Below, in pieces: positions 1 through 64,000 of a stretch of 64,000 bases of DNA (position 1 is its first letter; each line of letters starts with the position of its first letter). The notes under the pieces were generated by a model, which worked only from the letters and a program-made list of their open reading frames with translations, did no database searches and was not told the origin of the DNA. The stretch spans positions 1 through 64,000 of the forward strand of contig JAFZAC010000027.1 of NCBI GenBank assembly GCA_017548365.1. The letters run 5' to 3'. This DNA comes from Muribaculaceae bacterium (lineage in GTDB: Bacteria; Bacteroidota; Bacteroidia; Bacteroidales; Muribaculaceae). Position numbers and translations under genes: made by a program.

Positions 1-435
1 AAGAACCCCAACTTCAAGAAGACCCAGGAAGACGACCTCATCAGCATGAAGACAGGAATCGCCGAGTTCAAGGGGCAGATTCACTACTCGTTCGCTCCGT
101 GCATCAACGACAAGCTGGACAAGATTCCTGCCGACCTCGACAGGCTTCTTACCGTGCAGCGCATCTGCAACATCATCGACCATGAGATTCATGCCAACTA
201 CAAAATCTTCAAGACCAACTACATGGCTCATGACATGCTGTTCGAGAACAATGACTTCGCCGAGCATTACACTACCGAAGAGGCCAAGATTTTCAACGAC
301 TACCTAAACAGCCAGCTCGACAAGATTACCGACATTCAAGTGAGCGACAGCGACCGGAGCTATATGTTCAAGTACATGCTCCAAATGTACAGTAACCCGC
401 TGACAAACCAAATCGAAGCAATAGGCAAAGCATAA
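1..435 (+). CDS. C-terminal part of a possible glycerolipid acyltransferase (partial)
   Basis: The reading frame is open from base 1 to the TAA at 433-435, so the true start lies upstream and only 144 residues are visible. The visible part is soluble, with no signal peptide or membrane segment. A stretch reading EFKGQIHYSFAPCIN resembles the region after the catalytic part of Bacteroidetes PlsC-like 1-acyl-glycerol-3-phosphate acyltransferases, but the HX4D active site is not in the window. The function is therefore a guess from a weak resemblance. Nothing else identifies it, and a hypothetical protein is a fair alternative. Confidence 0.5.
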   Translation, partial: KNPNFKKTQEDDLISMKTGIAEFKGQIHYSFAPCINDKLDKIPADLDRLLTVQRICNIIDHEIHANYKIFKTNYMAHDMLFENNDFAEHYTTEEAKIFNDYLNSQLDKITDIQVSDSDRSYMFKYMLQMYSNPLTNQIEAIGKA

Positions 436-457
436 CAAAGCCTTTGCATAAAACAAT

Positions 458-493
458 CACGGGCGTTACACTTTTTTGGGTGTAATGCCCGTG
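458..493. terminator. Hairpin between convergent genes
   Basis: A 14-bp stem (458-471 with 480-493, one G-U wobble) encloses a T-rich loop. It sits between the convergent first gene and yqgE. No T-run follows on the plus strand, so it may be a weak terminator or an mRNA 3' end stabiliser. Confidence 0.5.
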
Positions 494-517
494 GCATATT
501 CCACAGATAGTGGATAA

Positions 518-1120
518 TCAGTTTTGATATATATCGTCGGGCCAGTTTTGCCACATGCGGTATTGCTGACCAAAAAGGTTAACCGCCTCTTGCCAGATGT
601 GCTCGTCGGGGGTATTGAACACCAGTTGGGCAGCGTTTTCCTTTAGCAACGCCCAATCGTGCCTGCTCACCTCTTCGTCGAGCTGCCCCTTGGCCCAACC
701 ACTGTAGCCCACCATAAATTTCACTTTGTCCTCAGGATGCTCGCAGCTCTCGAGATACATCTTTATCATATCGAAATCTCCACCATAAAACAATCCAGGG
801 GCAACCTGTACGCTCTCGGGAATTGAGGAGCCAATGGAGTGGAGGAAGAACAGCATATTGGTACCCACTGGTCCGCCTAGGTAAAGCGGGAGCGGAACAT
901 TGCACTCAAGCTCAGGAGCCACCTCGTTGATGGTGAAGCGAGTGGGCTTGTTAATCATGAAGCCCATCGAGCCATCCTCATTGTCATGGTCAACAATAAG
1001 GGTGACGCTACGCTTGAAGCAAAAGTCCTCGACAGTGGGCTTAGCCACAAGCATTGAACCGCGTGATGGTTGCGGTTGATTGTCGAGCAAATTGAATATG
1101 TCAAGGTTCAAATCTTCCAT
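518..1120 (-). CDS. YqgE/AlgH family protein
   Basis: A 200-residue cytosolic protein of the YqgE/AlgH (DUF179) family. Family marks are the GSMLVAKP start, the GFMINKPT strand, LYLGGPV and the GYSGWAKGQL segment. The biochemical role of the family is unknown; members are conserved across proteobacteria and Bacteroidetes. The start at 1120 (MEDLN) is chosen over an upstream in-frame ATG at 1189. A TATTTTTG promoter box on the minus strand at 1129-1136 lies just upstream and would be internal to the longer form. It is divergent from the aspartokinase gene, with about 100 bp between them. Confidence 0.9.
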   Translation of the reverse strand: MEDLNLDIFNLLDNQPQPSRGSMLVAKPTVEDFCFKRSVTLIVDHDNEDGSMGFMINKPTRFTINEVAPELECNVPLPLYLGGPVGTNMLFFLHSIGSSIPESVQVAPGLFYGGDFDMIKMYLESCEHPEDKVKFMVGYSGWAKGQLDEEVSRHDWALLKENAAQLVFNTPDEHIWQEAVNLFGQQYRMWQNWPDDIYQN

Positions 1121-1128
1121 TTCGAACG

Positions 1129-1159
1129 CAAAAATAGTCAAATATTGTAATTTTTGCAA
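1129..1159 (-). promoter_or_regulatory. Bacteroidetes-type promoter for yqgE
   Basis: On the minus strand TATTTTTG (1129-1136) matches TAnnTTTG, with TTG (1157-1159) 20 bp upstream. It places the transcript start close to the ATG at 1120. Confidence 0.55.
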
Positions 1160-1221
1160 TATTTTTACCCTCATATCAAGAAAAAACACTACCTTTACAC
1201 GGCAAAAAATTAGTTACACTC

Positions 1222-2085
1222 ATGAAGGTACTGAAATTTGGAGGCACATCGGTTGGCACAGTGGATGCTCTACGCAATGTGAAGTACATTGCCGAGCATC
1301 AGGATGAGCAAGTGGTGGTAGTGGTTTCGGCGCTTGGAGGTTTGACCGACACTCTCATCAAAGCAGCGAATTTGGCGGCAAAGAACGATATTGGCGCCTA
1401 TCGCATTGTGCAGGATGTCACAGCACGCCACAACGAAATCATGAACAAGCTCATTGAGGGCGAAGAGATTGACGATGCCCTCAACCGTGTGAGAGCTTTA
1501 TTCTACGAGCTGAGCAATGCCTACACCGACATTTCACGCAGTGAGGAACTCACCGAGAGCGACATCGAAGAGGTGGTAAGCTACGGCGAGCGTCTGTCAT
1601 CGCTCATCATCAGCTTGATAATAAAAGATGCCACCTACTTCAACTCCCTTGAGATTATGCGAAGCACTAACCATGAGTGTGACATAGAAGCCACCAATGC
1701 CAATATTGTCAAGGCATTGGGCAAGTTCAAAGGAAAGGTGGCAGTCATGGGAGGCTTCATCTCTCGAGATAGTAAGAGCCGCCGCATCTCCAATTTGGGA
1801 CGCGGAGGCAGCGACTACACTGCGGCAATCGTGGCAAGCGCGCTCAACGCTTCAAGCCTCGAGATTTGGACCGATGTGGACGGATTCATGACAGCCGATC
1901 CCAAGGTTGACCCCAATGCTACCGTCATCCGTCAGATGACCTATGATCAAGCTCAGGAAATGTGTGACAAGGGCGCAAAAGTGATTTATGCTCCCACCAT
2001 TAAACCTGTTGCCGAGAAGAAGATTCCCATTTGGGTGAAGAACACCTTCAACCGCACAGCAATTGGCACTCTTATTACCGATTGA
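1222..2085 (+). CDS. Aspartokinase, catalytic domain only (no ACT domains)
   Basis: Phosphorylates aspartate in the first step toward Lys/Met/Thr/Ile. The N-terminal KFGGTSVG nucleotide-binding motif, the SYGERLSS segment, LGRGGSDYTA and TDVDGFMTADP are classic aspartokinase motifs. At 287 residues it ends right after the amino-acid-kinase fold (IGTLITD). Monofunctional aspartokinases are usually 400-470 residues, with two ACT domains that bind feedback inhibitors. No ACT sequence is found in the 56 bp before the next gene, so the protein is a stand-alone catalytic domain rather than an obvious frameshift. Feedback-insensitive activity is an inference. Confidence 0.9.
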   Translation: MKVLKFGGTSVGTVDALRNVKYIAEHQDEQVVVVVSALGGLTDTLIKAANLAAKNDIGAYRIVQDVTARHNEIMNKLIEGEEIDDALNRVRALFYELSNAYTDISRSEELTESDIEEVVSYGERLSSLIISLIIKDATYFNSLEIMRSTNHECDIEATNANIVKALGKFKGKVAVMGGFISRDSKSRRISNLGRGGSDYTAAIVASALNASSLEIWTDVDGFMTADPKVDPNATVIRQMTYDQAQEMCDKGAKVIYAPTIKPVAEKKIPIWVKNTFNRTAIGTLITD

Positions 2086-2141
2086 CATTGTGCAGATACG
2101 AGTCGAAGGATTCTTAATAAAACTAACATTAAAACTAAACC

Positions 2142-2441
2142 GTGGCTTACCCCAAATTCATAATAACCCAAGACGGACATTTGCGGCTTGGGATGGTCAC
2201 TTTACACAGACATCTCATTGAAGCCGGTGATGAATGCCTGGGTGGAGGCTACTGGCGCATCAACCACTTTGCTAAAGAGGTTGAGTTGAGTGGGGCTTCA
2301 AGCGACTATGGCGCACCACAATGGCACCGCATCGACAAGTTGCACTTGCCCGATGGCTACGAGGGCTACAACTTTGTGTGGAACATTGGTGGCAAACGCA
2401 TGCCTTTACCTATGCTTATAAAACAAAACAGAAAAATATGA
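2142..2441 (+). CDS. Hypothetical protein, 99 aa
   Basis: Not recognised. A soluble protein rich in Gly, His and Trp, with no signal peptide or membrane segment. Its TGA overlaps the ATG of the following esterase (ATGA at 2438-2441), so the two are probably translationally coupled. It follows the aspartokinase stop by 56 bp and may belong to the same transcript. The start ATG... the reading frame opens with a GTG codon at 2142 in good position; no other in-frame start close by gives a better N-terminus. Confidence 0.6.
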   Translation: MAYPKFIITQDGHLRLGMVTLHRHLIEAGDECLGGGYWRINHFAKEVELSGASSDYGAPQWHRIDKLHLPDGYEGYNFVWNIGGKRMPLPMLIKQNRKI

Positions 2442-3730
2442 ACCGTTTATTAAATCTTCTACTTTTTATTTCTTGCACTTTGACTGTTGTTGCTCAGTCA
2501 TCTACACATCAATATGTGACGGTAGTTGCCGAACCCGACCATGCCGATTGGACCTACCATGTGGGCGAAAAGGCACATTTCACAGCCTATGCCATCAAGG
2601 AGAATGTGCGAATGAAAGATGCTGTGATAACCTACAGTTATGGTCCCGACAAATTAGATGCTGTCTACACTGGCACTGTAAAGACTGACAAGGATGGATT
2701 TGCTCATTTTGATGTTCCTGGTGCAAAAACACCCGGTTTTACCAGTGTGCGGGTGAAAATGGAAGTTGACGGCAAAACCTACAGTTCGATGACAAACATA
2801 GGCTTCGACCCCTACGAGATAAAACCTACCACAACGATGCCCGATGACTTCGAACAATTCTGGAACGAGGCAATAAGCAAGGCAGCTCAAGTGCCCATGT
2901 CACCCTCGCTCCGTTATAGCGAAAAAGAGAGCAACGACCGTGTGGATGTTTATTACCTTAAGCTGCAATCATATAAGAAAGGGAACTACGTTTACGGTGT
3001 TCTCACAGTACCCAAAACATCAGGCAGGAAACCCGCGATCCTGCGTTTGCCAGGAGCTGCCGTGCGCTCGTTCAACGGTCCTCATGAACTAGCCTACGAG
3101 GGATTTGTGGTTCTCGAAATCGGGGTTCATGGCATCCCCGTCGATCAATCGCCCGAGATTTACCGCCAGCTCGAAAACGGAGCCCTTGCCGGATACACCA
3201 CAATGGGTATTGACAACCGTGACACCTATTATTATAAACGTTCAATTCTAGGCTGCGTGAGAGCAATCGACTACCTATGCACACGCGATGACGTCGACTC
3301 CACGCGCATCGCTACCTACGGCGGCAGCCAGGGAGGCATGCTTTCAATCATGACCGCAGCGCTGAGCCCTCACGTGAGTGCTTTGTTTTCTTACTTCCCC
3401 GCCTTTTGTGACGTCACAGGCTATTATTACGGACGTGGGGCAGGATGGCCACATCTCTTCCGCAATCCTAACGAGCCAAATATCCAGGCACGCATGGAAG
3501 TGTCAAAATATTATGATACTGTCAACTTTGCGCGCTTGCTCAAGGCTCCAGGATTCTATGCCTGGGGATTCAATGACCCTGCATGCTGCCCAACGTCAAC
3601 CTTCAGCGCCTACAATGTGATAACCGCCCCCAAACAATTGCAACTGGGGCGTGATACAGGCCACTGGCTTTACCCATGGCAAACCGAGAACGCCTTGAAG
3701 TGGCTCAAGTCTCAATTCCACATGGAATAA
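2438..3730 (+). CDS. Secreted CE7-type acetyl(xylan) esterase
   Basis: An alpha/beta hydrolase of the AXE1/CE7 carbohydrate esterase type, expected to remove acetyl groups from xylan or oligosaccharides. The start at 2438 gives a signal peptide (MNRLLNLLLFISC...VVAQ), so the protein is exported. An N-terminal beta-rich domain (about 25-125) precedes the hydrolase domain. The nucleophile motif GGSQGG lies near residue 300, and a C-terminal HW (GHWLYPW) fits the catalytic His. A longer in-frame opening starting upstream would run through the previous gene and lose the signal peptide, so it is rejected. It is coupled to the 99-aa gene before it and ends at a strong terminator. Confidence 0.88.
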   Translation: MNRLLNLLLFISCTLTVVAQSSTHQYVTVVAEPDHADWTYHVGEKAHFTAYAIKENVRMKDAVITYSYGPDKLDAVYTGTVKTDKDGFAHFDVPGAKTPGFTSVRVKMEVDGKTYSSMTNIGFDPYEIKPTTTMPDDFEQFWNEAISKAAQVPMSPSLRYSEKESNDRVDVYYLKLQSYKKGNYVYGVLTVPKTSGRKPAILRLPGAAVRSFNGPHELAYEGFVVLEIGVHGIPVDQSPEIYRQLENGALAGYTTMGIDNRDTYYYKRSILGCVRAIDYLCTRDDVDSTRIATYGGSQGGMLSIMTAALSPHVSALFSYFPAFCDVTGYYYGRGAGWPHLFRNPNEPNIQARMEVSKYYDTVNFARLLKAPGFYAWGFNDPACCPTSTFSAYNVITAPKQLQLGRDTGHWLYPWQTENALKWLKSQFHME

Positions 3731-3736
3731 TAGAAA

Positions 3737-3770
3737 CAAGCAGCATCCCACTTACATGGGATGCTGCTTG
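3737..3770. terminator. Perfect 14-bp hairpin between convergent genes
   Basis: Stem 3737-3750 pairs perfectly with 3757-3770 across a 6-nt loop. It lies between the esterase and the convergent secreted protein and could serve both. Confidence 0.75.
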
Positions 3771-3796
3771 ATATATTTAAGAATCAGCATACTGCG

Positions 3797-4573
3797 TCAC
3801 TTCACGAGTACCTTGCGACCGTTCACAATGTAAACGTTTGGAGCCAAATTGTTTACATCTCCAGCCTTGATGTTGTGAGCCACTTTCATACCGAGGATAT
3901 TGTAAACATCGACAATGTCGTTTTCGGCTGCAATGTCGGTAATACTAGTAACCTCGCCACGTGCCAAGTGATTGGCTTTTAGGATGAACTCTTGTTCGCC
4001 TGGAATGCTTATGAAGCAACGTGTTGCGTAGAAGAACGCTTTATCGTTGTCAATAGCAGTGAAGTTTGCGTCTAGATTATTAATAGCAAGAATGCCATAT
4101 AAACCCTTGCCGTCGGTTTTAAACGCAGTGCCGTTCATGGTCACTTCCACTCCAGCGCCAGTTGAGAATGTAATCTTCGACTCTTTGTTCTCCACTTGTG
4201 CATTAACATGGAATTTCCTTGTGCCAGACTCACCTGGATAATAGAGAATATATGGCGTGTTGGCTTTAATACCCTCAGACTTGCAGTCTTGGAAATTCAA
4301 CACGATTTCCGTGCCTTGCTGTGTTACGCCAATCAGGCGCTCTAATTTCACGCCTTGTCCCAAAGCGTCGACAATCTCTTGTTCAGAAATGGCGAATGGC
4401 AGAGATACGGTATTCCAGCCAGTAAACAGGTAGCGGTCGGCGGTCACGTCGCATTGTTGGCCGTCATAGCGCTCGAGAGGTGTGCCACTGTAGGTGCTAA
4501 GTTTCAATGGTTTCTGCGACCAGGCGGTCATCGTGAGTCCCGCCAGTGCAATGATGCAAAACAATTTCTTCAT
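3797..4573 (-). CDS. Secreted protein with C-terminal sorting-like domain
   Basis: 258 residues, starting with a clear signal peptide (MKKLFCIIALAGLTMTAWSQ). The middle is beta-rich and not recognised. The C-terminus, with VYNILGMKV, LAPNVYIVNGRKVLVK, resembles the Por secretion-system (type IX) C-terminal sorting domain, or the degenerate version common in Prevotella and Muribaculaceae. Whether a functional T9SS exists in this organism cannot be told from the window. It follows lptB on the same strand by about 50 bp but is probably separately expressed. Confidence 0.75.
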   Translation of the reverse strand: MKKLFCIIALAGLTMTAWSQKPLKLSTYSGTPLERYDGQQCDVTADRYLFTGWNTVSLPFAISEQEIVDALGQGVKLERLIGVTQQGTEIVLNFQDCKSEGIKANTPYILYYPGESGTRKFHVNAQVENKESKITFSTGAGVEVTMNGTAFKTDGKGLYGILAINNLDANFTAIDNDKAFFYATRCFISIPGEQEFILKANHLARGEVTSITDIAAENDIVDVYNILGMKVAHNIKAGDVNNLAPNVYIVNGRKVLVK

Positions 4574-4620
4574 AATCGTATATTTTTTTGTTAGTTAAAC
4601 TATAAATGTATTTTTTCTCT

Positions 4621-5529
4621 TTAATCAATAGTCTCCTTGAACTGCTTGCGACGGAACACAAAGTTGCGACCTAGGTACTTCTCGCGAACAACGGGGTTTT
4701 CGGCAAGTTCCTCACTAGTGCCTTGGAACAAGATTTTACCCTCAAAGAGCAGATAGGCTCGGTCGGTGATACTCAATGTCTCGGGAGCATTGTGGTCGGT
4801 GATAAGAATGCCTATATTCTTGTGCTTGAGACTGTAGACTATACTCTGGATATCTTCTACTGCAATGGGGTCGACACCTGCAAACGGCTCATCAAGCATG
4901 ATGAATCGAGGATTGATTGCAAGACAACGTGCAATCTCGGTGCGGCGTCGCTCACCACCACTCAATCGGTCTCCCAAATTCTTGCGTACCTTCTCGAGGT
5001 GGAACTCCGAAATAAGCTCTTCAAGCTTATCGCGCTGGTACTCGGGCGAAGTGTTGGTCATCTCAAGAACAGTACGGATGTTATTCTCGACTGTTAGCTT
5101 GCGAAACACTGATGCTTCCTGAGGCAGATAGCCAATACCTAGCTGCGCGCGCTTGTACACCGGCAACTTTGTGATTTCCACATTATTAATAAAAACGCGA
5201 CCTTCGTTGGGTGTAACGAGTCCTGTTGTCATATAGAAAGTTGTAGTCTTGCCGGCACCATTAGGTCCCAGCAATCCAACGATCTCGCCTTGGCGCACGT
5301 TGATGGACACATGATTGGCAACGGTGCGTTGACGGTACTTCTTGACCAAGTTGTCGGTTTGGAGTACAAGCTCGCCTGCTTCACCGGCTTTTTTGAGCCT
5401 AGCAACCACCTTGTCGGTGACTTCGGTGATTTTTTTCTCCTGCTCAAAGCCATCGGTAGCAACAACTTCTTGCTGCACATCAACATCCTTGCGTTTGTCC
5501 TCCTTGTCGCGGTTGCGGAAAAGTTTCAT
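4621..5529 (-). CDS. lptB: LPS export ABC transporter ATPase LptB
   Basis: The cytosolic ATPase of the LptB2FGC complex, which extracts LPS from the inner membrane. Walker A (GPNGAGKTT, about 88-96), signature LSGGE (189-193) and Walker B (FIMLDEP, 209-215) are all intact, and the PLPQEASVF-type Q-loop and D/H regions fit LptB. At 302 residues it is some 55 longer than E. coli LptB, owing to a highly charged, Lys/Glu-rich N-terminal extension (1-52) that looks partly helical. No alternative start near residue 55 is evident, so the extension appears real. Confidence 0.9.
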   Translation of the reverse strand: MKLFRNRDKEDKRKDVDVQQEVVATDGFEQEKKITEVTDKVVARLKKAGEAGELVLQTDNLVKKYRQRTVANHVSINVRQGEIVGLLGPNGAGKTTTFYMTTGLVTPNEGRVFINNVEITKLPVYKRAQLGIGYLPQEASVFRKLTVENNIRTVLEMTNTSPEYQRDKLEELISEFHLEKVRKNLGDRLSGGERRRTEIARCLAINPRFIMLDEPFAGVDPIAVEDIQSIVYSLKHKNIGILITDHNAPETLSITDRAYLLFEGKILFQGTSEELAENPVVREKYLGRNFVFRRKQFKETID

Positions 5530-5636
5530 ATAATGGTTTCTCAGTAAAAGAAAGGGAATAATTTGATTGAAATCGGCGAAATTCCCCCAATTCCTATAAA
5601 AACATCAAAAGTCTCGAACTTAAGAGCCTCAACAGC

Positions 5637-6254
5637 TTACTTCTTGAGATTAAGACGAGTCTTGATGTAGTCGGTGAGCAAATTGATAGCCACCTCGTTG
5701 TGACCTCCCTCGGGCACAATGATGTCGACATAACGCTTGCATGGCTCTATGTGCATCAAGTGCATGGGCTTAAGTACACTCTGATAGCGGTCAATCACTT
5801 CCTGAGCGGTGCGCCCGCGTTCAATGCAGTCACGAGAGATTACGCGAATCAGGCGGTCATCACCGTCGGCATCGACAAACACCTTAATGTCCATCATCTT
5901 GCGAAGCCGTGGGTCGCTCATGACAAGGATACCCTCGATGAGAACCACATCGTGCGGATCCATGTGAACTGTTTCCTTCTGTCGTGTACAGGTGAGGTAG
6001 CTATAGGTGGGCATCTCTATCGATTCGCCCTTCTTTAGCATTTTCAAATGTTCCAGAAGCAAGTTCCAGTCAAAAGCTGCTGGCTCGTCAAAGTTTATCT
6101 TCTGACGATCTTCTACCGGCACATGACTTGAATCTTTGTAATAAGAGTCTTGTGAGATGATGCCTACTTCACCTTTTGGCAGTCGTTCCATGATTTTGCG
6201 TACTACGGTGGTCTTTCCCGATCCGGTTCCGCCTGCAATACCTATAATAAACAT
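5637..6254 (-). CDS. udk: Uridine kinase
   Basis: Phosphorylates uridine/cytidine in pyrimidine salvage. 205 residues, matching the family length. The P-loop GGTGSGKTT is at 8-16, followed by ISQDSYYKD, NFDEPAAFDW, the TYSYLTCTR lid region and VVLIEGILV. The start at 6254 is chosen because it puts the P-loop at the usual position, and because a TACCTTTG promoter box at 6313-6320 lies inside the longer in-frame opening. Cytosolic. Confidence 0.93.
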   Translation of the reverse strand: MFIIGIAGGTGSGKTTVVRKIMERLPKGEVGIISQDSYYKDSSHVPVEDRQKINFDEPAAFDWNLLLEHLKMLKKGESIEMPTYSYLTCTRQKETVHMDPHDVVLIEGILVMSDPRLRKMMDIKVFVDADGDDRLIRVISRDCIERGRTAQEVIDRYQSVLKPMHLMHIEPCKRYVDIIVPEGGHNEVAINLLTDYIKTRLNLKK

Positions 6255-6312
6255 TGTTTTTATATTATTTAGAAGTTTATGTTCGATTTCTAACGACGTC
6301 CGTAAAACTTTA

Positions 6313-6343
6313 CAAAGGTAATGCTTTTCTTGAATATTGTCAA
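6313..6343 (-). promoter_or_regulatory. Bacteroidetes-type promoter for udk
   Basis: Minus-strand TACCTTTG (6313-6320) with TTG (6341-6343) 20 bp upstream; leader of about 50 nt before the udk ATG. Confidence 0.6.
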
Positions 6344-6525
6344 CACTTGACAAAAATAATTTTTTGGAACTCATTATAAGCTCCGTTGTGATGATAATAA
6401 TAAAAATGCTTAAATATGTATGGAGATTGGGTGGAAATGGTTATTTTTGCACTCAGTTTCCTTGCGTCACTAATGCTTAAAGCCCACGTGAAGCATGAGA
6501 ATCAAGAAAAAAACGATTATTTGTA

Positions 6526-7170
6526 ATGAATAATATAACCCTTCACAACACTCTGCCTGCGGTGTTTGCAGGTCGTGGCGATACCGGTAGCGAGATATGG
6601 CTCAGAGATGTCACTTTTGAGAAAGGCAAGAGATATCTTATCAGTGCCGAGAGCGGTACTGGCAAGTCATCGCTGTGCAGCTACATCTATGGTTACCGAA
6701 CCGATTACAGTGGATGTTTTGCATTTGACGGACGTAACATCAAGCAACTGACAGTTGCTGAGTGGTGCCAAGTGCGCACTCATCATATCGCCTATCTGGC
6801 CCAAGACATGCGGCTCTTTGCCGAGCTTACTGCCATGGAGAACATCATGCTCAAGAACAGCATCACCAACTATAAGACCAAGCAACAAATTATTACTATG
6901 ATGGAGCAGTTGGGAATAGGAGAAAAGGTTGATAGTCCTGTTGCTAAGCTCTCCATTGGCCAGCAGCAAAGGGTGGCTATTGTGCGCACATTGTGCCAGC
7001 CATGCGATTTCATCCTGCTCGACGAACCTGTGAGCCATCTTGATGATGTCAACAACAGCATAGTGGCCCAAATGGTCACTAAGGAGGCTGAAACCCTAGG
7101 TGCCGGCATAATTTCGACATCGGTAGGCAACAATGTGAGGATTAATGTGGACAAGGAGTTTAAGCTATGA
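6526..7170 (+). CDS. ABC transporter ATP-binding protein (LolD/FtsE-like)
   Basis: A 214-residue ATPase subunit. Walker A (SAESGTGKSS, about 40-49), signature LSIGQQQR and Walker B FILLDEP are present. The final Gly of the Walker A core is replaced in form (SGTGKS) but the Lys-Ser pair is kept. Size and signature suit the LolD/MacB/FtsE class, which drives mechanotransmission rather than substrate transport. It overlaps the permease gene by 4 bp (ATGA at 7167-7170), so the two form one operon and complex. A plus-strand TATTTTTG at 6442-6449 is a possible promoter. Confidence 0.82.
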   Translation: MNNITLHNTLPAVFAGRGDTGSEIWLRDVTFEKGKRYLISAESGTGKSSLCSYIYGYRTDYSGCFAFDGRNIKQLTVAEWCQVRTHHIAYLAQDMRLFAELTAMENIMLKNSITNYKTKQQIITMMEQLGIGEKVDSPVAKLSIGQQQRVAIVRTLCQPCDFILLDEPVSHLDDVNNSIVAQMVTKEAETLGAGIISTSVGNNVRINVDKEFKL

Positions 7171-8393
7171 GTAAGGCTAATAAGGACAATACCTGCAAAG
7201 CACTCATGTGGAAGCTGCTGCGCAAGCACATCAGTCCATCACAGCTGGTGGGTTTCTCTGTTGCCAGCCTCATTGGACTGACAATTGTGATTCTTGCGGT
7301 GCAGTTCCATCAGGATGTGCGACCAGTGTTCAATGATGAGGAAAGCTTCATCAGGAAGGACTACTTGATTATCACCCGTAAGGTGTCAACAGTGGGCACA
7401 TTTCTGGGAAGTAACAACGAGTTCTCTCCCAAAGCCATAGCTGATATCGAGGCTCAACCCTGGTGCCGCAAGGTGGGGAAATTCTCGAGCAATGATTACA
7501 GCCTCTACGCAACCCTTGCCATGGGAGGAACAGGACAGTCGATGGGAACAATGATGTTTTTTGAGTCAATTCCCACCGAGTTCATCGATGTCAAAGACAG
7601 CGATTGGAAATTCGATCCTTCTCGCCCCGAAGTACCTGTGATTATGTCGCGCGATTACCTCTCGCTCTACAATTTCGGGTTTGCTGCAAGCCGAGGTTTG
7701 CCACAAATTAGTGAGGGTATCGTATCAAAAGTCCCCATTCAGTTCACATTGCGTGGCAATGGTAATAACGAAACTTTGAAAGGCCGCATTGTGGGATTCT
7801 CCAATCGTCTTAATACCATTGTTGTCCCCGATGAATTCATGCGCTGGAGCAATCAGCGTTATGGCAGTGGTGTCGAGCGCAATCCCTCCAGGCTTATAGT
7901 TGAGGTGAACAGCCCAGGCGACGTGAAGATGCAAAAGTACTTTGACGAACATGGCTATCAAGTAGCAGGCGACAAAATGCAGCAAGGCAAGGCTCAATAT
8001 TTCCTCAACCTTATTGTCACCATTGTCATAATTGTGGGAATCATCATCAGCCTGCTATCGTTCTTTGTATTAATGCTAAGCATTTACTTGCTTCTTCAAA
8101 AGAACACAAAGAAACTGCAAGACTTGCTTTTGCTGGGATACTCTCCCTCCCAAGTGTCGAAGACTTACATCAACATGGTTATGGCGATTAATGCCGTTGT
8201 TCTTGTTGTCGCAATAATAATCATGCTCTTGGCTCGCGCTTCCTATATGCCCATGCTCAAAGCCTTGGGCACTACAGGCGGAACTGTGATTATAGCAATT
8301 GTGGTGGCTGTAATTATCATGCTACTCATCACAACGGGCAATATTGTAGCCATCAAACGAAAAATCAACTCGCTGTGGATTCATAGTGCTTAA
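7167..8393 (+). CDS. FtsX-like ABC permease
   Basis: 408 residues with the type VII topology: one N-terminal membrane helix (about 28-47), a large periplasmic domain (about 50-285) and three C-terminal helices (about 290-320, 340-365, 375-395). This is the MacB/LolE/FtsX-type architecture and pairs with the ATPase gene it overlaps. The cargo is unknown; the periplasmic domain is not one I recognise. Followed 23 bp later by parA, which could be co-transcribed. Confidence 0.78.
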   Translation: MSKANKDNTCKALMWKLLRKHISPSQLVGFSVASLIGLTIVILAVQFHQDVRPVFNDEESFIRKDYLIITRKVSTVGTFLGSNNEFSPKAIADIEAQPWCRKVGKFSSNDYSLYATLAMGGTGQSMGTMMFFESIPTEFIDVKDSDWKFDPSRPEVPVIMSRDYLSLYNFGFAASRGLPQISEGIVSKVPIQFTLRGNGNNETLKGRIVGFSNRLNTIVVPDEFMRWSNQRYGSGVERNPSRLIVEVNSPGDVKMQKYFDEHGYQVAGDKMQQGKAQYFLNLIVTIVIIVGIIISLLSFFVLMLSIYLLLQKNTKKLQDLLLLGYSPSQVSKTYINMVMAINAVVLVVAIIIMLLARASYMPMLKALGTTGGTVIIAIVVAVIIMLLITTGNIVAIKRKINSLWIHSA

Positions 8394-8416
8394 ACAACTG
8401 ATTTAGAAAGAAAAAA

Positions 8417-9181
8417 ATGACAAAGATTATAGCTATTGCAAATCAAAAAGGAGGAGTTGGCAAGACCACAACAGCCATCAATTTGGCCGCCTCGCTTGCC
8501 ACATTAGACAAGAAAGTATTACTTATCGACGCCGACCCACAGGCAAATGCCACTTCGGGCCTCGGCATTGATCCACAGCAGCTTCAGTCGTCGGTATATG
8601 AATGCCTTGTCGATGATTACCCCATTGAAAGTGCCATGATGCACGATGTTGGAGTAGAAGGACTTGACGTGCTAGGTTCACGCATCGACCTAGTGGGCGC
8701 CGAGCTCGAGCTCATCAACAAGCCCCACCGTGAGAAAGTGCTTCGCTCAATGCTAGAAAGCTTGAAAAAGGATTACGATTATATACTTATAGACTGCAGT
8801 CCATCACTTGGGCTCATAACCGTCAATGCGTTAACTGCCGCACACAGCGTAATTATTCCTGTCCAAGCTGAGTATTTTGCTCTTGAGGGCATCAGTAAAC
8901 TGCTCAATACTGTGAGAATCATAAAGTCAAAACTCAACACACGTCTACACATCGAAGGATTCCTGCTCACCATGTATGACGCACGCTTGAGGCTTGCAAA
9001 CCAAATTTATGAGGAACTGAAGAGCCACTTTGGCGAGATTGTGTTCACCACAGTTATTCCACGCAACACGCGTTTGAGTGAGGCGCCAAGCCATGGTCTT
9101 CCAGCAATTCTTTACGACCCACAGAGCCGAGGAGCACTAAGCCACATTCAACTGGCACAGGAACTTATCGATAAATCTTAG
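8417..9181 (+). CDS. parA: Chromosome partitioning ATPase ParA/Soj
   Basis: 254 residues. The deviant Walker A KGGVGKTT (11-18), the DADPQANAT motif and IDCSPSLG are diagnostic of ParA/Soj, which moves ParB-parS complexes or regulates replication initiation. It lacks the N-terminal HTH of plasmid ParA types, fitting a chromosomal protein. The parB gene follows in the same direction, but after an unusual 262-bp gap that has its own promoter. Confidence 0.93.
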   Translation: MTKIIAIANQKGGVGKTTTAINLAASLATLDKKVLLIDADPQANATSGLGIDPQQLQSSVYECLVDDYPIESAMMHDVGVEGLDVLGSRIDLVGAELELINKPHREKVLRSMLESLKKDYDYILIDCSPSLGLITVNALTAAHSVIIPVQAEYFALEGISKLLNTVRIIKSKLNTRLHIEGFLLTMYDARLRLANQIYEELKSHFGEIVFTTVIPRNTRLSEAPSHGLPAILYDPQSRGALSHIQLAQELIDKS

Positions 9182-9393
9182 TTATTCATACTAATCAAAA
9201 TACTGGTTTAGGCAGCAAAGATTGTTGCTCCAATAGCTTGTTGCGACTTTATACCATGACAAGTTTTTTATTTCACTACAATAACGTTATGCTCACGACT
9301 ATGAGTTTCAAACAACGTTGTAATTATTATTTGATAATAGAGTGAATAGCTGTTAATAAACTAAAAATAAATGGTTTTAGCCATTTTTTTTTG

Positions 9394-9401
9394 TAACTTT
9401 G
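9394..9401 (+). promoter_or_regulatory. -7 box upstream of parB
   Basis: TAACTTTG, a perfect TAnnTTTG match, lies 43 bp before the parB ATG. No convincing upstream box is visible. The 262-bp parA-parB gap holds no other gene or parS-like palindrome that I can see. Confidence 0.5.
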
Positions 9402-9443
9402 CAGCCCGAAAGTAATTTATTTGAGAAAAGTAATAATTAGTAT

Positions 9444-10325
9444 ATGAAGCGAAATGCATTAGGGAGAGGACTTGACAGTCTTATTTCGGTTGATGAGATT
9501 CAGACTAGCGGATCTTCTGCTATCAGCGATATTGACATCAATCTAATTTCTCCCAATCCCGATCAGCCACGCACCACATTTGACGATGTGGCACTTGACG
9601 AACTCGCGGCATCAATACGTGAGGTGGGGATAATACAGCCTCTTACTTTGCGCAAGTTGGATGACGGGACCTACCAGATAATTTCGGGCGAGCGACGATT
9701 CAGAGCAGCCAAGAAAGCTAGTCTTGATAATGTTCCTGCTTACATTAGAGAGGCAAATGACAGTGAACTCACCGAGATGGCTCTAATCGAGAATATCCAA
9801 CGTGAGGACTTAAACGCAATAGAAATAGCCCTCACCTTCAAGAAGCTCATAGAGCAGTACAAGCTCACTCAAGAGCGCCTGAGCGAGCGCATCGGCAAAA
9901 GTCGCACTGCAATAGCCAATTTCCTTCGTTTGCTAAAATTGCCAGCTGAGATTCAGCTAGGTCTCCGCGACAAGTTGCTCGACATGGGCCATGCGCGTGC
10001 ACTCCTGTCGGTTGATGACCCTCACATGCAGTTAAATTTTTATAAAGAGACTATTAAAAAAGGTTTATCTGTAAGGCAAGTTGAGCAGTTGGTAAAGCAA
10101 TATCAAGAAAATGCAAATAAATCTAAAGATGCAGATGATAAGCCATCGAAGCGCCATACAGACGATGATTTCGGCATTCTCACCAAGCATCTTACCAAAG
10201 CATTTGGCGTCCCTGTAAAGATGTCATGCAACACACAGGGTAAAGGTAAAATAACATTTGCCTTTAACAGCGATGATGAACTTGACAGAATAATTACTAT
10301 CTTTGACCGTTTAAAAGATAAATAA
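9444..10325 (+). CDS. parB: Chromosome partitioning protein ParB/Spo0J
   Basis: 293 residues. The N-terminal CTP-binding ParB domain contains GERRFRAAK and the ENIQREDLN box. The central HTH (LTQERLSERIGKSRTAIANFLRLLKLP) binds parS, and a C-terminal dimerisation region follows a charged linker (about 225-240). It loads as a clamp on DNA around parS and partners with ParA encoded just upstream. Confidence 0.93.
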   Translation: MKRNALGRGLDSLISVDEIQTSGSSAISDIDINLISPNPDQPRTTFDDVALDELAASIREVGIIQPLTLRKLDDGTYQIISGERRFRAAKKASLDNVPAYIREANDSELTEMALIENIQREDLNAIEIALTFKKLIEQYKLTQERLSERIGKSRTAIANFLRLLKLPAEIQLGLRDKLLDMGHARALLSVDDPHMQLNFYKETIKKGLSVRQVEQLVKQYQENANKSKDADDKPSKRHTDDDFGILTKHLTKAFGVPVKMSCNTQGKGKITFAFNSDDELDRIITIFDRLKDK

Positions 10326-10337
10326 TATAGACATGGC

Positions 10338-10367
10338 GAGCCCTTCTTTACGGGTTAAAGAAGGCTC
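10338..10367 (+). terminator. Hairpin after parB
   Basis: An inverted repeat of about 12 bp (GAGCC.. to ..GGCTC, one bulged C) follows the parB stop by about 12 bp. The trailing T-run is short, so termination may be partial. Confidence 0.45.
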
Positions 10368-10381
10368 ATTGCTATGGATTT

Positions 10382-11095
10382 TTGAAAGTGAGAACAGGCG
10401 ATAAAACATCACAATCCACTTTGCGCGCTATAATCTTAATGGTGTGTGCTGTGATTGTAATTGCCTGCAACGCACAGGATTTGGACCCCCAAGTAACATA
10501 TGACTTGGATGTAGTTAACGACACAGTCATTCTTAACGACAGCACGGCCAGTTTCACTGCTGCCATAGTTAAGAAGGACACGACAATTACAATAGAGCAC
10601 AGGTTCAATCCCGATCCCATGCGAGCCATGTGGTTATCGGCATTGTGCCCTGGACTTGGACAGATATACAACCATCGATATTGGAAATTGCCAATAGTGA
10701 TTGGCGCATTTGTTGGACTTACCTACGGAACAACTTGGAACAATCGCATGTTAAATGACTATAGCAAGGCCTATCGTGACATTAGCGACAATGATCCAAA
10801 CACACGTAGTTACATGGATTTCTATCCTCCCACTGTTAAGGAGAGCGACCTTGACAAAACGTGGCTCACAAGCACACTTAAGAACCGCAAGGACTATTAT
10901 CGACGGTATCGCGATATCTGCATCATCAGCATGGCAGCGGTCTATCTTCTCAACGTGATAGATGCCTATGTCGATGCCTCGATGATGCATTTTGATGTGA
11001 CCCCCGATTTATCGATGCAATGGGGACTCACTGTGATAGACAGTAATGTGTCACCACTACCATCGATAGGTTTGGGATGCGCTCTGTCGTTTTGA
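10382..11095 (+). CDS. DUF5683 domain protein, exported
   Basis: An N-terminal hydrophobic segment acts as signal peptide (IILMVCAVIVIACNAQ). The DUF5683 core starts near residue 78, with MRAMWLSALCPGLGQIYNHRYWK, followed by further membrane-type segments. The family is Bacteroidetes-specific and of unknown function. Its position between parB and an MltD-like transglycosylase is familiar in the order. The start is unsure: no ATG opens the frame, so either TTG at 10382, GTG at 10388 or ATG at 10439 is used; the last would shorten the signal peptide to about 13 residues. Confidence 0.75.
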   Translation: MKVRTGDKTSQSTLRAIILMVCAVIVIACNAQDLDPQVTYDLDVVNDTVILNDSTASFTAAIVKKDTTITIEHRFNPDPMRAMWLSALCPGLGQIYNHRYWKLPIVIGAFVGLTYGTTWNNRMLNDYSKAYRDISDNDPNTRSYMDFYPPTVKESDLDKTWLTSTLKNRKDYYRRYRDICIISMAAVYLLNVIDAYVDASMMHFDVTPDLSMQWGLTVIDSNVSPLPSIGLGCALSF

Positions 11096-11144
11096 ATTGA
11101 GCAAAAGTAATGAAACTGATATTTATTCAGAAAAAATATAAGTT

Positions 11145-13562
11145 ATGAAATACAAAGTACTTTTATTAACATCGATTACATTGTTGACATCGGTTTTTGT
11201 CGGCAACGCCAAGAATGTCTTGGAGTTGAAACATTCAATTACCGATAATGCCATCGTCTATCCCTCCAGTTTCGAGACTGATACCAAGGCGATGATGGAG
11301 AATTGGTACCTTAAAAACTATGCGGTTATTGATCAAAACAGCATTGAGAACCGCGACTATGGCGAAGTGAGCGACAAGGTTTATATTCAGCGCCTTAAAG
11401 ATATGCCTACTTCAATAGAGATGCCATTCAACCAGATTGTAAAGAGTTATATTGAGCGTTATGTCAAGCGAGGACGCACACTCGTGGCTCAGATGCTTGG
11501 AATGGGAAGATATTACATGCCCATCTTTGAGGAAGCACTCGAAAGACACCAGCTACCACTCGAGCTCAAGTACATCCCCATCATTGAGTCGGCGCTGAAC
11601 CCTAATGCAGTTTCGCCAGCTGGTGCAGGTGGCTTGTGGCAATTCATGCCTGCTACCGGAAAGGGGCTTGGACTGGAGTTGAATTCACTCGTTGACGAGC
11701 GTCGTGACCCATACCGTTCCAGCGAAATGGCAGCGAAGTTTTTCAAACAACTCTACAACACCTATGGCGACTGGACTCTTGCAATTGCAGCCTATAACTG
11801 TGGTCCAGGCAATGTAAACAAGGCTATCAGGCGTTGCGGCAATGAGCACCCCGACTTCTGGGAAATCTACAACTACTTGCCCAAGGAGACTCGTGGCTAC
11901 GTGCCCGGTTTTATCGCTGCAACCTATGTGATGACCTACTACAACGAGCACAACATCCGCCCCACCCTCACCTCTAAACCTCTTGTCATTGACACTGTGA
12001 TGGTGAACTATAGAGTTAATTTCAGTCAAATTGCTCAAGTGCTCAACATTCCTGTAGAAGAGATTAGAATTCTCAATCCCCAATACCGTCAAGACGTTAT
12101 TCCTGGAACCTCTAGCCATTCTTACTCGCTGGCTTTGCCTTCACAGCAAGTTTACAGCTACATCATGGCCGAGAAGGAGATTTCCAAATATCATTCTAAG
12201 CAGTTTGAAGGACGTTCAACCGTTCAACCTGGTGACGTGAAGACAATTGTTGACGATGAAGTGATCGACGACAGGTTCCTGTATCACGAGGTAGTTGATG
12301 GTGAATATTTCGAAGATATTGCCGACCGATATGGAATGCAGTATGACGACTTGATGGAGCTTAATGGATTGACTTCAACCTCACTTACGCCAGGACAAGT
12401 ACTCAAAGTCAACAGACCTGGCGCCTCAAGCAGTGAGACAGTAATGGGTGGTTCCTATTATAGTGGAAATGAAAGTTACAGTTCACAAACAGCTTATGAG
12501 CCCAGAACTACCACACCTCCTGCCAGCACCCAACAACCAGCAGGCCCTTCAGGCCGAGACAACCGTCCCGTTCCACAGCCTTCGCGCAGCAGCACAACAC
12601 AATCGCAATCGAAACCGAGCACAACCACACAAAAGCCCGCTCAACAAACAACTGCTCAGCAGAAGCCTGCCACACAAACAACGCATGTCGTTAAAGAAGG
12701 AGATAATCTCACTCGCCTTGCCCAAACCTATAATGTGTCGCAAGACGCTATTATGGAATTAAACAACTTGACAAGCGAAAACATACTGATAGGTCAAAAA
12801 CTGAAGATTCCTGCCCCTGGAACTCAAGCATCCCGCAATTACAGAAGACCAACCCAGTCGCAGCCACAGTCAAGTTCTACCGGCAAAACTGTAAACCATG
12901 TGGTTCAAGAAGGCGATAACCTTACCCGCCTGGCAGCCAGATATAATGTATCACAAGAGAAAATCATGGAGGTCAATGGCCTTACAAGTGAAAATATTCA
13001 GATAGGTCAAGTGTTGAAAATACCTGCTAGCGGTAATGCTGCTTCCTATCAGCCAGCTAAGCCTGCTCCAAAACCTGCTCAGACTACTCAGCAGACTACT
13101 CAGCAGAAACCTGCTCAAACATCTCAGCAGAAACCTGCACAACAACAGCAGAAGCCCGCCCAGCAGAAGCCCGCTCAGCAAAAATCTACTCAGCAAAAAT
13201 CTACTCAGCAAAAATCTACTCAGCAGAAGACTACTCAGCAGAAGACTACTCAGCAGAAGACTACTCAGCAGAAAACTACTCAGCAGAAGACTACTCAACA
13301 GAAGACTACTCAGCAGAAGACTACTCAGCAGAAGACTACTCAGCAGAAGACTACTCAGCAGAAGACTCAGCAGAAGCCCGCTCAGCAAAAGACTCAGCAG
13401 AAGACTACTCAGCAGAAGACTCAGCAGAAGCCCGCTCAGCAAAAGACTCAGCAGAAGACTACTCAGCAGAAGACTCAGCAGAAGCCCGCTCAGCAAAAGA
13501 CTCAGCAGAAGCCTGCTCAACAAAAGACTGGCAACACTACTGTTAAACCAAAAAAGAAATAA
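11145..13562 (+). CDS. MltD-like lytic transglycosylase with three LysM domains and a long repeat tail
   Basis: Cleaves glycan strands of peptidoglycan in the periplasm. A signal peptide (about 1-22) precedes a GH23 transglycosylase domain (about 125-260) with catalytic Glu148 in IIESALNP, and with GGLWQFMPATG and AIAAYNCGPGNV. A divergent LysM (about 380-425) and two good LysM domains (about 513-558 and 584-628) bind peptidoglycan. From about residue 640 to the end is a low-complexity tail of STQQK, TTQQK and KPAQQK units, about 150 residues, coded by near-perfect 15-bp repeats. The tail makes it far longer (805) than usual MltD (450-500). Confidence 0.9.
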   Translation: MKYKVLLLTSITLLTSVFVGNAKNVLELKHSITDNAIVYPSSFETDTKAMMENWYLKNYAVIDQNSIENRDYGEVSDKVYIQRLKDMPTSIEMPFNQIVKSYIERYVKRGRTLVAQMLGMGRYYMPIFEEALERHQLPLELKYIPIIESALNPNAVSPAGAGGLWQFMPATGKGLGLELNSLVDERRDPYRSSEMAAKFFKQLYNTYGDWTLAIAAYNCGPGNVNKAIRRCGNEHPDFWEIYNYLPKETRGYVPGFIAATYVMTYYNEHNIRPTLTSKPLVIDTVMVNYRVNFSQIAQVLNIPVEEIRILNPQYRQDVIPGTSSHSYSLALPSQQVYSYIMAEKEISKYHSKQFEGRSTVQPGDVKTIVDDEVIDDRFLYHEVVDGEYFEDIADRYGMQYDDLMELNGLTSTSLTPGQVLKVNRPGASSSETVMGGSYYSGNESYSSQTAYEPRTTTPPASTQQPAGPSGRDNRPVPQPSRSSTTQSQSKPSTTTQKPAQQTTAQQKPATQTTHVVKEGDNLTRLAQTYNVSQDAIMELNNLTSENILIGQKLKIPAPGTQASRNYRRPTQSQPQSSSTGKTVNHVVQEGDNLTRLAARYNVSQEKIMEVNGLTSENIQIGQVLKIPASGNAASYQPAKPAPKPAQTTQQTTQQKPAQTSQQKPAQQQQKPAQQKPAQQKSTQQKSTQQKSTQQKTTQQKTTQQKTTQQKTTQQKTTQQKTTQQKTTQQKTTQQKTTQQKTQQKPAQQKTQQKTTQQKTQQKPAQQKTQQKTTQQKTQQKPAQQKTQQKPAQQKTGNTTVKPKKK
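13081..13530 (+). repeat. In-gene tandem repeat encoding (T/S)TQQK and KPAQQK units
   Basis: Starts as irregular CAGCAGAAACCTGC-like units, then a run of about 13 near-identical 15-bp units (13183-13366), then about three copies of a 54-bp higher-order unit combining KPAQQK, TQQK and TTQQK. All units are multiples of 3 bp, so gain or loss keeps the frame. The antisense open frame (Leu/Ser repeats) is an artefact of composition. Confidence 0.9.
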
Positions 13563-13605
13563 TAGCGCTTAAATAAAGGGGGTTATCCCTTGTAGCAATA
13601 AATTA

Positions 13606-13647
13606 CTGACCAAAAGACGCTTGATTGCTCTTTTGGTCAGTTTTTTA
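13606..13647 (+). terminator. Terminator of the transglycosylase gene
   Basis: A perfect 12-bp stem (13606-13617 with 13629-13640), an 11-nt loop and six T's (13641-13646). Confidence 0.85.
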
Positions 13648-13663
13648 TATTATCTTGCTTAAG

Positions 13664-13963
13664 TTATAACGCTTCGACAAGGAAACTGACAGGTCTAAAA
13701 CCATCGTTGCAGGAAAGCATGGCGCTGTGAGGATTTTTCATCCATCCATCAAAGAAGTTTCCGCCACACTCGGCAAGTTCTCTCACAAAAGGCAATAGCG
13801 TTTCCCATGCACTGTCGCACATTCCTTCGGGCCTCTGGCAGTTCTCAACGATAAAAGTTCGGCCAACTGTCATGTCGCAGGTATGCTCGATAGGGTTTTC
13901 AAACTTCTCTATCAAGTCCTTATAACACGCCATTCGCATCACTGTAATTTTTACCTTTTTCAT
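13664..13963 (-). CDS. TIGR04076 family protein
   Basis: A 99-residue Cys-containing soluble protein. The pattern of spaced Cys residues (MACYKDL, IEHTCDMTVG, NCQRPEGMCDSAW) and the end CNDGFRPVSFLVEAL fit the TIGR04076 family, whose function is unknown. The start at 13963 (MKKVKITVMR) is preferred; the longer frame overlaps the end of the dehydrogenase gene. It begins 13 bp after that gene, so the two probably share a transcript. Confidence 0.75.
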   Translation of the reverse strand: MKKVKITVMRMACYKDLIEKFENPIEHTCDMTVGRTFIVENCQRPEGMCDSAWETLLPFVRELAECGGNFFDGWMKNPHSAMLSCNDGFRPVSFLVEAL

Positions 13964-13976
13964 CGTTTTTGAATCT

Positions 13977-14939
13977 TTATTTTGGGTTGACAACATTGGT
14001 GGGGTGGCCTTCCATAAAGGAGCGTACATTTCCCACTACCACATCCATAAGACGCTGGCGAGCCTCAGGGCTAGTCCAACCAATGTGTGGTGTGAAATAG
14101 CAATTGTCAAGTGCGAGAAGAGGATTATCGGCAGCTGGTGGTTCCTGACACAACACGTCGACAGCAGCAGATGCGATAACTCCATTTTTCAAAGCCTCGG
14201 CAAGGTCTTCCTCCACAATGAGCGGTCCACGGCTAGTGTTGATAATCATTGCAGTCGACTTCATCAGTGAAAGACGGCGAGCGTTGACAATGCCGCGTGT
14301 ATCGGGTGTCAGAGGGCAGTGCAGACTCACTACATCACACTGACGAAACAAGTCGTCGAGTGTGTCAACGCGTGTAACGTATGGAGGTAGGACATCCTGA
14401 GGTTTGCTAGTGAAAGCAAGCACACGCATTCCCATAGCTGCCGCTATGCGTGCTACTGAGCCACCTATGTTGCCTAATCCCACTATTCCCATTGTCTTTC
14501 CTTCGAGCTCGATAAATGGTGCGCTGCAATAGGTGTAGTCTATGCTTCGGCTCCACACGCCTGCACGAGCCTCACGAGTGTAGTGTTCGGCGTGAGTGGT
14601 CATATTCAGGAGGTGGGCTATTGCTACTTGTGATACAGATGCTGTGCTATATGCTGGCACATTTGTGACAATTATGCCACGTTCGTTGGCTGCATCCAGA
14701 TCAACGATGTTGAATCCAGTAGCAATTACACCAATATATTTGAGGTTAGGCAGAGCTTCTATCAGCTTGCGGTCAAAGACCACCTTGTTGGTCAGCAAAA
14801 CGTCAGCGGGCAAAGCTCTTTCAATCATCTCCTCGGGCTTGCTTCGTGGATAGACCGTAACGTCACCTAATCTCTCCAGTGGCTCCCACGACAAGTCGCC
14901 AGGATTGCCCACATATCCGTCCAAAACTACAATTTTCAT
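13977..14939 (-). CDS. D-2-hydroxyacid dehydrogenase (hydroxypyruvate/glycerate dehydrogenase-like)
   Basis: 320 residues. An NAD-binding GLGNIGGSVA motif lies around 150, with catalytic-site features NTSRGPLI (Arg), DVLCQEPP (Glu) and FTPHIGW (His). These match the 2-hydroxyacid dehydrogenase family, most like glycerate/hydroxypyruvate dehydrogenases of Bacteroidales. The exact substrate is not determined by sequence. A glycerate 2-kinase gene elsewhere in this window (52480-53607) could act on the product. Confidence 0.85.
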   Translation of the reverse strand: MKIVVLDGYVGNPGDLSWEPLERLGDVTVYPRSKPEEMIERALPADVLLTNKVVFDRKLIEALPNLKYIGVIATGFNIVDLDAANERGIIVTNVPAYSTASVSQVAIAHLLNMTTHAEHYTREARAGVWSRSIDYTYCSAPFIELEGKTMGIVGLGNIGGSVARIAAAMGMRVLAFTSKPQDVLPPYVTRVDTLDDLFRQCDVVSLHCPLTPDTRGIVNARRLSLMKSTAMIINTSRGPLIVEEDLAEALKNGVIASAAVDVLCQEPPAADNPLLALDNCYFTPHIGWTSPEARQRLMDVVVGNVRSFMEGHPTNVVNPK

Positions 14940-15093
14940 GATTAAAATAGTTTTTGTTAATATTATTTATGTGCAAATATAAGCATATTCTCACAAAAAA
15001 ACAACCATCCCAGGAAAATCTGGAATGGCTGAATTGTATTTGGAAATATTGTTCCTATTTTTTCATGACTTTAGCAACAGTGCCGATTTAGGC

Positions 15094-16635
15094 TTAATTG
15101 CTACCAAGCAATATGTTGTACACTGCGGTGATATCAGCGCTAGTAATGGCGTTGTCGTTATTAACGTCGGCGCTGTTGATGTAGGTCTGGTCGCCGTTGA
15201 GCAGATAGTTGTATATCTCGGTAACGTCGGCTGCTGTGACAGCACCGTCACAGTTCACGTCGCCAGGAACAACAGTGATTGTTTTTGTGTAATTGATAGT
15301 ATAAACCTTAACAGTGTTTAGGTCGTTGCTCACTACAGCCACAAAGAGTTTGTAGCCATCGCTGGTTTCCACAACCTTCTTAACGAGGTATGCATGCTCG
15401 CTTACGTAGGTGGCGGCGATGTCACTGTCGGTAAAAGTCTCACCCTCGGCAAGGTCGAAGTTGTACTCATACACATCCTGAGAAAAGCCCTCAAGAGCAG
15501 CACCCTTGATTGTAATGCCAGTGATGGCGGCGTTATAGACCAGTGCGATATCGTCAACAAAAACCTGATCGCCGCTGCTGCCCTTGCCAGGGGTGGCATT
15601 AGTAGATAATGTCACAAGAAGTGCCTGACCATTAATAGTCTCATCGACATAGTTAAAAGGCACGGTAAACTCACTCCAACCGCATGTTTCAATTGTGTTG
15701 TTCTTGGCGGTAGCAAGTTTGTTAGTGTAATTCTGGTCCTCAGGGTCTTGATAGTAGGTGCCGTCGGTGATAATTGCGCTAATAGTAGCATATTTGTATG
15801 TGCTTTGTGGAGTGCCCTGTGTGAACTTCAGCCAGAACTTGATGGCATCGGGACGACCATGCATCACGGTGTAGTAGGGGTCGCCATTTTGGTCAACAGC
15901 TGTAGAACTCATATCCATTTGACTATGGTTTGCAGTGTTTGTTGCGCTCATGCTCCCTGCATTAAGGCGACCTGTAGTCATGGTTCCGTTGTTCACAATA
16001 CCAAAAGTGCTTCCCGATGTGATGACAGCACTGGTACCTGTAGCTCCTGTGCGCACATCAGTGCTAGGTGCTAAAGTGCCTTTCGCACTACCTGCAAGAG
16101 TGCCAGTTGCACTCTTAAATCCGTGCCAAGCAATGGGCTCGTTGTTGGCCTTGTATTCCTCGAAGCCGCTGTTCTTGATTTGATATCCCGTGAGCTCGCC
16201 ATCCTGTGCGAATTTCACATTGATTGTTTGTCCAAGTTCGGCCATGTATATATCAATGTTGGTGGTCATGGCAAATTGGTTAAATGCCAGTACCATATTG
16301 ATGGGTACATTACCCAGCATAGGGCCTATCCAGGAATCATAGTTGGAATCATCGCCTTCGGTGATTGTGATATCCTGACTTGTGACAATGCTTGTCAAAC
16401 CATTGCTAGTGGTACCGGGAGCTGTAACCACGATGTTTCCCACGGGAATCCCGTCCATAACGAAGTTGTTGATGCTCAAAGTGTAGTCGTTGCCACTTTG
16501 AACAACACTGATAGTAGATTGGGTATTGGTGCTCTGACCGTTAACATTGACGGTCAGGTTTCCGGTGTAATTTGTTGCCAATGCTGCTAGCGCAGTCACT
16601 GCAACGAGCATTGTAGAAAATAGTTTTTTCATCAT
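15094..16635 (-). CDS. Secreted calycin-like / PCMD protein with C-terminal dockerin
   Basis: 513 residues with signal peptide (1-20). An N-terminal calycin-like domain (about 22-150: YTGNLTVNVNG, YTLSINNF, MLGNVPIN) is close to the whole of the neighbouring 181-residue protein. A central region (about 150-375) with AWHGFKSATG, a galactose-binding-like fold and VFVDDIAL fits the putative carbohydrate metabolism (PCMD) type. The C-terminus has a type I dockerin with two Ca-binding repeats (DVNCDGAVTAADVTEIYNYLL and DVNNDNAITSADITAVYNILL types). No cohesin gene is visible. Probably surface glycan-related; the ligand is unknown. Confidence 0.78.
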   Translation of the reverse strand: MMKKLFSTMLVAVTALAALATNYTGNLTVNVNGQSTNTQSTISVVQSGNDYTLSINNFVMDGIPVGNIVVTAPGTTSNGLTSIVTSQDITITEGDDSNYDSWIGPMLGNVPINMVLAFNQFAMTTNIDIYMAELGQTINVKFAQDGELTGYQIKNSGFEEYKANNEPIAWHGFKSATGTLAGSAKGTLAPSTDVRTGATGTSAVITSGSTFGIVNNGTMTTGRLNAGSMSATNTANHSQMDMSSTAVDQNGDPYYTVMHGRPDAIKFWLKFTQGTPQSTYKYATISAIITDGTYYQDPEDQNYTNKLATAKNNTIETCGWSEFTVPFNYVDETINGQALLVTLSTNATPGKGSSGDQVFVDDIALVYNAAITGITIKGAALEGFSQDVYEYNFDLAEGETFTDSDIAATYVSEHAYLVKKVVETSDGYKLFVAVVSNDLNTVKVYTINYTKTITVVPGDVNCDGAVTAADVTEIYNYLLNGDQTYINSADVNNDNAITSADITAVYNILLGSN

Positions 16636-16719
16636 TTTTTATATAAATTATTTACCTGTTGGATGCATGATTATAAGCGTAAGTGTCAATTGCCAGCACT
16701 TAACACTTAGTTCTGAAAA

Positions 16720-17265
16720 TTAGTTGCCCAAAAGAATATTATAAATAGCTGTGATATCACCAGCGGTTACAACGCCGTCGCCGTCAACATCACCAAATTT
16801 GCCATTGTAGTCTGGAGTCTCAAACTTCACGTAAATGAACTGTTCAAGAGCTGATCTCATATCGATGTCGATGTCTGCCTTAGCCTTGGTTCCATCGAAT
16901 TGTGCTGCAAGGATGATGGGAACTTCACCCAGCATTGGGCCCAGCCAGAAAGGCATGTTGGGATCGTCACCGTCGGTGATGGTGATGTTTTGGTCAGCGA
17001 CTACAGTAGTAACGCCATTGATGGTGTAACCTTTCATGTTGTCTAGAACAATGTTACCTACTCCCATTGGGCTACCATCGTTGTCAAGAGCAAAGTTGTT
17101 GATGCTCAGCTTGTAGGTGCCATCTTCGTTTTGAACGATGTTGATGGTGGTTTCTTGTGTTCCACCCTCGCCATTGATTGACACGGTGATTTTACCGGCA
17201 TAATCGGTAGCAAAAGCGCTCATAGCAAGAGCAGCTGCAGCGATAAAAGTAAAAAATTTCTTCAT
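16720..17265 (-). CDS. Small secreted calycin-like protein with half dockerin
   Basis: 181 residues: signal peptide (1-19), a calycin-like domain (about 20-150) clearly paralogous to the N-terminus of the next gene downstream (shared YAGKITVSING, LSINNFAL, GPMLGEVPI), then a single dockerin-type Ca-binding repeat (DVDGDGVVTAGDITAIYNILL). It lies 84 bp upstream of that paralogue on the same strand, which suggests tandem duplication followed by insertion of a PCMD-like domain in one copy. Confidence 0.78.
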   Translation of the reverse strand: MKKFFTFIAAAALAMSAFATDYAGKITVSINGEGGTQETTINIVQNEDGTYKLSINNFALDNDGSPMGVGNIVLDNMKGYTINGVTTVVADQNITITDGDDPNMPFWLGPMLGEVPIILAAQFDGTKAKADIDIDMRSALEQFIYVKFETPDYNGKFGDVDGDGVVTAGDITAIYNILLGN

Positions 17266-17352
17266 GATTTAAACTTTTAAATTATAATTGTTATTTTAAG
17301 AAATCAAATGATTTAAAGGAATTAAAATTTAGTTCTATTTACCCTTCATGCC

Positions 17353-18132
17353 CTACTTAAACCTGTAGGCGATACCTATGGTTCCGTATATGGGATAGAG
17401 AGTTTGGTCAAGAGTCTTGAAGCTGCTTTTGAAGAATCCGCTCAAGCCCCAATTGAGGTCGGCATAAACGCCAAATCGACCTGCAAAGAAATAGTCAACG
17501 CCTACTCCCATGCCCCATTGCACCTTGCGTATCTCGTCTTTAAAATCGTAGTTTCCACGCTCATTCTCATCGTTGCCCAAGAGCACCTTAGCGCCTGTAG
17601 GGTCATTTACACGAATGTAACCGTCATAGGCAAAACCGTCGAAGCCACAACTGGTTAAATAGGAGAAATAAGGTCCGAACTTAAGTTTCCACTTGTCGCT
17701 GAACTTGTACACAGCTTGAACAGGAATGGTGAAAGTCCATTGAAAGGCATGGCTGTCGTTATTGCCAGTAAACACACCTTCCATTGATTGTCCGTCTTGA
17801 GTAACTTGCATGTGATAGTTCTTGACAGTAGCATCAATGTGCATTGCCTTATTCTCAAAGTGGATTCCGGCAAGCACTCCCCAACGCTCACTTGCGGGCT
17901 TAACAAGATCGGCACCAAAAGCCACATTGGGCTGAAGGATAAATTTGTTGAGTTTTCTTATCTCGGCAGGCATGCCCATAGGAGCTGTACCGCCAATTGA
18001 GTAACCAACACGACCGTATCCTTCAACATTGCGGAAGAAATTCTGAAGGTTCTGGCAACCGCCATCGTTGGGCATGATTGCCCAAGCTGTGGAAGCGATC
18101 AGAGTTGATATTATTAATGCTTGAATTCTCAT
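17353..18132 (-). CDS. Outer-membrane beta-barrel protein
   Basis: About 259 residues with a signal peptide (MRIQALIISTLIASTAWA). The body is a run of amphipathic beta strands with aromatic girdles and ends in GTIGIAYRFK, a terminal aromatic-containing strand typical of OMPs. The PorT/OmpW-like small barrel class is the best guess. The ATG at 18132 is chosen over 18165 because it gives a normal signal peptide. It starts about 40 bp after the upstream PCMD lipoprotein stop, so the two are likely co-transcribed. Confidence 0.75.
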   Translation of the reverse strand: MRIQALIISTLIASTAWAIMPNDGGCQNLQNFFRNVEGYGRVGYSIGGTAPMGMPAEIRKLNKFILQPNVAFGADLVKPASERWGVLAGIHFENKAMHIDATVKNYHMQVTQDGQSMEGVFTGNNDSHAFQWTFTIPVQAVYKFSDKWKLKFGPYFSYLTSCGFDGFAYDGYIRVNDPTGAKVLLGNDENERGNYDFKDEIRKVQWGMGVGVDYFFAGRFGVYADLNWGLSGFFKSSFKTLDQTLYPIYGTIGIAYRFK

Positions 18133-18171
18133 TATCTTGTTATTATGACAGATAGGCCTGTTCATTGTTTC

Positions 18172-19338
18172 TTATTCTTTTGTTTCGCAGGTTAGTTTCA
18201 CACAGTCTACTTTCAGTGAGCTGCCAATAGCACCTTCGAATGTGGCACCATCAATGCTTGACGAAAACACAATAGTAAGATTGTAGCCTCGGTTGGCAAG
18301 CATATCGGGATTTATCTCTTTCTTGTATTCAAACTCAACGTCAAATTTCACCCATTCCCCATTGGTCTCATTCACATTGCTGACGCGTGCCACTGCCACA
18401 ATATTCTCGCTTGAGAGCACATTATCTCCATATAGCACCAACGGATTGCCATTGCGGTCATGGTTGATGTAGAGCACCGAGTAGATATCGCCAGCGTCAA
18501 TACGCTCGGGATGAACATTGAAGTCCTTGTCGGTAAATGGAGCACTAGGACTATATTGATAATATCCCGAAAGCCTTACTGGTTTTTGAGTGAACGGGAT
18601 ACCAAATTCTGTGGCTTTCAAGGGTTGCATCAATGCCGAAATAATGTTGAATTTACCTAAGAATAGGTTGCCTGCAGCAATGGGTTTTCCTAATCTCCTA
18701 CCCGTAGGGCCAGTGTCTCTTGTGATGAACTGAACACCATGTCCATCATAGCCATTCTCCAAAACAAATGTTGGGTATTCATTGGGGGCAGAATTGCTGT
18801 TCGCAATATAAAATCCATAGTTGCCTGTTGCCCAGTCATCACCCAGACTGCCGTCGGGCAAAACATTGTGCCACACATAGAACTTGTGGTAATCTTTGTC
18901 GAGCTCGAAGTGCTCGAAATCGTAATCAATTTCAGATGTGGTGTATCGAGCCATGCGATTGCATGAAACGAGGTACTTGCGACTCCACTTGCCATCCTGT
19001 GAAGTGACTGTATAGGTTACAGGACCATCGCTGAAGTCATGCACCGACCCACTTGCCGGAGTTATAGTAGCACCTGGAGTGATGGTGAACTGAGGAGCAA
19101 AAGCTGTAACATCGGCGTCATCGCGCATTGCAAACACAATCTTGTCCTCGTTGCTAAGCACATTGATGAGGGTGTCGTTAGCATTGTAGAAACTGGCTTC
19201 AAGGTCATTCACATGCACCCATGCCTTCTCAATGTCGCACTCGGCATTAAGAGGCTCCTCTTTAAAACATGATGTATATAAAACAGATAGCACCATAAGT
19301 GCCAGAACAACAGTTGCTTTATATTTTAAATTCTTCAT
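18172..19338 (-). CDS. PCMD-domain surface lipoprotein
   Basis: 388 residues. A lipoprotein signal (VLSVLYTSC, Cys near residue 24) is followed by an Ig/BACON-like region (about 30-125, AFAPQFTITPGATITPASG, then YTVTSQDGKWSRKYLV) and a C-terminal PCMD domain (about 160-388). PCMD proteins are Bacteroidetes cell-envelope proteins thought to bind or process glycans. Start at 19338 chosen for the lipobox; a TAACTTTG box at 19402-19409 supports it. First gene of a four-gene same-strand surface cluster. Confidence 0.8.
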   Translation of the reverse strand: MKNLKYKATVVLALMVLSVLYTSCFKEEPLNAECDIEKAWVHVNDLEASFYNANDTLINVLSNEDKIVFAMRDDADVTAFAPQFTITPGATITPASGSVHDFSDGPVTYTVTSQDGKWSRKYLVSCNRMARYTTSEIDYDFEHFELDKDYHKFYVWHNVLPDGSLGDDWATGNYGFYIANSNSAPNEYPTFVLENGYDGHGVQFITRDTGPTGRRLGKPIAAGNLFLGKFNIISALMQPLKATEFGIPFTQKPVRLSGYYQYSPSAPFTDKDFNVHPERIDAGDIYSVLYINHDRNGNPLVLYGDNVLSSENIVAVARVSNVNETNGEWVKFDVEFEYKKEINPDMLANRGYNLTIVFSSSIDGATFEGAIGSSLKVDCVKLTCETKE

Positions 19339-19401
19339 CTCTAAATCGTTTCTTGCAAAGTCTAAACTATATAATAACTTCAGATTTGCCAATTCAAGCT
19401 G

Positions 19402-19409
19402 CAAAGTTA
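19402..19409 (-). promoter_or_regulatory. -7 box for the PCMD lipoprotein cluster
   Basis: Minus-strand TAACTTTG, about 63 bp before the ATG at 19338; no clear upstream box. Confidence 0.45.
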
Positions 19410-19492
19410 GACATTTTTTTTGAGATAACTTCCATATAAATATAAAATAATATTTATAACTTAAAAAAATAGTTTTAAGATAAGATTAATAC

Positions 19493-19522
19493 TTGTATGT
19501 TAAAATAAAGTTGTATATTTGC
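19493..19522 (+). promoter_or_regulatory. Bacteroidetes-type promoter for the CapD-like gene
   Basis: TATATTTG (19515-19522) with TTG (19493-19495) 19 bp upstream. A GGAGG-containing leader of about 85 nt follows. Confidence 0.65.
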
Positions 19523-19610
19523 GCCACAAAAATAAAGGAGGTCGTTTTTGTCGACATATCGAAGGAGACAAAACTGATTTCTTTATTTACTTAAGATTAT
19601 ATACAGGCAA

Positions 19611-21620
19611 ATGATAGACACATTAATACGACAGTTATTTGAACTGAAATGGTTTAAGAATCTTAAGACCAACACAGTTCCACGATGGATGATTTTGCTT
19701 ATAGACATGCTGCTTGTGGCATGCAGCTATGGCGTGTTTATACTGTCAAGCCTTAACCCGCAGTTAGATGACAGTGTCTTCACACTCGTTCGCAACCTTA
19801 TTCTTGTGGTTGCCGTTTATGGTCTGGTCACATATTTATCAAAAAGCTATACTTGTATTATCAGGCTTTCGGTAATTGAGGATTTATACCGAGAATTCTT
19901 GGTGGTTTTCATGTCTACCATCATTCTTCTAGGCATCAACTTGTTGTATTCGGCTATTACTCAAAATGTGCTGTTCAGCTACTGGGGGATAGTTTATGTG
20001 GGAGTGCTGTCGTTTGCCATGCTCACTGTTGAGCGTTTGGTTATCAAATACATGTATGCTCGCATCACTGCAACCGAGAGCAATCGACGCAAAGTGTTGG
20101 TACTTGGAACTTCGCTTGACTCACTTATTCTTGCCAACGCTCTTAAAAATGAGATAGGCGGTAAATATGAACCGGTGGGCCTACTAAGCATCAAAAGTGG
20201 CAAGGATAAGGATGAGATTAACGGATTCAAAGTGTTTAAATACCATCCTGACAAAGTGGCCGACATATTTGTAGGCGGTGGCATCCATGCACTCATTTTC
20301 GACTCATCAAGCATCAAATTGATGCGCAATGGTTTTGCCGACACCTTTATTGAGAATAACATTGCATTGCTCGCAATCAACAAAGTAGAGGAGTTTGAGC
20401 TTGACGATGAACGCGATGGATCAAATATTTCGACCTATATCAAAGAGGTTCAAATTGAGGACCTCTTGGGCCGTGAACCTATTGTCCTGAACAATACACT
20501 TGTTAGATCTCACATTAAAGATTCGACAGTGCTAATCACGGGGGCATGTGGCTCGATTGGAAGCGAAATAGTGCGTCAAGTTGCAAGCTACAAGGCACGA
20601 CGAATCATCCTCGTAGACCAGGCTGAGACCCCAATGCACGATATGAGCTTGGAACTGCAAAAAGATTTCCCCGAGGCCGATGTGGTGCTCTACATGGGTG
20701 ATGTTCACAACTACGCTCGCATGGAAACCGCGTTTAAGGAATACAAGCCCAAGTATGTGTTCCACGCTGCTGCCTACAAGCACGTGCCCATGATGGAGCT
20801 TAACCCAACTGAGGCAGTACTTACCAATGTTGAAGGCACTAAAAATATTGCCGATTTGGCATTGAAATATGGAGTGTACAAGTTTGTGATGATATCGACC
20901 GACAAGGCGGTGAATCCCAGCAACATCATGGGATGCACCAAGCGTTTGGCAGAGATTTATTGCCAGTCTCTATTCTTCGACGCGCAAAAGATGGGCAAAA
21001 ACACCCAGTTCATCACAACTCGATTTGGCAACGTGCTAGGTAGCAATGGCTCGGTAATCCCACTATTCCGCAAGCAAATTGAGAGTGGCGGCCCAGTTAC
21101 GGTTACCCACCGCGACATCATCCGCTACTTCATGACCATCCCCGAGGCTTGCTCATTAGTGCTTGAGGCAGGATGTATGGGACATGGCGGAGAGATTTAC
21201 ATCTTCGACATGGGACAGCCAGTGCGCATTTATGACTTGGCAACCCGCATGATTTCCCTTGCAGGACTTCGTCCCAATGTAGATATCAAGATTGAGGAGA
21301 TTGGCCTGCGTCCCGGTGAGAAACTCTATGAGGAGCTTCTCAACGACAAGGAGAACACAATCAAGACCGACAATGAGAAGATCATGATTGCCAAAGTGCG
21401 GAGATATGACTACATCGACGTGTGCAATAATATTGACAACATCATTGAGCTCGCACAGAGTGGAAGCATCCACGACATGGTCAAGGGCATGAAACAATTT
21501 GTGCCTGAGTATAAGAGCATGCACAGCGAGTATGAAACCATTGACAGGGAGCTGGATAAGGGCGACAAAAACGACAGCTACTATTTCAATCCAACAGCTC
21601 CTGTTGGTCAGCAAGACTAG
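19611..21620 (+). CDS. Membrane-bound nucleotide-sugar epimerase/dehydratase (CapD/WbpM-like)
   Basis: 669 residues. Four or five N-terminal membrane helices (about 25-150), a CoA-binding-like Rossmann region (about 160-280) and a C-terminal SDR domain with GACGSIGSEI, YKHVPMMELNP and STDKAVNPSNIMG. These mark the polysaccharide biosynthesis PF02719 family: UDP-GlcNAc 4,6-dehydratase/epimerases that make rare amino sugars for capsule, LPS or glycoprotein. The active-site pattern with Met in place of Tyr (STDKAVNPSNIMGCTK) is typical of WbpM-like enzymes. Stands alone, not in a visible glycan cluster. Confidence 0.9.
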   Translation: MIDTLIRQLFELKWFKNLKTNTVPRWMILLIDMLLVACSYGVFILSSLNPQLDDSVFTLVRNLILVVAVYGLVTYLSKSYTCIIRLSVIEDLYREFLVVFMSTIILLGINLLYSAITQNVLFSYWGIVYVGVLSFAMLTVERLVIKYMYARITATESNRRKVLVLGTSLDSLILANALKNEIGGKYEPVGLLSIKSGKDKDEINGFKVFKYHPDKVADIFVGGGIHALIFDSSSIKLMRNGFADTFIENNIALLAINKVEEFELDDERDGSNISTYIKEVQIEDLLGREPIVLNNTLVRSHIKDSTVLITGACGSIGSEIVRQVASYKARRIILVDQAETPMHDMSLELQKDFPEADVVLYMGDVHNYARMETAFKEYKPKYVFHAAAYKHVPMMELNPTEAVLTNVEGTKNIADLALKYGVYKFVMISTDKAVNPSNIMGCTKRLAEIYCQSLFFDAQKMGKNTQFITTRFGNVLGSNGSVIPLFRKQIESGGPVTVTHRDIIRYFMTIPEACSLVLEAGCMGHGGEIYIFDMGQPVRIYDLATRMISLAGLRPNVDIKIEEIGLRPGEKLYEELLNDKENTIKTDNEKIMIAKVRRYDYIDVCNNIDNIIELAQSGSIHDMVKGMKQFVPEYKSMHSEYETIDRELDKGDKNDSYYFNPTAPVGQQD

Positions 21621-21624
21621 TCAT

Positions 21625-21656
21625 AAAAAATGTTCTCAAATGAGGACATTTTTTTT
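21625..21656. terminator. Hairpin with T-run between convergent genes
   Basis: Stem AAAAAATGTTCTC with GAGGACATTTTTT (one G-U pair) and a 4-nt loop, followed by T's; the A-rich left arm makes it work in both directions. Confidence 0.75.
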
Positions 21657-21678
21657 ATTCTTAACAACGCAACCGGAA

Positions 21679-23178
21679 CTACTTTTTCCTCCTTTTCATT
21701 GAAACGGGAACTGCAACAGCTGCAATCAGAACAGCAGCTATCGCACCTGCAGTAACCTTTCCTGTGGTTGTGCTCAACCATTTCATTATGGGTTGAGAAG
21801 CTTTACCACTACCTTGTTGAGCGGCGACAATGCTATCAGAGTCGGCTGGCATAGTAGGTTTGATAACTGGTTCTGGCTCGGCATATTCCACATTGTAGAT
21901 ATTCACTGCCAGTCCACCAAAAGTCTTGCCTCCCTGAGTGTGTCCTTGCGATGTAACAATTACAGTTTTACCGTCTTTGCTAACATCAAGGCCTACGGGA
22001 TATGAATCAACAGGAATTTCGGCAATCATCTTCATTGTTCTTGTATCGACAACACACAGCCTGCTTGCATTGTTACATGCCGCAAAAAGATAATTGCCAC
22101 TAGGTGAAATCTCAATAGTTCTTGCACCAGCTCCCACTTTGCAGTTTTCCCATCCTTCGGAAGTCGCCTTGTGGTCTTTCATGTTCTTCACAGCTTCCAT
22201 AAACGTGTCAAGCTTGAGTCGCTGCACGTAGCCTGCGCTATTGATGCTCAAGTAAATATATCCGTCACGAATCAGGATATGGCGCACGTTTCCCATTATA
22301 CCGCTTACTCGGCCCAGGTATTCTTGCTTCTCGACATCGATAACAGCCAGTCCACCGCCGCCACCCATGCAGCAAACGATGATGTACTTGTCGTCGGGAG
22401 TGAAAGCTGTTCCACGCAAGCAATATCCACTGTTATTGTCTCGGTTGACCTTGCGGTTGCCGAAGTTGAGCGGAAGAATATAATCCACTACCAGCAGCTT
22501 AGTGTAATGCCAGTCATTCGGATTACTGCTCGAGATATCAATCAATCCCACTGTGTTGTTGCCCCAATGAGTGACAGCCAGAGTTTTGTTGTCGTGAGAA
22601 GTGGCAACCATCTTGGGAAGAGGTCCAGTTTCGAAAAGTTTAATTATTTCATCTTTCTGTGTATCAATTACCGCCATGGCCGATGGCTCAACAGCATTCA
22701 TGTCGTAGGTGCGACGGTAGTAAGGCACCCACAGGTATTTGCCACCATGCGAGAATGTTGCTTCCACGGGCTTGCCCATAAAGGTGTTAGGCGTTGTCCA
22801 CTTCTTGTGCCACTCGAAAAGTCCGCTTTCTGGTGCCCATAAATCTTTAGAACCGGCATCAGTGAAATTATGACTTATGACCTTGAGTTTCTTGTGTGTG
22901 GCCATGTCGTAGGCGATTGTGACGCCTCCCTCAAGAGAGTTGATGTAATACTTCTTGCCATCGGGTGTCACGCTTGCCGACTTTGGTGAGTTGATATCAC
23001 GGTCGTAGCTGTCTTTCATTGCAGCACTATAGTTCTGCTTTTTGGCAACGAGCGTTATTTTAAGCTTTCCGTCGGTAGATGTAGCAGTCTCTCCCACTTT
23101 GGGGTGAATTACCGATTGGGCGTAGCCACTGGCAGCCACAAGTGCTGTAACAATAAATATTAAATTGCGTAGTTTCAT
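21679..23178 (-). CDS. Secreted beta-propeller (YncE-like) protein with C-terminal membrane anchor
   Basis: 499 residues. Signal peptide (1-20), then repeating blade motifs such as DGKKYYINSLEGG, DNKTLAVTHWGNN and PSGNYLFAACNN, as in YncE/lactonase/cytochrome D1-type propellers (about 40-415). A low-complexity linker (about 420-460) leads to a hydrophobic helix (about 470-493) and a basic end (MKRRKK). This tripartite tail resembles sorted or tail-anchored proteins. No enzyme function can be assigned; such propellers often act as binding platforms. Confidence 0.75.
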   Translation of the reverse strand: MKLRNLIFIVTALVAASGYAQSVIHPKVGETATSTDGKLKITLVAKKQNYSAAMKDSYDRDINSPKSASVTPDGKKYYINSLEGGVTIAYDMATHKKLKVISHNFTDAGSKDLWAPESGLFEWHKKWTTPNTFMGKPVEATFSHGGKYLWVPYYRRTYDMNAVEPSAMAVIDTQKDEIIKLFETGPLPKMVATSHDNKTLAVTHWGNNTVGLIDISSSNPNDWHYTKLLVVDYILPLNFGNRKVNRDNNSGYCLRGTAFTPDDKYIIVCCMGGGGGLAVIDVEKQEYLGRVSGIMGNVRHILIRDGYIYLSINSAGYVQRLKLDTFMEAVKNMKDHKATSEGWENCKVGAGARTIEISPSGNYLFAACNNASRLCVVDTRTMKMIAEIPVDSYPVGLDVSKDGKTVIVTSQGHTQGGKTFGGLAVNIYNVEYAEPEPVIKPTMPADSDSIVAAQQGSGKASQPIMKWLSTTTGKVTAGAIAAVLIAAVAVPVSMKRRKK

Positions 23179-23213
23179 TGTATATAAATTTTATGCTTTA
23201 TTTCACGTAAAGA

Positions 23214-24299
23214 TTATTTATTGTTTTGCTTCTTTTTAGATTTCTTCTCTTCCTCTTTATCATCATCTTTCACCCTGCCGGCGAGCATTCCACAGGCAGC
23301 GCTGATATCCTCGCCACGACTGCGGCGGATGGTGCAAGTGATACCCTTGCTATTGAGGTAGTCACGGAAGTAGGCCATGCGCTCGTCGCTCGAGGTGCGC
23401 AATTTGGCTGCACCTGGAATCATGTGATAGCGAATTAGGTTGACGCGCACATGTTCATTGGGCAATATCTCGCGAAGTGCCTCGGCGTGCTTGATGTCAT
23501 CGTTGAACCATTGCCACATGATGTACTCCACCGAAAGACGACGCTGGTGAGCAAAATCATATTTGCCAAGCAAGTCCATCACTTCCTTGATGTGATAGGC
23601 GTTCTCTATGGGCATGAGCTGGCTGCGCTCGTCCTCAATAGCGTTGTGGACGCTCACGGCGATGTGTACACTGGTAGTCTCACACAGAACTTTGAGGGCA
23701 TTCTTAACGCCCACAGTCGAGACTGTGATGCGCTTGGGGCTCCATGCCAGTCCCCAAGGGGCGGTGAGAATCTCAATGACTTTGAGCACATTGTCGAGAT
23801 TATCGAGAGGTTCGCCCATTCCCATAAACACAACGTTTGTGAGCTGCTCACTCTGTGGCACGCTAAGCACCTGGTTGATGATTTGATTGGCAGTTAGATT
23901 TCCATGGAAACCCTGTCGGCCTGTCATGCAGAAGTAGCAGTTCATTCGGCAGCCCTTCTGTGACGAGATGCACAGAGTGACTCGGTCATCTTCGGGGATG
24001 TAGACACTTTCCACAGCCTTGTCGCCTCCGGCATCAAAGAGATACTTCACAGTGCCGTCCTCGCTTGATTGAGCACTCTGCGGACCATAAAGTCCAACGC
24101 AATACTGCCTGGCGAGCAACTCCTTGTTGGCCTTAGATATGTTGCGCATCTCATCAAATGTACTCACGCGCTTGTTGTAAATCCACTCGGCAAGCTGAGT
24201 TGCTACAAACTTGGGCATATCCAACCCCGCTGTTACTTCACGCAGTTCTTGCAGATTCATGCCGGCGAGCGGCTTAAGTTTTTTGGTTTTGGTTTCCAT
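23214..24299 (-). CDS. rlmN: 23S rRNA (A2503-C2) / tRNA A37 methyltransferase RlmN
   Basis: Radical SAM methyltransferase. The CxxxCxxC cluster is C117-C121-C124 (GCRMNCYFC), followed by MGMGEPLDN, the SVHNAIEDERS region and a C-terminal catalytic Cys in ISAACGML. 361 residues including a short Lys/Glu-rich C-terminal tail (about 343-361). Cytosolic. Ends 35 bp before the propeller gene on the same strand. Confidence 0.95.
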   Translation of the reverse strand: METKTKKLKPLAGMNLQELREVTAGLDMPKFVATQLAEWIYNKRVSTFDEMRNISKANKELLARQYCVGLYGPQSAQSSEDGTVKYLFDAGGDKAVESVYIPEDDRVTLCISSQKGCRMNCYFCMTGRQGFHGNLTANQIINQVLSVPQSEQLTNVVFMGMGEPLDNLDNVLKVIEILTAPWGLAWSPKRITVSTVGVKNALKVLCETTSVHIAVSVHNAIEDERSQLMPIENAYHIKEVMDLLGKYDFAHQRRLSVEYIMWQWFNDDIKHAEALREILPNEHVRVNLIRYHMIPGAAKLRTSSDERMAYFRDYLNSKGITCTIRRSRGEDISAACGMLAGRVKDDDKEEEKKSKKKQNNK

Positions 24300-24413
24300 A
24301 TTATTGTTTTGTCCTGTATATAATTAATGTGCAAAGTTAGCTATAATTTTTTATTAACTCAGATATTGAAGCCATTTTTTATAAATAATGAAACTCAAGT
24401 CTTGATTTTAAAG

Positions 24414-24454
24414 ACAAAAGGTAACGCCCATTGGTGATGGGCGTTACCTTTTGT
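24414..24454. terminator. Perfect 18-bp hairpin
   Basis: 24414-24431 pairs with 24437-24454 across a 5-nt loop, with terminal A/T runs on each side. It lies beyond the stop of the DUF4251 gene (minus strand), which it presumably terminates. Confidence 0.85.
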
Positions 24455-24480
24455 GTTATTTGTTCAGAATGGAACTTTAG

Positions 24481-25092
24481 TTATGGTTCTATCTTGATGT
24501 TGTCGTTGCGGTAAGGCACTAAGCGGCCACGAAGGGTGATTTGGCCGCGGCCCAAAGTGGGGTCGATGGTAGCAAGGGCTTGATCGCCTCCGTTGAAAAG
24601 TGTTAAGGTGACATAGGCGTTAACGCTACGACCTATCATGTTGAATGTTACAATAGCATTGCCTTTCTTGTCGCCCTTGATGTCGATATTGCTGATGCGT
24701 CCATGCAGAGTAACACCGCCAAGGCCGTTGGCTCCTGCACTTATAACGTTGTAGGCTACCTGGAAAATTCCCTTATCGCCCTGCATGAGCAGGAAGTTGG
24801 AATTATCGTTAAGTCCAAGGGCATAGCTGCCGTAGCTGTTCCTCACTTGTGTGGCCTGGAGAACAAAATAACCGTCTTGGATAGCATGCAGCGCCTTGAG
24901 GTGGTATATCGAGTCGACAATCTCATGATCTTTCTTGATGCGCTCCTTGCGCTCTTTCTTAGTTTCATTAGCAGGAATGGGATTGGTTTCCTCTATCACA
25001 TAGATGTCGTCATAGTCTTGAGCCAAAGTTGTTGTGGGCAACACCAGCATTGCCACAAGTACAAAAGTAAATGTAAGATAGATATTTTTCAT
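24481..25092 (-). CDS. DUF4251 secreted protein
   Basis: 203 residues with signal peptide (MKNIYLTFTFVLVAMLVLPTTTLAQ). The body, with DGYFVLQATQVRNSYG, NDNSNFLLMQGDKG and a Lys/Glu-rich helix before it, fits DUF4251, a Bacteroidales envelope family of unknown function. Start at 25092 chosen for the signal peptide; a TAATTTTG box at 25119-25126 (minus) lies inside the longer frame and supports this. Confidence 0.75.
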   Translation of the reverse strand: MKNIYLTFTFVLVAMLVLPTTTLAQDYDDIYVIEETNPIPANETKKERKERIKKDHEIVDSIYHLKALHAIQDGYFVLQATQVRNSYGSYALGLNDNSNFLLMQGDKGIFQVAYNVISAGANGLGGVTLHGRISNIDIKGDKKGNAIVTFNMIGRSVNAYVTLTLFNGGDQALATIDPTLGRGQITLRGRLVPYRNDNIKIEP

Positions 25093-25220
25093 AATAGCGA
25101 TTTTTGATTGTTGATTTGCAAAATTACACAATATAAACACACAAACCTTCAAAATACTGCATCATTTTTCTGTTTTTTTTTCAATAAATACTATCTTTGT
25201 AGTCAAAATTGATTGTTAGT

Positions 25221-26108
25221 ATGAATAATAAACAAGAATTATCGTGGTTTGTGAAGCTGTTACTGCTTGCAGCCTTTGCGTTGATGATGTTAATCGTTGT
25301 CACGTTAATCATCATGGTGGCCTTTGGAGCCCGATTCACCGGAATAAATGTGCAACTGACTTCCATTGCCCTGCAGAATATACTCATTTTCATGGCCCCA
25401 GTCTTGATTATGGCTCTAATATGCCGACATTCAGATCAAAGACCTATATCACAGACCATGTGGATGAGCAAAGCTCCTTCGTTCAAATCTATTGCTATGG
25501 TTGTCATTGTTTACATCGTCGCTCTACCAGCAATGAACTGGATAGTGGACTGGAACGAGGGGCTGCATCTGCCGCAGGAATTGCGAGGAGTGGAGAGCAT
25601 CTTGCGCGACATGGAAGACTCGGCACAAGCGTTAACAAGCGACCTGCTCTTGTCCAAAACTTGGGAAGGTATGCTAATAAGGGTGCTGCTCGTGGGCGTG
25701 ATCACGGGACTGGGCGAGGAGATTTTCTTCCGTGCAGGAATGCTGGGCTCCATGCACTATGGAGGCGTTAAGCGGCACGTTGCAGTTTGGACTGTGGCGC
25801 TAATCTTCAGTGGTATCCACATGCAGTTCTTTGGATTTGTGCCCCGCTTGCTGCTGGGAGCCTGGTTTGGATATGTGATGCTATGGAGCGGAGAGGTGTG
25901 GACACCTATTATTGCACACTCTCTCAACAACAGTATTGTTGTAGTGTTCACCTTCCTTGCCAATAATCACTATATCGAGGACAACATAATTGAAACACTG
26001 GGTGTTCCCGAGAAAGGCCAGCAGCCATTGCTCGCCATAGGAAGTGCGATTGCCACGATGCTTGTTATTTGGCTATTTATGAGAAAAAAGAATACTATTG
26101 AATCATGA
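25221..26108 (+). CDS. CPBP family intramembrane metalloprotease
   Basis: 295 residues with about seven membrane helices. The Abi/CPBP motif 1 (GEEIFFR, in GLGEEIFFRAGML) is near residue 170, with later His-containing motifs (SGIHMQFFG, HSLNN) that complete the putative metal site. Family members process CaaX-like proteins or confer bacteriocin self-immunity; the substrate here is unknown. ATG at 25221 preferred to the TTG at 25209. TATCTTTG at 25192-25199 is the probable promoter. Overlaps the next gene by 4 bp (ATGA). Confidence 0.85.
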   Translation: MNNKQELSWFVKLLLLAAFALMMLIVVTLIIMVAFGARFTGINVQLTSIALQNILIFMAPVLIMALICRHSDQRPISQTMWMSKAPSFKSIAMVVIVYIVALPAMNWIVDWNEGLHLPQELRGVESILRDMEDSAQALTSDLLLSKTWEGMLIRVLLVGVITGLGEEIFFRAGMLGSMHYGGVKRHVAVWTVALIFSGIHMQFFGFVPRLLLGAWFGYVMLWSGEVWTPIIAHSLNNSIVVVFTFLANNHYIEDNIIETLGVPEKGQQPLLAIGSAIATMLVIWLFMRKKNTIES

Positions 26109-26854
26109 AAAAGATATTACTACTATTATTAACAGCGATAGCGCTTACCGCAAGTGGCCAGGAGGTGATTTGTCACCGTGGATATTGGGACACCGAGGGG
26201 TCGGCTCAGAACTCCATCCGTTCTCTTGTCAAGGCCGATTCGATCAATGCTTGGGGCTCGGAGTTTGATGTTTGGATGACGGCCGACGGCGTGCTCGTGG
26301 TCAATCATGATGAAACCTTCAATGGAGTAACCATTGAAACGGCAAAGTGGAAACAACTCAAGAATATGCGGCTAGCTAATGGTGAGCCGTTGCCAACATT
26401 GGACCAAATGCTGGAATGCGGCAAGAAGCTGCAAACTCGTCTTATCCTTGAAATGAAGCCCCACACAAGCAGAGAACAGGAGAAAGAGGCGGCAAAGAAA
26501 ATCGTTAAGATGGTTAAGAAAAAAGGCCTTCAAGACAGGATTGAATATATCACATTCTCTTATCAGGGCATGAAAAACCTTAAAGAGATGGCACCCGAAA
26601 GCACTCCCATTTATTACTTGAACGGCGAACTCTCGCCATCACAACTTGCCGAGCTTGACGTGGCAGGCATCGACTACAGCATCAAAGTCATGCGCGAGCA
26701 TCCACAATGGATTGACGAGGCCCACTCACTAGGGATGAAAGTTAACGTGTGGACAGTGAACAGCGACCGCGACATGGACTGGTGCATCAACTATGGAGTT
26801 GATTTCATCACAACCAACGCTCCAGAACTGCTTCAGCTGAAACTGGCTCAATAA
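26105..26854 (+). CDS. Secreted glycerophosphodiester phosphodiesterase
   Basis: 249 residues with a signal peptide (about 1-18). The GDPD fold shows the catalytic HRG (CHRGYWD, about 23), SEFDVWMTADGVLVVNHDE with metal ligands, LEMKPH, and a C-terminal VWTVNSDRDMDW. It would hydrolyse glycerophosphodiesters to glycerol-3-phosphate and an alcohol in the periplasm. Translationally coupled to the CPBP protease gene. Confidence 0.9.
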   Translation: MKKILLLLLTAIALTASGQEVICHRGYWDTEGSAQNSIRSLVKADSINAWGSEFDVWMTADGVLVVNHDETFNGVTIETAKWKQLKNMRLANGEPLPTLDQMLECGKKLQTRLILEMKPHTSREQEKEAAKKIVKMVKKKGLQDRIEYITFSYQGMKNLKEMAPESTPIYYLNGELSPSQLAELDVAGIDYSIKVMREHPQWIDEAHSLGMKVNVWTVNSDRDMDWCINYGVDFITTNAPELLQLKLAQ

Positions 26855-26880
26855 AAAACATAGAGCAACATCGATCAATA

Positions 26881-26917
26881 AAGGAGAAAAGCTATAGAAT
26901 CTATAGCTTTTCTCCTT
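26881..26917. terminator. Perfect 17-bp hairpin between convergent genes
   Basis: 26881-26897 pairs with 26901-26917 across a 3-nt loop; separates the phosphodiesterase from the convergent acetyltransferase. Confidence 0.85.
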
Positions 26918-26920
26918 ATG

Positions 26921-27445
26921 TTAAAACAGCAGCTGCATTATTTCCACGTCGTGGACTTCGGAGCCGTGGTTTATCCAGCGTTTTAGGTTGCCGGCGGTAG
27001 TGAAGCCATGCTTTTTGAGTAGAGAGGTGCAAATAGTGTTTTCCACAGGGACAAGTGCATAGAGCTGAAAAAGACCTATGTAGTCTCTCACATAGCCAAT
27101 GGTGAGCTTAAGCGCCTCACTGGCATAGCCTTTTCCTTCGTGAGCTTTGTCAATTAGCACTCCAAGCTCGGCCCGGTTGTTGAGCGGGTCGAAGTTTGTC
27201 AGGTCGATAGTTCCAATGGGCTCGCCAGTCTCGGTGAGGGTTATCATAAGCCTGAGCTGGCGTGTGTTGTAGATGTCGCTGTCGTAGTTCTGGAGATACT
27301 GCCACAAGTAGCTCTTGGGCGATGGCGCCATGATGTTGCTGGCTGTCCATAAAGCGGTATCGTTCTCCCATTTGTAGAGCACGTCGAGATCGGTTGCTTC
27401 TAGCGAACGAAGCGTCACTATGTCGTTAGAAATTATCTTTTTCAT
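26921..27445 (-). CDS. GNAT family N-acetyltransferase
   Basis: 174 residues. N-terminal LRSLEATDLDVLYKWEND, the acetyl-CoA loop region ELGVLIDKAHEGKGYASEALK and the C-terminal VENTICTSLLKKHGFTTAG fit RimJ/SpeG-like GNAT enzymes. The substrate is not predictable. Cytosolic, single gene, divergent from coaW. Confidence 0.88.
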   Translation of the reverse strand: MKKIISNDIVTLRSLEATDLDVLYKWENDTALWTASNIMAPSPKSYLWQYLQNYDSDIYNTRQLRLMITLTETGEPIGTIDLTNFDPLNNRAELGVLIDKAHEGKGYASEALKLTIGYVRDYIGLFQLYALVPVENTICTSLLKKHGFTTAGNLKRWINHGSEVHDVEIMQLLF

Positions 27446-27541
27446 ATTTTTTTAACGAATTTACAAGGCGATGGAAATCGGCAAAATGCAAATCAAACAT
27501 CGCTCAACTTTTTTCCACTTTGCAAATTTAGTTATAATATT

Positions 27542-27573
27542 TTTGTGGCATTGCATTTTTTACAGTAAATTTG
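27542..27573 (+). promoter_or_regulatory. Bacteroidetes-type promoter for pantothenate kinase
   Basis: TTTG (27542-27545), 20 bp spacer, TAAATTTG (27566-27573). It argues against any start upstream of it. Confidence 0.7.
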
Positions 27574-27605
27574 GGGCACTTTTATTAATAAAGACAAAAA
27601 TCATT

Positions 27606-28439
27606 ATGGGATTAGTAATAGGTATTGATGTGGGTGGCAGCACCACCAAGATTGTGGGTCTTAATAACGGGCAGATACTCTCGCCCATGTTCATCACCGC
27701 AGCCGACCCCATCACGTCGCTATTTGGGGCGTTTGGCAAGTATATCTATGACAATGGCATTACCCTTGCCGACATTGAGCATGTGATGCTTACCGGAGTA
27801 GGAAGCTCGGGGGTGACGACACCCATCTACGGTTTACCCACGAGCAAAGCTGATGAGTTCCAAGCCGACGGACTAGGGGCACGCTTCGACAGCGGTCTCG
27901 ACAAGCTGACCGTTGTGTCGATGGGTACTGGTACCACGCTGGTGAGTGTTGATGGCAATGAGATACGCCACTTGGGCGGCATCGGCATTGGCGGCGGCAC
28001 GCTGATGGGCCTGGCCCACCTGTTGCTCAAGACCGACCACATAAGCGATGTCATAGACCTCGCCAGCTCTGGTGACATAACCCATATCAACCTGCAAATC
28101 AAAGACATCTGTAAGACCGACCTTGAGGGGCTGCCCTTACATGCCACAGCTTCGCTATTTGGCAAAGTGCGCCAGATCACTCCGAACGAACACGATGTTG
28201 CGCTAGGCATCATCTGCATGGTGCTAGAGTCGATAGGTTCGGCTGCCGTGCTGTCGAAGCTCAACACCGGTGTCAAGGACTTTGTGCTGATTGGTAACCT
28301 TACCCGCCTGCCACAATGCGCAGTAGTGTTCCCTCGCATCGAGGAGATTTACGGGGTGAAGTTCCACATCCCAGCCCATGCCGAGTTCTGCACTGCCCTG
28401 GGCGCTGCGCTAGCCTTTGGAGAAATGCAGAATTCATAA
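27606..28439 (+). CDS. coaW: Type II pantothenate kinase
   Basis: 277 residues. ASKHA-fold kinase: the phosphate-1 loop IGIDVGGSTTKI is at 5-16, TGVGSSG near 63, and MGTGTTLVS and GGIGIGGGTLMG follow, as in type II (CoaW/PanK2-like) enzymes, which phosphorylate pantothenate as the first step of CoA synthesis. ATG at 27606 chosen; an in-frame opening from 27471 would include the promoter. Cytosolic. Confidence 0.9.
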   Translation: MGLVIGIDVGGSTTKIVGLNNGQILSPMFITAADPITSLFGAFGKYIYDNGITLADIEHVMLTGVGSSGVTTPIYGLPTSKADEFQADGLGARFDSGLDKLTVVSMGTGTTLVSVDGNEIRHLGGIGIGGGTLMGLAHLLLKTDHISDVIDLASSGDITHINLQIKDICKTDLEGLPLHATASLFGKVRQITPNEHDVALGIICMVLESIGSAAVLSKLNTGVKDFVLIGNLTRLPQCAVVFPRIEEIYGVKFHIPAHAEFCTALGAALAFGEMQNS

Positions 28440-28449
28440 TGCAAATATC

Positions 28450-28690
28450 AGTTGAGAGGGAAGAGTGGAGAGAGGACTGACGCCCTTTTTTATGCAGAAT
28501 GAACGCCGTGGTTGGATAAATTAGGCTGCGCCTTGTCAAAAACCATGCAAGCATGGCTTTGAGCTCGGCTTGCACTAATTTTGCGGCGCAATTGACTGAG
28601 GTTCGCATTTCGCACACCGCACTTCACGCGACTTTTGCTGCTCGCTCGGTCGAGCTGAAGGTTGGGCTGCGGCTGGTTTTTAAAGACAAT
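28450..28690. repeat. Probable dispersed intergenic repeat element
   Basis: A non-coding stretch of the 383-bp gap after coaW, GC-richer than surrounding intergenic DNA, with hexamer hairpins (CCATGC/GCATGG at about 28543) and the AGTGCAAGCCGAGCTC-like text (minus strand) I associate with recurring intergenic elements in Bacteroidales. Only one copy is visible in the window. Degenerate open frames on the minus strand look like chance. Confidence 0.4.
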
Positions 28691-28716
28691 TAAGAACAAT
28701 AGTATATTAACGCTAC

Positions 28717-28753
28717 GCGTGGGGGGATTAAGGACAATTCCTCCACGCTTTTT
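28717..28753 (+). terminator. Hairpin with T-run
   Basis: Stem 28717-28726 with 28738-28747 (G-U pairs allowed), followed by six T's. Likely ends transcription from coaW through the repeat element. Confidence 0.6.
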
Positions 28754-28770
28754 TGCATAATAAAAACAAA

Positions 28771-28806
28771 AAAATGCTTGGAACCATTAAAAGCTCCAAG
28801 CATTTT
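28771..28806 (-). terminator. Terminator of the CotH-dockerin gene
   Basis: A 12-bp perfect stem (28771-28782 with 28795-28806) starting 17 bp beyond the minus-strand stop, with a T-run on the minus strand. Confidence 0.8.
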
Positions 28807-28822
28807 TATTAATTATGAATTA

Positions 28823-30427
28823 TTAAAGTCCGAGCAATATGCTGTAAACTGCCGTCACATCGCCTGATGTAACAGCACCATCTCCATCCACATCGCTGGT
28901 GTCGAGATAGGTCGTATCACCATTAAGCAAGTATCCATAGAGAGCTGTAACATCGGCTGCGGTAACTGCGCCGTCACAGTCAACATCACCTACAATCACT
29001 GCGTTAGGATCGAAGCCGAGTTGAGTGTCCATCCATGTCAGTCGGTCGTGAATCCAACTCTTGAGGTGACTTACCTCGTCGTTGAAGTTCTGAGCTATAT
29101 ACTGGTTGGGCCACACATACTGTCCCCAGCGGGGCCAAGCCTGGCTGTTGCGGTCCATAGCACCTTGTGCTGTGAGTTGTGTCGCCATCGAGTCGATAGT
29201 GGCGATGATGCGGTCCTCGCGCATGTTGGCACGGCGGCATTGCGCCCAGCGGTTCTTGAGAAGATTCTGATAATAGGGATCTTTGTTGAGTTTATACCAC
29301 CAGAAAGGAACCAGTTGAGTGTCACCGTTCCAGTTGAGGATGTCGTTGTTCTGATATACCCAGTTGTTGGTGTACCAACCGTTGTAATAGTCGCTGTTGC
29401 CATAGGCAATGTTGAAGTCCCAAAGCACCATTTTGAATCGTGGGTCCTTGCTGTCGCGCCACTTAAATATCTTGGCACTGAGACGATATCCGTCAACGTT
29501 ATGCGACAATTCCTGAGCAATCTGGTAATCGACAAACGACATCTCATCCATATACTGGCGATAACCAGTCTCGGGGTCGGTGTAGTTGGCCGAGTTCAAG
29601 GCGTCCTCCATCAAGTCGACTTGACCTGTGATATAGTTGTACTGGGCGGTGGTCAAATCTTCATATTCAGGCTCTTTGAACTGGTAGTTAATGTAACGGT
29701 TGGTGATCCACTGTCCGTTTTTAGTCATTGGGTGATATTTGGAAGTATAGGTAGGTTCATCGGTGCGGTCAACCTCTAGCAGGTATCCACCTGTGAGCTC
29801 ATCGCCCTCCTCGCCCGGATCGTCAAGGTTGAGGCGCTGCTTGCCCTTGGTGGGCAACTCGCACATGATGTAGATGCCATAGTAAATGCCGTCAAGGAAG
29901 AGCTCGCAATACTTGCCTGTGGGACAGAAGTCCATCCATGGTCTTGATAGCTCAAAGGCAAGCAGATCGCGCATCATGCTCTTGTCGCTGTAGGGTGCGA
30001 GAATTGCCCAGTTGTTGTCCTTGCCCATACCCAGGATTTTCACCTTCTGCTTGGTGCCGCCCTCCTCGAGAGGAGCATTTAACGGTCGGAATGAATAGGG
30101 TTTCTTGTCACTGGCTGAGAATGAAGAGTTGCCACGATATTTCAAGGCCACGTAGCCCTCGTAGTCAACTTTTTGTCCAGGATGAGCCATAGTGTCGGCA
30201 TAGTTTAAGTTGCCGTCGCCATTGTGGATGATTTTCATGCGCGCTGTGATGCGCTCCTCGCGGTCGATAGTTGCTCCGTCCACCTCCATCCACACGATGG
30301 GAAGGTTGGTCTGGGTGAGTTGAACATTCTCGTTGTCGGGCGGATAGTTAGGATTCCACCCCCACTGTGCATGCGCCGAACTCGAAGCCATGAACAGTAA
30401 CAAAGTAAAAAGTAATAGTTTTTTCAT
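28823..30427 (-). CDS. Secreted CotH-kinase-like protein with C-terminal dockerin
   Basis: 534 residues. Signal peptide (1-20: MKKLLLFTLLLFMASSSAHAQ), then a CotH domain (about 50-420) with YRGNSSFSASDKKPYSF, RDLLAFELSR, DGIYYGIYIMCE and LWDFNIAYGN, as in the spore-coat protein kinase family, and a C-terminal dockerin with two repeats (DVDCDGAVTAADVTALYGYLL, DVDGDGAVTSGDVTAVYSILL). CotH proteins phosphorylate proteins or act on extracellular polymers; substrate unknown. Start at 30427 chosen for the signal peptide, and supported by a promoter at 30467-30496. Confidence 0.85.
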   Translation of the reverse strand: MKKLLLFTLLLFMASSSAHAQWGWNPNYPPDNENVQLTQTNLPIVWMEVDGATIDREERITARMKIIHNGDGNLNYADTMAHPGQKVDYEGYVALKYRGNSSFSASDKKPYSFRPLNAPLEEGGTKQKVKILGMGKDNNWAILAPYSDKSMMRDLLAFELSRPWMDFCPTGKYCELFLDGIYYGIYIMCELPTKGKQRLNLDDPGEEGDELTGGYLLEVDRTDEPTYTSKYHPMTKNGQWITNRYINYQFKEPEYEDLTTAQYNYITGQVDLMEDALNSANYTDPETGYRQYMDEMSFVDYQIAQELSHNVDGYRLSAKIFKWRDSKDPRFKMVLWDFNIAYGNSDYYNGWYTNNWVYQNNDILNWNGDTQLVPFWWYKLNKDPYYQNLLKNRWAQCRRANMREDRIIATIDSMATQLTAQGAMDRNSQAWPRWGQYVWPNQYIAQNFNDEVSHLKSWIHDRLTWMDTQLGFDPNAVIVGDVDCDGAVTAADVTALYGYLLNGDTTYLDTSDVDGDGAVTSGDVTAVYSILLGL

Positions 30428-30466
30428 GTTTGATAATTTTATTTTTTTGAGTTGGTTTTTCTGCCA

Positions 30467-30496
30467 CAAAAGTAATTTATTTTTGGCAATTATCAA
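30467..30496 (-). promoter_or_regulatory. Promoter for the CotH-dockerin gene
   Basis: Minus-strand TACTTTTG (30467-30474) with TTG (30494-30496) 19 bp upstream. Confidence 0.6.
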
Positions 30497-30514
30497 TAAC
30501 ACTACATCAATTTC

Positions 30515-30545
30515 TTGTAAATAATTATACATTCGCCTATCTTTG
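30515..30545 (+). promoter_or_regulatory. Promoter for the split LysO genes
   Basis: TTG (30515-30517), 20 bp spacer, TATCTTTG (30538-30545). The ATG at 30553 follows by 7 nt, about where transcription should start, so the mRNA may be nearly leaderless. Confidence 0.65.
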
Positions 30546-30552
30546 CAAAAAA

Positions 30553-30831
30553 ATGATACAGATTATCTCCATAATGGCGGCAGGAATTGCTGCGGGATGG
30601 CTACTACGCAAGCGCTCTTTCAAGTGGCTTGACACACTGCTAATTGTGCTGGTGTGGGCGCTGCTGTTCTTCCTAGGAGTAGAAGCTGGCGAGAATCCTG
30701 CGGTGATTAATGGGCTTAAAGACCTGGGGCTGGAAGCCCTGCTGCTCTCGGTGGCAGGCACTGCAGGAAGCATTGCCGCAGCGTGGGCGCTATGGAGAGT
30801 CATCAAGCGTAAGGAAGGAGGCCGAAAATGA
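30553..30831 (+). CDS. LysO-like exporter, N-terminal half
   Basis: 92 residues with three hydrophobic segments. Together with the next gene, which overlaps by 4 bp (ATGA at 30828), it adds up to about 292 residues, the length of the single-chain LysO/YbjE lysine exporter of E. coli. The first half of LysO carries the same type of helices. So the family here is encoded as two coupled genes. The ligand (lysine) is inferred from family, not shown. Confidence 0.65.
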   Translation: MIQIISIMAAGIAAGWLLRKRSFKWLDTLLIVLVWALLFFLGVEAGENPAVINGLKDLGLEALLLSVAGTAGSIAAAWALWRVIKRKEGGRK

Positions 30832-31430
30832 AAGGCAGCCTTGTGATAGTGGGATTTTTCATCGCAGGAATCGTGGTGGGAGTGTTCCACCTCATTCCTG
30901 GAGTGGCAAACCTTGGAAATGTGAGCTACATCACACTGTGCGCCCTCATCTTCCTGGTGGGATTCATGATTGGCAACGATGACGAGATTTTCAAGAAATT
31001 CAAGCGACTCAACCGCCTTTACATGCTGCTACCACTCATGACGATTGTGGGCACACTGGCAGGATGTGCCATCACCACTCTCTTACTGCCACATCGTTCG
31101 CTGAGCGAATGCCTGGCAGTGGGCTCGGGAATGGGATACTATTCTCTTTCAAGCGTACTCATCACGCAATATAAGGGCGCGGCATTGGGCACCGTAGCCC
31201 TGCTGGCAAACATCGTGCGTGAGGTAATCACCTTGCTTGGCGCCCCATTAATGGTGCGGTGGTTCGGGCCTCTTGCCCCCATCTCGGTGGGAGGTGCCAC
31301 AACAATGGACACCACGCTGCCCATCCTCACCAACGCCTGCGGCAAGGATTTTGTAATTGTCTCAATATTTCACGGATTTATAGTCGACTTCAGTGTACCA
31401 CTGCTGGTGACTTTCTTTTGCGAAATGTAA
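30828..31430 (+). CDS. LysO family transporter, C-terminal half
   Basis: 200 residues, five to six membrane helices. GVANLGNVSYITLCALIFLVGFMIG, SGMGYYSLSSVLI, LLANIVREV and GGATTMDTTLPIL match the conserved core of the LysO/DUF340 family, thought to export lysine or related compounds. Complete by alignment to the C-terminal two-thirds of LysO as I recall it. Coupled to the preceding short membrane gene. Confidence 0.82.
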   Translation: MKGSLVIVGFFIAGIVVGVFHLIPGVANLGNVSYITLCALIFLVGFMIGNDDEIFKKFKRLNRLYMLLPLMTIVGTLAGCAITTLLLPHRSLSECLAVGSGMGYYSLSSVLITQYKGAALGTVALLANIVREVITLLGAPLMVRWFGPLAPISVGGATTMDTTLPILTNACGKDFVIVSIFHGFIVDFSVPLLVTFFCEM

Positions 31431-31458
31431 AAAAGGAGTTATTAGCCAACTCCAATCT

Positions 31459-32067
31459 TTACTTCAGTTCCATCTCAAAGCCCACCATCACATTGCTGAA
31501 GTTCTTGCTCAAATAAGATAAAGCTTTCAAAGTCTCGCTGTGACTTATGCCGCTTATCAAGTTGAGTATCATCAGCAACTTGTCGGTTTCGAATGCTACA
31601 TATAGCTTCTTGCCATCGCGGTGAGTGTGAGACTTGAACGGAATTCCTTTCCATTTGAGTGTGAGGGTTTGACCTTCGGGGTCATAGGTGTATTTCCCAT
31701 TGACCGGGATTCCCAGCACACGCATCTCCCACTCGCCATCAGGGCTGAGCGTGAGAGAATTCCAGCGACTCTTGATTTTAAGTTTTTTGTAGGCTTTGTC
31801 AAGGTTTTTCTTGAGCTTGCTCTTGGCTATGGGCTTGCCGAGCTTTCCAATAAGACTGCTGCCGTCGGCGTGAACATAGGGCTTCTTGTACTGCCACTCA
31901 CCGGCAACTATGCGACAAGCCTCGAGACGGGCAATCTCAACAGTGTCTTCACTCACCACAAACACCTCGTTCGGGTCGAAGTATTCAATGCTATCGACAA
32001 CTTCATGAGCTTGCAACGCATGACACAACGCCACTGCCCCAAGCAACAATAGAACCTTTTTCCACAT
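31459..32067 (-). CDS. DUF4923 secreted protein
   Basis: 202 residues with signal peptide (MWKKVLLLLGAVALCHALQA). Matches the lipocalin-like DUF4923 family: ACRIVAGEWQYKKPYV near 50, LSPDGEWEMRVLGIPVNGKYTYDPEGQTLTLKWKG, then a helix-rich C-terminus. Function unknown; envelope protein of Bacteroidales. The GT2 gene ends 6 bp upstream on the same strand, implying one transcript. Confidence 0.75.
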   Translation of the reverse strand: MWKKVLLLLGAVALCHALQAHEVVDSIEYFDPNEVFVVSEDTVEIARLEACRIVAGEWQYKKPYVHADGSSLIGKLGKPIAKSKLKKNLDKAYKKLKIKSRWNSLTLSPDGEWEMRVLGIPVNGKYTYDPEGQTLTLKWKGIPFKSHTHRDGKKLYVAFETDKLLMILNLISGISHSETLKALSYLSKNFSNVMVGFEMELK

Positions 32068-32072
32068 AATAA

Positions 32073-32828
32073 TCAATGTTTGGTTTGGCGGGTGAAACGC
32101 TGCACGTTGAAGATGCTGTCCCAACGCAGCTTGATGACTCCAAAGAACGCCTCACTGAAGATGCCGCCGCTCATCTTGCTAGTGCCAAGAACACGGTTGA
32201 TGAATACGATTGGAACCTCCTTGATGCGGAAGCCCATCTTATAGGCGGTGAATTTCATCTCTATCTGGAAGGCATAACCCTTGAACTCGATGGCGTCGAG
32301 ATTGATGGCTTCGAGCACCTCGCGCTTGTAACACACAAAGCCTGCTGTGGTGTCACGCACGTTCATGCCGGTGACTAAGCGCACATAGGCCGACGCATAA
32401 TAACTCATCAGCACCCTTCCCATGGGCCAGTTCACAACGTTCACGCCCGAAATATAGCGAGAACCCACCGAGAGGTCGGCACCCTCTTCGGCACAGGCGC
32501 GCTGCAGTGGTATCAGATCCTCTGGGCGGTGCGAGAAGTCGGCATCCATCTCTATTATATAATCATAACCCTTCTCCAAAGCCCACTTGAAGCCTGCGAT
32601 ATAGGCAGTACCCAGCCCGAGCTTGCCGCTGCGCTTCAAGATATTGATGCGATCGGGAATCTCCTCTATCATTCGCTCAACGATTGCTGCAGTGCCGTCG
32701 GGACTGTTGTCGTCGATAACGAGAATGTCAAACCTGTGCTGCTCCTCAAGAGCTAGAACAGCCTTGATGATTGCCTCGATATTCTCCTTTTCGTTGTAGG
32801 TGGGTATGATAACTAAACTGTCGTTCAT
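32073..32828 (-). CDS. Polyprenol-phosphate mannose synthase-like glycosyltransferase (GT2)
   Basis: 251 residues. GT-A fold: IIPTYNEKENI at about 7-17, DDNSPDGTA, and the DXD-like EMDADFSHRPEDL near 93. It lacks the C-terminal membrane domain of GtrB-type enzymes, matching Dpm1/polyprenol monophosphomannose synthases that load mannose from GDP-Man on undecaprenyl phosphate. A TACTTTTG box at 32900-32907 (minus) is a possible promoter. Donor sugar is inferred. Confidence 0.85.
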   Translation of the reverse strand: MNDSLVIIPTYNEKENIEAIIKAVLALEEQHRFDILVIDDNSPDGTAAIVERMIEEIPDRINILKRSGKLGLGTAYIAGFKWALEKGYDYIIEMDADFSHRPEDLIPLQRACAEEGADLSVGSRYISGVNVVNWPMGRVLMSYYASAYVRLVTGMNVRDTTAGFVCYKREVLEAINLDAIEFKGYAFQIEMKFTAYKMGFRIKEVPIVFINRVLGTSKMSGGIFSEAFFGVIKLRWDSIFNVQRFTRQTKH

Positions 32829-32988
32829 TAGTAATCCCTGTTTCTTAATTAATTATACCTTATCGCAATCTTAACCTCGTTTTGACTGCTTTTATTGCAC
32901 AAAAGTAATAATAAATTCACTATAACACCACATTTTAAACATTTTTTCACCACCAGAAACCTCATTTCGCTAAAATCGTCGTACTAAT

Positions 32989-33020
32989 TTTGTCAGTTTC
33001 ACAAAAAAGCAGTAATTTTA
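32989..33020 (+). promoter_or_regulatory. Promoter for the pdxA-led operon
   Basis: TTTG (32989-32992), 20 bp spacer, TAATTTTA (33013-33020), one mismatch to TAnnTTTG. It would serve pdxA and possibly the downstream inositol-lipid genes. Confidence 0.55.
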
Positions 33021-33096
33021 CCCGCTTATTTGAAAAGCAATGGCGAGGAACTGATGTGTGTTTCGAGCCACAACACTACTAATTTATTAAACAACA

Positions 33097-34209
33097 ATGA
33101 GTAAAGAAAGAAAAATACGCATAGGAATCACTCAGGGCGACACCAATGGTGTGGGCTACGAGGTTATTATGAAATGCTTCACCAGTAATGATATTCTGGA
33201 TTTGTGCGTGCCCATCATTTATGGCTCAAGCAAAATAATGAATTATCACCGCAAAGCATTGGGAATTCAAACCACCCAGCTCAACATCACGCGCAATGCA
33301 GGATATGTGAAAGAGAACTCGCTCAATCTGGTGGAAGTAATCAACGGCGAGGTGAAAATAGAACTCGGACAGCCTGGCAAGCAAGCAGGAAATGCAGCTT
33401 TTGTGGCTCTCGAAGCAGCCGTTAATGACCTCAAGAAGGGGGTCATCGATGTGCTTGTTACTGCACCCATCAGCAAAGAGAATATCCATAGCGAGGCATT
33501 CTCTTTCCCTGGACATACCGAGTATCTCGAAACAAGCCTTGGCGACGGAAAGAAGGCCCTTATGGTGCTCTGCAGCGAGGCGATGAAAGTGGCGCTTGTA
33601 ACAACTCATGTGCCTGTGGCTAAAATAGCGCAAAGCATCAACAAAGACGTTATTGTTGAGAAACTGCACATCTTCAACGATTCGCTGCAGCGCGACTTCA
33701 ACATCCAAAAACCACGCATCGCCGTGCTGGGGCTCAATCCGCACTGCGGCGACAACGGCGTGATAGGCAGCGAGGAGAAAGAGATTATCGAGCCTGCAAT
33801 TCAGCAAGCCAACGACGAACAAGTGCTGTGCTTCGGGCCTTATGCAGCCGACGGCTTCTTTGGAAATAGCCAGTATCGCCGTTTTGACGGTGTATTGGCA
33901 ATGTATCACGATCAGGGCCTCGCTCCTTTCAAGGCTATTGCCATGGACGACGGAGTGAACGTAACCGCTGGATTGCCATTTGTTCGCACCAGCCCCGACC
34001 ACGGCACTGGATATGACATTGCCGGACAGGGTATCGCAAGCGAGAAATCGATGCGTCAAGCCATCTTCACCGCCATCGACATCTTCACCAACCGCTACCG
34101 CTGGGACGAGATGTATCAAAACCCATTGAAGAAGCAATACTTCGATAAGGGCAAAGACAACGTGGTTCTCGACCTCACCAAGATTGAGAACGAAGACCCA
34201 ATGGGCTAA
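33097..34209 (+). CDS. pdxA: 4-hydroxythreonine-4-phosphate dehydrogenase PdxA
   Basis: 370 residues. Oxidises 4-phospho-hydroxy-threonine in the DXP-dependent vitamin B6 route. The metal-binding and substrate motifs GHTEYLE, GLNPHCGDNG, MYHDQGLAPFK and TSPDHGTGYDIAG are intact. Cytosolic. It is followed 38 bp later by the nucleotidyltransferase of the inositol-lipid set. Whether it is only a neighbour or a functional member is open. Long antisense open frame over this gene is ignored. Confidence 0.94.
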   Translation: MSKERKIRIGITQGDTNGVGYEVIMKCFTSNDILDLCVPIIYGSSKIMNYHRKALGIQTTQLNITRNAGYVKENSLNLVEVINGEVKIELGQPGKQAGNAAFVALEAAVNDLKKGVIDVLVTAPISKENIHSEAFSFPGHTEYLETSLGDGKKALMVLCSEAMKVALVTTHVPVAKIAQSINKDVIVEKLHIFNDSLQRDFNIQKPRIAVLGLNPHCGDNGVIGSEEKEIIEPAIQQANDEQVLCFGPYAADGFFGNSQYRRFDGVLAMYHDQGLAPFKAIAMDDGVNVTAGLPFVRTSPDHGTGYDIAGQGIASEKSMRQAIFTAIDIFTNRYRWDEMYQNPLKKQYFDKGKDNVVLDLTKIENEDPMG

Positions 34210-34247
34210 CCACTTAACATTCAACACTTAAAACTTAACACTTAAAA

Positions 34248-34946
34248 ATGCACTACGCTATAATAGCCGCCGGCGAAGGGTCACGACTCGCACAAGAAGG
34301 AGTGGATAAGCCAAAACCACTAGTGGAGCTCAACGGTGAACCCATGATTCTCAGGCTCATGAATATCTTCAGGCGATGCAACGCCGAGAGCATCTCGGTA
34401 ATCATCAACGACTTCATGCCCGAGGTGAAAGAGTTTCTCAACACACTCAAGCTAGATGTGCCTCTGAACATCGTGGTGAAGTCGACGCCCAGCTCCATGC
34501 ACAGCTTCTGGGAGTTGAGCAAGGTGATGAATCCTGGCAAATTCTGTCTGACTACTGTTGACACCATTTTCAGGGAACAGGACTTCGCAAGGTATATCGA
34601 GGCTTTTGAGAAAGACACTCGCAACGACGGCATGTGGGCGGTTACTCCTTTCATTGAGGATGAAAAGCCGCTATATGTAGAGGTCAACCGATGCATGAAC
34701 ATCAAGGCATTCTGCGATGAGCCGTTCGATGGAGCGAAGTATGTCTCGGGAGGCATTTACGCCATGAGCGACAAGGCCTTCCCCATCCTCAACCAGTGCA
34801 TCGAGAAAGGCATCTCACGCATGCGCAACTTCCAGAGGGCACTCATCGACAACGGAATGCGTTTGAAGGCGTTCAGCATCGATAAAATCATTGATGTAGA
34901 CCACGCAAGCGATATCGAAGTCGCACAGGCTTTCATCAACGAGTAA
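34248..34946 (+). CDS. Sugar/inositol-phosphate nucleotidyltransferase
   Basis: 232 residues with the NTP-transferase signature AAGEGSRLA...KPKPLVEL at 7-29, an active-site-like TTVDTIF, and a C-terminal IIDVDHASDIEVA metal-binding segment. Such enzymes join NTP to a phosphorylated sugar or polyol. In this locus, beside a CDP-alcohol phosphotransferase and MIP synthase, CTP:inositol-phosphate cytidylyltransferase activity (making CDP-inositol) is the attractive inference. Sequence alone does not settle nucleotide or substrate. Confidence 0.85.
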   Translation: MHYAIIAAGEGSRLAQEGVDKPKPLVELNGEPMILRLMNIFRRCNAESISVIINDFMPEVKEFLNTLKLDVPLNIVVKSTPSSMHSFWELSKVMNPGKFCLTTVDTIFREQDFARYIEAFEKDTRNDGMWAVTPFIEDEKPLYVEVNRCMNIKAFCDEPFDGAKYVSGGIYAMSDKAFPILNQCIEKGISRMRNFQRALIDNGMRLKAFSIDKIIDVDHASDIEVAQAFINE

Positions 34947-34988
34947 CAATAAAAAACACAGATACAATAATAATAACAACTCTATAGT

Positions 34989-35849
34989 ATGGCCGACATT
35001 AACATCGCGGGGGTGATGAGGGCTGGCGCCTATTCTCCCAACCACATTGGCAACGACACCGCAATTTTCAATGCTGTAGCCGAACAGCTGCGCAAACGGG
35101 GGTGCATTGTCAACACCTACAGCGAGGAGCAGTTCAACAACTCCGACATCAAGGAAGACATCATAGTGAACATGTGCCGCGAGCACAGCTCTATCATGAA
35201 GCTGCAAAAGCTGGAAAATAATGGCAAATTGGTAATAAACTCGGGATTCGGCATCGAGAACTGCACTCGAGAGCGCATGACTCGCATCTTGCTCGGCAAT
35301 GGAATCCCCTACCCCGAAAGCATAATCGTCAACACCGACGAGGTCGTGAAAGACCGCCTTGAGAAAAGCGGGTTCCAAAGTTGCTGGATAAAGCGAGGTG
35401 ACTTCCACGCCATGCACAAGGAGGATGTTTCCTATGTGCGTCACAGCGAGGAGGCGCAAGAAGTGCTTCAGGAGTACTTCCTGCGTGGCATCAAGCGCGC
35501 TGTAATCAACGTGCATCTGGTGGGCGACCTCATCAAGTTCTACGGTGTGCGTGGAACCAACTATTTCTTCTGGTTCTACCCCTTCGATGAGGGACACAGC
35601 AAATATGGTCACGAAGCCATCAACGGCAAGTCGCAGGGTCTGAAATTCGACCTTAAAAACCTCAAGCACATATGCAATCGTGCCGCCGACGAGCTCAACA
35701 TCGAGATTTATGGCGGCGACTGCATCGTGGGAGCCGATGGCGATGTGAAAATCATCGATTTCAACGACTGGCCAAGCTTCGCGCCATGCCGCAACGACGC
35801 AGCACCCCACATAGCCAAACGCATTATCAACATCATAAAAAACAGATAA
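34989..35849 (+). CDS. ATP-grasp-like enzyme of unknown substrate
   Basis: 286 residues, cytosolic. N-terminal segment AGVMRAGAYSPNHIGND, a central region with CWIKRGDFHAMHKEDV as a possible nucleotide-binding strand, and the C-terminal DGDVKIIDFNDWPSFAPCRNDAAPHIA, which resembles the metal-binding D-x-N strand of ATP-grasp ligases. Such enzymes activate a carboxylate with ATP and join it to an amine or thiol. It sits between the nucleotidyltransferase and the CDP-alcohol phosphotransferase (42 and 58 bp gaps), so a head-group modification is a reasonable inference. An antisense open frame of 354 codons is not considered a gene. Confidence 0.7.
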   Translation: MADINIAGVMRAGAYSPNHIGNDTAIFNAVAEQLRKRGCIVNTYSEEQFNNSDIKEDIIVNMCREHSSIMKLQKLENNGKLVINSGFGIENCTRERMTRILLGNGIPYPESIIVNTDEVVKDRLEKSGFQSCWIKRGDFHAMHKEDVSYVRHSEEAQEVLQEYFLRGIKRAVINVHLVGDLIKFYGVRGTNYFFWFYPFDEGHSKYGHEAINGKSQGLKFDLKNLKHICNRAADELNIEIYGGDCIVGADGDVKIIDFNDWPSFAPCRNDAAPHIAKRIINIIKNR

Positions 35850-35907
35850 ACGAGGAACGGCAATCGAGAAACTCACCATTCCACTATTTCACTATTCCAC
35901 TACAACA

Positions 35908-36870
35908 ATGAATTTCAAGGAATTAAAACAACAATATAACGATTCACTAAAATCGATGGACACCGAGGAACACATCGACCTGTGGTTCTACCGTCCACTA
36001 GGCTTTGCATGGGCGACACTCTTTGCCAAACTGGGAATCTCACCAAATATTGTCACCATTGCATCCATTTTCTTGGGAGTCGCTGGTGGCATCCTGCTCT
36101 ACTTCGGTGCACAGCCCCTCATCTGGCTCAACTATCTGGGAATATTCCTTATCATTTGGGCAAACACATACGACAGTGCCGACGGACAGCTTGCAAGACT
36201 CACAAAGCAGTATTCCCAAATTGGCCGCATTCTTGACGGAGTGAGCGGTGATTTTTGGGCATTTGCAATTTACTTCGCTCTCGTATTCCGAGAGCTGCAC
36301 TTTGGTGATGCATGGCTTGGAAACTTTTTCCAAAGCCATCACTGGATAATATGGACCATGGCAATAGCAGCAGGCGTTAGCCATGCACTGCAATGCGCTA
36401 TGGCCGACTATTACCGCCAGTTCCACCTCTACTTCCTCAAGGGAGAAGGAGGTAGCGAACTAGAGAGCACCGAGAAGCTTGATGAACAAATTAAGCAATC
36501 CAAGGGCTTCAAGCGTATCACCATGTTCTTCTACCGCAACTACACTGCCAACCAGGAACGTCTCACCCCAGCCATGCAGCGCCTGCGCCGCGAGCTCAAG
36601 AAGCAGTTTGGCGACGAGATGGCACCACAGCAGTTCCGTGACGACTTCCGAAAGTTGAGTCTGCCATTGATGAAGTACACCAATATGCTCACCTTCAACA
36701 CTCGCACCATCGCAATGTTCATCTCGGTAATCATAAGAATTCCATGGCTCTACTTTGCCTTTGAGCTTATCGTGCTCAACACCATGCTCGTCTATATGAT
36801 TTGCCGTCACGAGAACATCTGCAAGAAACTTACAGCCGACCTCCAAGCAGGAAAATATGCGGATAAGTGA
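35908..36870 (+). CDS. CDP-alcohol phosphotransferase, probable phosphatidylinositol (phosphate) synthase type
   Basis: 320 residues with about six membrane helices in two blocks (about 40-165 and 265-310) split by a charged cytosolic insert (about 175-250). The catalytic motif reads D-x2-D-G-x2-A-R-x8-G-x3-D at DSADGQLARLTKQYSQIGRILD, but the last Asp follows after four residues (DGVSGD) rather than three. It would transfer a phospho-alcohol between a CDP carrier and a lipid or polyol. Position near MIP synthase suggests an inositol lipid product. Confidence 0.85.
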   Translation: MNFKELKQQYNDSLKSMDTEEHIDLWFYRPLGFAWATLFAKLGISPNIVTIASIFLGVAGGILLYFGAQPLIWLNYLGIFLIIWANTYDSADGQLARLTKQYSQIGRILDGVSGDFWAFAIYFALVFRELHFGDAWLGNFFQSHHWIIWTMAIAAGVSHALQCAMADYYRQFHLYFLKGEGGSELESTEKLDEQIKQSKGFKRITMFFYRNYTANQERLTPAMQRLRRELKKQFGDEMAPQQFRDDFRKLSLPLMKYTNMLTFNTRTIAMFISVIIRIPWLYFAFELIVLNTMLVYMICRHENICKKLTADLQAGKYADK

Positions 36871-36911
36871 TAAATAAGTCTAGAAAGCCTAGCAATTAAA
36901 CGTTAAATGAA

Positions 36912-37616
36912 ATGATAAAGGGCATAATCTTCGACTACGGCGGGACAATAGACAGCCGCGGCATTCACTGGAGCGAAGTGATTTGGAACGGATATTGCGA
37001 CGCCGGAATACCTGTCACCAAGGAGCAGTTCCGCGACAGCTATGTTGTTGCAGAGCGGGAGCTCGCACGGGTGCGACACATCCTCCCCAACGACAACTTC
37101 CACGACCTCCTGCTCAAGAAGATGCGCATAGAGCTGCAGGACCTCGTCGACAAGGGGCTCCTACAAGGTGACATCGAGCCAAAGGCGGTCAAGATTGCCC
37201 AATACTGCTACGATGCAGCCAGGTCTTCAATTGAGGAAGCTCGTCCCACGCTAGAAATCCTGAGTCAGCACTATCCCATGATGCTCGTTAGCAATTTCTA
37301 TGGCAACGTCGACAGCGTACTGCGTGACTTCGATCTGCGCAAGTATTTCAAAGGCGTCATCGAGAGCGCAGTGGTGGGAGTTCGCAAGCCCAACCCAGTC
37401 ATCTTCAAACTCGGCGTCGACGTTCTTGAACTGAACCCCAACGAAGTCCTCGTCGTGGGCGACAGCCTGAAAAAAGATATCCTCCCCGCCGAGTCTATTG
37501 GTTGCCAAGTCCTCTGGCTCAAAGGCAAAGGATGGACTGCTGACGAAGATTCTCAAACCCACCCCAACACCATCAAAACCCTTGCCGAAGTGATAAATTC
37601 AATCAAAGTTTCCTGA
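36912..37616 (+). CDS. HAD family phosphatase
   Basis: 234 residues. HAD motif I is FDYGGTID (nucleophile Asp; second Asp replaced by Gly, seen also in YihX-type phosphatases), motif II LVSNFYG, a Lys before PNPVIF, and motif IV VVGDSLKKDI. The C1 cap is helical (about 20-95). In this locus a dephosphorylation of an inositol-phosphate or phospholipid intermediate is the inferred role. Cytosolic. Starts 41 bp after the phosphotransferase. Confidence 0.85.
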   Translation: MIKGIIFDYGGTIDSRGIHWSEVIWNGYCDAGIPVTKEQFRDSYVVAERELARVRHILPNDNFHDLLLKKMRIELQDLVDKGLLQGDIEPKAVKIAQYCYDAARSSIEEARPTLEILSQHYPMMLVSNFYGNVDSVLRDFDLRKYFKGVIESAVVGVRKPNPVIFKLGVDVLELNPNEVLVVGDSLKKDILPAESIGCQVLWLKGKGWTADEDSQTHPNTIKTLAEVINSIKVS

Positions 37617-37636
37617 AGCATCGACAAAAAGGCCTC

Positions 37637-38122
37637 ATGATTATGAAGAAATATTTATTTTTTGCCATAACTGTTTTAACGTTAGGTTTTGCAACTCACG
37701 CACAAGATTATAAGACCTTCGAAAACAAGGCATTTTCGATAGATTATCCCGAGGATTGGGAAGTGACTTGGGACAACGACATATGTCTGAACCTGGCAAA
37801 TCCCGAAGGCAACATTCGATTTGACATCACTTTCAACGAGGAAGGCCCCACCAAAGCTCAGCTGCAGCACTGTGTCGACAACTGGGTCTATATGAAAGAA
37901 AGCCACGGACACAAGGTGGATAAATTAGTAAAGGACGACTATGCACTTGTGCGCTCTATCGAGACTGACGATGACGACAACACCCAAACCGTGGTGGTGT
38001 GGTTCCTTATGATTTCATCCGAACCTCAATGCTTCTGTGGTACAATAAACAGCGATTTCGACCATGCCAACGAAGCTTTAGACATCCTCGTCAATATGCT
38101 GGCCACACTCAATCCCAAATGA
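37637..38122 (+). CDS. Small secreted PsbP/DUF1795-like protein
   Basis: 161 residues with a signal peptide (MKKYLFFAITVLTLGFATHAQ). The body starts with FENKAFSIDYPEDWEVTWD, a start typical of PsbP-like or DUF1795 domains, and is acidic. Function unknown. The frame opens at 37637; an ATG two codons later (37643) is equally plausible. Twenty bp after the HAD gene; transcription ends at the hairpin at 38177-38216. Confidence 0.65.
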   Translation: MIMKKYLFFAITVLTLGFATHAQDYKTFENKAFSIDYPEDWEVTWDNDICLNLANPEGNIRFDITFNEEGPTKAQLQHCVDNWVYMKESHGHKVDKLVKDDYALVRSIETDDDDNTQTVVVWFLMISSEPQCFCGTINSDFDHANEALDILVNMLATLNPK

Positions 38123-38176
38123 GAATGAACACCCTTTGACAAGTATAGCTCTTGAAGAGCACATTTAATGTCACAG

Positions 38177-38216
38177 AACTGTTGGTTTACTTTATAGATA
38201 AATCAACAGTTTTTTT
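38177..38216 (+). terminator. Terminator after the small secreted protein
   Basis: 13-bp stem (38177-38189 with 38199-38211, one G-U pair) followed by a T-run to 38216. Confidence 0.8.
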
Positions 38217-38479
38217 GTGAATACCAACATTAACCTATTATAGAATTTAAACCTTTTATACTGCTGAACGTCAAATTGAATATTGCAAAAAATAATAAAC
38301 TGAGTAAGACACTTCAATCAATTGAAAATCCTAAAAATTGACCTTTTTGACCGCAAAAATTGCGAGGTAGCATTTTATTCTATTAACCAAAAACAACCGT
38401 TAATATGTGAATTTTAAGTTAAATTGGCAAAACCACAGCATCGTTGTGCATATTTAACTATTAAAGTTGCTTAAATATT

Positions 38480-38509
38480 TTTGTGGTTTGGAAAAAGGTA
38501 GTACTTTTA
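38480..38509 (+). promoter_or_regulatory. Promoter for myo-inositol-phosphate synthase
   Basis: TTTG (38480-38483), 18 bp spacer, TACTTTTA (38502-38509). Leader of about 67 nt. MIP synthase is thus transcribed apart from the upstream lipid genes. Confidence 0.55.
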
Positions 38510-38582
38510 CACGTTTTTTCTCAAGACAAGTATAAAAACAGACAATTAACAAACAAAAAACATAACATTAATTAATTTACTT

Positions 38583-39890
38583 ATGAGTAATCCAAATGTA
38601 AAACCCGCTACCGGCAAATTAGGTATTATGGTAGTTGGTCTGGGTGCAGTGAGCACCACATTTATCACTGGTGTCATGATGGCACGCAAGGGTCTGGCTA
38701 AGCCTGTTGGCTCAATGACTCAGTACGACAAAATCCGCGTTGGTCGCGGCGAGAACAAGAAATATCTCCATTACAAAGATATCGTGCCCCTGGCAAAGCT
38801 CGACGACATCGTGTTTGCAGCATGGGACGTATATCCCGCTAATGCCTATGAGAGCGCCATTAACGCCGAGGTGCTTAAAGAGAAAGACATTGAGCCTGTT
38901 AAGGACGAGCTGCTCAAAATCAAGCCCCTCAAAGCTGCATTCGACAAGAACTACGCTAAGCGCCTCGATGGCGACAACGTGAAGCAGTGCAAGGACCGCT
39001 GGGATATGATGGAGCAAGTGCGTGAGGATATCCGCAACTTCAAGAAAGAGACTGGCGTAGACCGCGTAGTTGTGCTCTGGGCAGCCTCTACCGAGATTTA
39101 CGTCGCCCCCGACAAGAACGTTCACTATAAACTTGACCAGCTTGAGGCTGCAATGAAGGCTAACGATGTTGACCACATCTCACCTTCTATGTGCTATGCA
39201 TATGCAGCACTCAAGGAGGACTGCCCATTCATCATGGGTGCTCCTAACACCACCGTTGACATCCCCGCAATGTGGCAACTGAGCGATGAGACCAAGGTGC
39301 CCATCGCTGGCAAGGACTTCAAGACTGGACAAACTCTCGTGAAGAGTGGTTTCGCTCCTATCATCGGCGCACGCATGCTCGGCATGAGCGGCTGGTTCTC
39401 AACTAACATTTTGGGCAACCGTGACGGTCTCGTACTCGATGAGCCAGCAAACTTCCGCACCAAGGAGGTGAGCAAGCTCTCAACTCTCGAGTCTATTCTC
39501 GTTGCTGACGATCAGCCCGACCTCTACAGCGACATCTTCCACAAAGTTCGCATCAACTACTATCCACCTCGCAACGACAACAAGGAAGGCTGGGACAACA
39601 TTGACATCTTTGGTTGGATGGGCTACCCCATGCAAATCAAGATCAACTTCCTGTGCCGCGATTCTATCCTCGCTGCTCCCCTCTGCCTTGACCTGTGCTT
39701 GCTCATGGACCTCGCTCACCGCGCCGGCCGCTACGGCACTCAGCGCTTCCTGAGCTTCTTCCTCAAGAGCCCACAGCACGATTACACCGTTGACGAGATT
39801 CCCGTTAACCACCTGTTCCAGCAGCACACAATGCTCAAGAACGCCATCCGTGAGATGGGCGGTTACGAGGCCGACGAGGAAATCGATTAA
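38583..39890 (+). CDS. myo-inositol-3-phosphate synthase
   Basis: 435 residues. Converts glucose-6-phosphate to inositol phosphate with NAD. GIMVVGLGAVSTT opens the Rossmann fold, with VLWAASTEIYV, APNTTVDIP, the TGQTLVKSGFAPII catalytic segment with Lys, GMSGWFSTNILGN and IFGWMGYPMQIKINFLCRDSILAAPL. Length and motifs match the MIPS of Bacteroides and Prevotella. The likely consumer is the lipid gene set at 34-37.6 kb; cytosolic. Codon use is clearly adapted (rich in GCT/AAC/CTC). Confidence 0.93.
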   Translation: MSNPNVKPATGKLGIMVVGLGAVSTTFITGVMMARKGLAKPVGSMTQYDKIRVGRGENKKYLHYKDIVPLAKLDDIVFAAWDVYPANAYESAINAEVLKEKDIEPVKDELLKIKPLKAAFDKNYAKRLDGDNVKQCKDRWDMMEQVREDIRNFKKETGVDRVVVLWAASTEIYVAPDKNVHYKLDQLEAAMKANDVDHISPSMCYAYAALKEDCPFIMGAPNTTVDIPAMWQLSDETKVPIAGKDFKTGQTLVKSGFAPIIGARMLGMSGWFSTNILGNRDGLVLDEPANFRTKEVSKLSTLESILVADDQPDLYSDIFHKVRINYYPPRNDNKEGWDNIDIFGWMGYPMQIKINFLCRDSILAAPLCLDLCLLMDLAHRAGRYGTQRFLSFFLKSPQHDYTVDEIPVNHLFQQHTMLKNAIREMGGYEADEEID

Positions 39891-39939
39891 TATTTGGAGC
39901 AACACTAACTTCCTAAATATTTGTAACTCCTTTCTTCAT

Positions 39940-39979
39940 GTGAGCCTCACACTACACACAGTGCGAGGCTCACATTTTT
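39940..39979 (+). terminator. Terminator of MIP synthase
   Basis: Stem GTGAGCCTC-A-CAC with GTG-C-GAGGCTCAC (one mismatch) followed by five T's. Confidence 0.8.
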
Positions 39980-40006
39980 CAAAACACTCATCACACCCAT
40001 GCAGTC

Positions 40007-40336
40007 ATGAAATTCACCGACCAAGAAAAAATAGCAATCGTGAGTTTACTCATCGAGATGGCCAACGCCGATGGACGGATCGCCTACGAAGAAATGATCA
40101 TTTTCAACCTCATCTGCCAGAGGCTTGAAGTTGACCACAACTCGTTTGTAGTAGCTCACGGGCTAAACTGTGAGCACGCCATCAACGTGCTCAAAACCAT
40201 GAGCGACGAAAAGAAACTGCAACTTGCCAAGCTCATGATCGAAATCATCGACAGCGACAATCAAGTCGACGACTCTGAGATTGCCCTTCTCAACCACGCA
40301 TGTCGCGAGATAGGCATCGACAAGTTGCTCAAATAA
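40007..40336 (+). CDS. TerB-like (tellurite resistance TerB fold) protein
   Basis: 109 residues, all helical and acidic, with the repeated acidic pattern MANADGRIAYEE and IIDSDNQVDDSE of the TerB/DjlA-N fold. Small stand-alone TerB-like proteins bind metal or act as scaffolds; function not known. Cytosolic. Confidence 0.72.
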   Translation: MKFTDQEKIAIVSLLIEMANADGRIAYEEMIIFNLICQRLEVDHNSFVVAHGLNCEHAINVLKTMSDEKKLQLAKLMIEIIDSDNQVDDSEIALLNHACREIGIDKLLK

Positions 40337-40397
40337 CTCTCCCATTAGCATCAATCAAGCGGCTTCAACACTTTTCGATAAAAATGTTTTGTAGAAT

Positions 40398-40429
40398 TTT
40401 GCCGCTCTCAACAAAAAAATATATCTTTG
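40398..40429 (+). promoter_or_regulatory. Bacteroidetes-type promoter
   Basis: TTTG (40398-40401), 20 bp spacer, TATCTTTG (40422-40429): perfect match to consensus, 31 bp before the lipoprotein ATG. Confidence 0.75.
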
Positions 40430-40460
40430 CCATCACAATAACAAAGAATCCTCAAGAAAA

Positions 40461-40871
40461 ATGAAGAAAATACTTATACCAATTTTTGTTCTCGCTATTA
40501 TCTCGGCCCTCGTGCCATCGGTGCTCACCAGCTGCCACAAAGAAAAGAAGCTGACCGACACCATCGACACAACAGTCATCAAGCCCGACACACTTATGCA
40601 GGACACCGACACTATAGCCAAACCACAACAAGATATGGAAGTACTAAGCATTACCGGCGAAGTAGTAGACGGAGCCAAAAGCCAAGTGACTATCAAGACA
40701 AAAGACGGAGAGTTCCACGATTTCTCCTACGAAAACCTCGACCCCAACGACAGCAAAGTATTCTATCACTGGTCGCTTGACGACAACGAGAGCGTCACTA
40801 TCAAGTATACCAAGGTAAAGGAAAACGGCGTGGAGACCGATAGAGTTATAAGCATACAAAAAGCCGAATAA
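40461..40871 (+). CDS. Small lipoprotein
   Basis: 136 residues with a lipobox (VLTSC, Cys25). The body has a Thr/Asp-rich linker (about 30-58) then a small beta domain with SITGEVVDGAKSQVTIKTKDGEFHDFSYENLDP, resembling OB-like metal or ligand-binding lipoproteins. Not recognised. Probably outer-membrane anchored. Confidence 0.7.
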   Translation: MKKILIPIFVLAIISALVPSVLTSCHKEKKLTDTIDTTVIKPDTLMQDTDTIAKPQQDMEVLSITGEVVDGAKSQVTIKTKDGEFHDFSYENLDPNDSKVFYHWSLDDNESVTIKYTKVKENGVETDRVISIQKAE

Positions 40872-40900
40872 CACACAACAAGGGCCAACCCCTTATAATT

Positions 40901-40973
40901 GCGGTAGTAGCTCAGTTGGTAGAGCATCAGCTTCCCAAGCTGAGGGCCGCGGGTTCGAGTCCCGTCTACCGCT
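40901..40973 (+). tRNA. tRNA-Gly (CCC)
   Basis: Acceptor GCGGTAG/CTACCGC, anticodon stem TCAGC/GCTGA with loop TTCCCAA (anticodon CCC at 40934-40936), T-arm GGTTCGAGTCC. CCA not encoded. Confidence 0.95.
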
Positions 40974-40976
40974 CAA

Positions 40977-41028
40977 AAAAAGCATTGTAAAACAATTAAT
41001 TCGTTTACAATGCTTTTTCGTTAATTTA
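40977..41028. terminator. Hairpin after tRNA-Gly
   Basis: About 15-bp stem (40977-40991 with 41014-41028) ending in T's on the plus strand, A's leading; serves the tRNA and possibly the convergent DUF2007 gene. Confidence 0.75.
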
Positions 41029-41067
41029 TCTAAAGTGTATAATAATCTGCCACACAACTTTTGAATC

Positions 41068-41547
41068 TTAAAAGTCATTACCGCATTTGTTGCAATGGTA
41101 CACTTTCTTGTCGTAACCTACTATCATTACAATTAATCCTATTACAGGAAGCAAACCTGGAATAAAGATCCATCCTTCAATACATATAGACAGTATGATA
41201 CAGATAACAAAGACTGCAATACAAAAAATAAACAGCCATCTAGGCTTGTATTTCACAAGTTCTGTAGTTATTGTCACATCATCACTATCACACTCAGGAC
41301 ACCACTTGAGTTTTTCTTCCAGCTCTTGCTCATAGCTGTCAAGTATCTTCTTTGACTCAGGGTAGTCCTTTTTGTCGACATAGAGCGCAACACCTTCTTC
41401 TGCCGACCCTGACATTACATTAATCGATGTCTTCAGTTCATTCTGCAAAACACATTCAATGGCTGCTTCATTCAGCTTGACCTTGATTTCTTGAGCATTT
41501 ATCTCGTTATCAAAAAATTTTAAAAGTTTTGGTTCCATAGTATTCAA
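41068..41547 (-). CDS. DUF2007 domain protein with zinc-ribbon and membrane helices
   Basis: 159 residues: N-terminal DUF2007 (putative signal-transducing protein, about 8-70, with EIKVKLNEAAIECVLQNEL and LYVDKKDYPESKKIL), a zinc-ribbon half (CPECDSDD about 88), two membrane helices (about 105-145) and a second Cys pair (CNKCG at the end). The two CxxC pairs could close one zinc site across the membrane hairpin. Function unknown. ATG at 41538 is an alternative start. Confidence 0.75.
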   Translation of the reverse strand: MNTMEPKLLKFFDNEINAQEIKVKLNEAAIECVLQNELKTSINVMSGSAEEGVALYVDKKDYPESKKILDSYEQELEEKLKWCPECDSDDVTITTELVKYKPRWLFIFCIAVFVICIILSICIEGWIFIPGLLPVIGLIVMIVGYDKKVYHCNKCGNDF

Positions 41548-41989
41548 GTTTAATTCAACATATTTCCTAAACTGTTTAAAGAGAGAGTTTAAAAAGCCAA
41601 GAAGCTCCTAAATAGTGAAAAAGCAACCATCTCCAACGGCAAAGATAGCACTTTTTTCCAAAATAATCGGCAAAATTATTCAAGAATCAGTTAATTCTAA
41701 TTTATAAATACAGAAATATAATGGCAAAAAGGTGAACAGTTAGTTCACATCTCATTTATTACTTTCGCTTGATTTCAGATTATCATTCAATCGCTGGCAG
41801 TCCTCCTGCGCTTGATTTATTCCGAGGTCACATTCATGGTATACTAATTTGCACTATGTACACACCAATTCCACTGACATAGCCAGCACATCACCTACAC
41901 ATTACATATTGCCATATAAAAAACTCCAATATTTGCATTTCTTTTCATTTAAAAGTATTACTTTTGTCAAAACTTTAAATAATTATCAC
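41548..41989. other. 442-bp divergent intergenic region
   Basis: AT-rich. Contains the promoter at 41932-41966 for the small exported protein. Open frame from 41849 runs through this promoter and is judged non-coding. No repeat or RNA gene recognised. Confidence 0.5.
41932..41966 (+). promoter_or_regulatory. Promoter of the small exported protein
   Basis: TACTTTTG (41959-41966), perfect match; TTTG at 41932-41935 with a slightly long 23-bp spacer. Supports start at 41990. Confidence 0.6.
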
Positions 41990-42493
41990 ATGAAAAGATA
42001 TTTATTTTTATTATTAGCTGTTCTCATTGTTTTATGCGGGAGCAGTGACATGTCAGCTAAGCGAAAAAGAACAAATAATAGAAGTAATATTAACATGGCA
42101 CGTGCGTTTATGTCTGCCGAACGTACAATATGTACAGACAAAGACGGAACTACCGTGAGAATCAAATGTGTCAATACTATTCGTCCCGTTTTAGTCATAA
42201 GCATTTACAAAAAACAGCTATTTGAAGTTGAAGAAAATGAAGAGACGCAATTAGTCTTGACAATGGACAATGGTGAAGAATTGACCAAAACCACATATTA
42301 CACAAAAAGTGGGAGAAATACTGTTGTCGACATTGAATTAACTTATGATGTCGTTCAAGATCTTAAAAGTCATTCGATTGTAAAAATTGATATCTACAAT
42401 CAACATGACGAAATGAGTTTCATGATCAATCCCAAAACTTGGAAAAAAGCATATAATAGTTGTTATCGAGAAATGCCCAACAAAGACTGTTAG
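41990..42493 (+). CDS. Hypothetical exported protein
   Basis: 167 residues, signal peptide (MKRYLFLLLAVLIVLCGSSDMSA). Basic region KRKRTNNRSN after it, then a beta-rich domain (about 50-150). Not recognised. Lower GC than its neighbours, which may indicate recent acquisition or weak selection. Confidence 0.6.
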   Translation: MKRYLFLLLAVLIVLCGSSDMSAKRKRTNNRSNINMARAFMSAERTICTDKDGTTVRIKCVNTIRPVLVISIYKKQLFEVEENEETQLVLTMDNGEELTKTTYYTKSGRNTVVDIELTYDVVQDLKSHSIVKIDIYNQHDEMSFMINPKTWKKAYNSCYREMPNKDC

Positions 42494-42552
42494 ATAAAGT
42501 CTAACCCTTTCAACTCATCTGTGAGCATTTTATAATGTTACCGCTTTTTTTC

Positions 42553-42583
42553 TTGCAAAAGAGAAAAAGATGCACTACCTTCG
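42553..42583 (+). promoter_or_regulatory. Promoter of the methylmalonyl-CoA decarboxylase-like gene
   Basis: TTG (42553-42555), 20 bp spacer, TACCTTCG (42576-42583), one mismatch. It overlaps an upstream in-frame ATG (42570), so the start at 42603 is preferred. Confidence 0.5.
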
Positions 42584-42602
42584 CAAGATAATAATAAAGA
42601 AC

Positions 42603-43433
42603 ATGAAAACTGACGAAAAGAAAAGATTAGTAGATGTAACCATCGAAGACCGCATCTGTTTCATCCAGATGAACAACCCCGAGAAGCTCAACTGCCTGAG
42701 CGACAAAATGTGCAACGACATAGTCAATGCAGTGCAAGGAGGCTATGACTTTGAGTGCGTAGCAATAGTCATCAAGGCCAAGTGCAATAAAGGAGTGTGG
42801 AGCGCCGGACACGACATACGCGAGTTGCCACAGGACGGCAGTGACCCGCTAGCCTATGACGTGCCCATGGAGCGTATGCTACACAAGATACAGGAGATTG
42901 CTATTCCGGTGATTGCTTGTGTCGACGGCACCGTATGGGGCGGTGCCTGCGACTTGTGCCTGAGCTGCGACATGATAGTTGCCTCTAATAACGCCACCTT
43001 TGCCATTACACCTGCCAAGATTGGTATCCCATATAATGCCTCAGGTATCATGCATTTTGTCAACCAGTTGGGCCTCAACAAGGCTCGTGAGATGTTCTTT
43101 CTCGCCCAACCCATCGAGGCAGAGGATGCCCTTAACGTGGGCCTCATCAACCGCGTCACCGCCCCCGAAGATCTTGACCAGGTGCTGAACGACCATTTTC
43201 TAGCACCGTTGCGCCGCAACTCGGTGATGTCGATAAGTGCCATCAAGCGTCAATTCCGCACTCTGTCGAAAGCCTCGGCAGCAATCTCCAGCGAAGGCTT
43301 CGAGCGCATCAATGCCTACCGTACCCGCGTCTATAAAGGACAAGATTACCTTGAGGGTATCGCGGCTTTCCTCGAGAAGCGTCCTCCCAAGTTTACCGGC
43401 AAGGCTAGCGATCTCGACACTACTACATGGTAG
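42603..43433 (+). CDS. Methylmalonyl-CoA decarboxylase-like crotonase (ScpB-like)
   Basis: 276 residues, crotonase fold. Very like E. coli ScpB in the diagnostic stretches: WSAGHDIRELP, DPLAYDVPMERM, VDGTVWGGACDL, TPAKIGIPYN and EGIAAFLEKRPPKF. ScpB decarboxylates methylmalonyl-CoA to propionyl-CoA, which fits succinate-to-propionate metabolism of Bacteroidales. A general enoyl-CoA hydratase is less likely given these matches. Single gene, own promoter. Confidence 0.82.
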   Translation: MKTDEKKRLVDVTIEDRICFIQMNNPEKLNCLSDKMCNDIVNAVQGGYDFECVAIVIKAKCNKGVWSAGHDIRELPQDGSDPLAYDVPMERMLHKIQEIAIPVIACVDGTVWGGACDLCLSCDMIVASNNATFAITPAKIGIPYNASGIMHFVNQLGLNKAREMFFLAQPIEAEDALNVGLINRVTAPEDLDQVLNDHFLAPLRRNSVMSISAIKRQFRTLSKASAAISSEGFERINAYRTRVYKGQDYLEGIAAFLEKRPPKFTGKASDLDTTTW

Positions 43434-43482
43434 AGAAGAGCCTAATGGCCAATTGATGATAAAGAGAATTTTTATTCCAATA

Positions 43483-43514
43483 TTTGGAAAAGCGCAAAAT
43501 AGTGCTTACTTTTG
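43483..43514 (+). promoter_or_regulatory. Bacteroidetes-type promoter
   Basis: TTTG (43483-43486), 20 bp spacer, TACTTTTG (43507-43514): consensus. Drives the two small lipoproteins. Confidence 0.75.
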
Positions 43515-43537
43515 TGCATTGAAAATCAGTTTGTTCT

Positions 43538-43909
43538 ATGAACAACCAAAATAGTTTATCCCTAGCGACATTGCGCAGTTGCATCATGATTGCAGTTGCG
43601 GTAATAGTGCTTTGCTCAATGGCCGTCTCTTGCGCGTCAACAGGAGAGAGGTTCGATGAAGGCGAGACATCGACTCCCGACTCTCCAACCTTTGTCGATA
43701 AGACACCAAAACTTATTGACATCTACACCGTAAGCGACAGCGACACAGTATATATCTGCACTGGCAAAGCCTCTAAACGTTTCCATGCCAGCGACACATG
43801 CGAAGGCATAATGCAGTGCACCAAGAAGATTCTGTCAATGACACGCGCCGATGCCGAGAAACGCCATCGCACATTCTGCCATAAGTGCTACCGCGACAGT
43901 TTAGAATAG
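43538..43909 (+). CDS. Lipoprotein with Ada-like Cys-rich C-terminus
   Basis: 123 residues. Signal and lipobox (SMAVSC, Cys32), Ser/Thr/Asp linker, then VYICTGKASKRFHASDTCEGIMQCTKKILSMTRADAEKRHRTFCHKCYR. (Positions about 71-119.) This reproduces the short motif V-Y-x-x-x-x-G...H...C...L/I...EA...R...C..C found in many bacterial exported proteins and related to the Ada metal-binding fold. Probably zinc-binding, outer-membrane-linked; role unknown. Confidence 0.7.
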   Translation: MNNQNSLSLATLRSCIMIAVAVIVLCSMAVSCASTGERFDEGETSTPDSPTFVDKTPKLIDIYTVSDSDTVYICTGKASKRFHASDTCEGIMQCTKKILSMTRADAEKRHRTFCHKCYRDSLE

Positions 43910-43936
43910 TATTAACCATGTAAAAACACTCATATT

Positions 43937-44143
43937 ATGAAACTAACAAAAAAGACACTTATCATTGGCTTAATAGCAATCATTTCGAGCATTGGCATTA
44001 CAACTTTTGCCACTAGCTGCAACCGCGCCCTAACCTACGAGGACGGCATGTTTGATTACGATGATATTTATAACGACGATTCAACCAACGACGTTTTCCA
44101 CAACAACAGCGAAATCGACAACGATGATCAAGAGAGATACTGA
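43937..44143 (+). CDS. Small acidic lipoprotein
   Basis: 68 residues: signal with lipobox (FATSC, Cys28) and a very acidic Asp/Asn/Tyr-rich tail. Starts 27 bp after the previous lipoprotein stop, on the same strand. Not recognised. Confidence 0.55.
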   Translation: MKLTKKTLIIGLIAIISSIGITTFATSCNRALTYEDGMFDYDDIYNDDSTNDVFHNNSEIDNDDQERY

Positions 44144-44449
44144 TACCGCAAGTCTTTCATTGCAACCTAATCAAGAGACAACATACCACCCTGTCTAACC
44201 AAGTCGGACATTGTCCGACTATGTCCGACCATTATCATCCTACGATAACCTAAATTACGACACAACCTCATTGCAGATTTCATTGCCAACCATTTTTTTG
44301 AAAACTAACAGCTGATTACTGTTAACTGAAATCTTTTTTGTACCTTTGCGCCCTGATTTGAGAGGCGTTACTGCCTTTGTGCACATTAACGCCCAGCAAC
44401 AACTCACGATCACAAACAACAAACAACTAAAATACATATCTTTACAACT
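44144..44449 (+). other. 306-bp intergenic region with palindrome and promoter box
   Basis: Contains a perfect inverted heptamer GTCGGAC-ATT-GTCCGAC (44207-44223) followed by a third half-copy (GTCCGACC, about 44225-44232), and a TACCTTTG box at 44341-44348, upstream of the YitT gene by about 100 bp. No coding sequence recognised. Confidence 0.5.
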
Positions 44450-45403
44450 ATGTTAGCGCTCGAAAACAAGAAAAAGCTCAAACAAGAGATTCTGGCCTAT
44501 TTTCTTCTCGTCATTGGCAGTGCACTATTCGCCATAGGCGACGTAATGTTTGTCAACCCCTACCTTATGGCACCAGGAGGAACCTATGGTCTCAGTAACG
44601 TGTTCAACACCCTATGGCCCTGGAAAATCTCTCTTTACGCATTGTGCATGGACGTGCCACTGCTCATCATCGGCACATGGATTCTCGGACCTAAATTCGG
44701 TGTCAAAACAATCATTTCCACAGCGCTCATCTTCATCTTCACATTCATCCTTGAGAGCTGGTGGGGATACAACCCAGTCATTCACGATGGAGAAATCGTG
44801 AAACAGGCTGCAGGAACGTCGATGGTACCAATTCCACATGACGGCGGTTGGTTCAGCCCCGACTATTTCCTCAACACCGTAGTAGCAGGACTCATCTATG
44901 GCGTGGCAATTGGTCTCATCTTCCGTTCGGGCGCAACCAGCGGAGGCAGCGATATCATTTCAATGATTATTCACAAATACACAAAGATTTCACTAGGAAC
45001 CCTTGTCATGATTGTTGACGGCATAATCACTTTGAGCACCCTTATCGCATTTGGCGACATTAGACTGCCCATCTATTCAATCATCATCATCTTCATCGAA
45101 GGCAAGGTCATTGACCTTGTGGTTGATGGCATGAAGAGCTATAAGACGATGTTCATCATCACCGACAACCCCGAGCCCGTGCGCGACTTCATCATCAACA
45201 ACCTCAAGCGAGGTGGAACATGCATCACAGGAAGCGGGCTCTACAAGGGCAACGAACGCAAGATGGTCTATGTCACCCTCGACCGTACCGACATGATCAA
45301 ATTACGTTCAGTGCTATACCGCATCGACCCTAAAGCCTTTGTAAACATCATGGAAAGCTCCGAAATCCTGGGAGAAGGCTTCCGTCGACTGCCGCAAGAA
45401 TAA
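44450..45403 (+). CDS. YitT family membrane protein (DUF161/DUF2179)
   Basis: 317 residues: six or so membrane helices (about 15-215, with the GSALFAIGDVMFVNPYLMAPGGTYGLSNV start and GATSGGSDIIS repeat-like motifs), then a cytosolic C-terminal DUF2179 domain (about 235-300, KMVYVTLDRTDMIKLRSVLYRIDPKAFV). The YitT family is widespread and of uncertain function. Single gene. Confidence 0.88.
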   Translation: MLALENKKKLKQEILAYFLLVIGSALFAIGDVMFVNPYLMAPGGTYGLSNVFNTLWPWKISLYALCMDVPLLIIGTWILGPKFGVKTIISTALIFIFTFILESWWGYNPVIHDGEIVKQAAGTSMVPIPHDGGWFSPDYFLNTVVAGLIYGVAIGLIFRSGATSGGSDIISMIIHKYTKISLGTLVMIVDGIITLSTLIAFGDIRLPIYSIIIIFIEGKVIDLVVDGMKSYKTMFIITDNPEPVRDFIINNLKRGGTCITGSGLYKGNERKMVYVTLDRTDMIKLRSVLYRIDPKAFVNIMESSEILGEGFRRLPQE

Positions 45404-45540
45404 TCCACAATTCATATCATTCATCAAATCCCGCTCACTTCGAGTGGGATTTCGTTTGTCATTACCCTTCCAGCTACTGATAGTCAGTTTCAACTATTAA
45501 TTGTCACTCATAGCACATATTAAAAAAAACAACAAAACAC

Positions 45541-45571
45541 TTGCATTTTGAAATAAAAAACACTAAATTTG
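45541..45571 (+). promoter_or_regulatory. Promoter of the DUF4332 gene
   Basis: TTG (45541-45543), 20 bp spacer, TAAATTTG (45564-45571); 48 bp before the ATG. Confidence 0.6.
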
Positions 45572-45618
45572 CCACAAATAAAAGCATAACCTATTATTAA
45601 CTCTTAAAAAACGATTTT

Positions 45619-46026
45619 ATGACCTACAAGATTATCGACATTGAAGGCGTGGGCGATGTATATGCACCCAAACTCATTGAGGCAGGAATCAAAGACACCG
45701 ATGCACTGCTCGAAAAATGCGCAAAACCAGCAGGAAGAAAAGCACTCGAGGAAGCTACTGGCATCAGCGGCAAACTAATCCTCAAGTGGACCAACCATGC
45801 CGACCTCATGCGAATCAATGGCGTTGGACCACAATTCAGCGAACTCCTTGAAGCAGCTGGTGTAGACACCGTGAAAGAGCTTCGCAACCGCGTGCCTGCC
45901 AACCTGCATCCCAAACTCGAAGAAGTGAACGCTGCTAAAAACCTCGTAAACCGAGTACCAGCTCTCGTTGAAGTGGAGAAGATGATCGCGCAAGCCAAAG
46001 AGCTGCCTCCAATGATGGAATACTAA
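45619..46026 (+). CDS. DUF4332 helix-hairpin-helix protein
   Basis: 135 residues. Two helix-hairpin-helix segments, IEGVGDVYAPKLIEAGI (about 5-21) and INGVGPQFSELLEAAGV (about 64-80), typical of DUF4332 proteins, which resemble the HhH units of topoisomerases and DNA ligases. Probably nucleic-acid or nucleoprotein binding; role unknown. Cytosolic, followed by a strong terminator. Confidence 0.82.
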   Translation: MTYKIIDIEGVGDVYAPKLIEAGIKDTDALLEKCAKPAGRKALEEATGISGKLILKWTNHADLMRINGVGPQFSELLEAAGVDTVKELRNRVPANLHPKLEEVNAAKNLVNRVPALVEVEKMIAQAKELPPMMEY

Positions 46027-46042
46027 TTATCATCAACACACC

Positions 46043-46079
46043 AAAAGTGGCGGTCCCATGGCAGAACCGCCACTTTTTT
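46043..46079 (+). terminator. Terminator of the DUF4332 gene
   Basis: 12-bp perfect stem (46043-46054 with 46066-46077) and T-run to 46079. Confidence 0.85.
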
Positions 46080-46243
46080 ATGTCTCAACCACACAAAGCA
46101 TATCAACCCTATCTCAAAAACTCAAGAAAATATAATCTTCAACGAAAAAAGTAGCAAAAAGCTTGCACATCTCACCAAGATGTATTAATTTTGCATCGCT
46201 TTTCGAAAAAACGGCACGAAAGTGACGCATCGAGAGGCAAGTT

Positions 46244-46321
46244 CGGGATGTAGCTCAGTCCGGTTAGAGTACGCGTCTGGGGGGCGTGGGGTCGCTAGTT
46301 CGAATCTAGTCATCCCGACCA
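46244..46321 (+). tRNA. tRNA-Pro (GGG)
   Basis: Acceptor CGGGATG/CATCCCG, anticodon loop CTGGGGG (anticodon GGG at 46279-46281), T-arm CTAGTTCGAATCTAG, encoded ACCA end (46318-46321). Confidence 0.93.
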
Positions 46322-46331
46322 TAAAAGAAAG

Positions 46332-46376
46332 AGTTGGCAAAAGGTAATTAAGCCTTTTGTCAACTTTCTTTTTTTC
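46332..46376 (+). terminator. Terminator after tRNA-Pro
   Basis: 13-bp stem (46332-46344 with 46353-46365, one G-U pair) followed by a T-rich stretch. Confidence 0.8.
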
Positions 46377-46608
46377 AAATCAGGTGGAAAAGATTGCTGT
46401 TTTTAATCTCCGCTTATTTTTGCTCTTGTTGAATTTGTTTCGGCTTTCAGGTGACTCTAGAGGCAATGAGATTAATGCCCCAGCCAATTGCCAAGATAAG
46501 TAAAGAATAAAACTCTGTAACTCCAGCCAAATAGTACTTACTATGCGCAGGAGATGCCCCAAAGGCAACGTGATCAACCTCAAAAACAACAAATTATATA
46601 GGAAGATA

Positions 46609-47373
46609 TTATTGGCGATTCTCCCAATCACAATGGAGTTTATGCCATTTCTTTATATGAGTCCCTAATTTCCCTATTTGTCGTGGATGAGTCAATGGCA
46701 GAACTTTGTAAACTTTATCATTTATGACGATTTGAGAACTGTTGCCATAACCATACAAATCCACATATTCCTTTAGATTTTTGAATTTCACTTCAGCTAC
46801 TCGATTGAGAAATTGACGAATAGGAATGTCGCCAAGTAAAACCAATAACTCGGCTTTTGATTCTTCTAACTCTGAAACAATCTCTGCACAGCGTGACTTG
46901 TCGCAAAATGTGGAGGGCCGCTTAGGTATTGTCACATCATTCAAGCCGTATATTTTTGCCTGAGGGGCATATTTCTTTTCTATTACGTCAAGTTGATGGC
47001 GATTCAATCGTGTTTCAGGTAACAGGTCACACAACCATGCATCATTACGTTTAAAACCCAATGGAGCAAGAATGTGATCGTCCAACACTTTTGCTGAGGG
47101 ACCATTTAGATGACTTCCTGCTGGCTCCAAGACTCCCATCTCTTCGGGGATGCGAATCCTGCTAATAATTTCAGACGCTTCTTGCTGATTACCATCCCAG
47201 AAAATCCGTGGCTCGCTTGCTACTGCAATTGCTGCTGAAACAATTATGTTTTCTTTTTTCCACCGCGCATGAACTGCACTAGCATATACACCAAGAACAA
47301 AGACCTTTTTAGGACTTCTATCTTGTTGTATTAATGGATGAACAGTTTCTCCGAATGGGAAATAGTATTTCAT
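46609..47373 (-). CDS. Possible uracil-DNA glycosylase superfamily protein
   Basis: 254 residues, cytosolic. The N-terminal FVLGVYASAVHARW, the internal ELLVLLGDIPIR strand and the C-terminal PLTHPRQIGKLGTHIKKWHKLHCDW place His-Pro motifs where UDG-superfamily proteins have theirs, but the active-site motif A (GxDPY-type) is not convincing. A minus-strand TAACTTTG box (47405-47412) precedes it. Next to a tRNA gene and lower in GC, so possibly acquired. Confidence 0.55.
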   Translation of the reverse strand: MKYYFPFGETVHPLIQQDRSPKKVFVLGVYASAVHARWKKENIIVSAAIAVASEPRIFWDGNQQEASEIISRIRIPEEMGVLEPAGSHLNGPSAKVLDDHILAPLGFKRNDAWLCDLLPETRLNRHQLDVIEKKYAPQAKIYGLNDVTIPKRPSTFCDKSRCAEIVSELEESKAELLVLLGDIPIRQFLNRVAEVKFKNLKEYVDLYGYGNSSQIVINDKVYKVLPLTHPRQIGKLGTHIKKWHKLHCDWENRQ

Positions 47374-47558
47374 TGAAAATCCGATTTGCAGTAATAACTG
47401 AATGCAAAGTTATGCTTTTTTCTTTACATGTGCTTGTTTTAGGCGGTTTATTATTCATTAATCTTTGATAGCTGTCCTGTGCTTGTCTTAAGTCTTCGTA
47501 TTCACATTAGAAAACGGCTCATCATTACTCTAAATCACACAAATATCATCGGTCCCAC

Positions 47559-47598
47559 AAAAATAGCCCGCACGTGGCTCATTGAGCGGTGCGGGCTA
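47559..47598 (-). terminator. Terminator of the SUMF1-dockerin gene
   Basis: 10-bp GC-rich stem (47564-47573 with 47589-47598), followed on the minus strand by five T's; 25 bp beyond the stop. Confidence 0.8.
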
Positions 47599-47623
47599 AT
47601 TATATTAGCGTTTTTTATTCAGC

Positions 47624-48649
47624 CTACAAAGCGAGGCGCAGACCACGGGTATTGCCGCGAGCGTCAGGGTTCTGCTGATTGCGATAATACACTTTCATAA
47701 GTCCTGGATTGTTGGTGATAAAGTTGCCACCGCGCATAACGCGACGAGTTCCCGTCTCGGGACCTGTGGGATTGGTCTGTGGATCAACCGGCTCAGCACC
47801 GTAGGTGGCGAACCAGTCAAAGCACCATTCTTCAACGTTGCCACACATGTCGTAGATTCCAAGTTCGTTTGGAGCCTTGGTTGCCACAGTCTGTGAACCC
47901 CAGCCATCAGTCCAAAGTGTGGGTGAAGGAATCGTTTCTTTGTACCAAGCAACATCATTAATGCTGTCGCTGCCGGCATACTCATAGCCATGGGTCAGGT
48001 TTCCGCCACGAGCCGCGAATTCCCATTCAGCCTCGGTTGGGAGACGGAAATTCTTGCCAGTGAGTTGACTAAGAGCTTCACAAAATGCTTGGCAGTCGCT
48101 ATAATTTATATAGTCAACAGGTCGCTGCAAGTTGATGCCTGCATCCCATGAAGCATGATTAGAATGCAATTCTTCATTTCCGTATTCATTGCAATAGCTT
48201 GGATTTGAACCCATCACAGCCACCCACAACTCCTGAGTGACTTCGGTTTGACCTATGCTATAGGTGCTCAAAGTAACTTCGTGTGCAGGATGAGCGCTAC
48301 CATTATACAGCTCGGTTCCCATCATGAAAGTACCGCCTTCAACTTCCACCATCTTGAAAGTCACGCCATTGACGGTGTATTCGGTCACTGGCGCAGGAGG
48401 CTCCTCGGGCGAAATGATTCCAAGCAAAATGTTATAAATCTCGGTTATGTCGGCACTCGTGATTGCACCATCACCATCAACATCGACAGTGGCAACATAG
48501 GTCTGGTCATTATTGAGAATGTAATTGTAAAGCGCTGTCACATCCGACACTGTTACCACGCCGTCGCAGTCAACGTCACCATACACATTGGCATTTGCAG
48601 CCACGTTGCAAGCGAAAACCGCTAAAAGAATAAGTAATGATTTCTTCAT
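47624..48649 (-). CDS. Secreted SUMF1-domain protein with N-terminal dockerin
   Basis: 341 residues. Signal peptide (1-20), dockerin with two Ca-binding repeats at 22-77 (DVDCDGVVTVSDVTALYNYIL, DVDGDGAITSADITEIYNILL), then a formylglycine-generating-enzyme-like SUMF1 domain (about 100-341: GGTFMMG, TEVTQELW, RLPTEAEWEFAARGG, GNVEEWC, VMRGGNF). The paired catalytic Cys of true FGE near the C-terminus are absent, so it is probably a binding fold rather than an oxidase. Dockerin at the N-terminus is the reverse of the other dockerin proteins here. Confidence 0.85.
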   Translation of the reverse strand: MKKSLLILLAVFACNVAANANVYGDVDCDGVVTVSDVTALYNYILNNDQTYVATVDVDGDGAITSADITEIYNILLGIISPEEPPAPVTEYTVNGVTFKMVEVEGGTFMMGTELYNGSAHPAHEVTLSTYSIGQTEVTQELWVAVMGSNPSYCNEYGNEELHSNHASWDAGINLQRPVDYINYSDCQAFCEALSQLTGKNFRLPTEAEWEFAARGGNLTHGYEYAGSDSINDVAWYKETIPSPTLWTDGWGSQTVATKAPNELGIYDMCGNVEEWCFDWFATYGAEPVDPQTNPTGPETGTRRVMRGGNFITNNPGLMKVYYRNQQNPDARGNTRGLRLAL

Positions 48650-48787
48650 AATTTTATTAAGTTATTTAAATTCATGATTATTCAAACTCTATAACAATAG
48701 CAATATTTTCAAAAACAAGCTCCTTAAAAGAGAATAAAATAAGGAAACGGCCCATTTAGCCGTTAATATAAATGCTGAACACTGTGA

Positions 48788-49168
48788 TTAATCATCATCT
48801 TCGTTAATAACCATAGTGTAATCTTCGGTCGCGCCAGTGCCAACATACACCACATGCATGCTATTAATGCCCATGGTAATCTCCATTACTAATTGCTGGC
48901 CTCCATAGTCAAGAGTCAGTCTGTTGCCATCCAATGTCCATTTAAACGATATGTCGGTCACCACAGTGCCGTCTATCAAATGACGGCGCGAGCCAGTGCG
49001 TTCTTTCTTAAAAACATAATGATAATCATCTTGAGATGCAGAAGTTTTGACAAGGGCCCATTCGCCCACAAGTTCTTGCTCGCGAGATGTGAGCACATCA
49101 TTATCGTCACCACAAGAGGTGAAAACCAGTGGCAGAGCAATTGCCAGTAACATAAGTAGCTTCTTCAT
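48788..49168 (-). CDS. Small lipocalin-like lipoprotein
   Basis: 126 residues with lipobox (LVFTSC, Cys20). The body resembles lipocalin-type DUFs of Bacteroidales (LVGEWALVKTSASQDDYHYVFKK, FKWTLDGNRLTLDYGG). Start at 49168 chosen for the signal; TACCTTTG at 49198-49205 (minus) is a fitting -7 box. Lies between two SUMF1-domain genes. Confidence 0.7.
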   Translation of the reverse strand: MKKLLMLLAIALPLVFTSCGDDNDVLTSREQELVGEWALVKTSASQDDYHYVFKKERTGSRRHLIDGTVVTDISFKWTLDGNRLTLDYGGQQLVMEITMGINSMHVVYVGTGATEDYTMVINEDDD

Positions 49169-49284
49169 AATAAAAGGTATTTTTGATAACATTTATGCAA
49201 AGGTAGTGTTTTTTCTCTAATTGCGATTGATTTTCGGTGATTTATTGCTATGTTTGGGGACTTAATGATTGACACTAACAACAA

Positions 49285-49320
49285 AAAATGCTTGACATGA
49301 TTCCAAGCGCCAAGCATTTT
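49285..49320 (-). terminator. Terminator of the second SUMF1 gene
   Basis: 10-bp stem AAAATGCTTG/CAAGCATTTT (49285-49294 with 49311-49320), 16-nt loop with inner pairing; 24 bp beyond the stop. Confidence 0.7.
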
Positions 49321-49344
49321 AGTGATTATGCAATTATTCCGTTT

Positions 49345-50244
49345 TTACCTTGTCAACGTCTTTTGTCCATCCTCAATGACGATGCCCTTGTAGTCTTTAT
49401 CAACTTGTTGGCCCATCACGTTGTAACGAACTTCACTTTTGGGTTTGGAGTTATCTGTTACACCCACAATGCTGTTGGGCTCTCCAATGGGAACGTTTGC
49501 AGCGAGGCGCAATCCTATATAATTGTAACGGATATTCTCCAGCTCATAGATGCGGAACGTTACACGAGGACCATTGGCCGATCCACCCCAACTGCCACCA
49601 CGTCTAACACGGTTTTCACCGGTCTCAGGGCCTGTGGGCGACTCTACAGGCATCATAGGATAATCTCCATACCAATCCTGGCACCATTCAAACACATTGC
49701 CGCTCATATCATAAAGTCCCAACTCATTGGGTTGAAGCTGAGCCACGACACGCGTGCAGTCGCCATCGTGCCAAGCAACATCGTCAATATTGTTGCTGCC
49801 ACTATACTGGTAGTAGTGGGTGTAGACACCACCGCGTGCGGCATATTCCCATTCAGCCTCGGTGGGCAAGCGGAATTCTATTCCTGTGAGAGTTTGCAGT
49901 TTGCTGACGAAAGTTTGACACTCATTCCAAGTGACACGCTCAACTGGCAGATTCATGTCGCCTTGGAATCCGCTGGGGTTATCACCCATGACAGCAAGCC
50001 ACAGAGCCTGTGTCACTTCGGTTTCACCAATCAGATAATTCTCCAAACTCACAACATGGATTGGGAACTCGTCGTCTTCGGGAGTGAGCTGCTCACATGT
50101 TCCACCCATGTTGAATCGTCCGCCTTGCACTTCAATCATATTGAATGTCACGCCATTAACTGTCACTTCTCTTTTCGCCGATTCTTGAGCCCAAGCCGAA
50201 ACGCCGACAAGCAGCACAAGAAGAATAGATATTATTTTTTTCAT
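49345..50244 (-). CDS. Secreted SUMF1-domain protein with sorting-like C-terminus
   Basis: 299 residues. Signal peptide (1-19), SUMF1 domain (about 28-260: GGRFNMGG, GETEVTQALWLAVMG, RLPTEAEWEYAARGG, GNVFEWCQDW, RVRRGGSWGG). The FGE catalytic Cys pair is absent. The C-terminal YNVMGQQVDKDYKGIVIEDGQKTLTR is like a type A sorting-domain end. A paralogue of the 47.6-kb protein, with a sorting tail in place of the dockerin. An antisense open frame of 323 codons is ignored. Confidence 0.82.
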   Translation of the reverse strand: MKKIISILLVLLVGVSAWAQESAKREVTVNGVTFNMIEVQGGRFNMGGTCEQLTPEDDEFPIHVVSLENYLIGETEVTQALWLAVMGDNPSGFQGDMNLPVERVTWNECQTFVSKLQTLTGIEFRLPTEAEWEYAARGGVYTHYYQYSGSNNIDDVAWHDGDCTRVVAQLQPNELGLYDMSGNVFEWCQDWYGDYPMMPVESPTGPETGENRVRRGGSWGGSANGPRVTFRIYELENIRYNYIGLRLAANVPIGEPNSIVGVTDNSKPKSEVRYNVMGQQVDKDYKGIVIEDGQKTLTR

Positions 50245-50360
50245 AAGCTAAAATATTGAATTCATATATGTAGTTAGAGATTACAAAGATAGTGGTTTAA
50301 TTTCTTTATCCCAAAATTTTTGATTTTTGTGCGGTCGACCTGGGTTTGTCGACGTCAGGC

Positions 50361-50391
50361 TTGCATAGTTTATAAAAATATCGTATATTTG
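50361..50391 (+). promoter_or_regulatory. Promoter of the VYGPP lipoprotein / radical SAM operon
   Basis: TTG (50361-50363), 20 bp spacer, TATATTTG (50384-50391), consensus. Leader about 26 nt. No other promoter seen up to the end of the radical SAM gene. Confidence 0.7.
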
Positions 50392-50423
50392 CTCATTGTT
50401 TATATTTCAGAGATTTAGCAGCT

Positions 50424-50690
50424 ATGAAAAAAATGACCTTTAGTATACACAAATGGACTGTGCGCTCTTTTATGGCAATTGGTGCACTGCTTGGACTCAC
50501 AGCTTGCTCACATACTAGAAACAACGTTTCTCCCGACCCTGCCGCTGGGGTATATGGACCACCTCCTGGGTATTACCAAAGAGTGCAACCTATTGAAGAT
50601 GTCTATGGCCCACCAGTCGAGGACCTCAAACCCGATACTGCTGCTCACAAGGTAATAGAAAGGATTCAAAAACAAGAAAAAGATAATTGA
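50424..50690 (+). CDS. VYGPP lipoprotein 1, putative rSAM substrate
   Basis: 88 residues. Leader with Trp11 and lipobox Cys28 (KWTVRSFMAIGALLGLTAC), then a mature part carrying VYGPP at 43-47 and 60-64, 17 residues apart, each followed by short charged or aromatic residues (PPGYY; VEDLK). C-terminus is a Lys-rich helix. It reads as a small lipoprotein whose Tyr/Pro motif is the site of radical SAM modification; the enzyme is encoded at 51412. I recall a class called rSAM/lipoprotein systems in Bacteroidetes whose lipoproteins share a YGxP-type motif. Confidence 0.75.
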   Translation: MKKMTFSIHKWTVRSFMAIGALLGLTACSHTRNNVSPDPAAGVYGPPPGYYQRVQPIEDVYGPPVEDLKPDTAAHKVIERIQKQEKDN

Positions 50691-50708
50691 TTCCCCTAAC
50701 CACTAATT

Positions 50709-50954
50709 ATGCAAAAGAAAGGTTTGAACATAAAAAAATGGAGTGTGAGAGCTCTGATAGCAATTGGCACAATTCTAGGCTTGTCTTCATGTGGTGGAAG
50801 AATATTTTCAACCCCCAAAGTCTATGGTCCTCCTCCTGGAACCAACAATGACTCGGAAGTGGTTGAGGACGTCTATGGTCCACCAGTTGAAGACAAAAAA
50901 GACAGCGACACTACTGCTACCGAGAATTCAATACTGCAACAACCACTAAACTAA
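50709..50954 (+). CDS. VYGPP lipoprotein 2, putative rSAM substrate
   Basis: 81 residues. Leader again with Trp11 and lipobox Cys28 (KWSVRALIAIGTILGLSSC). VYGPP at 38-42 and 55-59, the same 17-residue spacing as its neighbour, and the second is followed by VEDKK, close to VEDLK of lipoprotein 1. Nineteen bp after the first gene. Clear tandem duplicate. Confidence 0.75.
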   Translation: MQKKGLNIKKWSVRALIAIGTILGLSSCGGRIFSTPKVYGPPPGTNNDSEVVEDVYGPPVEDKKDSDTTATENSILQQPLN

Positions 50955-50967
50955 ATTATCATCATTT

Positions 50968-51381
50968 ATGAATCACATTATTTTATCAACTAAGAAATGG
51001 ATAGTCAGAGCCCTGCTAGGACTCGGCATCACCTTTGGGCTCACAGCATGCTCTGGCTCGGGAAGCGACAACTCCGGTTCATCAACCGACTCTACCAAGA
51101 CCAAGAAACATGAAGCTCCCTCTATACATAAAGAAATAAAAAACCACAAAATTGAGTCCAGAGGTAAAAAAATCGAGCAAATCGACAAGAATAAACTCAA
51201 GGGAAAAGAGCTCAAAGAGGATATAAAGCGCAAGAAAAAAGAAGAAAAAATTGATCGAAAACCCCAAGCCAATGTTTATGGCCCGCCACGTGACATACCC
51301 AAGGTTTATGGCCCGCCACGCGACAATACTGATCAAAAAAAACCTACCCCACAAAAAGCGCCACGCGACAAAAAAGAGTAA
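50968..51381 (+). CDS. VYGPP lipoprotein 3, longer, lysine-rich
   Basis: 137 residues. Leader with Trp11 and Cys28 (KWIVRALLGLGITFGLTAC). Between the lipobox and the motifs is a Ser-rich stretch (29-45), then a Lys/Glu-rich helical spacer (about 45-100). VYGPP at 103-107 and 113-117, now ten residues apart, both followed by RD. So the motif is nearer the C-terminus and spacing differs. Thirteen bp after gene 2. Confidence 0.75.
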   Translation: MNHIILSTKKWIVRALLGLGITFGLTACSGSGSDNSGSSTDSTKTKKHEAPSIHKEIKNHKIESRGKKIEQIDKNKLKGKELKEDIKRKKKEEKIDRKPQANVYGPPRDIPKVYGPPRDNTDQKKPTPQKAPRDKKE

Positions 51382-51411
51382 TTGACCAACTACTCCACCC
51401 TCTCGACAGCA

Positions 51412-52470
51412 ATGAAAACAAGCCAAATTTTCCAGCTTGAAGAAACAAGGCGAGAAAGGCGGTGGCTCGAGAAGAACCACCCGATTCGACAGCTATTCTG
51501 GGAATGTACCCTCAGATGCAACCTTGCGTGCCGTCACTGTGGCAGCGACTGCCGAAAGGAAGCTCTCGTCCCCGACATGCCACTCGACCACTTCATCCCA
51601 GTACTCGACGACGTAGCCACCATTGCACCACCCGAGAAAGTGCTTGTCAACACCGTAGGCGGTGAGCCTCTGGTGCGTCCCGACATTCTGGAATGCGGGA
51701 AAGCAATTACTGACCGAGGCTTCTCATGGGGATTTGTCACTAACGGTGTGTTGCTTACCGAACCTTTGATGCACAAGCTCATAGATGCTGGCTTGCGCAC
51801 AGTTGCCGTGAGTCTCGACGGGCTTGAACCTGAGCACAACTGGCTGCGCGGCAACTCCTACAACGGCGCCATGAATGCAATTAAGCTCCTGGTCGACACG
51901 CCCCTACTTTGGGATGTTATCACCTGCGTGAATCAGCGAAACTTCTCCACCCTACCACAGCTCAAGCAGCACCTCATCGACACAGGTGTGAAAAAGTGGC
52001 GCATCTTCACCATCTTTCCACAAGGACGAGCAAAACTCAATCCCGAACTATTCCTAAGCCCTCAGCAATTCCGGGAACTCATGGAATTTATAGCATCAAC
52101 CCGTAAAGAAGGGGGCATAAATCTGTCATACAGCTGCGAAGGATTCTTGGGCGAATATGAGGGTGAAGTGAGAAATCACATCTATCGATGCGATGCAGGT
52201 ACTATGACAGCTTCGGTGCTTGCAAACGGTGACATCAGCGGATGCATGAGCATACGCTCTCATTATGCTCAGGGAAACATCTATCGTGACCGCTTCAGCG
52301 ATGTGTGGAACAACCGTTTTGAACAAATGCGTGACCGACGTTGGATGAAGCACGACGACTGCAAGCGATGCAAGATGTGGGACTGGTGTGCCGGTGGGCC
52401 GTTCCACCTGCGCGGCGATAACGGAGAGATGCTGCACTGCAACTATCTCACCCTATGCGAAGCTAGATAA
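51412..52470 (+). CDS. Radical SAM/SPASM enzyme paired with lipoproteins
   Basis: 352 residues. The cluster binds through C36-C40-C43 (CNLACRHC), preceded by FWECTLR. Radical SAM barrel (about 30-230) with NTVGGEPLVRPDI and VSLDGLEPEHNWLRG, then a SPASM-type Cys-rich C-terminus (YRCDAG, ISGCMS, DDCKRCKMWDWC, LHCNYLTLC) for auxiliary Fe-S clusters. Such enzymes modify ribosomally made peptides or proteins. It closes the operon of three VYGPP lipoproteins (30 bp gap), so these are the evident substrates. ATG at 51412 preferred to a TTG right after the previous stop. The chemistry is unknown. Confidence 0.88.
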   Translation: MKTSQIFQLEETRRERRWLEKNHPIRQLFWECTLRCNLACRHCGSDCRKEALVPDMPLDHFIPVLDDVATIAPPEKVLVNTVGGEPLVRPDILECGKAITDRGFSWGFVTNGVLLTEPLMHKLIDAGLRTVAVSLDGLEPEHNWLRGNSYNGAMNAIKLLVDTPLLWDVITCVNQRNFSTLPQLKQHLIDTGVKKWRIFTIFPQGRAKLNPELFLSPQQFRELMEFIASTRKEGGINLSYSCEGFLGEYEGEVRNHIYRCDAGTMTASVLANGDISGCMSIRSHYAQGNIYRDRFSDVWNNRFEQMRDRRWMKHDDCKRCKMWDWCAGGPFHLRGDNGEMLHCNYLTLCEAR

Positions 52471-52479
52471 TGAATGGGA

Positions 52480-53607
52480 TTAAACGTTTTCTGAAAGGAT
52501 TTCTTTAATAGCCTTACTCACTAACGACAGTGTTATAGCTGTCTTCATCGCCTCATTCAGAGGCATGTCTTTAGGAGTCACTTCTATCACTTGAGAGAAG
52601 CCCATAGCAGCGACATCAGCCCTTGAATCAAGGCTACCGCATAATGCTATAACTGGAATGTTGCGCCTACTGGCTGCACGCAACACGCCTGCCGGAGCTT
52701 TGCCCATAGCTGTCTGTTCATCGATGCGCCCCTCTCCAGTGATAATGAACTGAGCATCGACGATAATGTCGTCAAAATTGGACAACTCAAGCACAAAGTT
52801 GACACCAGGAATAATCACAGCATCAAGCATCGCAACCATCCCTGCTGCAACACCGCCAGCAGCACCTGCGCCAGGCATCATGACAACGTCTTTAGGCATA
52901 AAACGAGACAGATTGCTTAAACCATTCTCCAACTCAACCACTTGCTGTGGAGACGCACCTTTTTGAGGTGCAAAAACCGCCGATGCACCCTTCTCTCCAA
53001 GCAGAGGGTTATCCACGTCGGTCAACAGAGTGAAACACACATCCCGCACACGTTGCGACAAACCTTGCGTGTTGATGTGATCAATGAGCGACAAATTGCC
53101 TCCACAAGGGCGAATAACAATGCCATTAATATCCCGAAACTCACAACCCAGAGCAAAAAGAATTCCCATCGCACCATCACAAGTTGCACTGCCGCCAAGC
53201 CCCAGCACAATGTTACGAGCCCCATTTTCTATGGCATTGACAATCATCACTCCTGTACCTATCGTTGACGCATGCATCACATCACGTTCACTAGTAGGAA
53301 CAAGAGCAAGACCGCTGGCTGTCGCCAGGTCCATATAGGCTGTCGAGCTTTCGTCATCAAGAAGATAATGAGCATGAACCGGTGACAGACTTTCAAGACA
53401 TCCAGGCACTTGAACATGACACTCTCGACATTGGTCGCCAAGCAGTTCCTTTATCGCCTGCATGGTGCCATCTCCTCCATCGGCAAGAGGAACCTTAAGC
53501 ACTTCTATGCCAGGACGGTATTGGTTAATAGTTTCTTCTATAGCGTCACACAGTTGCCGGGAAGTGGCACTCCCCTTGAACTTATCTATTGCGACAACTA
53601 TTTTCAT
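52480..53607 (-). CDS. Glycerate 2-kinase (GarK/GlxK type)
   Basis: 375 residues. VVAIDKFKGSATSRQL and PLADGGDGTMQA open the fold, with GLGGSATCDGAMG, GAAGGVAAG and GEGRIDEQT later, all diagnostic of the type I glycerate kinase family. Produces 2-phosphoglycerate from glycerate. Its stop is only 9 bp from the stop of the convergent radical SAM gene. Starts 4 bp after the coiled-coil lipoprotein stop. Confidence 0.92.
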   Translation of the reverse strand: MKIVVAIDKFKGSATSRQLCDAIEETINQYRPGIEVLKVPLADGGDGTMQAIKELLGDQCRECHVQVPGCLESLSPVHAHYLLDDESSTAYMDLATASGLALVPTSERDVMHASTIGTGVMIVNAIENGARNIVLGLGGSATCDGAMGILFALGCEFRDINGIVIRPCGGNLSLIDHINTQGLSQRVRDVCFTLLTDVDNPLLGEKGASAVFAPQKGASPQQVVELENGLSNLSRFMPKDVVMMPGAGAAGGVAAGMVAMLDAVIIPGVNFVLELSNFDDIIVDAQFIITGEGRIDEQTAMGKAPAGVLRAASRRNIPVIALCGSLDSRADVAAMGFSQVIEVTPKDMPLNEAMKTAITLSLVSKAIKEILSENV

Positions 53608-53611
53608 TACA

Positions 53612-54556
53612 TCAGTCGACCTGAACAACTAGGTAATTAGAATACTGCCAGAACAAAGCGGAGTTGATTATCCTGAGAACTTTGACTCCATTGACCTCAC
53701 CAACGCTGTAAGAGCCCTCGGGATGAGTTGTCAAGAGCTTGAACTTCTTGCTGTGAAGATTAATCTCATTGAGAGTGCGCTTGTCGGCCTTGGTGAAATA
53801 AGAATGCATGATGTTGCTGTTCTGCATCACTTTGGTCTTGCGCAAGAAACCCGTATCAATGATTTTGTGATTCTTCAGTTCCTTCTTTGATCCAATGGCA
53901 TAATAACACACATTCTGCTCATCAACAGCACGTTTCTTTTCATCATTAACTCGTTGGTTCTCTTTTTTAAGGTTGCTGTTCTCGGCATTAACATTGGTAT
54001 TGACAACTTTCAAGGAGTCTACCCTACCGCTCAAATCTTTGATTTGTGCATTGGCGGCATCAAGTTTTGCTGTCAAGTTGTCTATCATAATCTGCTGGTC
54101 GGCAAGTTGCTGCTTAAGATTGGCGATTGTTTGGAGCATCGACTTGCGAGACTCCTCATTATACTTGTTGTTGGCCTCGGCATTGGTGAGTTTCTCCTCA
54201 AGTTGGGCGAGGCGGTTCATTCGCTCCTGAATTGAGTTCTTGATAAGCAAGATGTCATTGCGCATCTGATCGCGCTTGTCGGCTGTTTCCTGACTGAAAT
54301 TAGTTGTCGATACTATCTGCTCCATGCGCTTTATCTCATTCAAGCCGTCACTCACCTCATTCACCAGCGTACTCAATGAATTCATGTAGTCACGAGCCAT
54401 CTCAAGTGAGTCACGTAACAGCATGTTGTCATCACTCATCGATACTTCGCTAATAGCACCCGACTGGCTGTCTTCATCATTCTTGTTGTGGCACGACATC
54501 ACAGTTAGGCACACAAACGCCAGAACGGCTATTGATAATATCTTATATCTCTTCAT
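53612..54556 (-). CDS. Coiled-coil lipoprotein (Cbp1-like)
   Basis: 314 residues. Lipobox (CLTVMSC, Cys22), then about 165 residues of coiled coil rich in Leu, Asn, Lys and Gln (about 60-215), then a compact C-terminal domain (VCYYAIGSKKELKNHKII to the end WQYSNYLVVQVD). This resembles a Bacteroidales coiled-coil lipoprotein family sometimes annotated as Cbp1 collagen-binding adhesin; binding is not shown. Start at 54556 overlaps the rsmI end by 14 bp. Confidence 0.75.
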   Translation of the reverse strand: MKRYKILSIAVLAFVCLTVMSCHNKNDEDSQSGAISEVSMSDDNMLLRDSLEMARDYMNSLSTLVNEVSDGLNEIKRMEQIVSTTNFSQETADKRDQMRNDILLIKNSIQERMNRLAQLEEKLTNAEANNKYNEESRKSMLQTIANLKQQLADQQIMIDNLTAKLDAANAQIKDLSGRVDSLKVVNTNVNAENSNLKKENQRVNDEKKRAVDEQNVCYYAIGSKKELKNHKIIDTGFLRKTKVMQNSNIMHSYFTKADKRTLNEINLHSKKFKLLTTHPEGSYSVGEVNGVKVLRIINSALFWQYSNYLVVQVD

Positions 54557-55301
54557 CGCAATCTTTATTTTGGGAGTATTTGTTTTTGAATTTAGCATAT
54601 TTATCGATTTTCACTTGTTGGTCTATAGGCTTGCCTGCTACTACCACAACTATCTCGCCACGAGGAGTCTCGTGCTTGAAATGTTCTACAAGCTCTTGTA
54701 GTGAGCCGTGGCATGTAGTGTCATGAATCTTCGAAATCTCACGGCACACCGAGGCAGGACGGTCGGCGCCAAAAGTTGCGACAAACTGTTCCAAGGTCTT
54801 GACAAGCCTCATGGGAGACTCATAGAAAATCATGGTTCGCCTTTCGCGAGAAAGTTCTTCCAAACGAGTGGCACGGCCCTTCTTGGCGGGCAGAAATCCT
54901 TCAAAAGTGAAACGTTCGCACGGCAGTCCCGAGTTAACTATAGCAGGTACAAAAGCTGTTGCTCCGGGCAACGTCTCTATTGCGATGCCATTCTCACGGC
55001 AGGCTCTTGACAGCAAGAATCCGGGGTCACTGATGCCTGGTGTGCCTGCATCGGTCACGAGGGCGATAGTCTCGCCTGCCTTCAATTGCTGAACAATAGC
55101 ATTTACCGTCTCATGCTCGTTAAACTTGTGATGGCTTCGCATGGGAGTGCTAATATCATAATACTTCATCAATACCGCACTAGTGCGGGTATCTTCGGCA
55201 AGAATCAGTGACACTTCTTTGAGCACTTTTACCGCACGTGGTGTCATGTCCTCAAGATTTCCCACTGGTGTGGGCACCATATATAACTTTCCTGCCATCA
55301 C
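54543..55301 (-). CDS. rsmI: 16S rRNA (cytidine-1402-2'-O) methyltransferase RsmI
   Basis: 252 residues. Tetrapyrrole-methylase fold: VPTPVGNLEDMTPRA at 8-22, HHKFNEH, TDAGTPGISDPGF, SGLPCERFTFEGFLP and FYESPMRLVKTL. Modifies the 3' P-site nucleotide of 16S rRNA. Same strand as its neighbours, 12 bp after the upstream hypothetical. Confidence 0.94.
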   Translation of the reverse strand: MMAGKLYMVPTPVGNLEDMTPRAVKVLKEVSLILAEDTRTSAVLMKYYDISTPMRSHHKFNEHETVNAIVQQLKAGETIALVTDAGTPGISDPGFLLSRACRENGIAIETLPGATAFVPAIVNSGLPCERFTFEGFLPAKKGRATRLEELSRERRTMIFYESPMRLVKTLEQFVATFGADRPASVCREISKIHDTTCHGSLQELVEHFKHETPRGEIVVVVAGKPIDQQVKIDKYAKFKNKYSQNKDCDEEI

Positions 55302-55312
55302 AACGTGCTTTT

Positions 55313-55975
55313 TTATTGTTTAAAGCCCAAGGCTATCAACCTCATAAACTCCACAACGACATCTCTGCTCATGTCCCAATTAAGCTCGCCCGACACGTAC
55401 GACTTCACTTCCTCAACGCTCTTGAGCGACTTAATGTGATTGATGGCTTCGTCAAACTTCTGCTGGTCGTTATCAAAGAGTTCACGCAAGAACAAAAACC
55501 TATCATTGATACTGAAGGCCGATGTCGCATCATAGACTGGAGCAGGATCGACTTTTTCCACTTCCGAAGCTTTAGGCTTGAACGAAGGTGGCAGTGACGG
55601 CTTCTTTACACGGGGCAGAACAATTTGAGTGCGAGGTGTAGATGGAAATGGAGGGCTCACTTGGCCCGCTCTTGCACCTTGAGATATCGACATCGCGTCA
55701 AACATTGAACGAGACGACGAGCAATCTTTATCCACTTTTTCTAAATCAATAATCACCTTTTCTTCCTCTTTTCCCAAAGACGAAGTAACATCGGCAACTG
55801 ACGACTCATCGTCACAAAGTGGCAGCTGCTGTGCTTCTTGAGCCACAACAACAGCCTTTTCTTTAAAACGTTTCACCACTTCGGGTGGAACATCGTCATG
55901 ACGCCGTCGCATCACAAGCAACAGACCTTCAAGCTCATACACATGTGTGAGCATATTGTCGATTGTTGTCTTCAT
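55313..55975 (-). CDS. Hypothetical cytosolic protein, conserved-looking
   Basis: 220 residues, no signal. N-terminal helix (MLTHVYELEGLLLVMRRRHDD), disordered Ser/Pro-rich middle (about 70-145), and a helical C-terminal domain (FSINDRFLFLRELFDNDQQKFDEAI, SVEEVKSYVS). First gene of the group hypothetical-rsmI-lipoprotein-glycerate kinase. The C-terminal domain resembles a domain found next to rsmI in other Bacteroidales, function unknown. Confidence 0.65.
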   Translation of the reverse strand: MKTTIDNMLTHVYELEGLLLVMRRRHDDVPPEVVKRFKEKAVVVAQEAQQLPLCDDESSVADVTSSLGKEEEKVIIDLEKVDKDCSSSRSMFDAMSISQGARAGQVSPPFPSTPRTQIVLPRVKKPSLPPSFKPKASEVEKVDPAPVYDATSAFSINDRFLFLRELFDNDQQKFDEAINHIKSLKSVEEVKSYVSGELNWDMSRDVVVEFMRLIALGFKQ

Positions 55976-56126
55976 ATTCTAATATTCCTTCCTTAATCCT
56001 ATTAGATATATTGATTTAGCATGCAAACATATAAAAAATTATCAAATGTCGCATAACAAAATCAAAAAAATTGTCAACAAGCAACAATAAACATCGATAA
56101 TAATCTCGATTTATTCCAATCAAATA

Positions 56127-57554
56127 TTAATGCTCGGGGTCAAAAATACCTATCAGCAGGCGGTCAATCTTGTCCTTGAGATTAGGGCGGCTACCATGCC
56201 AGTTGTTAACCAAGACTGCCCATGCATACTTGGGCTCATCGGCAGGATAATAGCCCACATAGCATTGAACATCACGCATCGAGCCCGATTTCACTGCAAG
56301 ATGTGTGCTCATAGCTGTGCCTGGAATAAGAGTGCCTATGCGCGCATTCACACCAACACGGGGCATTAAGTCAACCAAGCGGAGTTGTTTCGAGCCAAAA
56401 CGACGAGACGACATGTAGGTGAGCATATCGCCAAAGAAGCGAACGGGTGCCTTATTGTTTCGAGCAAGACCGCTGCCATCATATTGAAACTTACCGCTCA
56501 CATCGAGACCACGAGCCGTAAACAAGCTATCAATGACAGCGACTCCTTCGCTGTCAATGGGCTCTCGGCCGCTATTAACCGCTATTGCCCTCAGCAATGC
56601 TTCGGTAAACATATTGTCACTGCGCTCTAACAGCGAAGTGATAATGTCGGTTAAGACTGGACTTTTATGAGTCAAGAGCAACCACCGACTCGAACTAGAA
56701 GGCAACACACTGTTTCCCACATTGATACCCGATGCCATGAGAGTGCGTTGCAAGCTGTCGACAAGAAGCACATCGGGAGTGGGATTAGATACGTCAAAGT
56801 AGTAAGTCGTGTCGGCAGCTGTACCAGTAAGAACTATTGTAGGATTGGCATATTCCAACAGCACTCCCACATTGTCCTCATTACCGGCACGCATCTTGTT
56901 TACAATTTCCACACCTGGCACATTGGGCACGAAATGAGCATTCTCAACTTTACCATTGTGGCTGTCAAATACAAGACGCACCTTGTTGTCGCAGTAGTTC
57001 AGAGCATGAACTCCCATACCGTAATCCCATGCCAAGTCGTCGGCGCACCAGTCTCCATTGTAGGCAGGATAGTAGTGAAGCGAGTTGTCGACTATAACTT
57101 TGCCTTCAATCTGATTGATGCCTTGCTTTTTCAGAGTTTCGATAATTTCATGCACAATATCAAGATTATCCTTGAAGTACACCGACCCCAGCGTGGGATC
57201 GCCTTTGCCCACTATCACCAGATTTCCCTTCAGGGTGCTGCCATGAATCTCGCCATCAAGATACACAGGAGTGCCAAAGGTGTAATCGGCACCCAGCAAT
57301 TCCAGAGCTGCCGAAGAGGTCACAGTCTTCATGGTCGATGCAGTGATGCAAGCCAGATTGGCATTGCGGCTACCTAGAGTCTTGCCAGTCTTTAAGTCAA
57401 CCACTATCACGCCCAGTGACCCATGACGCATTAGCGAGTCATCAACAAAGCGGTCTATAGCCTTCTGAGTGCGCTGGTTTGTCACCTCTCTTGCTTGAAC
57501 CGTGACAGTTGTCATGGCAAGCAACATCATTACAACTATTGATTTCAATTTCAT
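56127..57554 (-). CDS. dacB: D-alanyl-D-alanine carboxypeptidase/endopeptidase PBP4 (DacB)
   Basis: 475 residues. Signal peptide (MKLKSIVVMMLLAMTTVTVQA), then the PBP4 fold with SxxK in ASTMKT, SDN in ERSDNMFTEAL, and KSG in AVKSGSMRDVQ. Removes D-Ala and cleaves cross-links in peptidoglycan. Start at 57554 chosen for the signal peptide; a longer frame would overlap the HD gene. 31 bp after that gene on the same strand. Confidence 0.92.
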   Translation of the reverse strand: MKLKSIVVMMLLAMTTVTVQAREVTNQRTQKAIDRFVDDSLMRHGSLGVIVVDLKTGKTLGSRNANLACITASTMKTVTSSAALELLGADYTFGTPVYLDGEIHGSTLKGNLVIVGKGDPTLGSVYFKDNLDIVHEIIETLKKQGINQIEGKVIVDNSLHYYPAYNGDWCADDLAWDYGMGVHALNYCDNKVRLVFDSHNGKVENAHFVPNVPGVEIVNKMRAGNEDNVGVLLEYANPTIVLTGTAADTTYYFDVSNPTPDVLLVDSLQRTLMASGINVGNSVLPSSSSRWLLLTHKSPVLTDIITSLLERSDNMFTEALLRAIAVNSGREPIDSEGVAVIDSLFTARGLDVSGKFQYDGSGLARNNKAPVRFFGDMLTYMSSRRFGSKQLRLVDLMPRVGVNARIGTLIPGTAMSTHLAVKSGSMRDVQCYVGYYPADEPKYAWAVLVNNWHGSRPNLKDKIDRLLIGIFDPEH

Positions 57555-57585
57555 ATCTATTATCATTATTTTGTCAAAAACAGAA

Positions 57586-58221
57586 TTAACCGAGAACCGC
57601 GCCATCCCACTCCAGCAAGTTTGCGGCAATGCCGTCGGCCAGGTTCACGAGCGAGCACAGAGGGTGCTCGTCGCGGGCGGTGTTCAAACATCGAGTAAGC
57701 TCATAGCTGTTCATAGGCAGGTCCCAAGCAGCCATGTGCCAGCGTATGGCAAGCAGCTCGTCATCATAGATTTCCAAGCCACTCATCAGAGCAAGCATAG
57801 CCGATTTCTCGCCATGCCCCATTGGGAAATTGCTGAAGCTCACGTCATAGGTCGCAACCTCGCGCCAAAGGCCATCTTCACCTTTGCGTTTCTTTATCGT
57901 GGGCTGATAGATGTCACTCTTACAGATGTCATGAAGCAATGTTGCAACAATCACACTCTCTTTCTTCAACTTGGGCTCCAACTCTGGTTTCATGGCGACA
58001 ACCATTTCGCGCAGCTTCAATCCAGCCTTGCAGGTGTTCAGTGAATGGACCAGCAACCCACCATCGCTGTTGAGGTGATGATTAACGCTAGCAGGAGCTG
58101 TAAAAAAGCGCATCTTGCCATCATCAAGCATCTCTAATAAATCGTCAACACCTTCTCGTCCTGTAGATTTAAGAAGGTTTATGAACTCGGCTTTATATGA
58201 TTCGATTTCTTGTCTTGTCAT
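57586..58221 (-). CDS. HD domain phosphohydrolase-like protein
   Basis: 211 residues. HD-type metal site: VHSLNT (His about 60), LLHDICKSD (HD about 97), MGHGEKSA and RWHMAAWD later. Resembles YhaM-like or predicted HD-superfamily hydrolases in Bacteroidetes. Substrate unknown. Overlaps the upstream gene by 29 bp on the same strand. Confidence 0.82.
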   Translation of the reverse strand: MTRQEIESYKAEFINLLKSTGREGVDDLLEMLDDGKMRFFTAPASVNHHLNSDGGLLVHSLNTCKAGLKLREMVVAMKPELEPKLKKESVIVATLLHDICKSDIYQPTIKKRKGEDGLWREVATYDVSFSNFPMGHGEKSAMLALMSGLEIYDDELLAIRWHMAAWDLPMNSYELTRCLNTARDEHPLCSLVNLADGIAANLLEWDGAVLG

Positions 58222-58579
58222 CTTTCTTGATATTACGTTTATTTTTCTTTTTCTTCTTTCTTCTCATGTATTTCAACCAAGCATAGTGCTTACGCCTCTT
58301 AAGATAGTCATAGTCGCTCTCATGGACATACGCCTCACGCTCAAATCCTATGCCACGATAAGCATTACCCTTCAACAACAGCCTCAAAGCCCACTCTATC
58401 AGGTATATGATATAGAACGGGATATAGGCCAACTCGCGCATTTGAGCAGTGTGGATGCGCTCATGGTTTATCAAGCGCTTGGTCACGCGCACATCGGGGT
58501 GAACAAAAATTACACCAAACAGATTGATTGCTGCATGACGGCGCAACGGCGGCATATATCGACTTCTGACTATTTTCAT
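58193..58579 (-). CDS. HExxH-containing membrane-associated protein
   Basis: 128 residues. One HExxH sequence (NHERIHTAQMREL, about 38) followed at once by a hydrophobic segment (about 52-70, IPFYIIYLIEWALRLLL) and a very basic C-terminus with poly-Lys/Arg. The HExxH and downstream EAYVHESD (Glu) might form a zincin-like metal site. Function unknown; a conserved Bacteroidales type. Overlaps the HD gene. Confidence 0.7.
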   Translation of the reverse strand: MKIVRSRYMPPLRRHAAINLFGVIFVHPDVRVTKRLINHERIHTAQMRELAYIPFYIIYLIEWALRLLLKGNAYRGIGFEREAYVHESDYDYLKRRKHYAWLKYMRRKKKKKNKRNIKKDDKTRNRII

Positions 58580-58697
58580 CCTTAATATGAACTCACTTTT
58601 GGAGTTTGTTTTTGTTCTAAGGGATTAATCGGTTGAAAAATTATTTATTTCAGTATTAGAGTTTTCGTAATTCAAAAAATGTTTGAACTCCCACTTT

Positions 58698-59492
58698 CTA
58701 TCCCGACGCTGTCGACAACACTTGCTCGCGGAATATCTTGTCTTTATTCAAACGCTCATAAGACTTCTTGCTAGCACACTGGTGCGATTCCTTTTTACTG
58801 TAGCCAGAGCCGTCGGCAGCATAAATGCCGCCAAGAAGAACCGCTGTCTTGAACACTGGATTTCCTTCCATGTCGTTAATGGTGTCTATTAGCTGGAACT
58901 CTATCGTCACGCGATACTTTTGGGTCCATTCTATGAGTCGGGACTTGTAGTTGCGCTCGGTCTTTACAAGCTCGCGCAAGTCTAAATGCTCGGCTATTAT
59001 CTTCTTTTCTATGAAATCTTTGCAAGCCTGATAGCCGCGGTCGAGATAAATGGCGCCAACAAGCGCCTCAACAGCGTTGCCACTGATGTAGGAATTATGG
59101 CTAGACGAGTGAGTCGAAGCCCTCACATGCGACTCCAGCCTGAATGCCTTGCCTATGCGGTTAAGGCTCTCACGCTGAACAATCTTGGCACGAGTGCTTG
59201 TTAGGAAGCCCTCGTGCTTGGTGGGATAACGGTCATAAAGATAGGCTCCAACCACAGCATCAAGTATTGCGTCGCCCAGGTATTCTAAGCGCTCATTGTT
59301 GGCCCATCGGCCATCTTGCGTCTTCACTGGCATCGAGCGATGAACAAAGGCAAGCTTGTAATAATCGATGTTGAGGGGATAAAAACCTGTTATACCATGA
59401 ATAAAAACATAAAGTTCCTTTTCCTTAGCGAAAAGGAACTTTATGTTTGATATGATTCGGTTAAACAAGGTTGCGGAGTCTAGCTTTTTCAT
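58698..59492 (-). CDS. rnc: Ribonuclease III
   Basis: 264 residues. Signature NERLEYLGDAILDAVVGAYLY near 67-87, second acidic Glu in GNAVEALVGAIYLD, C-terminal dsRBD (about 180-255). Cleaves double-stranded RNA, including rRNA precursors. Long for the family (about 226) through an N-terminal extension (about 25 residues) encoding part of a 19-bp inverted repeat. Downstream of fabF and acpP, the common order. Confidence 0.93.
   Translation of the reverse strand: MKKLDSATLFNRIISNIKFLFAKEKELYVFIHGITGFYPLNIDYYKLAFVHRSMPVKTQDGRWANNERLEYLGDAILDAVVGAYLYDRYPTKHEGFLTSTRAKIVQRESLNRIGKAFRLESHVRASTHSSSHNSYISGNAVEALVGAIYLDRGYQACKDFIEKKIIAEHLDLRELVKTERNYKSRLIEWTQKYRVTIEFQLIDTINDMEGNPVFKTAVLLGGIYAADGSGYSKKESHQCASKKSYERLNKDKIFREQVLSTASG
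59405..59448 (-). promoter_or_regulatory. Perfect 19-bp hairpin inside rnc coding sequence
   Basis: 59405-59423 pairs exactly with 59430-59448 across a 6-nt loop. In the rnc mRNA it spans codons 15-30. A stem this long near the 5' end of an RNase III mRNA is a natural RNase III target, giving negative autoregulation as seen in the E. coli rnc leader. Confidence 0.65.
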
Positions 59493-59549
59493 GGCAAGGC
59501 TCCACAGGCCTCATGGTCTTTCAGGAAGCTATGGTGCTTTCCTTGCCAT
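59491..59549 (-). promoter_or_regulatory. Leader hairpin enclosing the rnc start
   Basis: ATGGCAAGG (59491-59499) and its complement CCTTGCCAT (59541-59549) form a 9-bp stem in the rnc leader whose base includes the first two bases of the start codon. Could limit translation. Confidence 0.4.
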
Positions 59550-59589
59550 CAATGGTTTAACGTCGGTGTGATACTGATTTTATCAGTTA

Positions 59590-60849
59590 TCAAAACTTCT
59601 TAACTATCAAGCTCGCATTGTGACCGCCAAATCCGAAGGTGTTGGACAACGCAACTTTAACCTCACGGCGCTGAGCTTTGTTGAAAGTGAAGTTGAGATT
59701 ATAGTCAATCTCTGGATCATTGTCACCTTCCTCATGATTGATGGTGGGAGGTACAACGTCTTCCTCACAAGCTTTGATGCAGAACAAGGCTTCCATAGCG
59801 CCTGTTGCGCCCAGCATGTGGCCGGTCATTGACTTTGTTGAGCTGATGTTCAACTTATAGGCATGTTCGCCAAAGACTTCCTTAATAGCCTGAGCCTCAC
59901 TCAAGTCGCCAACGGGGGTCGATGTGCCGTGAACATTGATATAGTCCACCTCATCGGCACCAATGCCGGCGTCTTCAAGCGCACGCTTCATCACCAGTGA
60001 TGCACCCAAGCCCTCGGGATGACTGGCTGTGATGTGGAATGCATCGGCACTCATGCCACCGCCTATAACCTCGGCATAAATCTTTGCGCCGCGTGCAAGG
60101 GCATGCTCGAGCTCCTCAAAGACCAGAGTAACACCGCCCTCGCCCATTACAAAACCGTCGCGCGAACCGCTGAAGGGACGCGAGGCAGTCTCAGGACTGT
60201 CGTTGCGGGTTGAAATGGCCTTCATAGAGTTGAAGCCACCCACACCAGCGGGATAGATTGCAGCCTCCGAGCCACCAGTGACAATGGCTGTTGCCTTGCC
60301 CAAGCGCACGTAGTTAAAGGCGTCGATCATAGCGTTGGTCGAAGTGGCGCAAGCCGATACCACACCATAATTGGGTCCACGCAACCCCCACTTTATCGAA
60401 ATGTGGCCAGCAGCGATGTCGGCAATCATCATTGGGATAAAGAATGGGTTGTACTTAGGACCATTAGCCTCATTCTTGGCATAGTAGCCTGCCTCATTCT
60501 CGAAGGTGTGAAGACCGCCAATACCAGAGCCGTAGATGACTCCTATCTCATTGCGGTCAACCTTCTCGTCGTCAAGAAGCTTTGAATCGGCAAGAGCCTG
60601 GGTGGCACTTGCTATTGCATAGTGGCAGTACAAGTCCATGCGACGAGCGTCGCGACGGTCTAGATACTCATCTACGTTAAAGTCCTTGACTTCACAGGCA
60701 AACTGTGTCTTGAACAATGAGGCATCAAAACGAGTAATAGGTCCCGCACCGCTCACTCCATTAATGGCGTTCAACCAAGTGGTCTCTACGTCATTTCCAA
60801 GGGGAGTGATGGCACCAAGACCTGTTACCACTACTCTCTTTAATTCCAT
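59590..60849 (-). CDS. fabF: Beta-ketoacyl-ACP synthase II (FabF)
   Basis: 419 residues. Condensing-enzyme triad: Cys in SACATSTNAM, His in VHGTSTPVGD, His in SMTGHMLGATGA. Elongates acyl-ACP in fatty acid synthesis. Located 50 bp after acpP and 97 bp before rnc, the classic gene order in Bacteroidetes. Confidence 0.96.
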   Translation of the reverse strand: MELKRVVVTGLGAITPLGNDVETTWLNAINGVSGAGPITRFDASLFKTQFACEVKDFNVDEYLDRRDARRMDLYCHYAIASATQALADSKLLDDEKVDRNEIGVIYGSGIGGLHTFENEAGYYAKNEANGPKYNPFFIPMMIADIAAGHISIKWGLRGPNYGVVSACATSTNAMIDAFNYVRLGKATAIVTGGSEAAIYPAGVGGFNSMKAISTRNDSPETASRPFSGSRDGFVMGEGGVTLVFEELEHALARGAKIYAEVIGGGMSADAFHITASHPEGLGASLVMKRALEDAGIGADEVDYINVHGTSTPVGDLSEAQAIKEVFGEHAYKLNISSTKSMTGHMLGATGAMEALFCIKACEEDVVPPTINHEEGDNDPEIDYNLNFTFNKAQRREVKVALSNTFGFGGHNASLIVKKF

Positions 60850-60899
60850 AACAATTAAAAAGGAGAATGTATTAAAACAAATATTGTTTTAATCGCTTA

Positions 60900-61142
60900 T
60901 TATTCAGCAGCTTTAGCAGCCTCGATGAAAGATACAGCGTCACCCACTGTTTGAATCTTTTCAGTCTCAGCATCGGGGATAGTGATGTTAAATTCCTTCT
61001 CAAGCTCCATGATCAGCTCTACGGTGTCGAGGCTGTCGGCGCCAAGATCCTGAGCAAATGTTGCTTCGGGAGTAATTTGTGACTCACTAACACCTAATTT
61101 GTCAACGATAATCGCTGCTACTCTTTCTTGAATCTCTGACAT
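60900..61142 (-). CDS. acpP: Acyl carrier protein
   Basis: 80 residues, acidic. Phosphopantetheine attachment Ser37 in [11 protein letters not shown]. Standard length and fold. Confidence 0.97.
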
Positions 61143-61438
61143 AATACTATGAATTTTAAATTGTTAAATAAATTATGTTCATTTTTTGCGGTGCAAAGTA
61201 AGTAATTATTTGCCAAATAGAAAAACAAAACATGAAGATTTTGCTAACAACAAACCGTTTTTTCTGCAAAAATTACTTAATGAGGCTTAAAACAAGTAAC
61301 TTAGAAACACAAAATTACCTTTTTTAACGATGTGGTACCACTTGAAGTGCGACTATTACTGGCCTTGACCTCACTTACGTCCGCCGACGTTTTTTCGTCA
61401 TTTGTGGCCTTTGACTAGTTCAAATGGCATAGGTTTAA

Positions 61439-61831
61439 TCACAAAAAATTATTTTTTGAAATCTCTTCCTCAAGAAACCCACATGCATCTCCAACGCAGT
61501 CCTCGCACGAGCGCAGCACCTTGCCTGTGCCCACACCCTTGAGTAGCTTGCACTGAGTGGCGCCGTTGCGCTCTTGAAACTTCTTCATGATATTTATCAT
61601 AGGCTTACGAGCCTTGAGTTTATCGCGCTTCACGAGCCCCAGAACAATTGCCGCACCTGTCAGGGCGCCACATGTACCCTCCATATTGCCCATTCCGCTA
61701 CCAAATGCGCTACCCAACGCCATCGCTGTCTCTTCATCGATACTAGCCAGATCGGCATAGGTTGCTATTACCGCCTGAGCGCAGTTACACGCTTTCTTTC
61801 TCTCGATTGCTAGTTGTTTTCTTGTTTCCAT
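61439..61831 (-). CDS. C_GCAxxG_C_C family protein (probable redox protein)
   Basis: 130 residues. Cys-rich: CNCAQAV near 15, EGTCGALTGA, CKLLKG and CEDCVGDACGF, following the pattern that names the C_GCAxxG_C_C family, thought to be redox-active. TACCTTTG at 61855-61862 (minus) is a matching promoter box. Single gene. Confidence 0.82.
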   Translation of the reverse strand: METRKQLAIERKKACNCAQAVIATYADLASIDEETAMALGSAFGSGMGNMEGTCGALTGAAIVLGLVKRDKLKARKPMINIMKKFQERNGATQCKLLKGVGTGKVLRSCEDCVGDACGFLEEEISKNNFL

Positions 61832-61886
61832 ATCTTATAGGACATTTTACGACACAAAGGTAATAATTTTCACACATATAGAAAAG

Positions 61887-61926
61887 AAAGTCCCTCGCAT
61901 TATCACTAGTGCTGAGGGACTTTTTT
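61887..61926 (-). terminator. Terminator of RNase G gene
   Basis: 10-bp stem (61887-61896 with 61914-61923) with flanking A/T runs, 22 bp beyond the rng stop. Confidence 0.75.
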
Positions 61927-61947
61927 AACTTGCGGGGAAGAGGCCGC

Positions 61948-63585
61948 TCATTCATCGGCGTCTTCTTGTTCTTTTTGTTTCTTCAAGCGATTTTCCTTTT
62001 TGCTTGAAGAACTGCTTGTGTCTTTCTCTTCGCTAAGGTCAATTTCTTGTTTTTGCTTGTCGATGACCCGGTACTGAAGGTAGGCCAGGTCTTGATCGGG
62101 CATTATTTTGAATACTCGCCCGAACTCACGACGCCATTTCATATAAAGGCTAATGAAACCTTTCTTCAGATAGGCATCGACAAAGGGATGGACATACATA
62201 ATAAAACCTTTAACGCCCAGGTCGTTGATCAAGTAGTCAAGCTTGTCCTTGAGGCGGTCGGTGAAAAGCAGTGAGGGCATCACTTCCCCCTTACCTCCAC
62301 AAGAGGGGCACGTCTCGCTCGTCACTATGTCTAGGGCTGGACGAACTCGCTGACGGGTAATCTGCATCAAGCCAAACTTGCTCAAGGGCAAGATGTTGTG
62401 GCGTGCACGGTCCTTCTGCATCACTTCTCGCATGTGGTCATAGAGGGCTTGACGATGCTCACTCTTGGCCATGTCGATGAAGTCTATCACTATAATGCCA
62501 CCCATGTCCCTGAGCCTCAACTGACGAGCTATCTCGTCGGCGGCCAGAAGGTTGACATCGAGAGCGTTGCTCTCCTGATCGGTGGTCTTGCGGGACCTGT
62601 TACCCGAGTTCACGTCTATAACGTGCAGTGCCTCGGTGCTTTCAATTATTATGTATGCGCCCGAACGGAACGATACCGTCTTTCCAAACGATGACTTCAT
62701 TTGCCGAGTGACATTGAACTTGTCAAAGATGGGCTGGTCGTCGCTGTAAATCTTGACAATGTCGCCACGGTCGGGGGCTATTAGGCTCACATAGTTGTGA
62801 ATCTGCTCATAAATCTCGGCATTATTCACATGTATGCTCTCAAAGTCGGGATTGAAAATGTCGCGTATCAAACTCACCGCGCGGCTCTCTTCCTCATAAA
62901 TCAGACTCGGAGTTTCGCTGTAGTTGATTTTCGACACACTCTCTTCCCAGCACTTGAGAAGGACTTTCAACTCACTATTCAATTCAGCAGCGCGCTTGTT
63001 CTCGGCCGACGTGCGTACTATAATTCCAAAATTTTTGGGCTTGATGCTCTCAACCAGACGGCGCAGACGCATCTTTTCGGCACGGTCTTTTATCTTTTGC
63101 GACACCAAAATCTTATTGTTGAAGGGTATCAACACCAGAAAACGACCGGTGAATGTGATTTCGGTGGTCAAGCGTGGACCCTTGGTTGATATCGGCTCCT
63201 TGGCTATCTGAACTATCAGTTCCTGACCAGCCTCGAGCACATCGGTTACCGAGCCATGCTTGTCAATGTCGGGCTGCAGCTTCATCTTCGACAGATTCAC
63301 CTGACGCTTGCCGCCACCCTCGCGCACTTGCTTTATGAATGATGAATAGCTTCCAAATTGTGACCCTAAATCAAGGTAATGAAGAAATGCCTCCTTGCCA
63401 TAGCCAACATTAACAAACGCGGCATTCAAACCTGGCATCAGCTTCTTCACCTTGGCAAAATAGAGGTTGCCCAGTGCATAAGAGGCGTCACGTGACTCCT
63501 TCTGCAACGACATCAGTCGGCCATCTTCCAACAATGCGGTACTGATGCTCGTGGGCTTTACGTCTACAATCAGTTCACTTCTCAT
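61948..63585 (-). CDS. rng: Ribonuclease E/G family (RNase G)
   Basis: 545 residues. N-terminal S1 region with YFAKVKKLMPGLNAAFVNVGYGKEAFLHYLDLG, catalytic Mg ligands in HVIDVNSG and GGIIVIDFID, and the zinc link CPSCGGKG near 430. Lacks the long C-terminal scaffold of RNase E but has a Lys/Ser/Glu-rich tail. Cleaves single-stranded RNA, matures 16S rRNA 5' end in other bacteria. Confidence 0.93.
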   Translation of the reverse strand: MRSELIVDVKPTSISTALLEDGRLMSLQKESRDASYALGNLYFAKVKKLMPGLNAAFVNVGYGKEAFLHYLDLGSQFGSYSSFIKQVREGGGKRQVNLSKMKLQPDIDKHGSVTDVLEAGQELIVQIAKEPISTKGPRLTTEITFTGRFLVLIPFNNKILVSQKIKDRAEKMRLRRLVESIKPKNFGIIVRTSAENKRAAELNSELKVLLKCWEESVSKINYSETPSLIYEEESRAVSLIRDIFNPDFESIHVNNAEIYEQIHNYVSLIAPDRGDIVKIYSDDQPIFDKFNVTRQMKSSFGKTVSFRSGAYIIIESTEALHVIDVNSGNRSRKTTDQESNALDVNLLAADEIARQLRLRDMGGIIVIDFIDMAKSEHRQALYDHMREVMQKDRARHNILPLSKFGLMQITRQRVRPALDIVTSETCPSCGGKGEVMPSLLFTDRLKDKLDYLINDLGVKGFIMYVHPFVDAYLKKGFISLYMKWRREFGRVFKIMPDQDLAYLQYRVIDKQKQEIDLSEEKDTSSSSSKKENRLKKQKEQEDADE

Positions 63586-63846
63586 CGTGAATTACTGTTA
63601 TTTTATATGGCACTCGCTCATGATGGATGCTTCTTTTTCAGCCTATTATATATATTATATAATGTGTAAAAAACAAGTCAAGTACTGGCGAGTGGGAACG
63701 GGGACAGTTACCACACACTCTACGGTGGGGACTGTCAGTCTATATGCAAAAGAACAAACTAATGATTTTGACCTCATTCAATGCATAATAACACACAGCG
63801 AGCTCTCATCATTCGTTTGTTCTTCGCTTAGACTCAATCAGAAAGA

Positions 63847-63939
63847 TCACTTCTTGTTCTTGTGACGATTCTTTCTAAGTCTTTTTTTGCGCTTATGCGT
63901 AGCCATCTTGTGGCCTTTTCTCTTCTTACCGCTTGGCAT
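63847..63939 (-). CDS. Very basic 30-residue ribosome-type protein
   Basis: MPSGKKRKGHK at its start, then MATHKRKKRLRK and NRHKNKK; 30 residues, about 60% Lys/Arg/His. Matches a tiny conserved Bacteroidetes protein similar to COX24-domain or bS22-like ribosomal proteins. Upstream of rng on the same strand with about 260 bp between. Too short for most gene callers. Confidence 0.65.
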   Translation of the reverse strand: MPSGKKRKGHKMATHKRKKRLRKNRHKNKK

Positions 63940-64000
63940 TTTAATTAATTTTTAGAAATTTATATTCTTAAGTTGTCGTTTCTGGATCCTTATTTCTTTA

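What the first reader, a model, noticed from the sequence alone, without database searches (positions are those of the whole stretch)
50361..52470. Three tandem VYGPP lipoproteins with a dedicated radical SAM/SPASM enzyme
Seen: one promoter, three small genes with nearly identical leaders (Trp11 and lipobox Cys28 in all three), two VYGPP motifs each, and a radical SAM/SPASM enzyme as the last gene. Known: I recall bioinformatic rSAM/lipoprotein families in Bacteroidetes with a conserved Tyr-Gly-x-Pro motif, but no established product. Inference: the enzyme installs a cross-link or other change on VYGPP in lipid-anchored, surface-exposed small proteins, making a multi-substrate system.
Basis: partly seen in the sequence, partly recalled or inferred. 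Interest (0 to 1): 0.88.

Follow-up and report, generated by a model that had tools for sequence, protein, structure and literature searches.

The report
Tyrosine-splicing enzyme with tagged lipoproteins
A bacterium whose nearest named relatives are Muribaculaceae encodes three small lipoproteins, each with two copies of one five-residue tag (VYGPP), in one gene row with a radical enzyme that likely alters the tyrosine of every tag, and is predicted to do so by cutting a tyrosine fragment out and rejoining the chain, which would give membrane-anchored proteins with an unusual reactive backbone.

Summary
The enzyme is TIGR04133 (rSAM_w_lipo, 488 bits, cut-off 425), a named family whose chemistry I found nowhere. 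The lipoproteins do not match its named partner TIGR04134. In 101 genomes of the genus, VYGPP lipoproteins (E<=1e-9) occur in 32 of 32 genomes with this enzyme and 1 of 69 without; 14 of 73 lipoprotein hits lie away from the enzyme gene, so it probably acts in trans. Across 61 TIGR04133 loci the partner scaffold and the residue before Tyr change; Tyr-Gly stays in 60. In the trees TIGR04133 groups with TIGR04103/TIGR03913-like enzymes apart from MftC, NirJ, TIGR04053, TIGR04347 and other SPASM rows (100/99). TIGR04103 is, by recall, the family of the PlpX splicease, which excises tyramine from X-Tyr-Gly; a Nostoc TIGR04103 partner ends in LYGLPPELF. Best reading: tyramine excision at VYGPP (0.42). 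Against it: changed active-site and SPASM residues, no PlpY-like gene in the operon, and Ala after Tyr in most motifs of clostridial relatives. Surface exposure is not supported.

The parts
50384..50391 (+). promoter -7-like element TATATTTG (Bacteroidetes type, consensus recalled)
   Evidence: such an element in 14 of 16 group A loci, window included, no shuffle control
50424..50690 (+). VYGPP lipoprotein 1 (88 aa); Tyr44 and Tyr61 in VYGPP, lipobox Cys28
   Evidence: no NCBIfam hit at E<=1; Pfam LPAM_1 16.6 bits, below its cut-off of 20
50709..50954 (+). VYGPP lipoprotein 2 (81 aa); Tyr39 and Tyr56 in VYGPP, lipobox Cys28
50968..51381 (+). VYGPP lipoprotein 3 (137 aa), Lys-rich spacer; Tyr104 and Tyr114 in VYGPP, lipobox Cys28
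51412..52470 (+). radical SAM/SPASM enzyme, TIGR04133 (352 aa)
   Evidence: NCBIfam 488 bits, cut-off 425; Pfam Radical_SAM and SPASM over cut-off; AlphaFold2 mean pLDDT 92.7, SPASM peptide-maturase fold

Best explanation
The TIGR04133 radical SAM/SPASM enzyme likely modifies the Tyr-Gly of every VYGPP in the three co-encoded lipoproteins before export, and is predicted to do so as a splicease: it would excise the tyramine part of Tyr and rejoin Val to Gly through an alpha-keto amide (loss of C8H9NO, 135.07 Da per site). Shown: the operon, the motifs, the enzyme family, co-occurrence of enzyme and lipoproteins, persistence of Tyr-Gly across unrelated partner scaffolds, and grouping of TIGR04133 with TIGR04103/TIGR03913-like enzymes. 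Inferred: that the enzyme acts on VYGPP at all, that the chemistry is tyramine excision, that the conserved K-x3-R signal sequence is the recognition leader, and that unlinked lipoproteins are substrates in trans. Also inferred: the mature lipoproteins face the periplasm from the outer membrane and carry Val-derived ketoamides, a group that in known spliceotides inhibits proteases.
For: (1) Family: 488 bits to TIGR04133, next best TIGR04103 at 131.5; for two other TIGR04133 enzymes (L051, L075) TIGR04103 ranks only fifth. (2) Trees: TIGR04133 plus TIGR04103/TIGR03913-like rows form one side of a branch at 99/92, 100/99 and 100/99; the other side holds 11 rows: MftC (2), NirJ, TIGR04053 (2), TIGR04347, ACGX, one StsB-like and three unassigned. 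(3) Motif: PlpX excises tyramine from Xaa-Tyr-Gly (PMC11002830, passage; PMC10533398, passages), and the published tags built on the PlpA2 core read PIRP(L/G)YGLPI; a TIGR04103 enzyme of Nostoc sp. C057 (853 bits, cut-off 725) has next to it a Nif11 precursor ending GGRGSIALYGLPPELF, close to VYGPPPG here. (4) Tyr-Gly is the constant part: 60 of 61 TIGR04133 loci have a YG partner, while X is V, K, M, R, L, Y, E or C; YG.P is in 16 of 17 group C partners against a shuffled mean of 0.27 (these 17 had been picked by a YG pattern). (5) Co-occurrence in 32 of 32 versus 1 of 69 genomes, Fisher p 1.6e-25, kinship of the genomes not corrected. (6) Several sites per precursor and varied protein scaffolds are tolerated by PlpX (PMC10373908, passage; PMC10533398).
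Against: TIGR04133 lacks the last Cys of the SPASM CX2CX5CX3C in 47 of 47 rows, while 22 of 22 TIGR04103/03913-like rows have it; it has extra Cys at 47, 172 and 242 (from the ATG) in 47 of 47, of which C47 and C242 occur in 1 of 22 and C172 in 0 of 22 of the others; and it has W-R-x-F where those have W-Q-x-Q (R in 47 of 47, F in 46 of 47; Q-x-Q in 22 of 22). The chemistry may have changed. The TIGR04103 score (131.5) is far below that family's cut-off (725). No PlpY-like gene lies in the operon. In clostridial relatives of the TIGR04103-like set the repeated motif is mostly VYAGP, not XYG, and one Azospirillum DUF1843 partner has MYMAT, so the shared element may be Tyr-x-x-Pro and not a splice site. 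In the splicing paper the LYG tags placed in FtsZ were not modified; two GYG tags were (PMC10533398 Table 1). In eight group C loci X is the lipobox Cys itself (CYGTP, CYGVP, CYGAP), which would put the altered backbone at the lipidated residue. That TIGR04103 is PlpX's InterPro family (IPR026482) is recall. No mass spectrum exists here.
Confidence: 0.42

Rival explanations
1. The enzyme acts on Tyr of VYGPP but with another outcome: oxidation, C-alpha/C-beta cleavage, or a Tyr-centred link that keeps the backbone. TIGR04133 would be a sister of the spliceases that changed its chemistry.
For: Loss of one SPASM Cys, gain of three Cys, and W-Q-x-Q to W-R-x-F across 47 TIGR04133 rows; relatives with VYAGP show that the clan motif is wider than XYG. 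MftC, of an outgroup family, decarboxylates a Tyr and links it to an adjacent Val (PMC8326336, passage; PMC9062424, passage).
Against: In two families (TIGR04103 and TIGR04133) Gly follows Tyr and Pro stands at Tyr+3, and the TIGR04103 family is linked to splicing (link by recall).
Confidence: 0.4
2. A three-residue cyclophane: the Tyr ring is cross-linked to the side chain two residues on.
For: Aromatic-x-x motifs with SPASM rSAM enzymes are typical of that class (recalled).
Against: The residue at +2 is Pro in 6 of 6 motifs here and can be Gly in relatives (KYGGP, VYGGP). Of the 25 NCBIfam families shown for the enzyme (74 matched) only TIGR04133 reaches its cut-off, and none of those shown is named as cyclophane-forming.
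Confidence: 0.07
3. The enzyme does not modify VYGPP; VYGPP is a binding tag for another partner, and the enzyme acts elsewhere on these proteins or on another substrate.
For: Some genomes hold lipoproteins away from the enzyme, and one (G408, 87% complete) has a lipoprotein with no enzyme found.
Against: 32 of 32 enzyme genomes have the lipoproteins; Tyr-Gly is what partners of different scaffolds share.
Confidence: 0.11

Closest known systems
TIGR04133 / TIGR04134 'rSAM/lipoprotein system' (NCBIfam, hypothetical equivalogs)
   Same: The enzyme is a full member (488 bits, cut-off 425); small lipoproteins encoded beside it, with Tyr-Gly-x-Pro.
   Different: The window's lipoproteins do not match TIGR04134 (no hit at E<=1): no recognisable domain, two VYGPP each, three tandem copies, a K-x3-R signal sequence, and in some genomes further copies far from the enzyme.
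Spliceotides, PlpX/PlpY splicease (IPR026482; TIGR04103 by recall)
   Same: X-Tyr-Gly-x-Pro substrate motif, several sites per precursor, SPASM rSAM enzyme on the same side of the tree.
   Different: Far below the TIGR04103 cut-off, no PlpY-like gene in the operon, changed SPASM Cys and W-R-x-F; signal-sequence lipoproteins and no Nif11/NHLP leader.
TIGR03913 GDL-motif peptide maturases with DUF1843 proteins
   Same: Same side of the tree; partner with LYGVG, PYGVA or PYGPA near its N-terminus.
   Different: Small DUF1843 proteins without signal sequence or lipobox; one Azospirillum partner has MYMAT, not YG.

Membership tests
TIGR04133 rSAM_w_lipo | score over the curated cut-off (425 bits) | tested here: met
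   488 bits
TIGR04133 rSAM_w_lipo | small partner lipoprotein encoded beside the enzyme (feature inferred from the family name) | tested here: met
   three lipobox proteins directly upstream; Pfam LPAM_1 is below cut-off for two and absent for one, so lipidation rests on the lipobox
TIGR04134 lipo_with_rSAM | score over the curated cut-off (39.8 bits) | tested here: not met
   no hit at E<=1 for any of the three; as a contrast the Treponema partner scores 43.7 and the P. distasonis partner 207.1
PlpX-type splicease (TIGR04103) | score over the curated cut-off (725 bits) | tested here: not met
   131.5 bits
PlpX-type splicease | X-Tyr-Gly in the substrate | tested here: met
   6 of 6 motifs in the window
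PlpX-type splicease | PlpY/RRE partner protein | tested here: inconclusive
   none in the operon, which holds only three lipoproteins and the enzyme; an RRE gene elsewhere in the genome was not sought
PlpX-type splicease | tyramine loss, -135.07 Da per site | not testable with these tools
   needs mass spectrometry
SPASM radical SAM peptide maturase | radical SAM CX3CX2C and SPASM domain | tested here: met
SPASM radical SAM peptide maturase | seven-Cys SPASM pattern | tested here: not met
   last Cys of CX2CX5CX3C absent in 47 of 47 TIGR04133 rows, present in 22 of 22 TIGR04103-like rows
Three-residue cyclophane maturase | reactive side chain at Tyr+2 | tested here: inconclusive
   Pro at +2 here, Gly allowed in relatives
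Bacteroidetes surface lipoprotein | acidic export signal just after the lipidated Cys | tested here: not met
   window mature N-termini CSHTRN, CGGRIF and CSGSGS; 102 of 118 family members have no acidic residue at +2..+6; signal as in PMC5080379

The most novel reading that the evidence does not exclude
One wide clan of SPASM radical enzymes (TIGR04133, TIGR04103, TIGR03913 and unnamed clostridial groups) excises or rebuilds tyrosine at Tyr-x-x-Pro tags in ordinary cell proteins. In Bacteroidales the products are lipid-anchored proteins with a ketoamide backbone, in some lineages at the lipidated cysteine itself, acting as envelope-bound protease traps that one enzyme makes from a set of scattered genes.
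Probability: 0.3. Interest if true: 0.87.

Novelty: new variant of a known kind. Interest (0 to 1): 0.66.

Why it matters
It would turn a family that has been only a name (rSAM/lipoprotein system) into a testable reaction with a definite mass shift, and would place ribosomal beta-amino acids in envelope lipoproteins of Bacteroidales. Tyr-x-x-Pro proteins stand beside 72 of 80 inspected TIGR04103-like genes, mostly clostridial, so one co-expression experiment would bear on a large group of uncharacterised enzymes.

Tried and rejected
FGE-sulfatase genes (47624-48649, 49345-50244) as partners: rejected, not found beside 18 other group A enzymes. Prophage or plasmid origin of the unit: not pursued. 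A DNA pattern for the PlpA2 core in genome contigs: 0 matches. No chain named PlpX or splicease is among the solved structures matched by sequence, and PlpX itself was not fetched; Nostoc sp. C057 served as the TIGR04103 representative. The main splicease survey (Scott et al. 2022, Chem 8:2659) is not held (the DOI was a wrong guess) and the Haft and Basu 2011 paper (recalled) is not held, so either may already treat TIGR04133; this could not be checked. The held library has no paper with TIGR04133 or the rSAM/lipoprotein phrases nor with VYGPP, VYAGP, TIGR04103, TIGR03913 or IPR026404 (its three hits are for DUF1843: passages of PMC10994174 were seen, the other two in listing only).

Limits of the trees: the TIGR04103-like set is one group (76/77) but not; searches had narrower outgroups; the TIGR04133 branch is long (1.5-2.0), so its exact place inside or beside that set is unsure; AhbD rows were not available. 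Limits of the counts: a narrower reading of TIGR04133 loci (YG.P only, first Met, fixed distances) gave 45 of 61 with an adjacent partner against 6 of 321 distant same-strand ORFs; 55 of 61 is the count with YG.P or YG[PV]R within -3 to +4 kb; 60 of 61 after reading the six remaining loci by eye. For the linkage count I used lipoprotein hits with E<=1e-9; one search also lists 11 weaker hits (1.9e-6 to 8.1e-4) in 10 genomes, of which G030 and G069 have the enzyme and G397, G073, G035, G084, G416, G009, G079 and G082 do not; read these are short or partial matches, and they were left out. G013 counts as having the enzyme though its gene is split over two contigs. Dropped rows: two chance ORFs (L059, L060) before the group B shuffles; TIGR04133 pieces of G008, G013 and G058 were not fetched as loci; G071 was fetched later (L221) and is not among the 61.

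Full report
What is there. Searches confirm the finding base by base: three lipoprotein genes (50424-50690, 50709-50954, 50968-51381) and a radical SAM gene (51412-52470), all on the + strand, 13-30 bases apart, with one TAnnTTTG promoter-like element at 50384 (the consensus is recalled) and a convergent glycerate kinase after the last gene. Each lipoprotein has Trp11, Cys28 and two VYGPP. In 1000 shuffles of the three proteins VYGPP never occurs, and six of their eight tyrosines are in VYGPP.

The lipoproteins. None matches TIGR04134, the named partner family of TIGR04133, while partners in Treponema saccharophilum and Parabacteroides distasonis do. A profile of 11 rows finds 163 proteins; of the 120 listed, two of them the window's own, all hold VYGPP, 111 have K-x3-R in the first 30 residues, 112 a lipobox by pattern, and the residue before YG is Val in 273 of 281 cases. 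The profile contains VYGPP, so the first figure is partly built in. Few relatives are named: among the 120 enzyme rows, three at 79-80% identity are Muribaculaceae and one at 57% is Prevotella; two lipoproteins are named Muribaculaceae. Four listed lipoproteins (P0353, P0356, P0358, P0360) have other leaders and up to six VYGPP.

Linkage. In 101 genomes of the genus the window-type enzyme (group A) is in 32 and the lipoproteins (E<=1e-9) in 33; 32 have both, one (G408) the lipoprotein alone. Of 73 lipoprotein hits (a few proteins counted twice because of split hits) 59 lie within 3 kb of the enzyme and 14 elsewhere; 31 of 32 enzymes have a linked lipoprotein, and the exception, G010, has six hits on other contigs. 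Weaker hits were left out (see Tried and rejected). Unlinked copies stand beside an OPT-like transporter gene in four genomes (Pfam PF03169 tested in one).

Other TIGR04133 loci. I fetched 60 loci of TIGR04133 hits and with the window examined 61; groups are by phmmer score to the window enzyme. Group A (over 600 bits): 17 of 18 have VYGPP lipoproteins directly upstream, a few with KYGPP besides. Group B (29; 28 of the same genus and L084): in the 28 the partner is downstream, with a hydrophobic N-terminus, and mostly YG followed by V, A, P, S or G and then P, R or K; of two tested, one ends in an acyl-carrier-like domain and one in a TonB C-terminal domain. Group C (14): 13 have small partners upstream, 16 of 17 proteins with one YG.P, in eight loci directly after the lipobox Cys (CYGTP, CYGVP, CYGAP); L099 has a downstream homologue with QYGSW. 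YG.P or YG[PV]R partners by pattern: 55 of 61; with the six remaining loci read by eye, 60 of 61 have a YG partner. Tyr-Gly is thus what partners of unrelated scaffold share.

Clan. I brought in TIGR04103/TIGR03913-like enzymes. In the trees they group with TIGR04133 against other SPASM enzymes: 99/92 (12 outgroup rows), 100/99 (8 rows), 100/99 (11 rows including MftC, NirJ, TIGR04053 and TIGR04347). The Nostoc sp. C057 TIGR04103 enzyme (853 bits) stands in a cluster with Nif11 and NHLP precursors, like plp as described in PMC11002830 (passage), and its Nif11 precursor ends in LYGLPPELF. PlpX excises tyramine at X-Tyr-Gly; published tags on the PlpA2 core read PIRP(L/G)YGLPI, of which GYG forms were modified at two FtsZ sites and LYG forms at none of those tried (PMC10533398, passages and Table 1). 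The shared X-Tyr-Gly-x-Pro core is the heart of the splicing hypothesis.

What speaks against. Of 80 TIGR04103-like loci, mostly clostridial, 72 have an adjacent protein with a loose Tyr-x-x-Pro motif, and the residue after Tyr is Ala in 197 of 243 motifs and Gly in 12. Control: 81 of 282 adjacent ORFs against 32 of 1075 distant ones have the loose motif, 64 against 0 have it twice or more; with a strict pattern 65 of 80 loci against 0 of 1075 distant ORFs. So the clan motif is wider than X-Tyr-Gly, and motif likeness alone does not fix the chemistry. The W-Q-x-Q of the TIGR04103-like rows is W-R-x-F in TIGR04133, and no PlpY-like gene is in the operon. I therefore hold modification at the VYGPP tyrosine as likely (0.89 over the best reading and the first two rivals), and tyramine excision as the single best chemistry at 0.42.

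Where it would act. The enzyme shows no signal sequence and the lipoproteins do, so modification before export is the natural order (inference). Surface display is not supported: 102 of 118 family members have no acidic residue at +2 to +6, unlike the published export signal (PMC5080379, abstract and passages). If splicing is right, Val-ketoamides on a lipid anchor would be formed; known beta-residue products inhibit proteases (PMC10373908, passage; PMC11117315, passage), so an envelope protease trap is the most concrete role, untested.

Novelty. The enzyme family is named; the VYGPP lipoprotein family, its dispersed copies, and the motif and tree link to spliceases turned up in no paper in the searches, but the key survey (Scott et al. 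2022) could not be read.

Noticed in passing
L051 (window's own genome, G000:C25:25642-26685): Second TIGR04133 enzyme (513 bits) with a downstream protein carrying MYGVR and LYGPR; of two such partners tested in other genomes one has an acyl-carrier-like domain (PF00550, L089) and one a TonB_C domain (PF03544, L054).
   Followed up: partly
L122-L201 (72 of 80 loci): TIGR04103-like rSAM genes, mostly of Clostridia, with adjacent proteins holding up to ten VYAGP repeats, some with a CxxC zinc-ribbon-like part.
   Followed up: partly
L253, L255, L257, L261: Unlinked VYGPP proteins directly beside an OPT-like transporter gene (PF03169 tested in L253 only) in four genomes; one copy (L253 5563-5907) lacks the lipobox Cys.
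   Followed up: partly
L265 (Treponema saccharophilum plasmid): TIGR04133 pair with a CYGMP lipoprotein outside Bacteroidota, on a plasmid.
   Followed up: partly
L115: TIGR04103-like enzyme followed by a 214 aa protein with six KYGYP; this enzyme alone of 22 such rows shares C47 and C242 with TIGR04133.
   Followed up: no
window 47624-48649 (-): Protein with a dockerin I domain fused to an FGE-sulfatase domain.
   Followed up: no
L099: Group C homologue without the lipobox Cys; QYGSW at a signal peptidase I-like site, Tyr-Gly kept.
   Followed up: no
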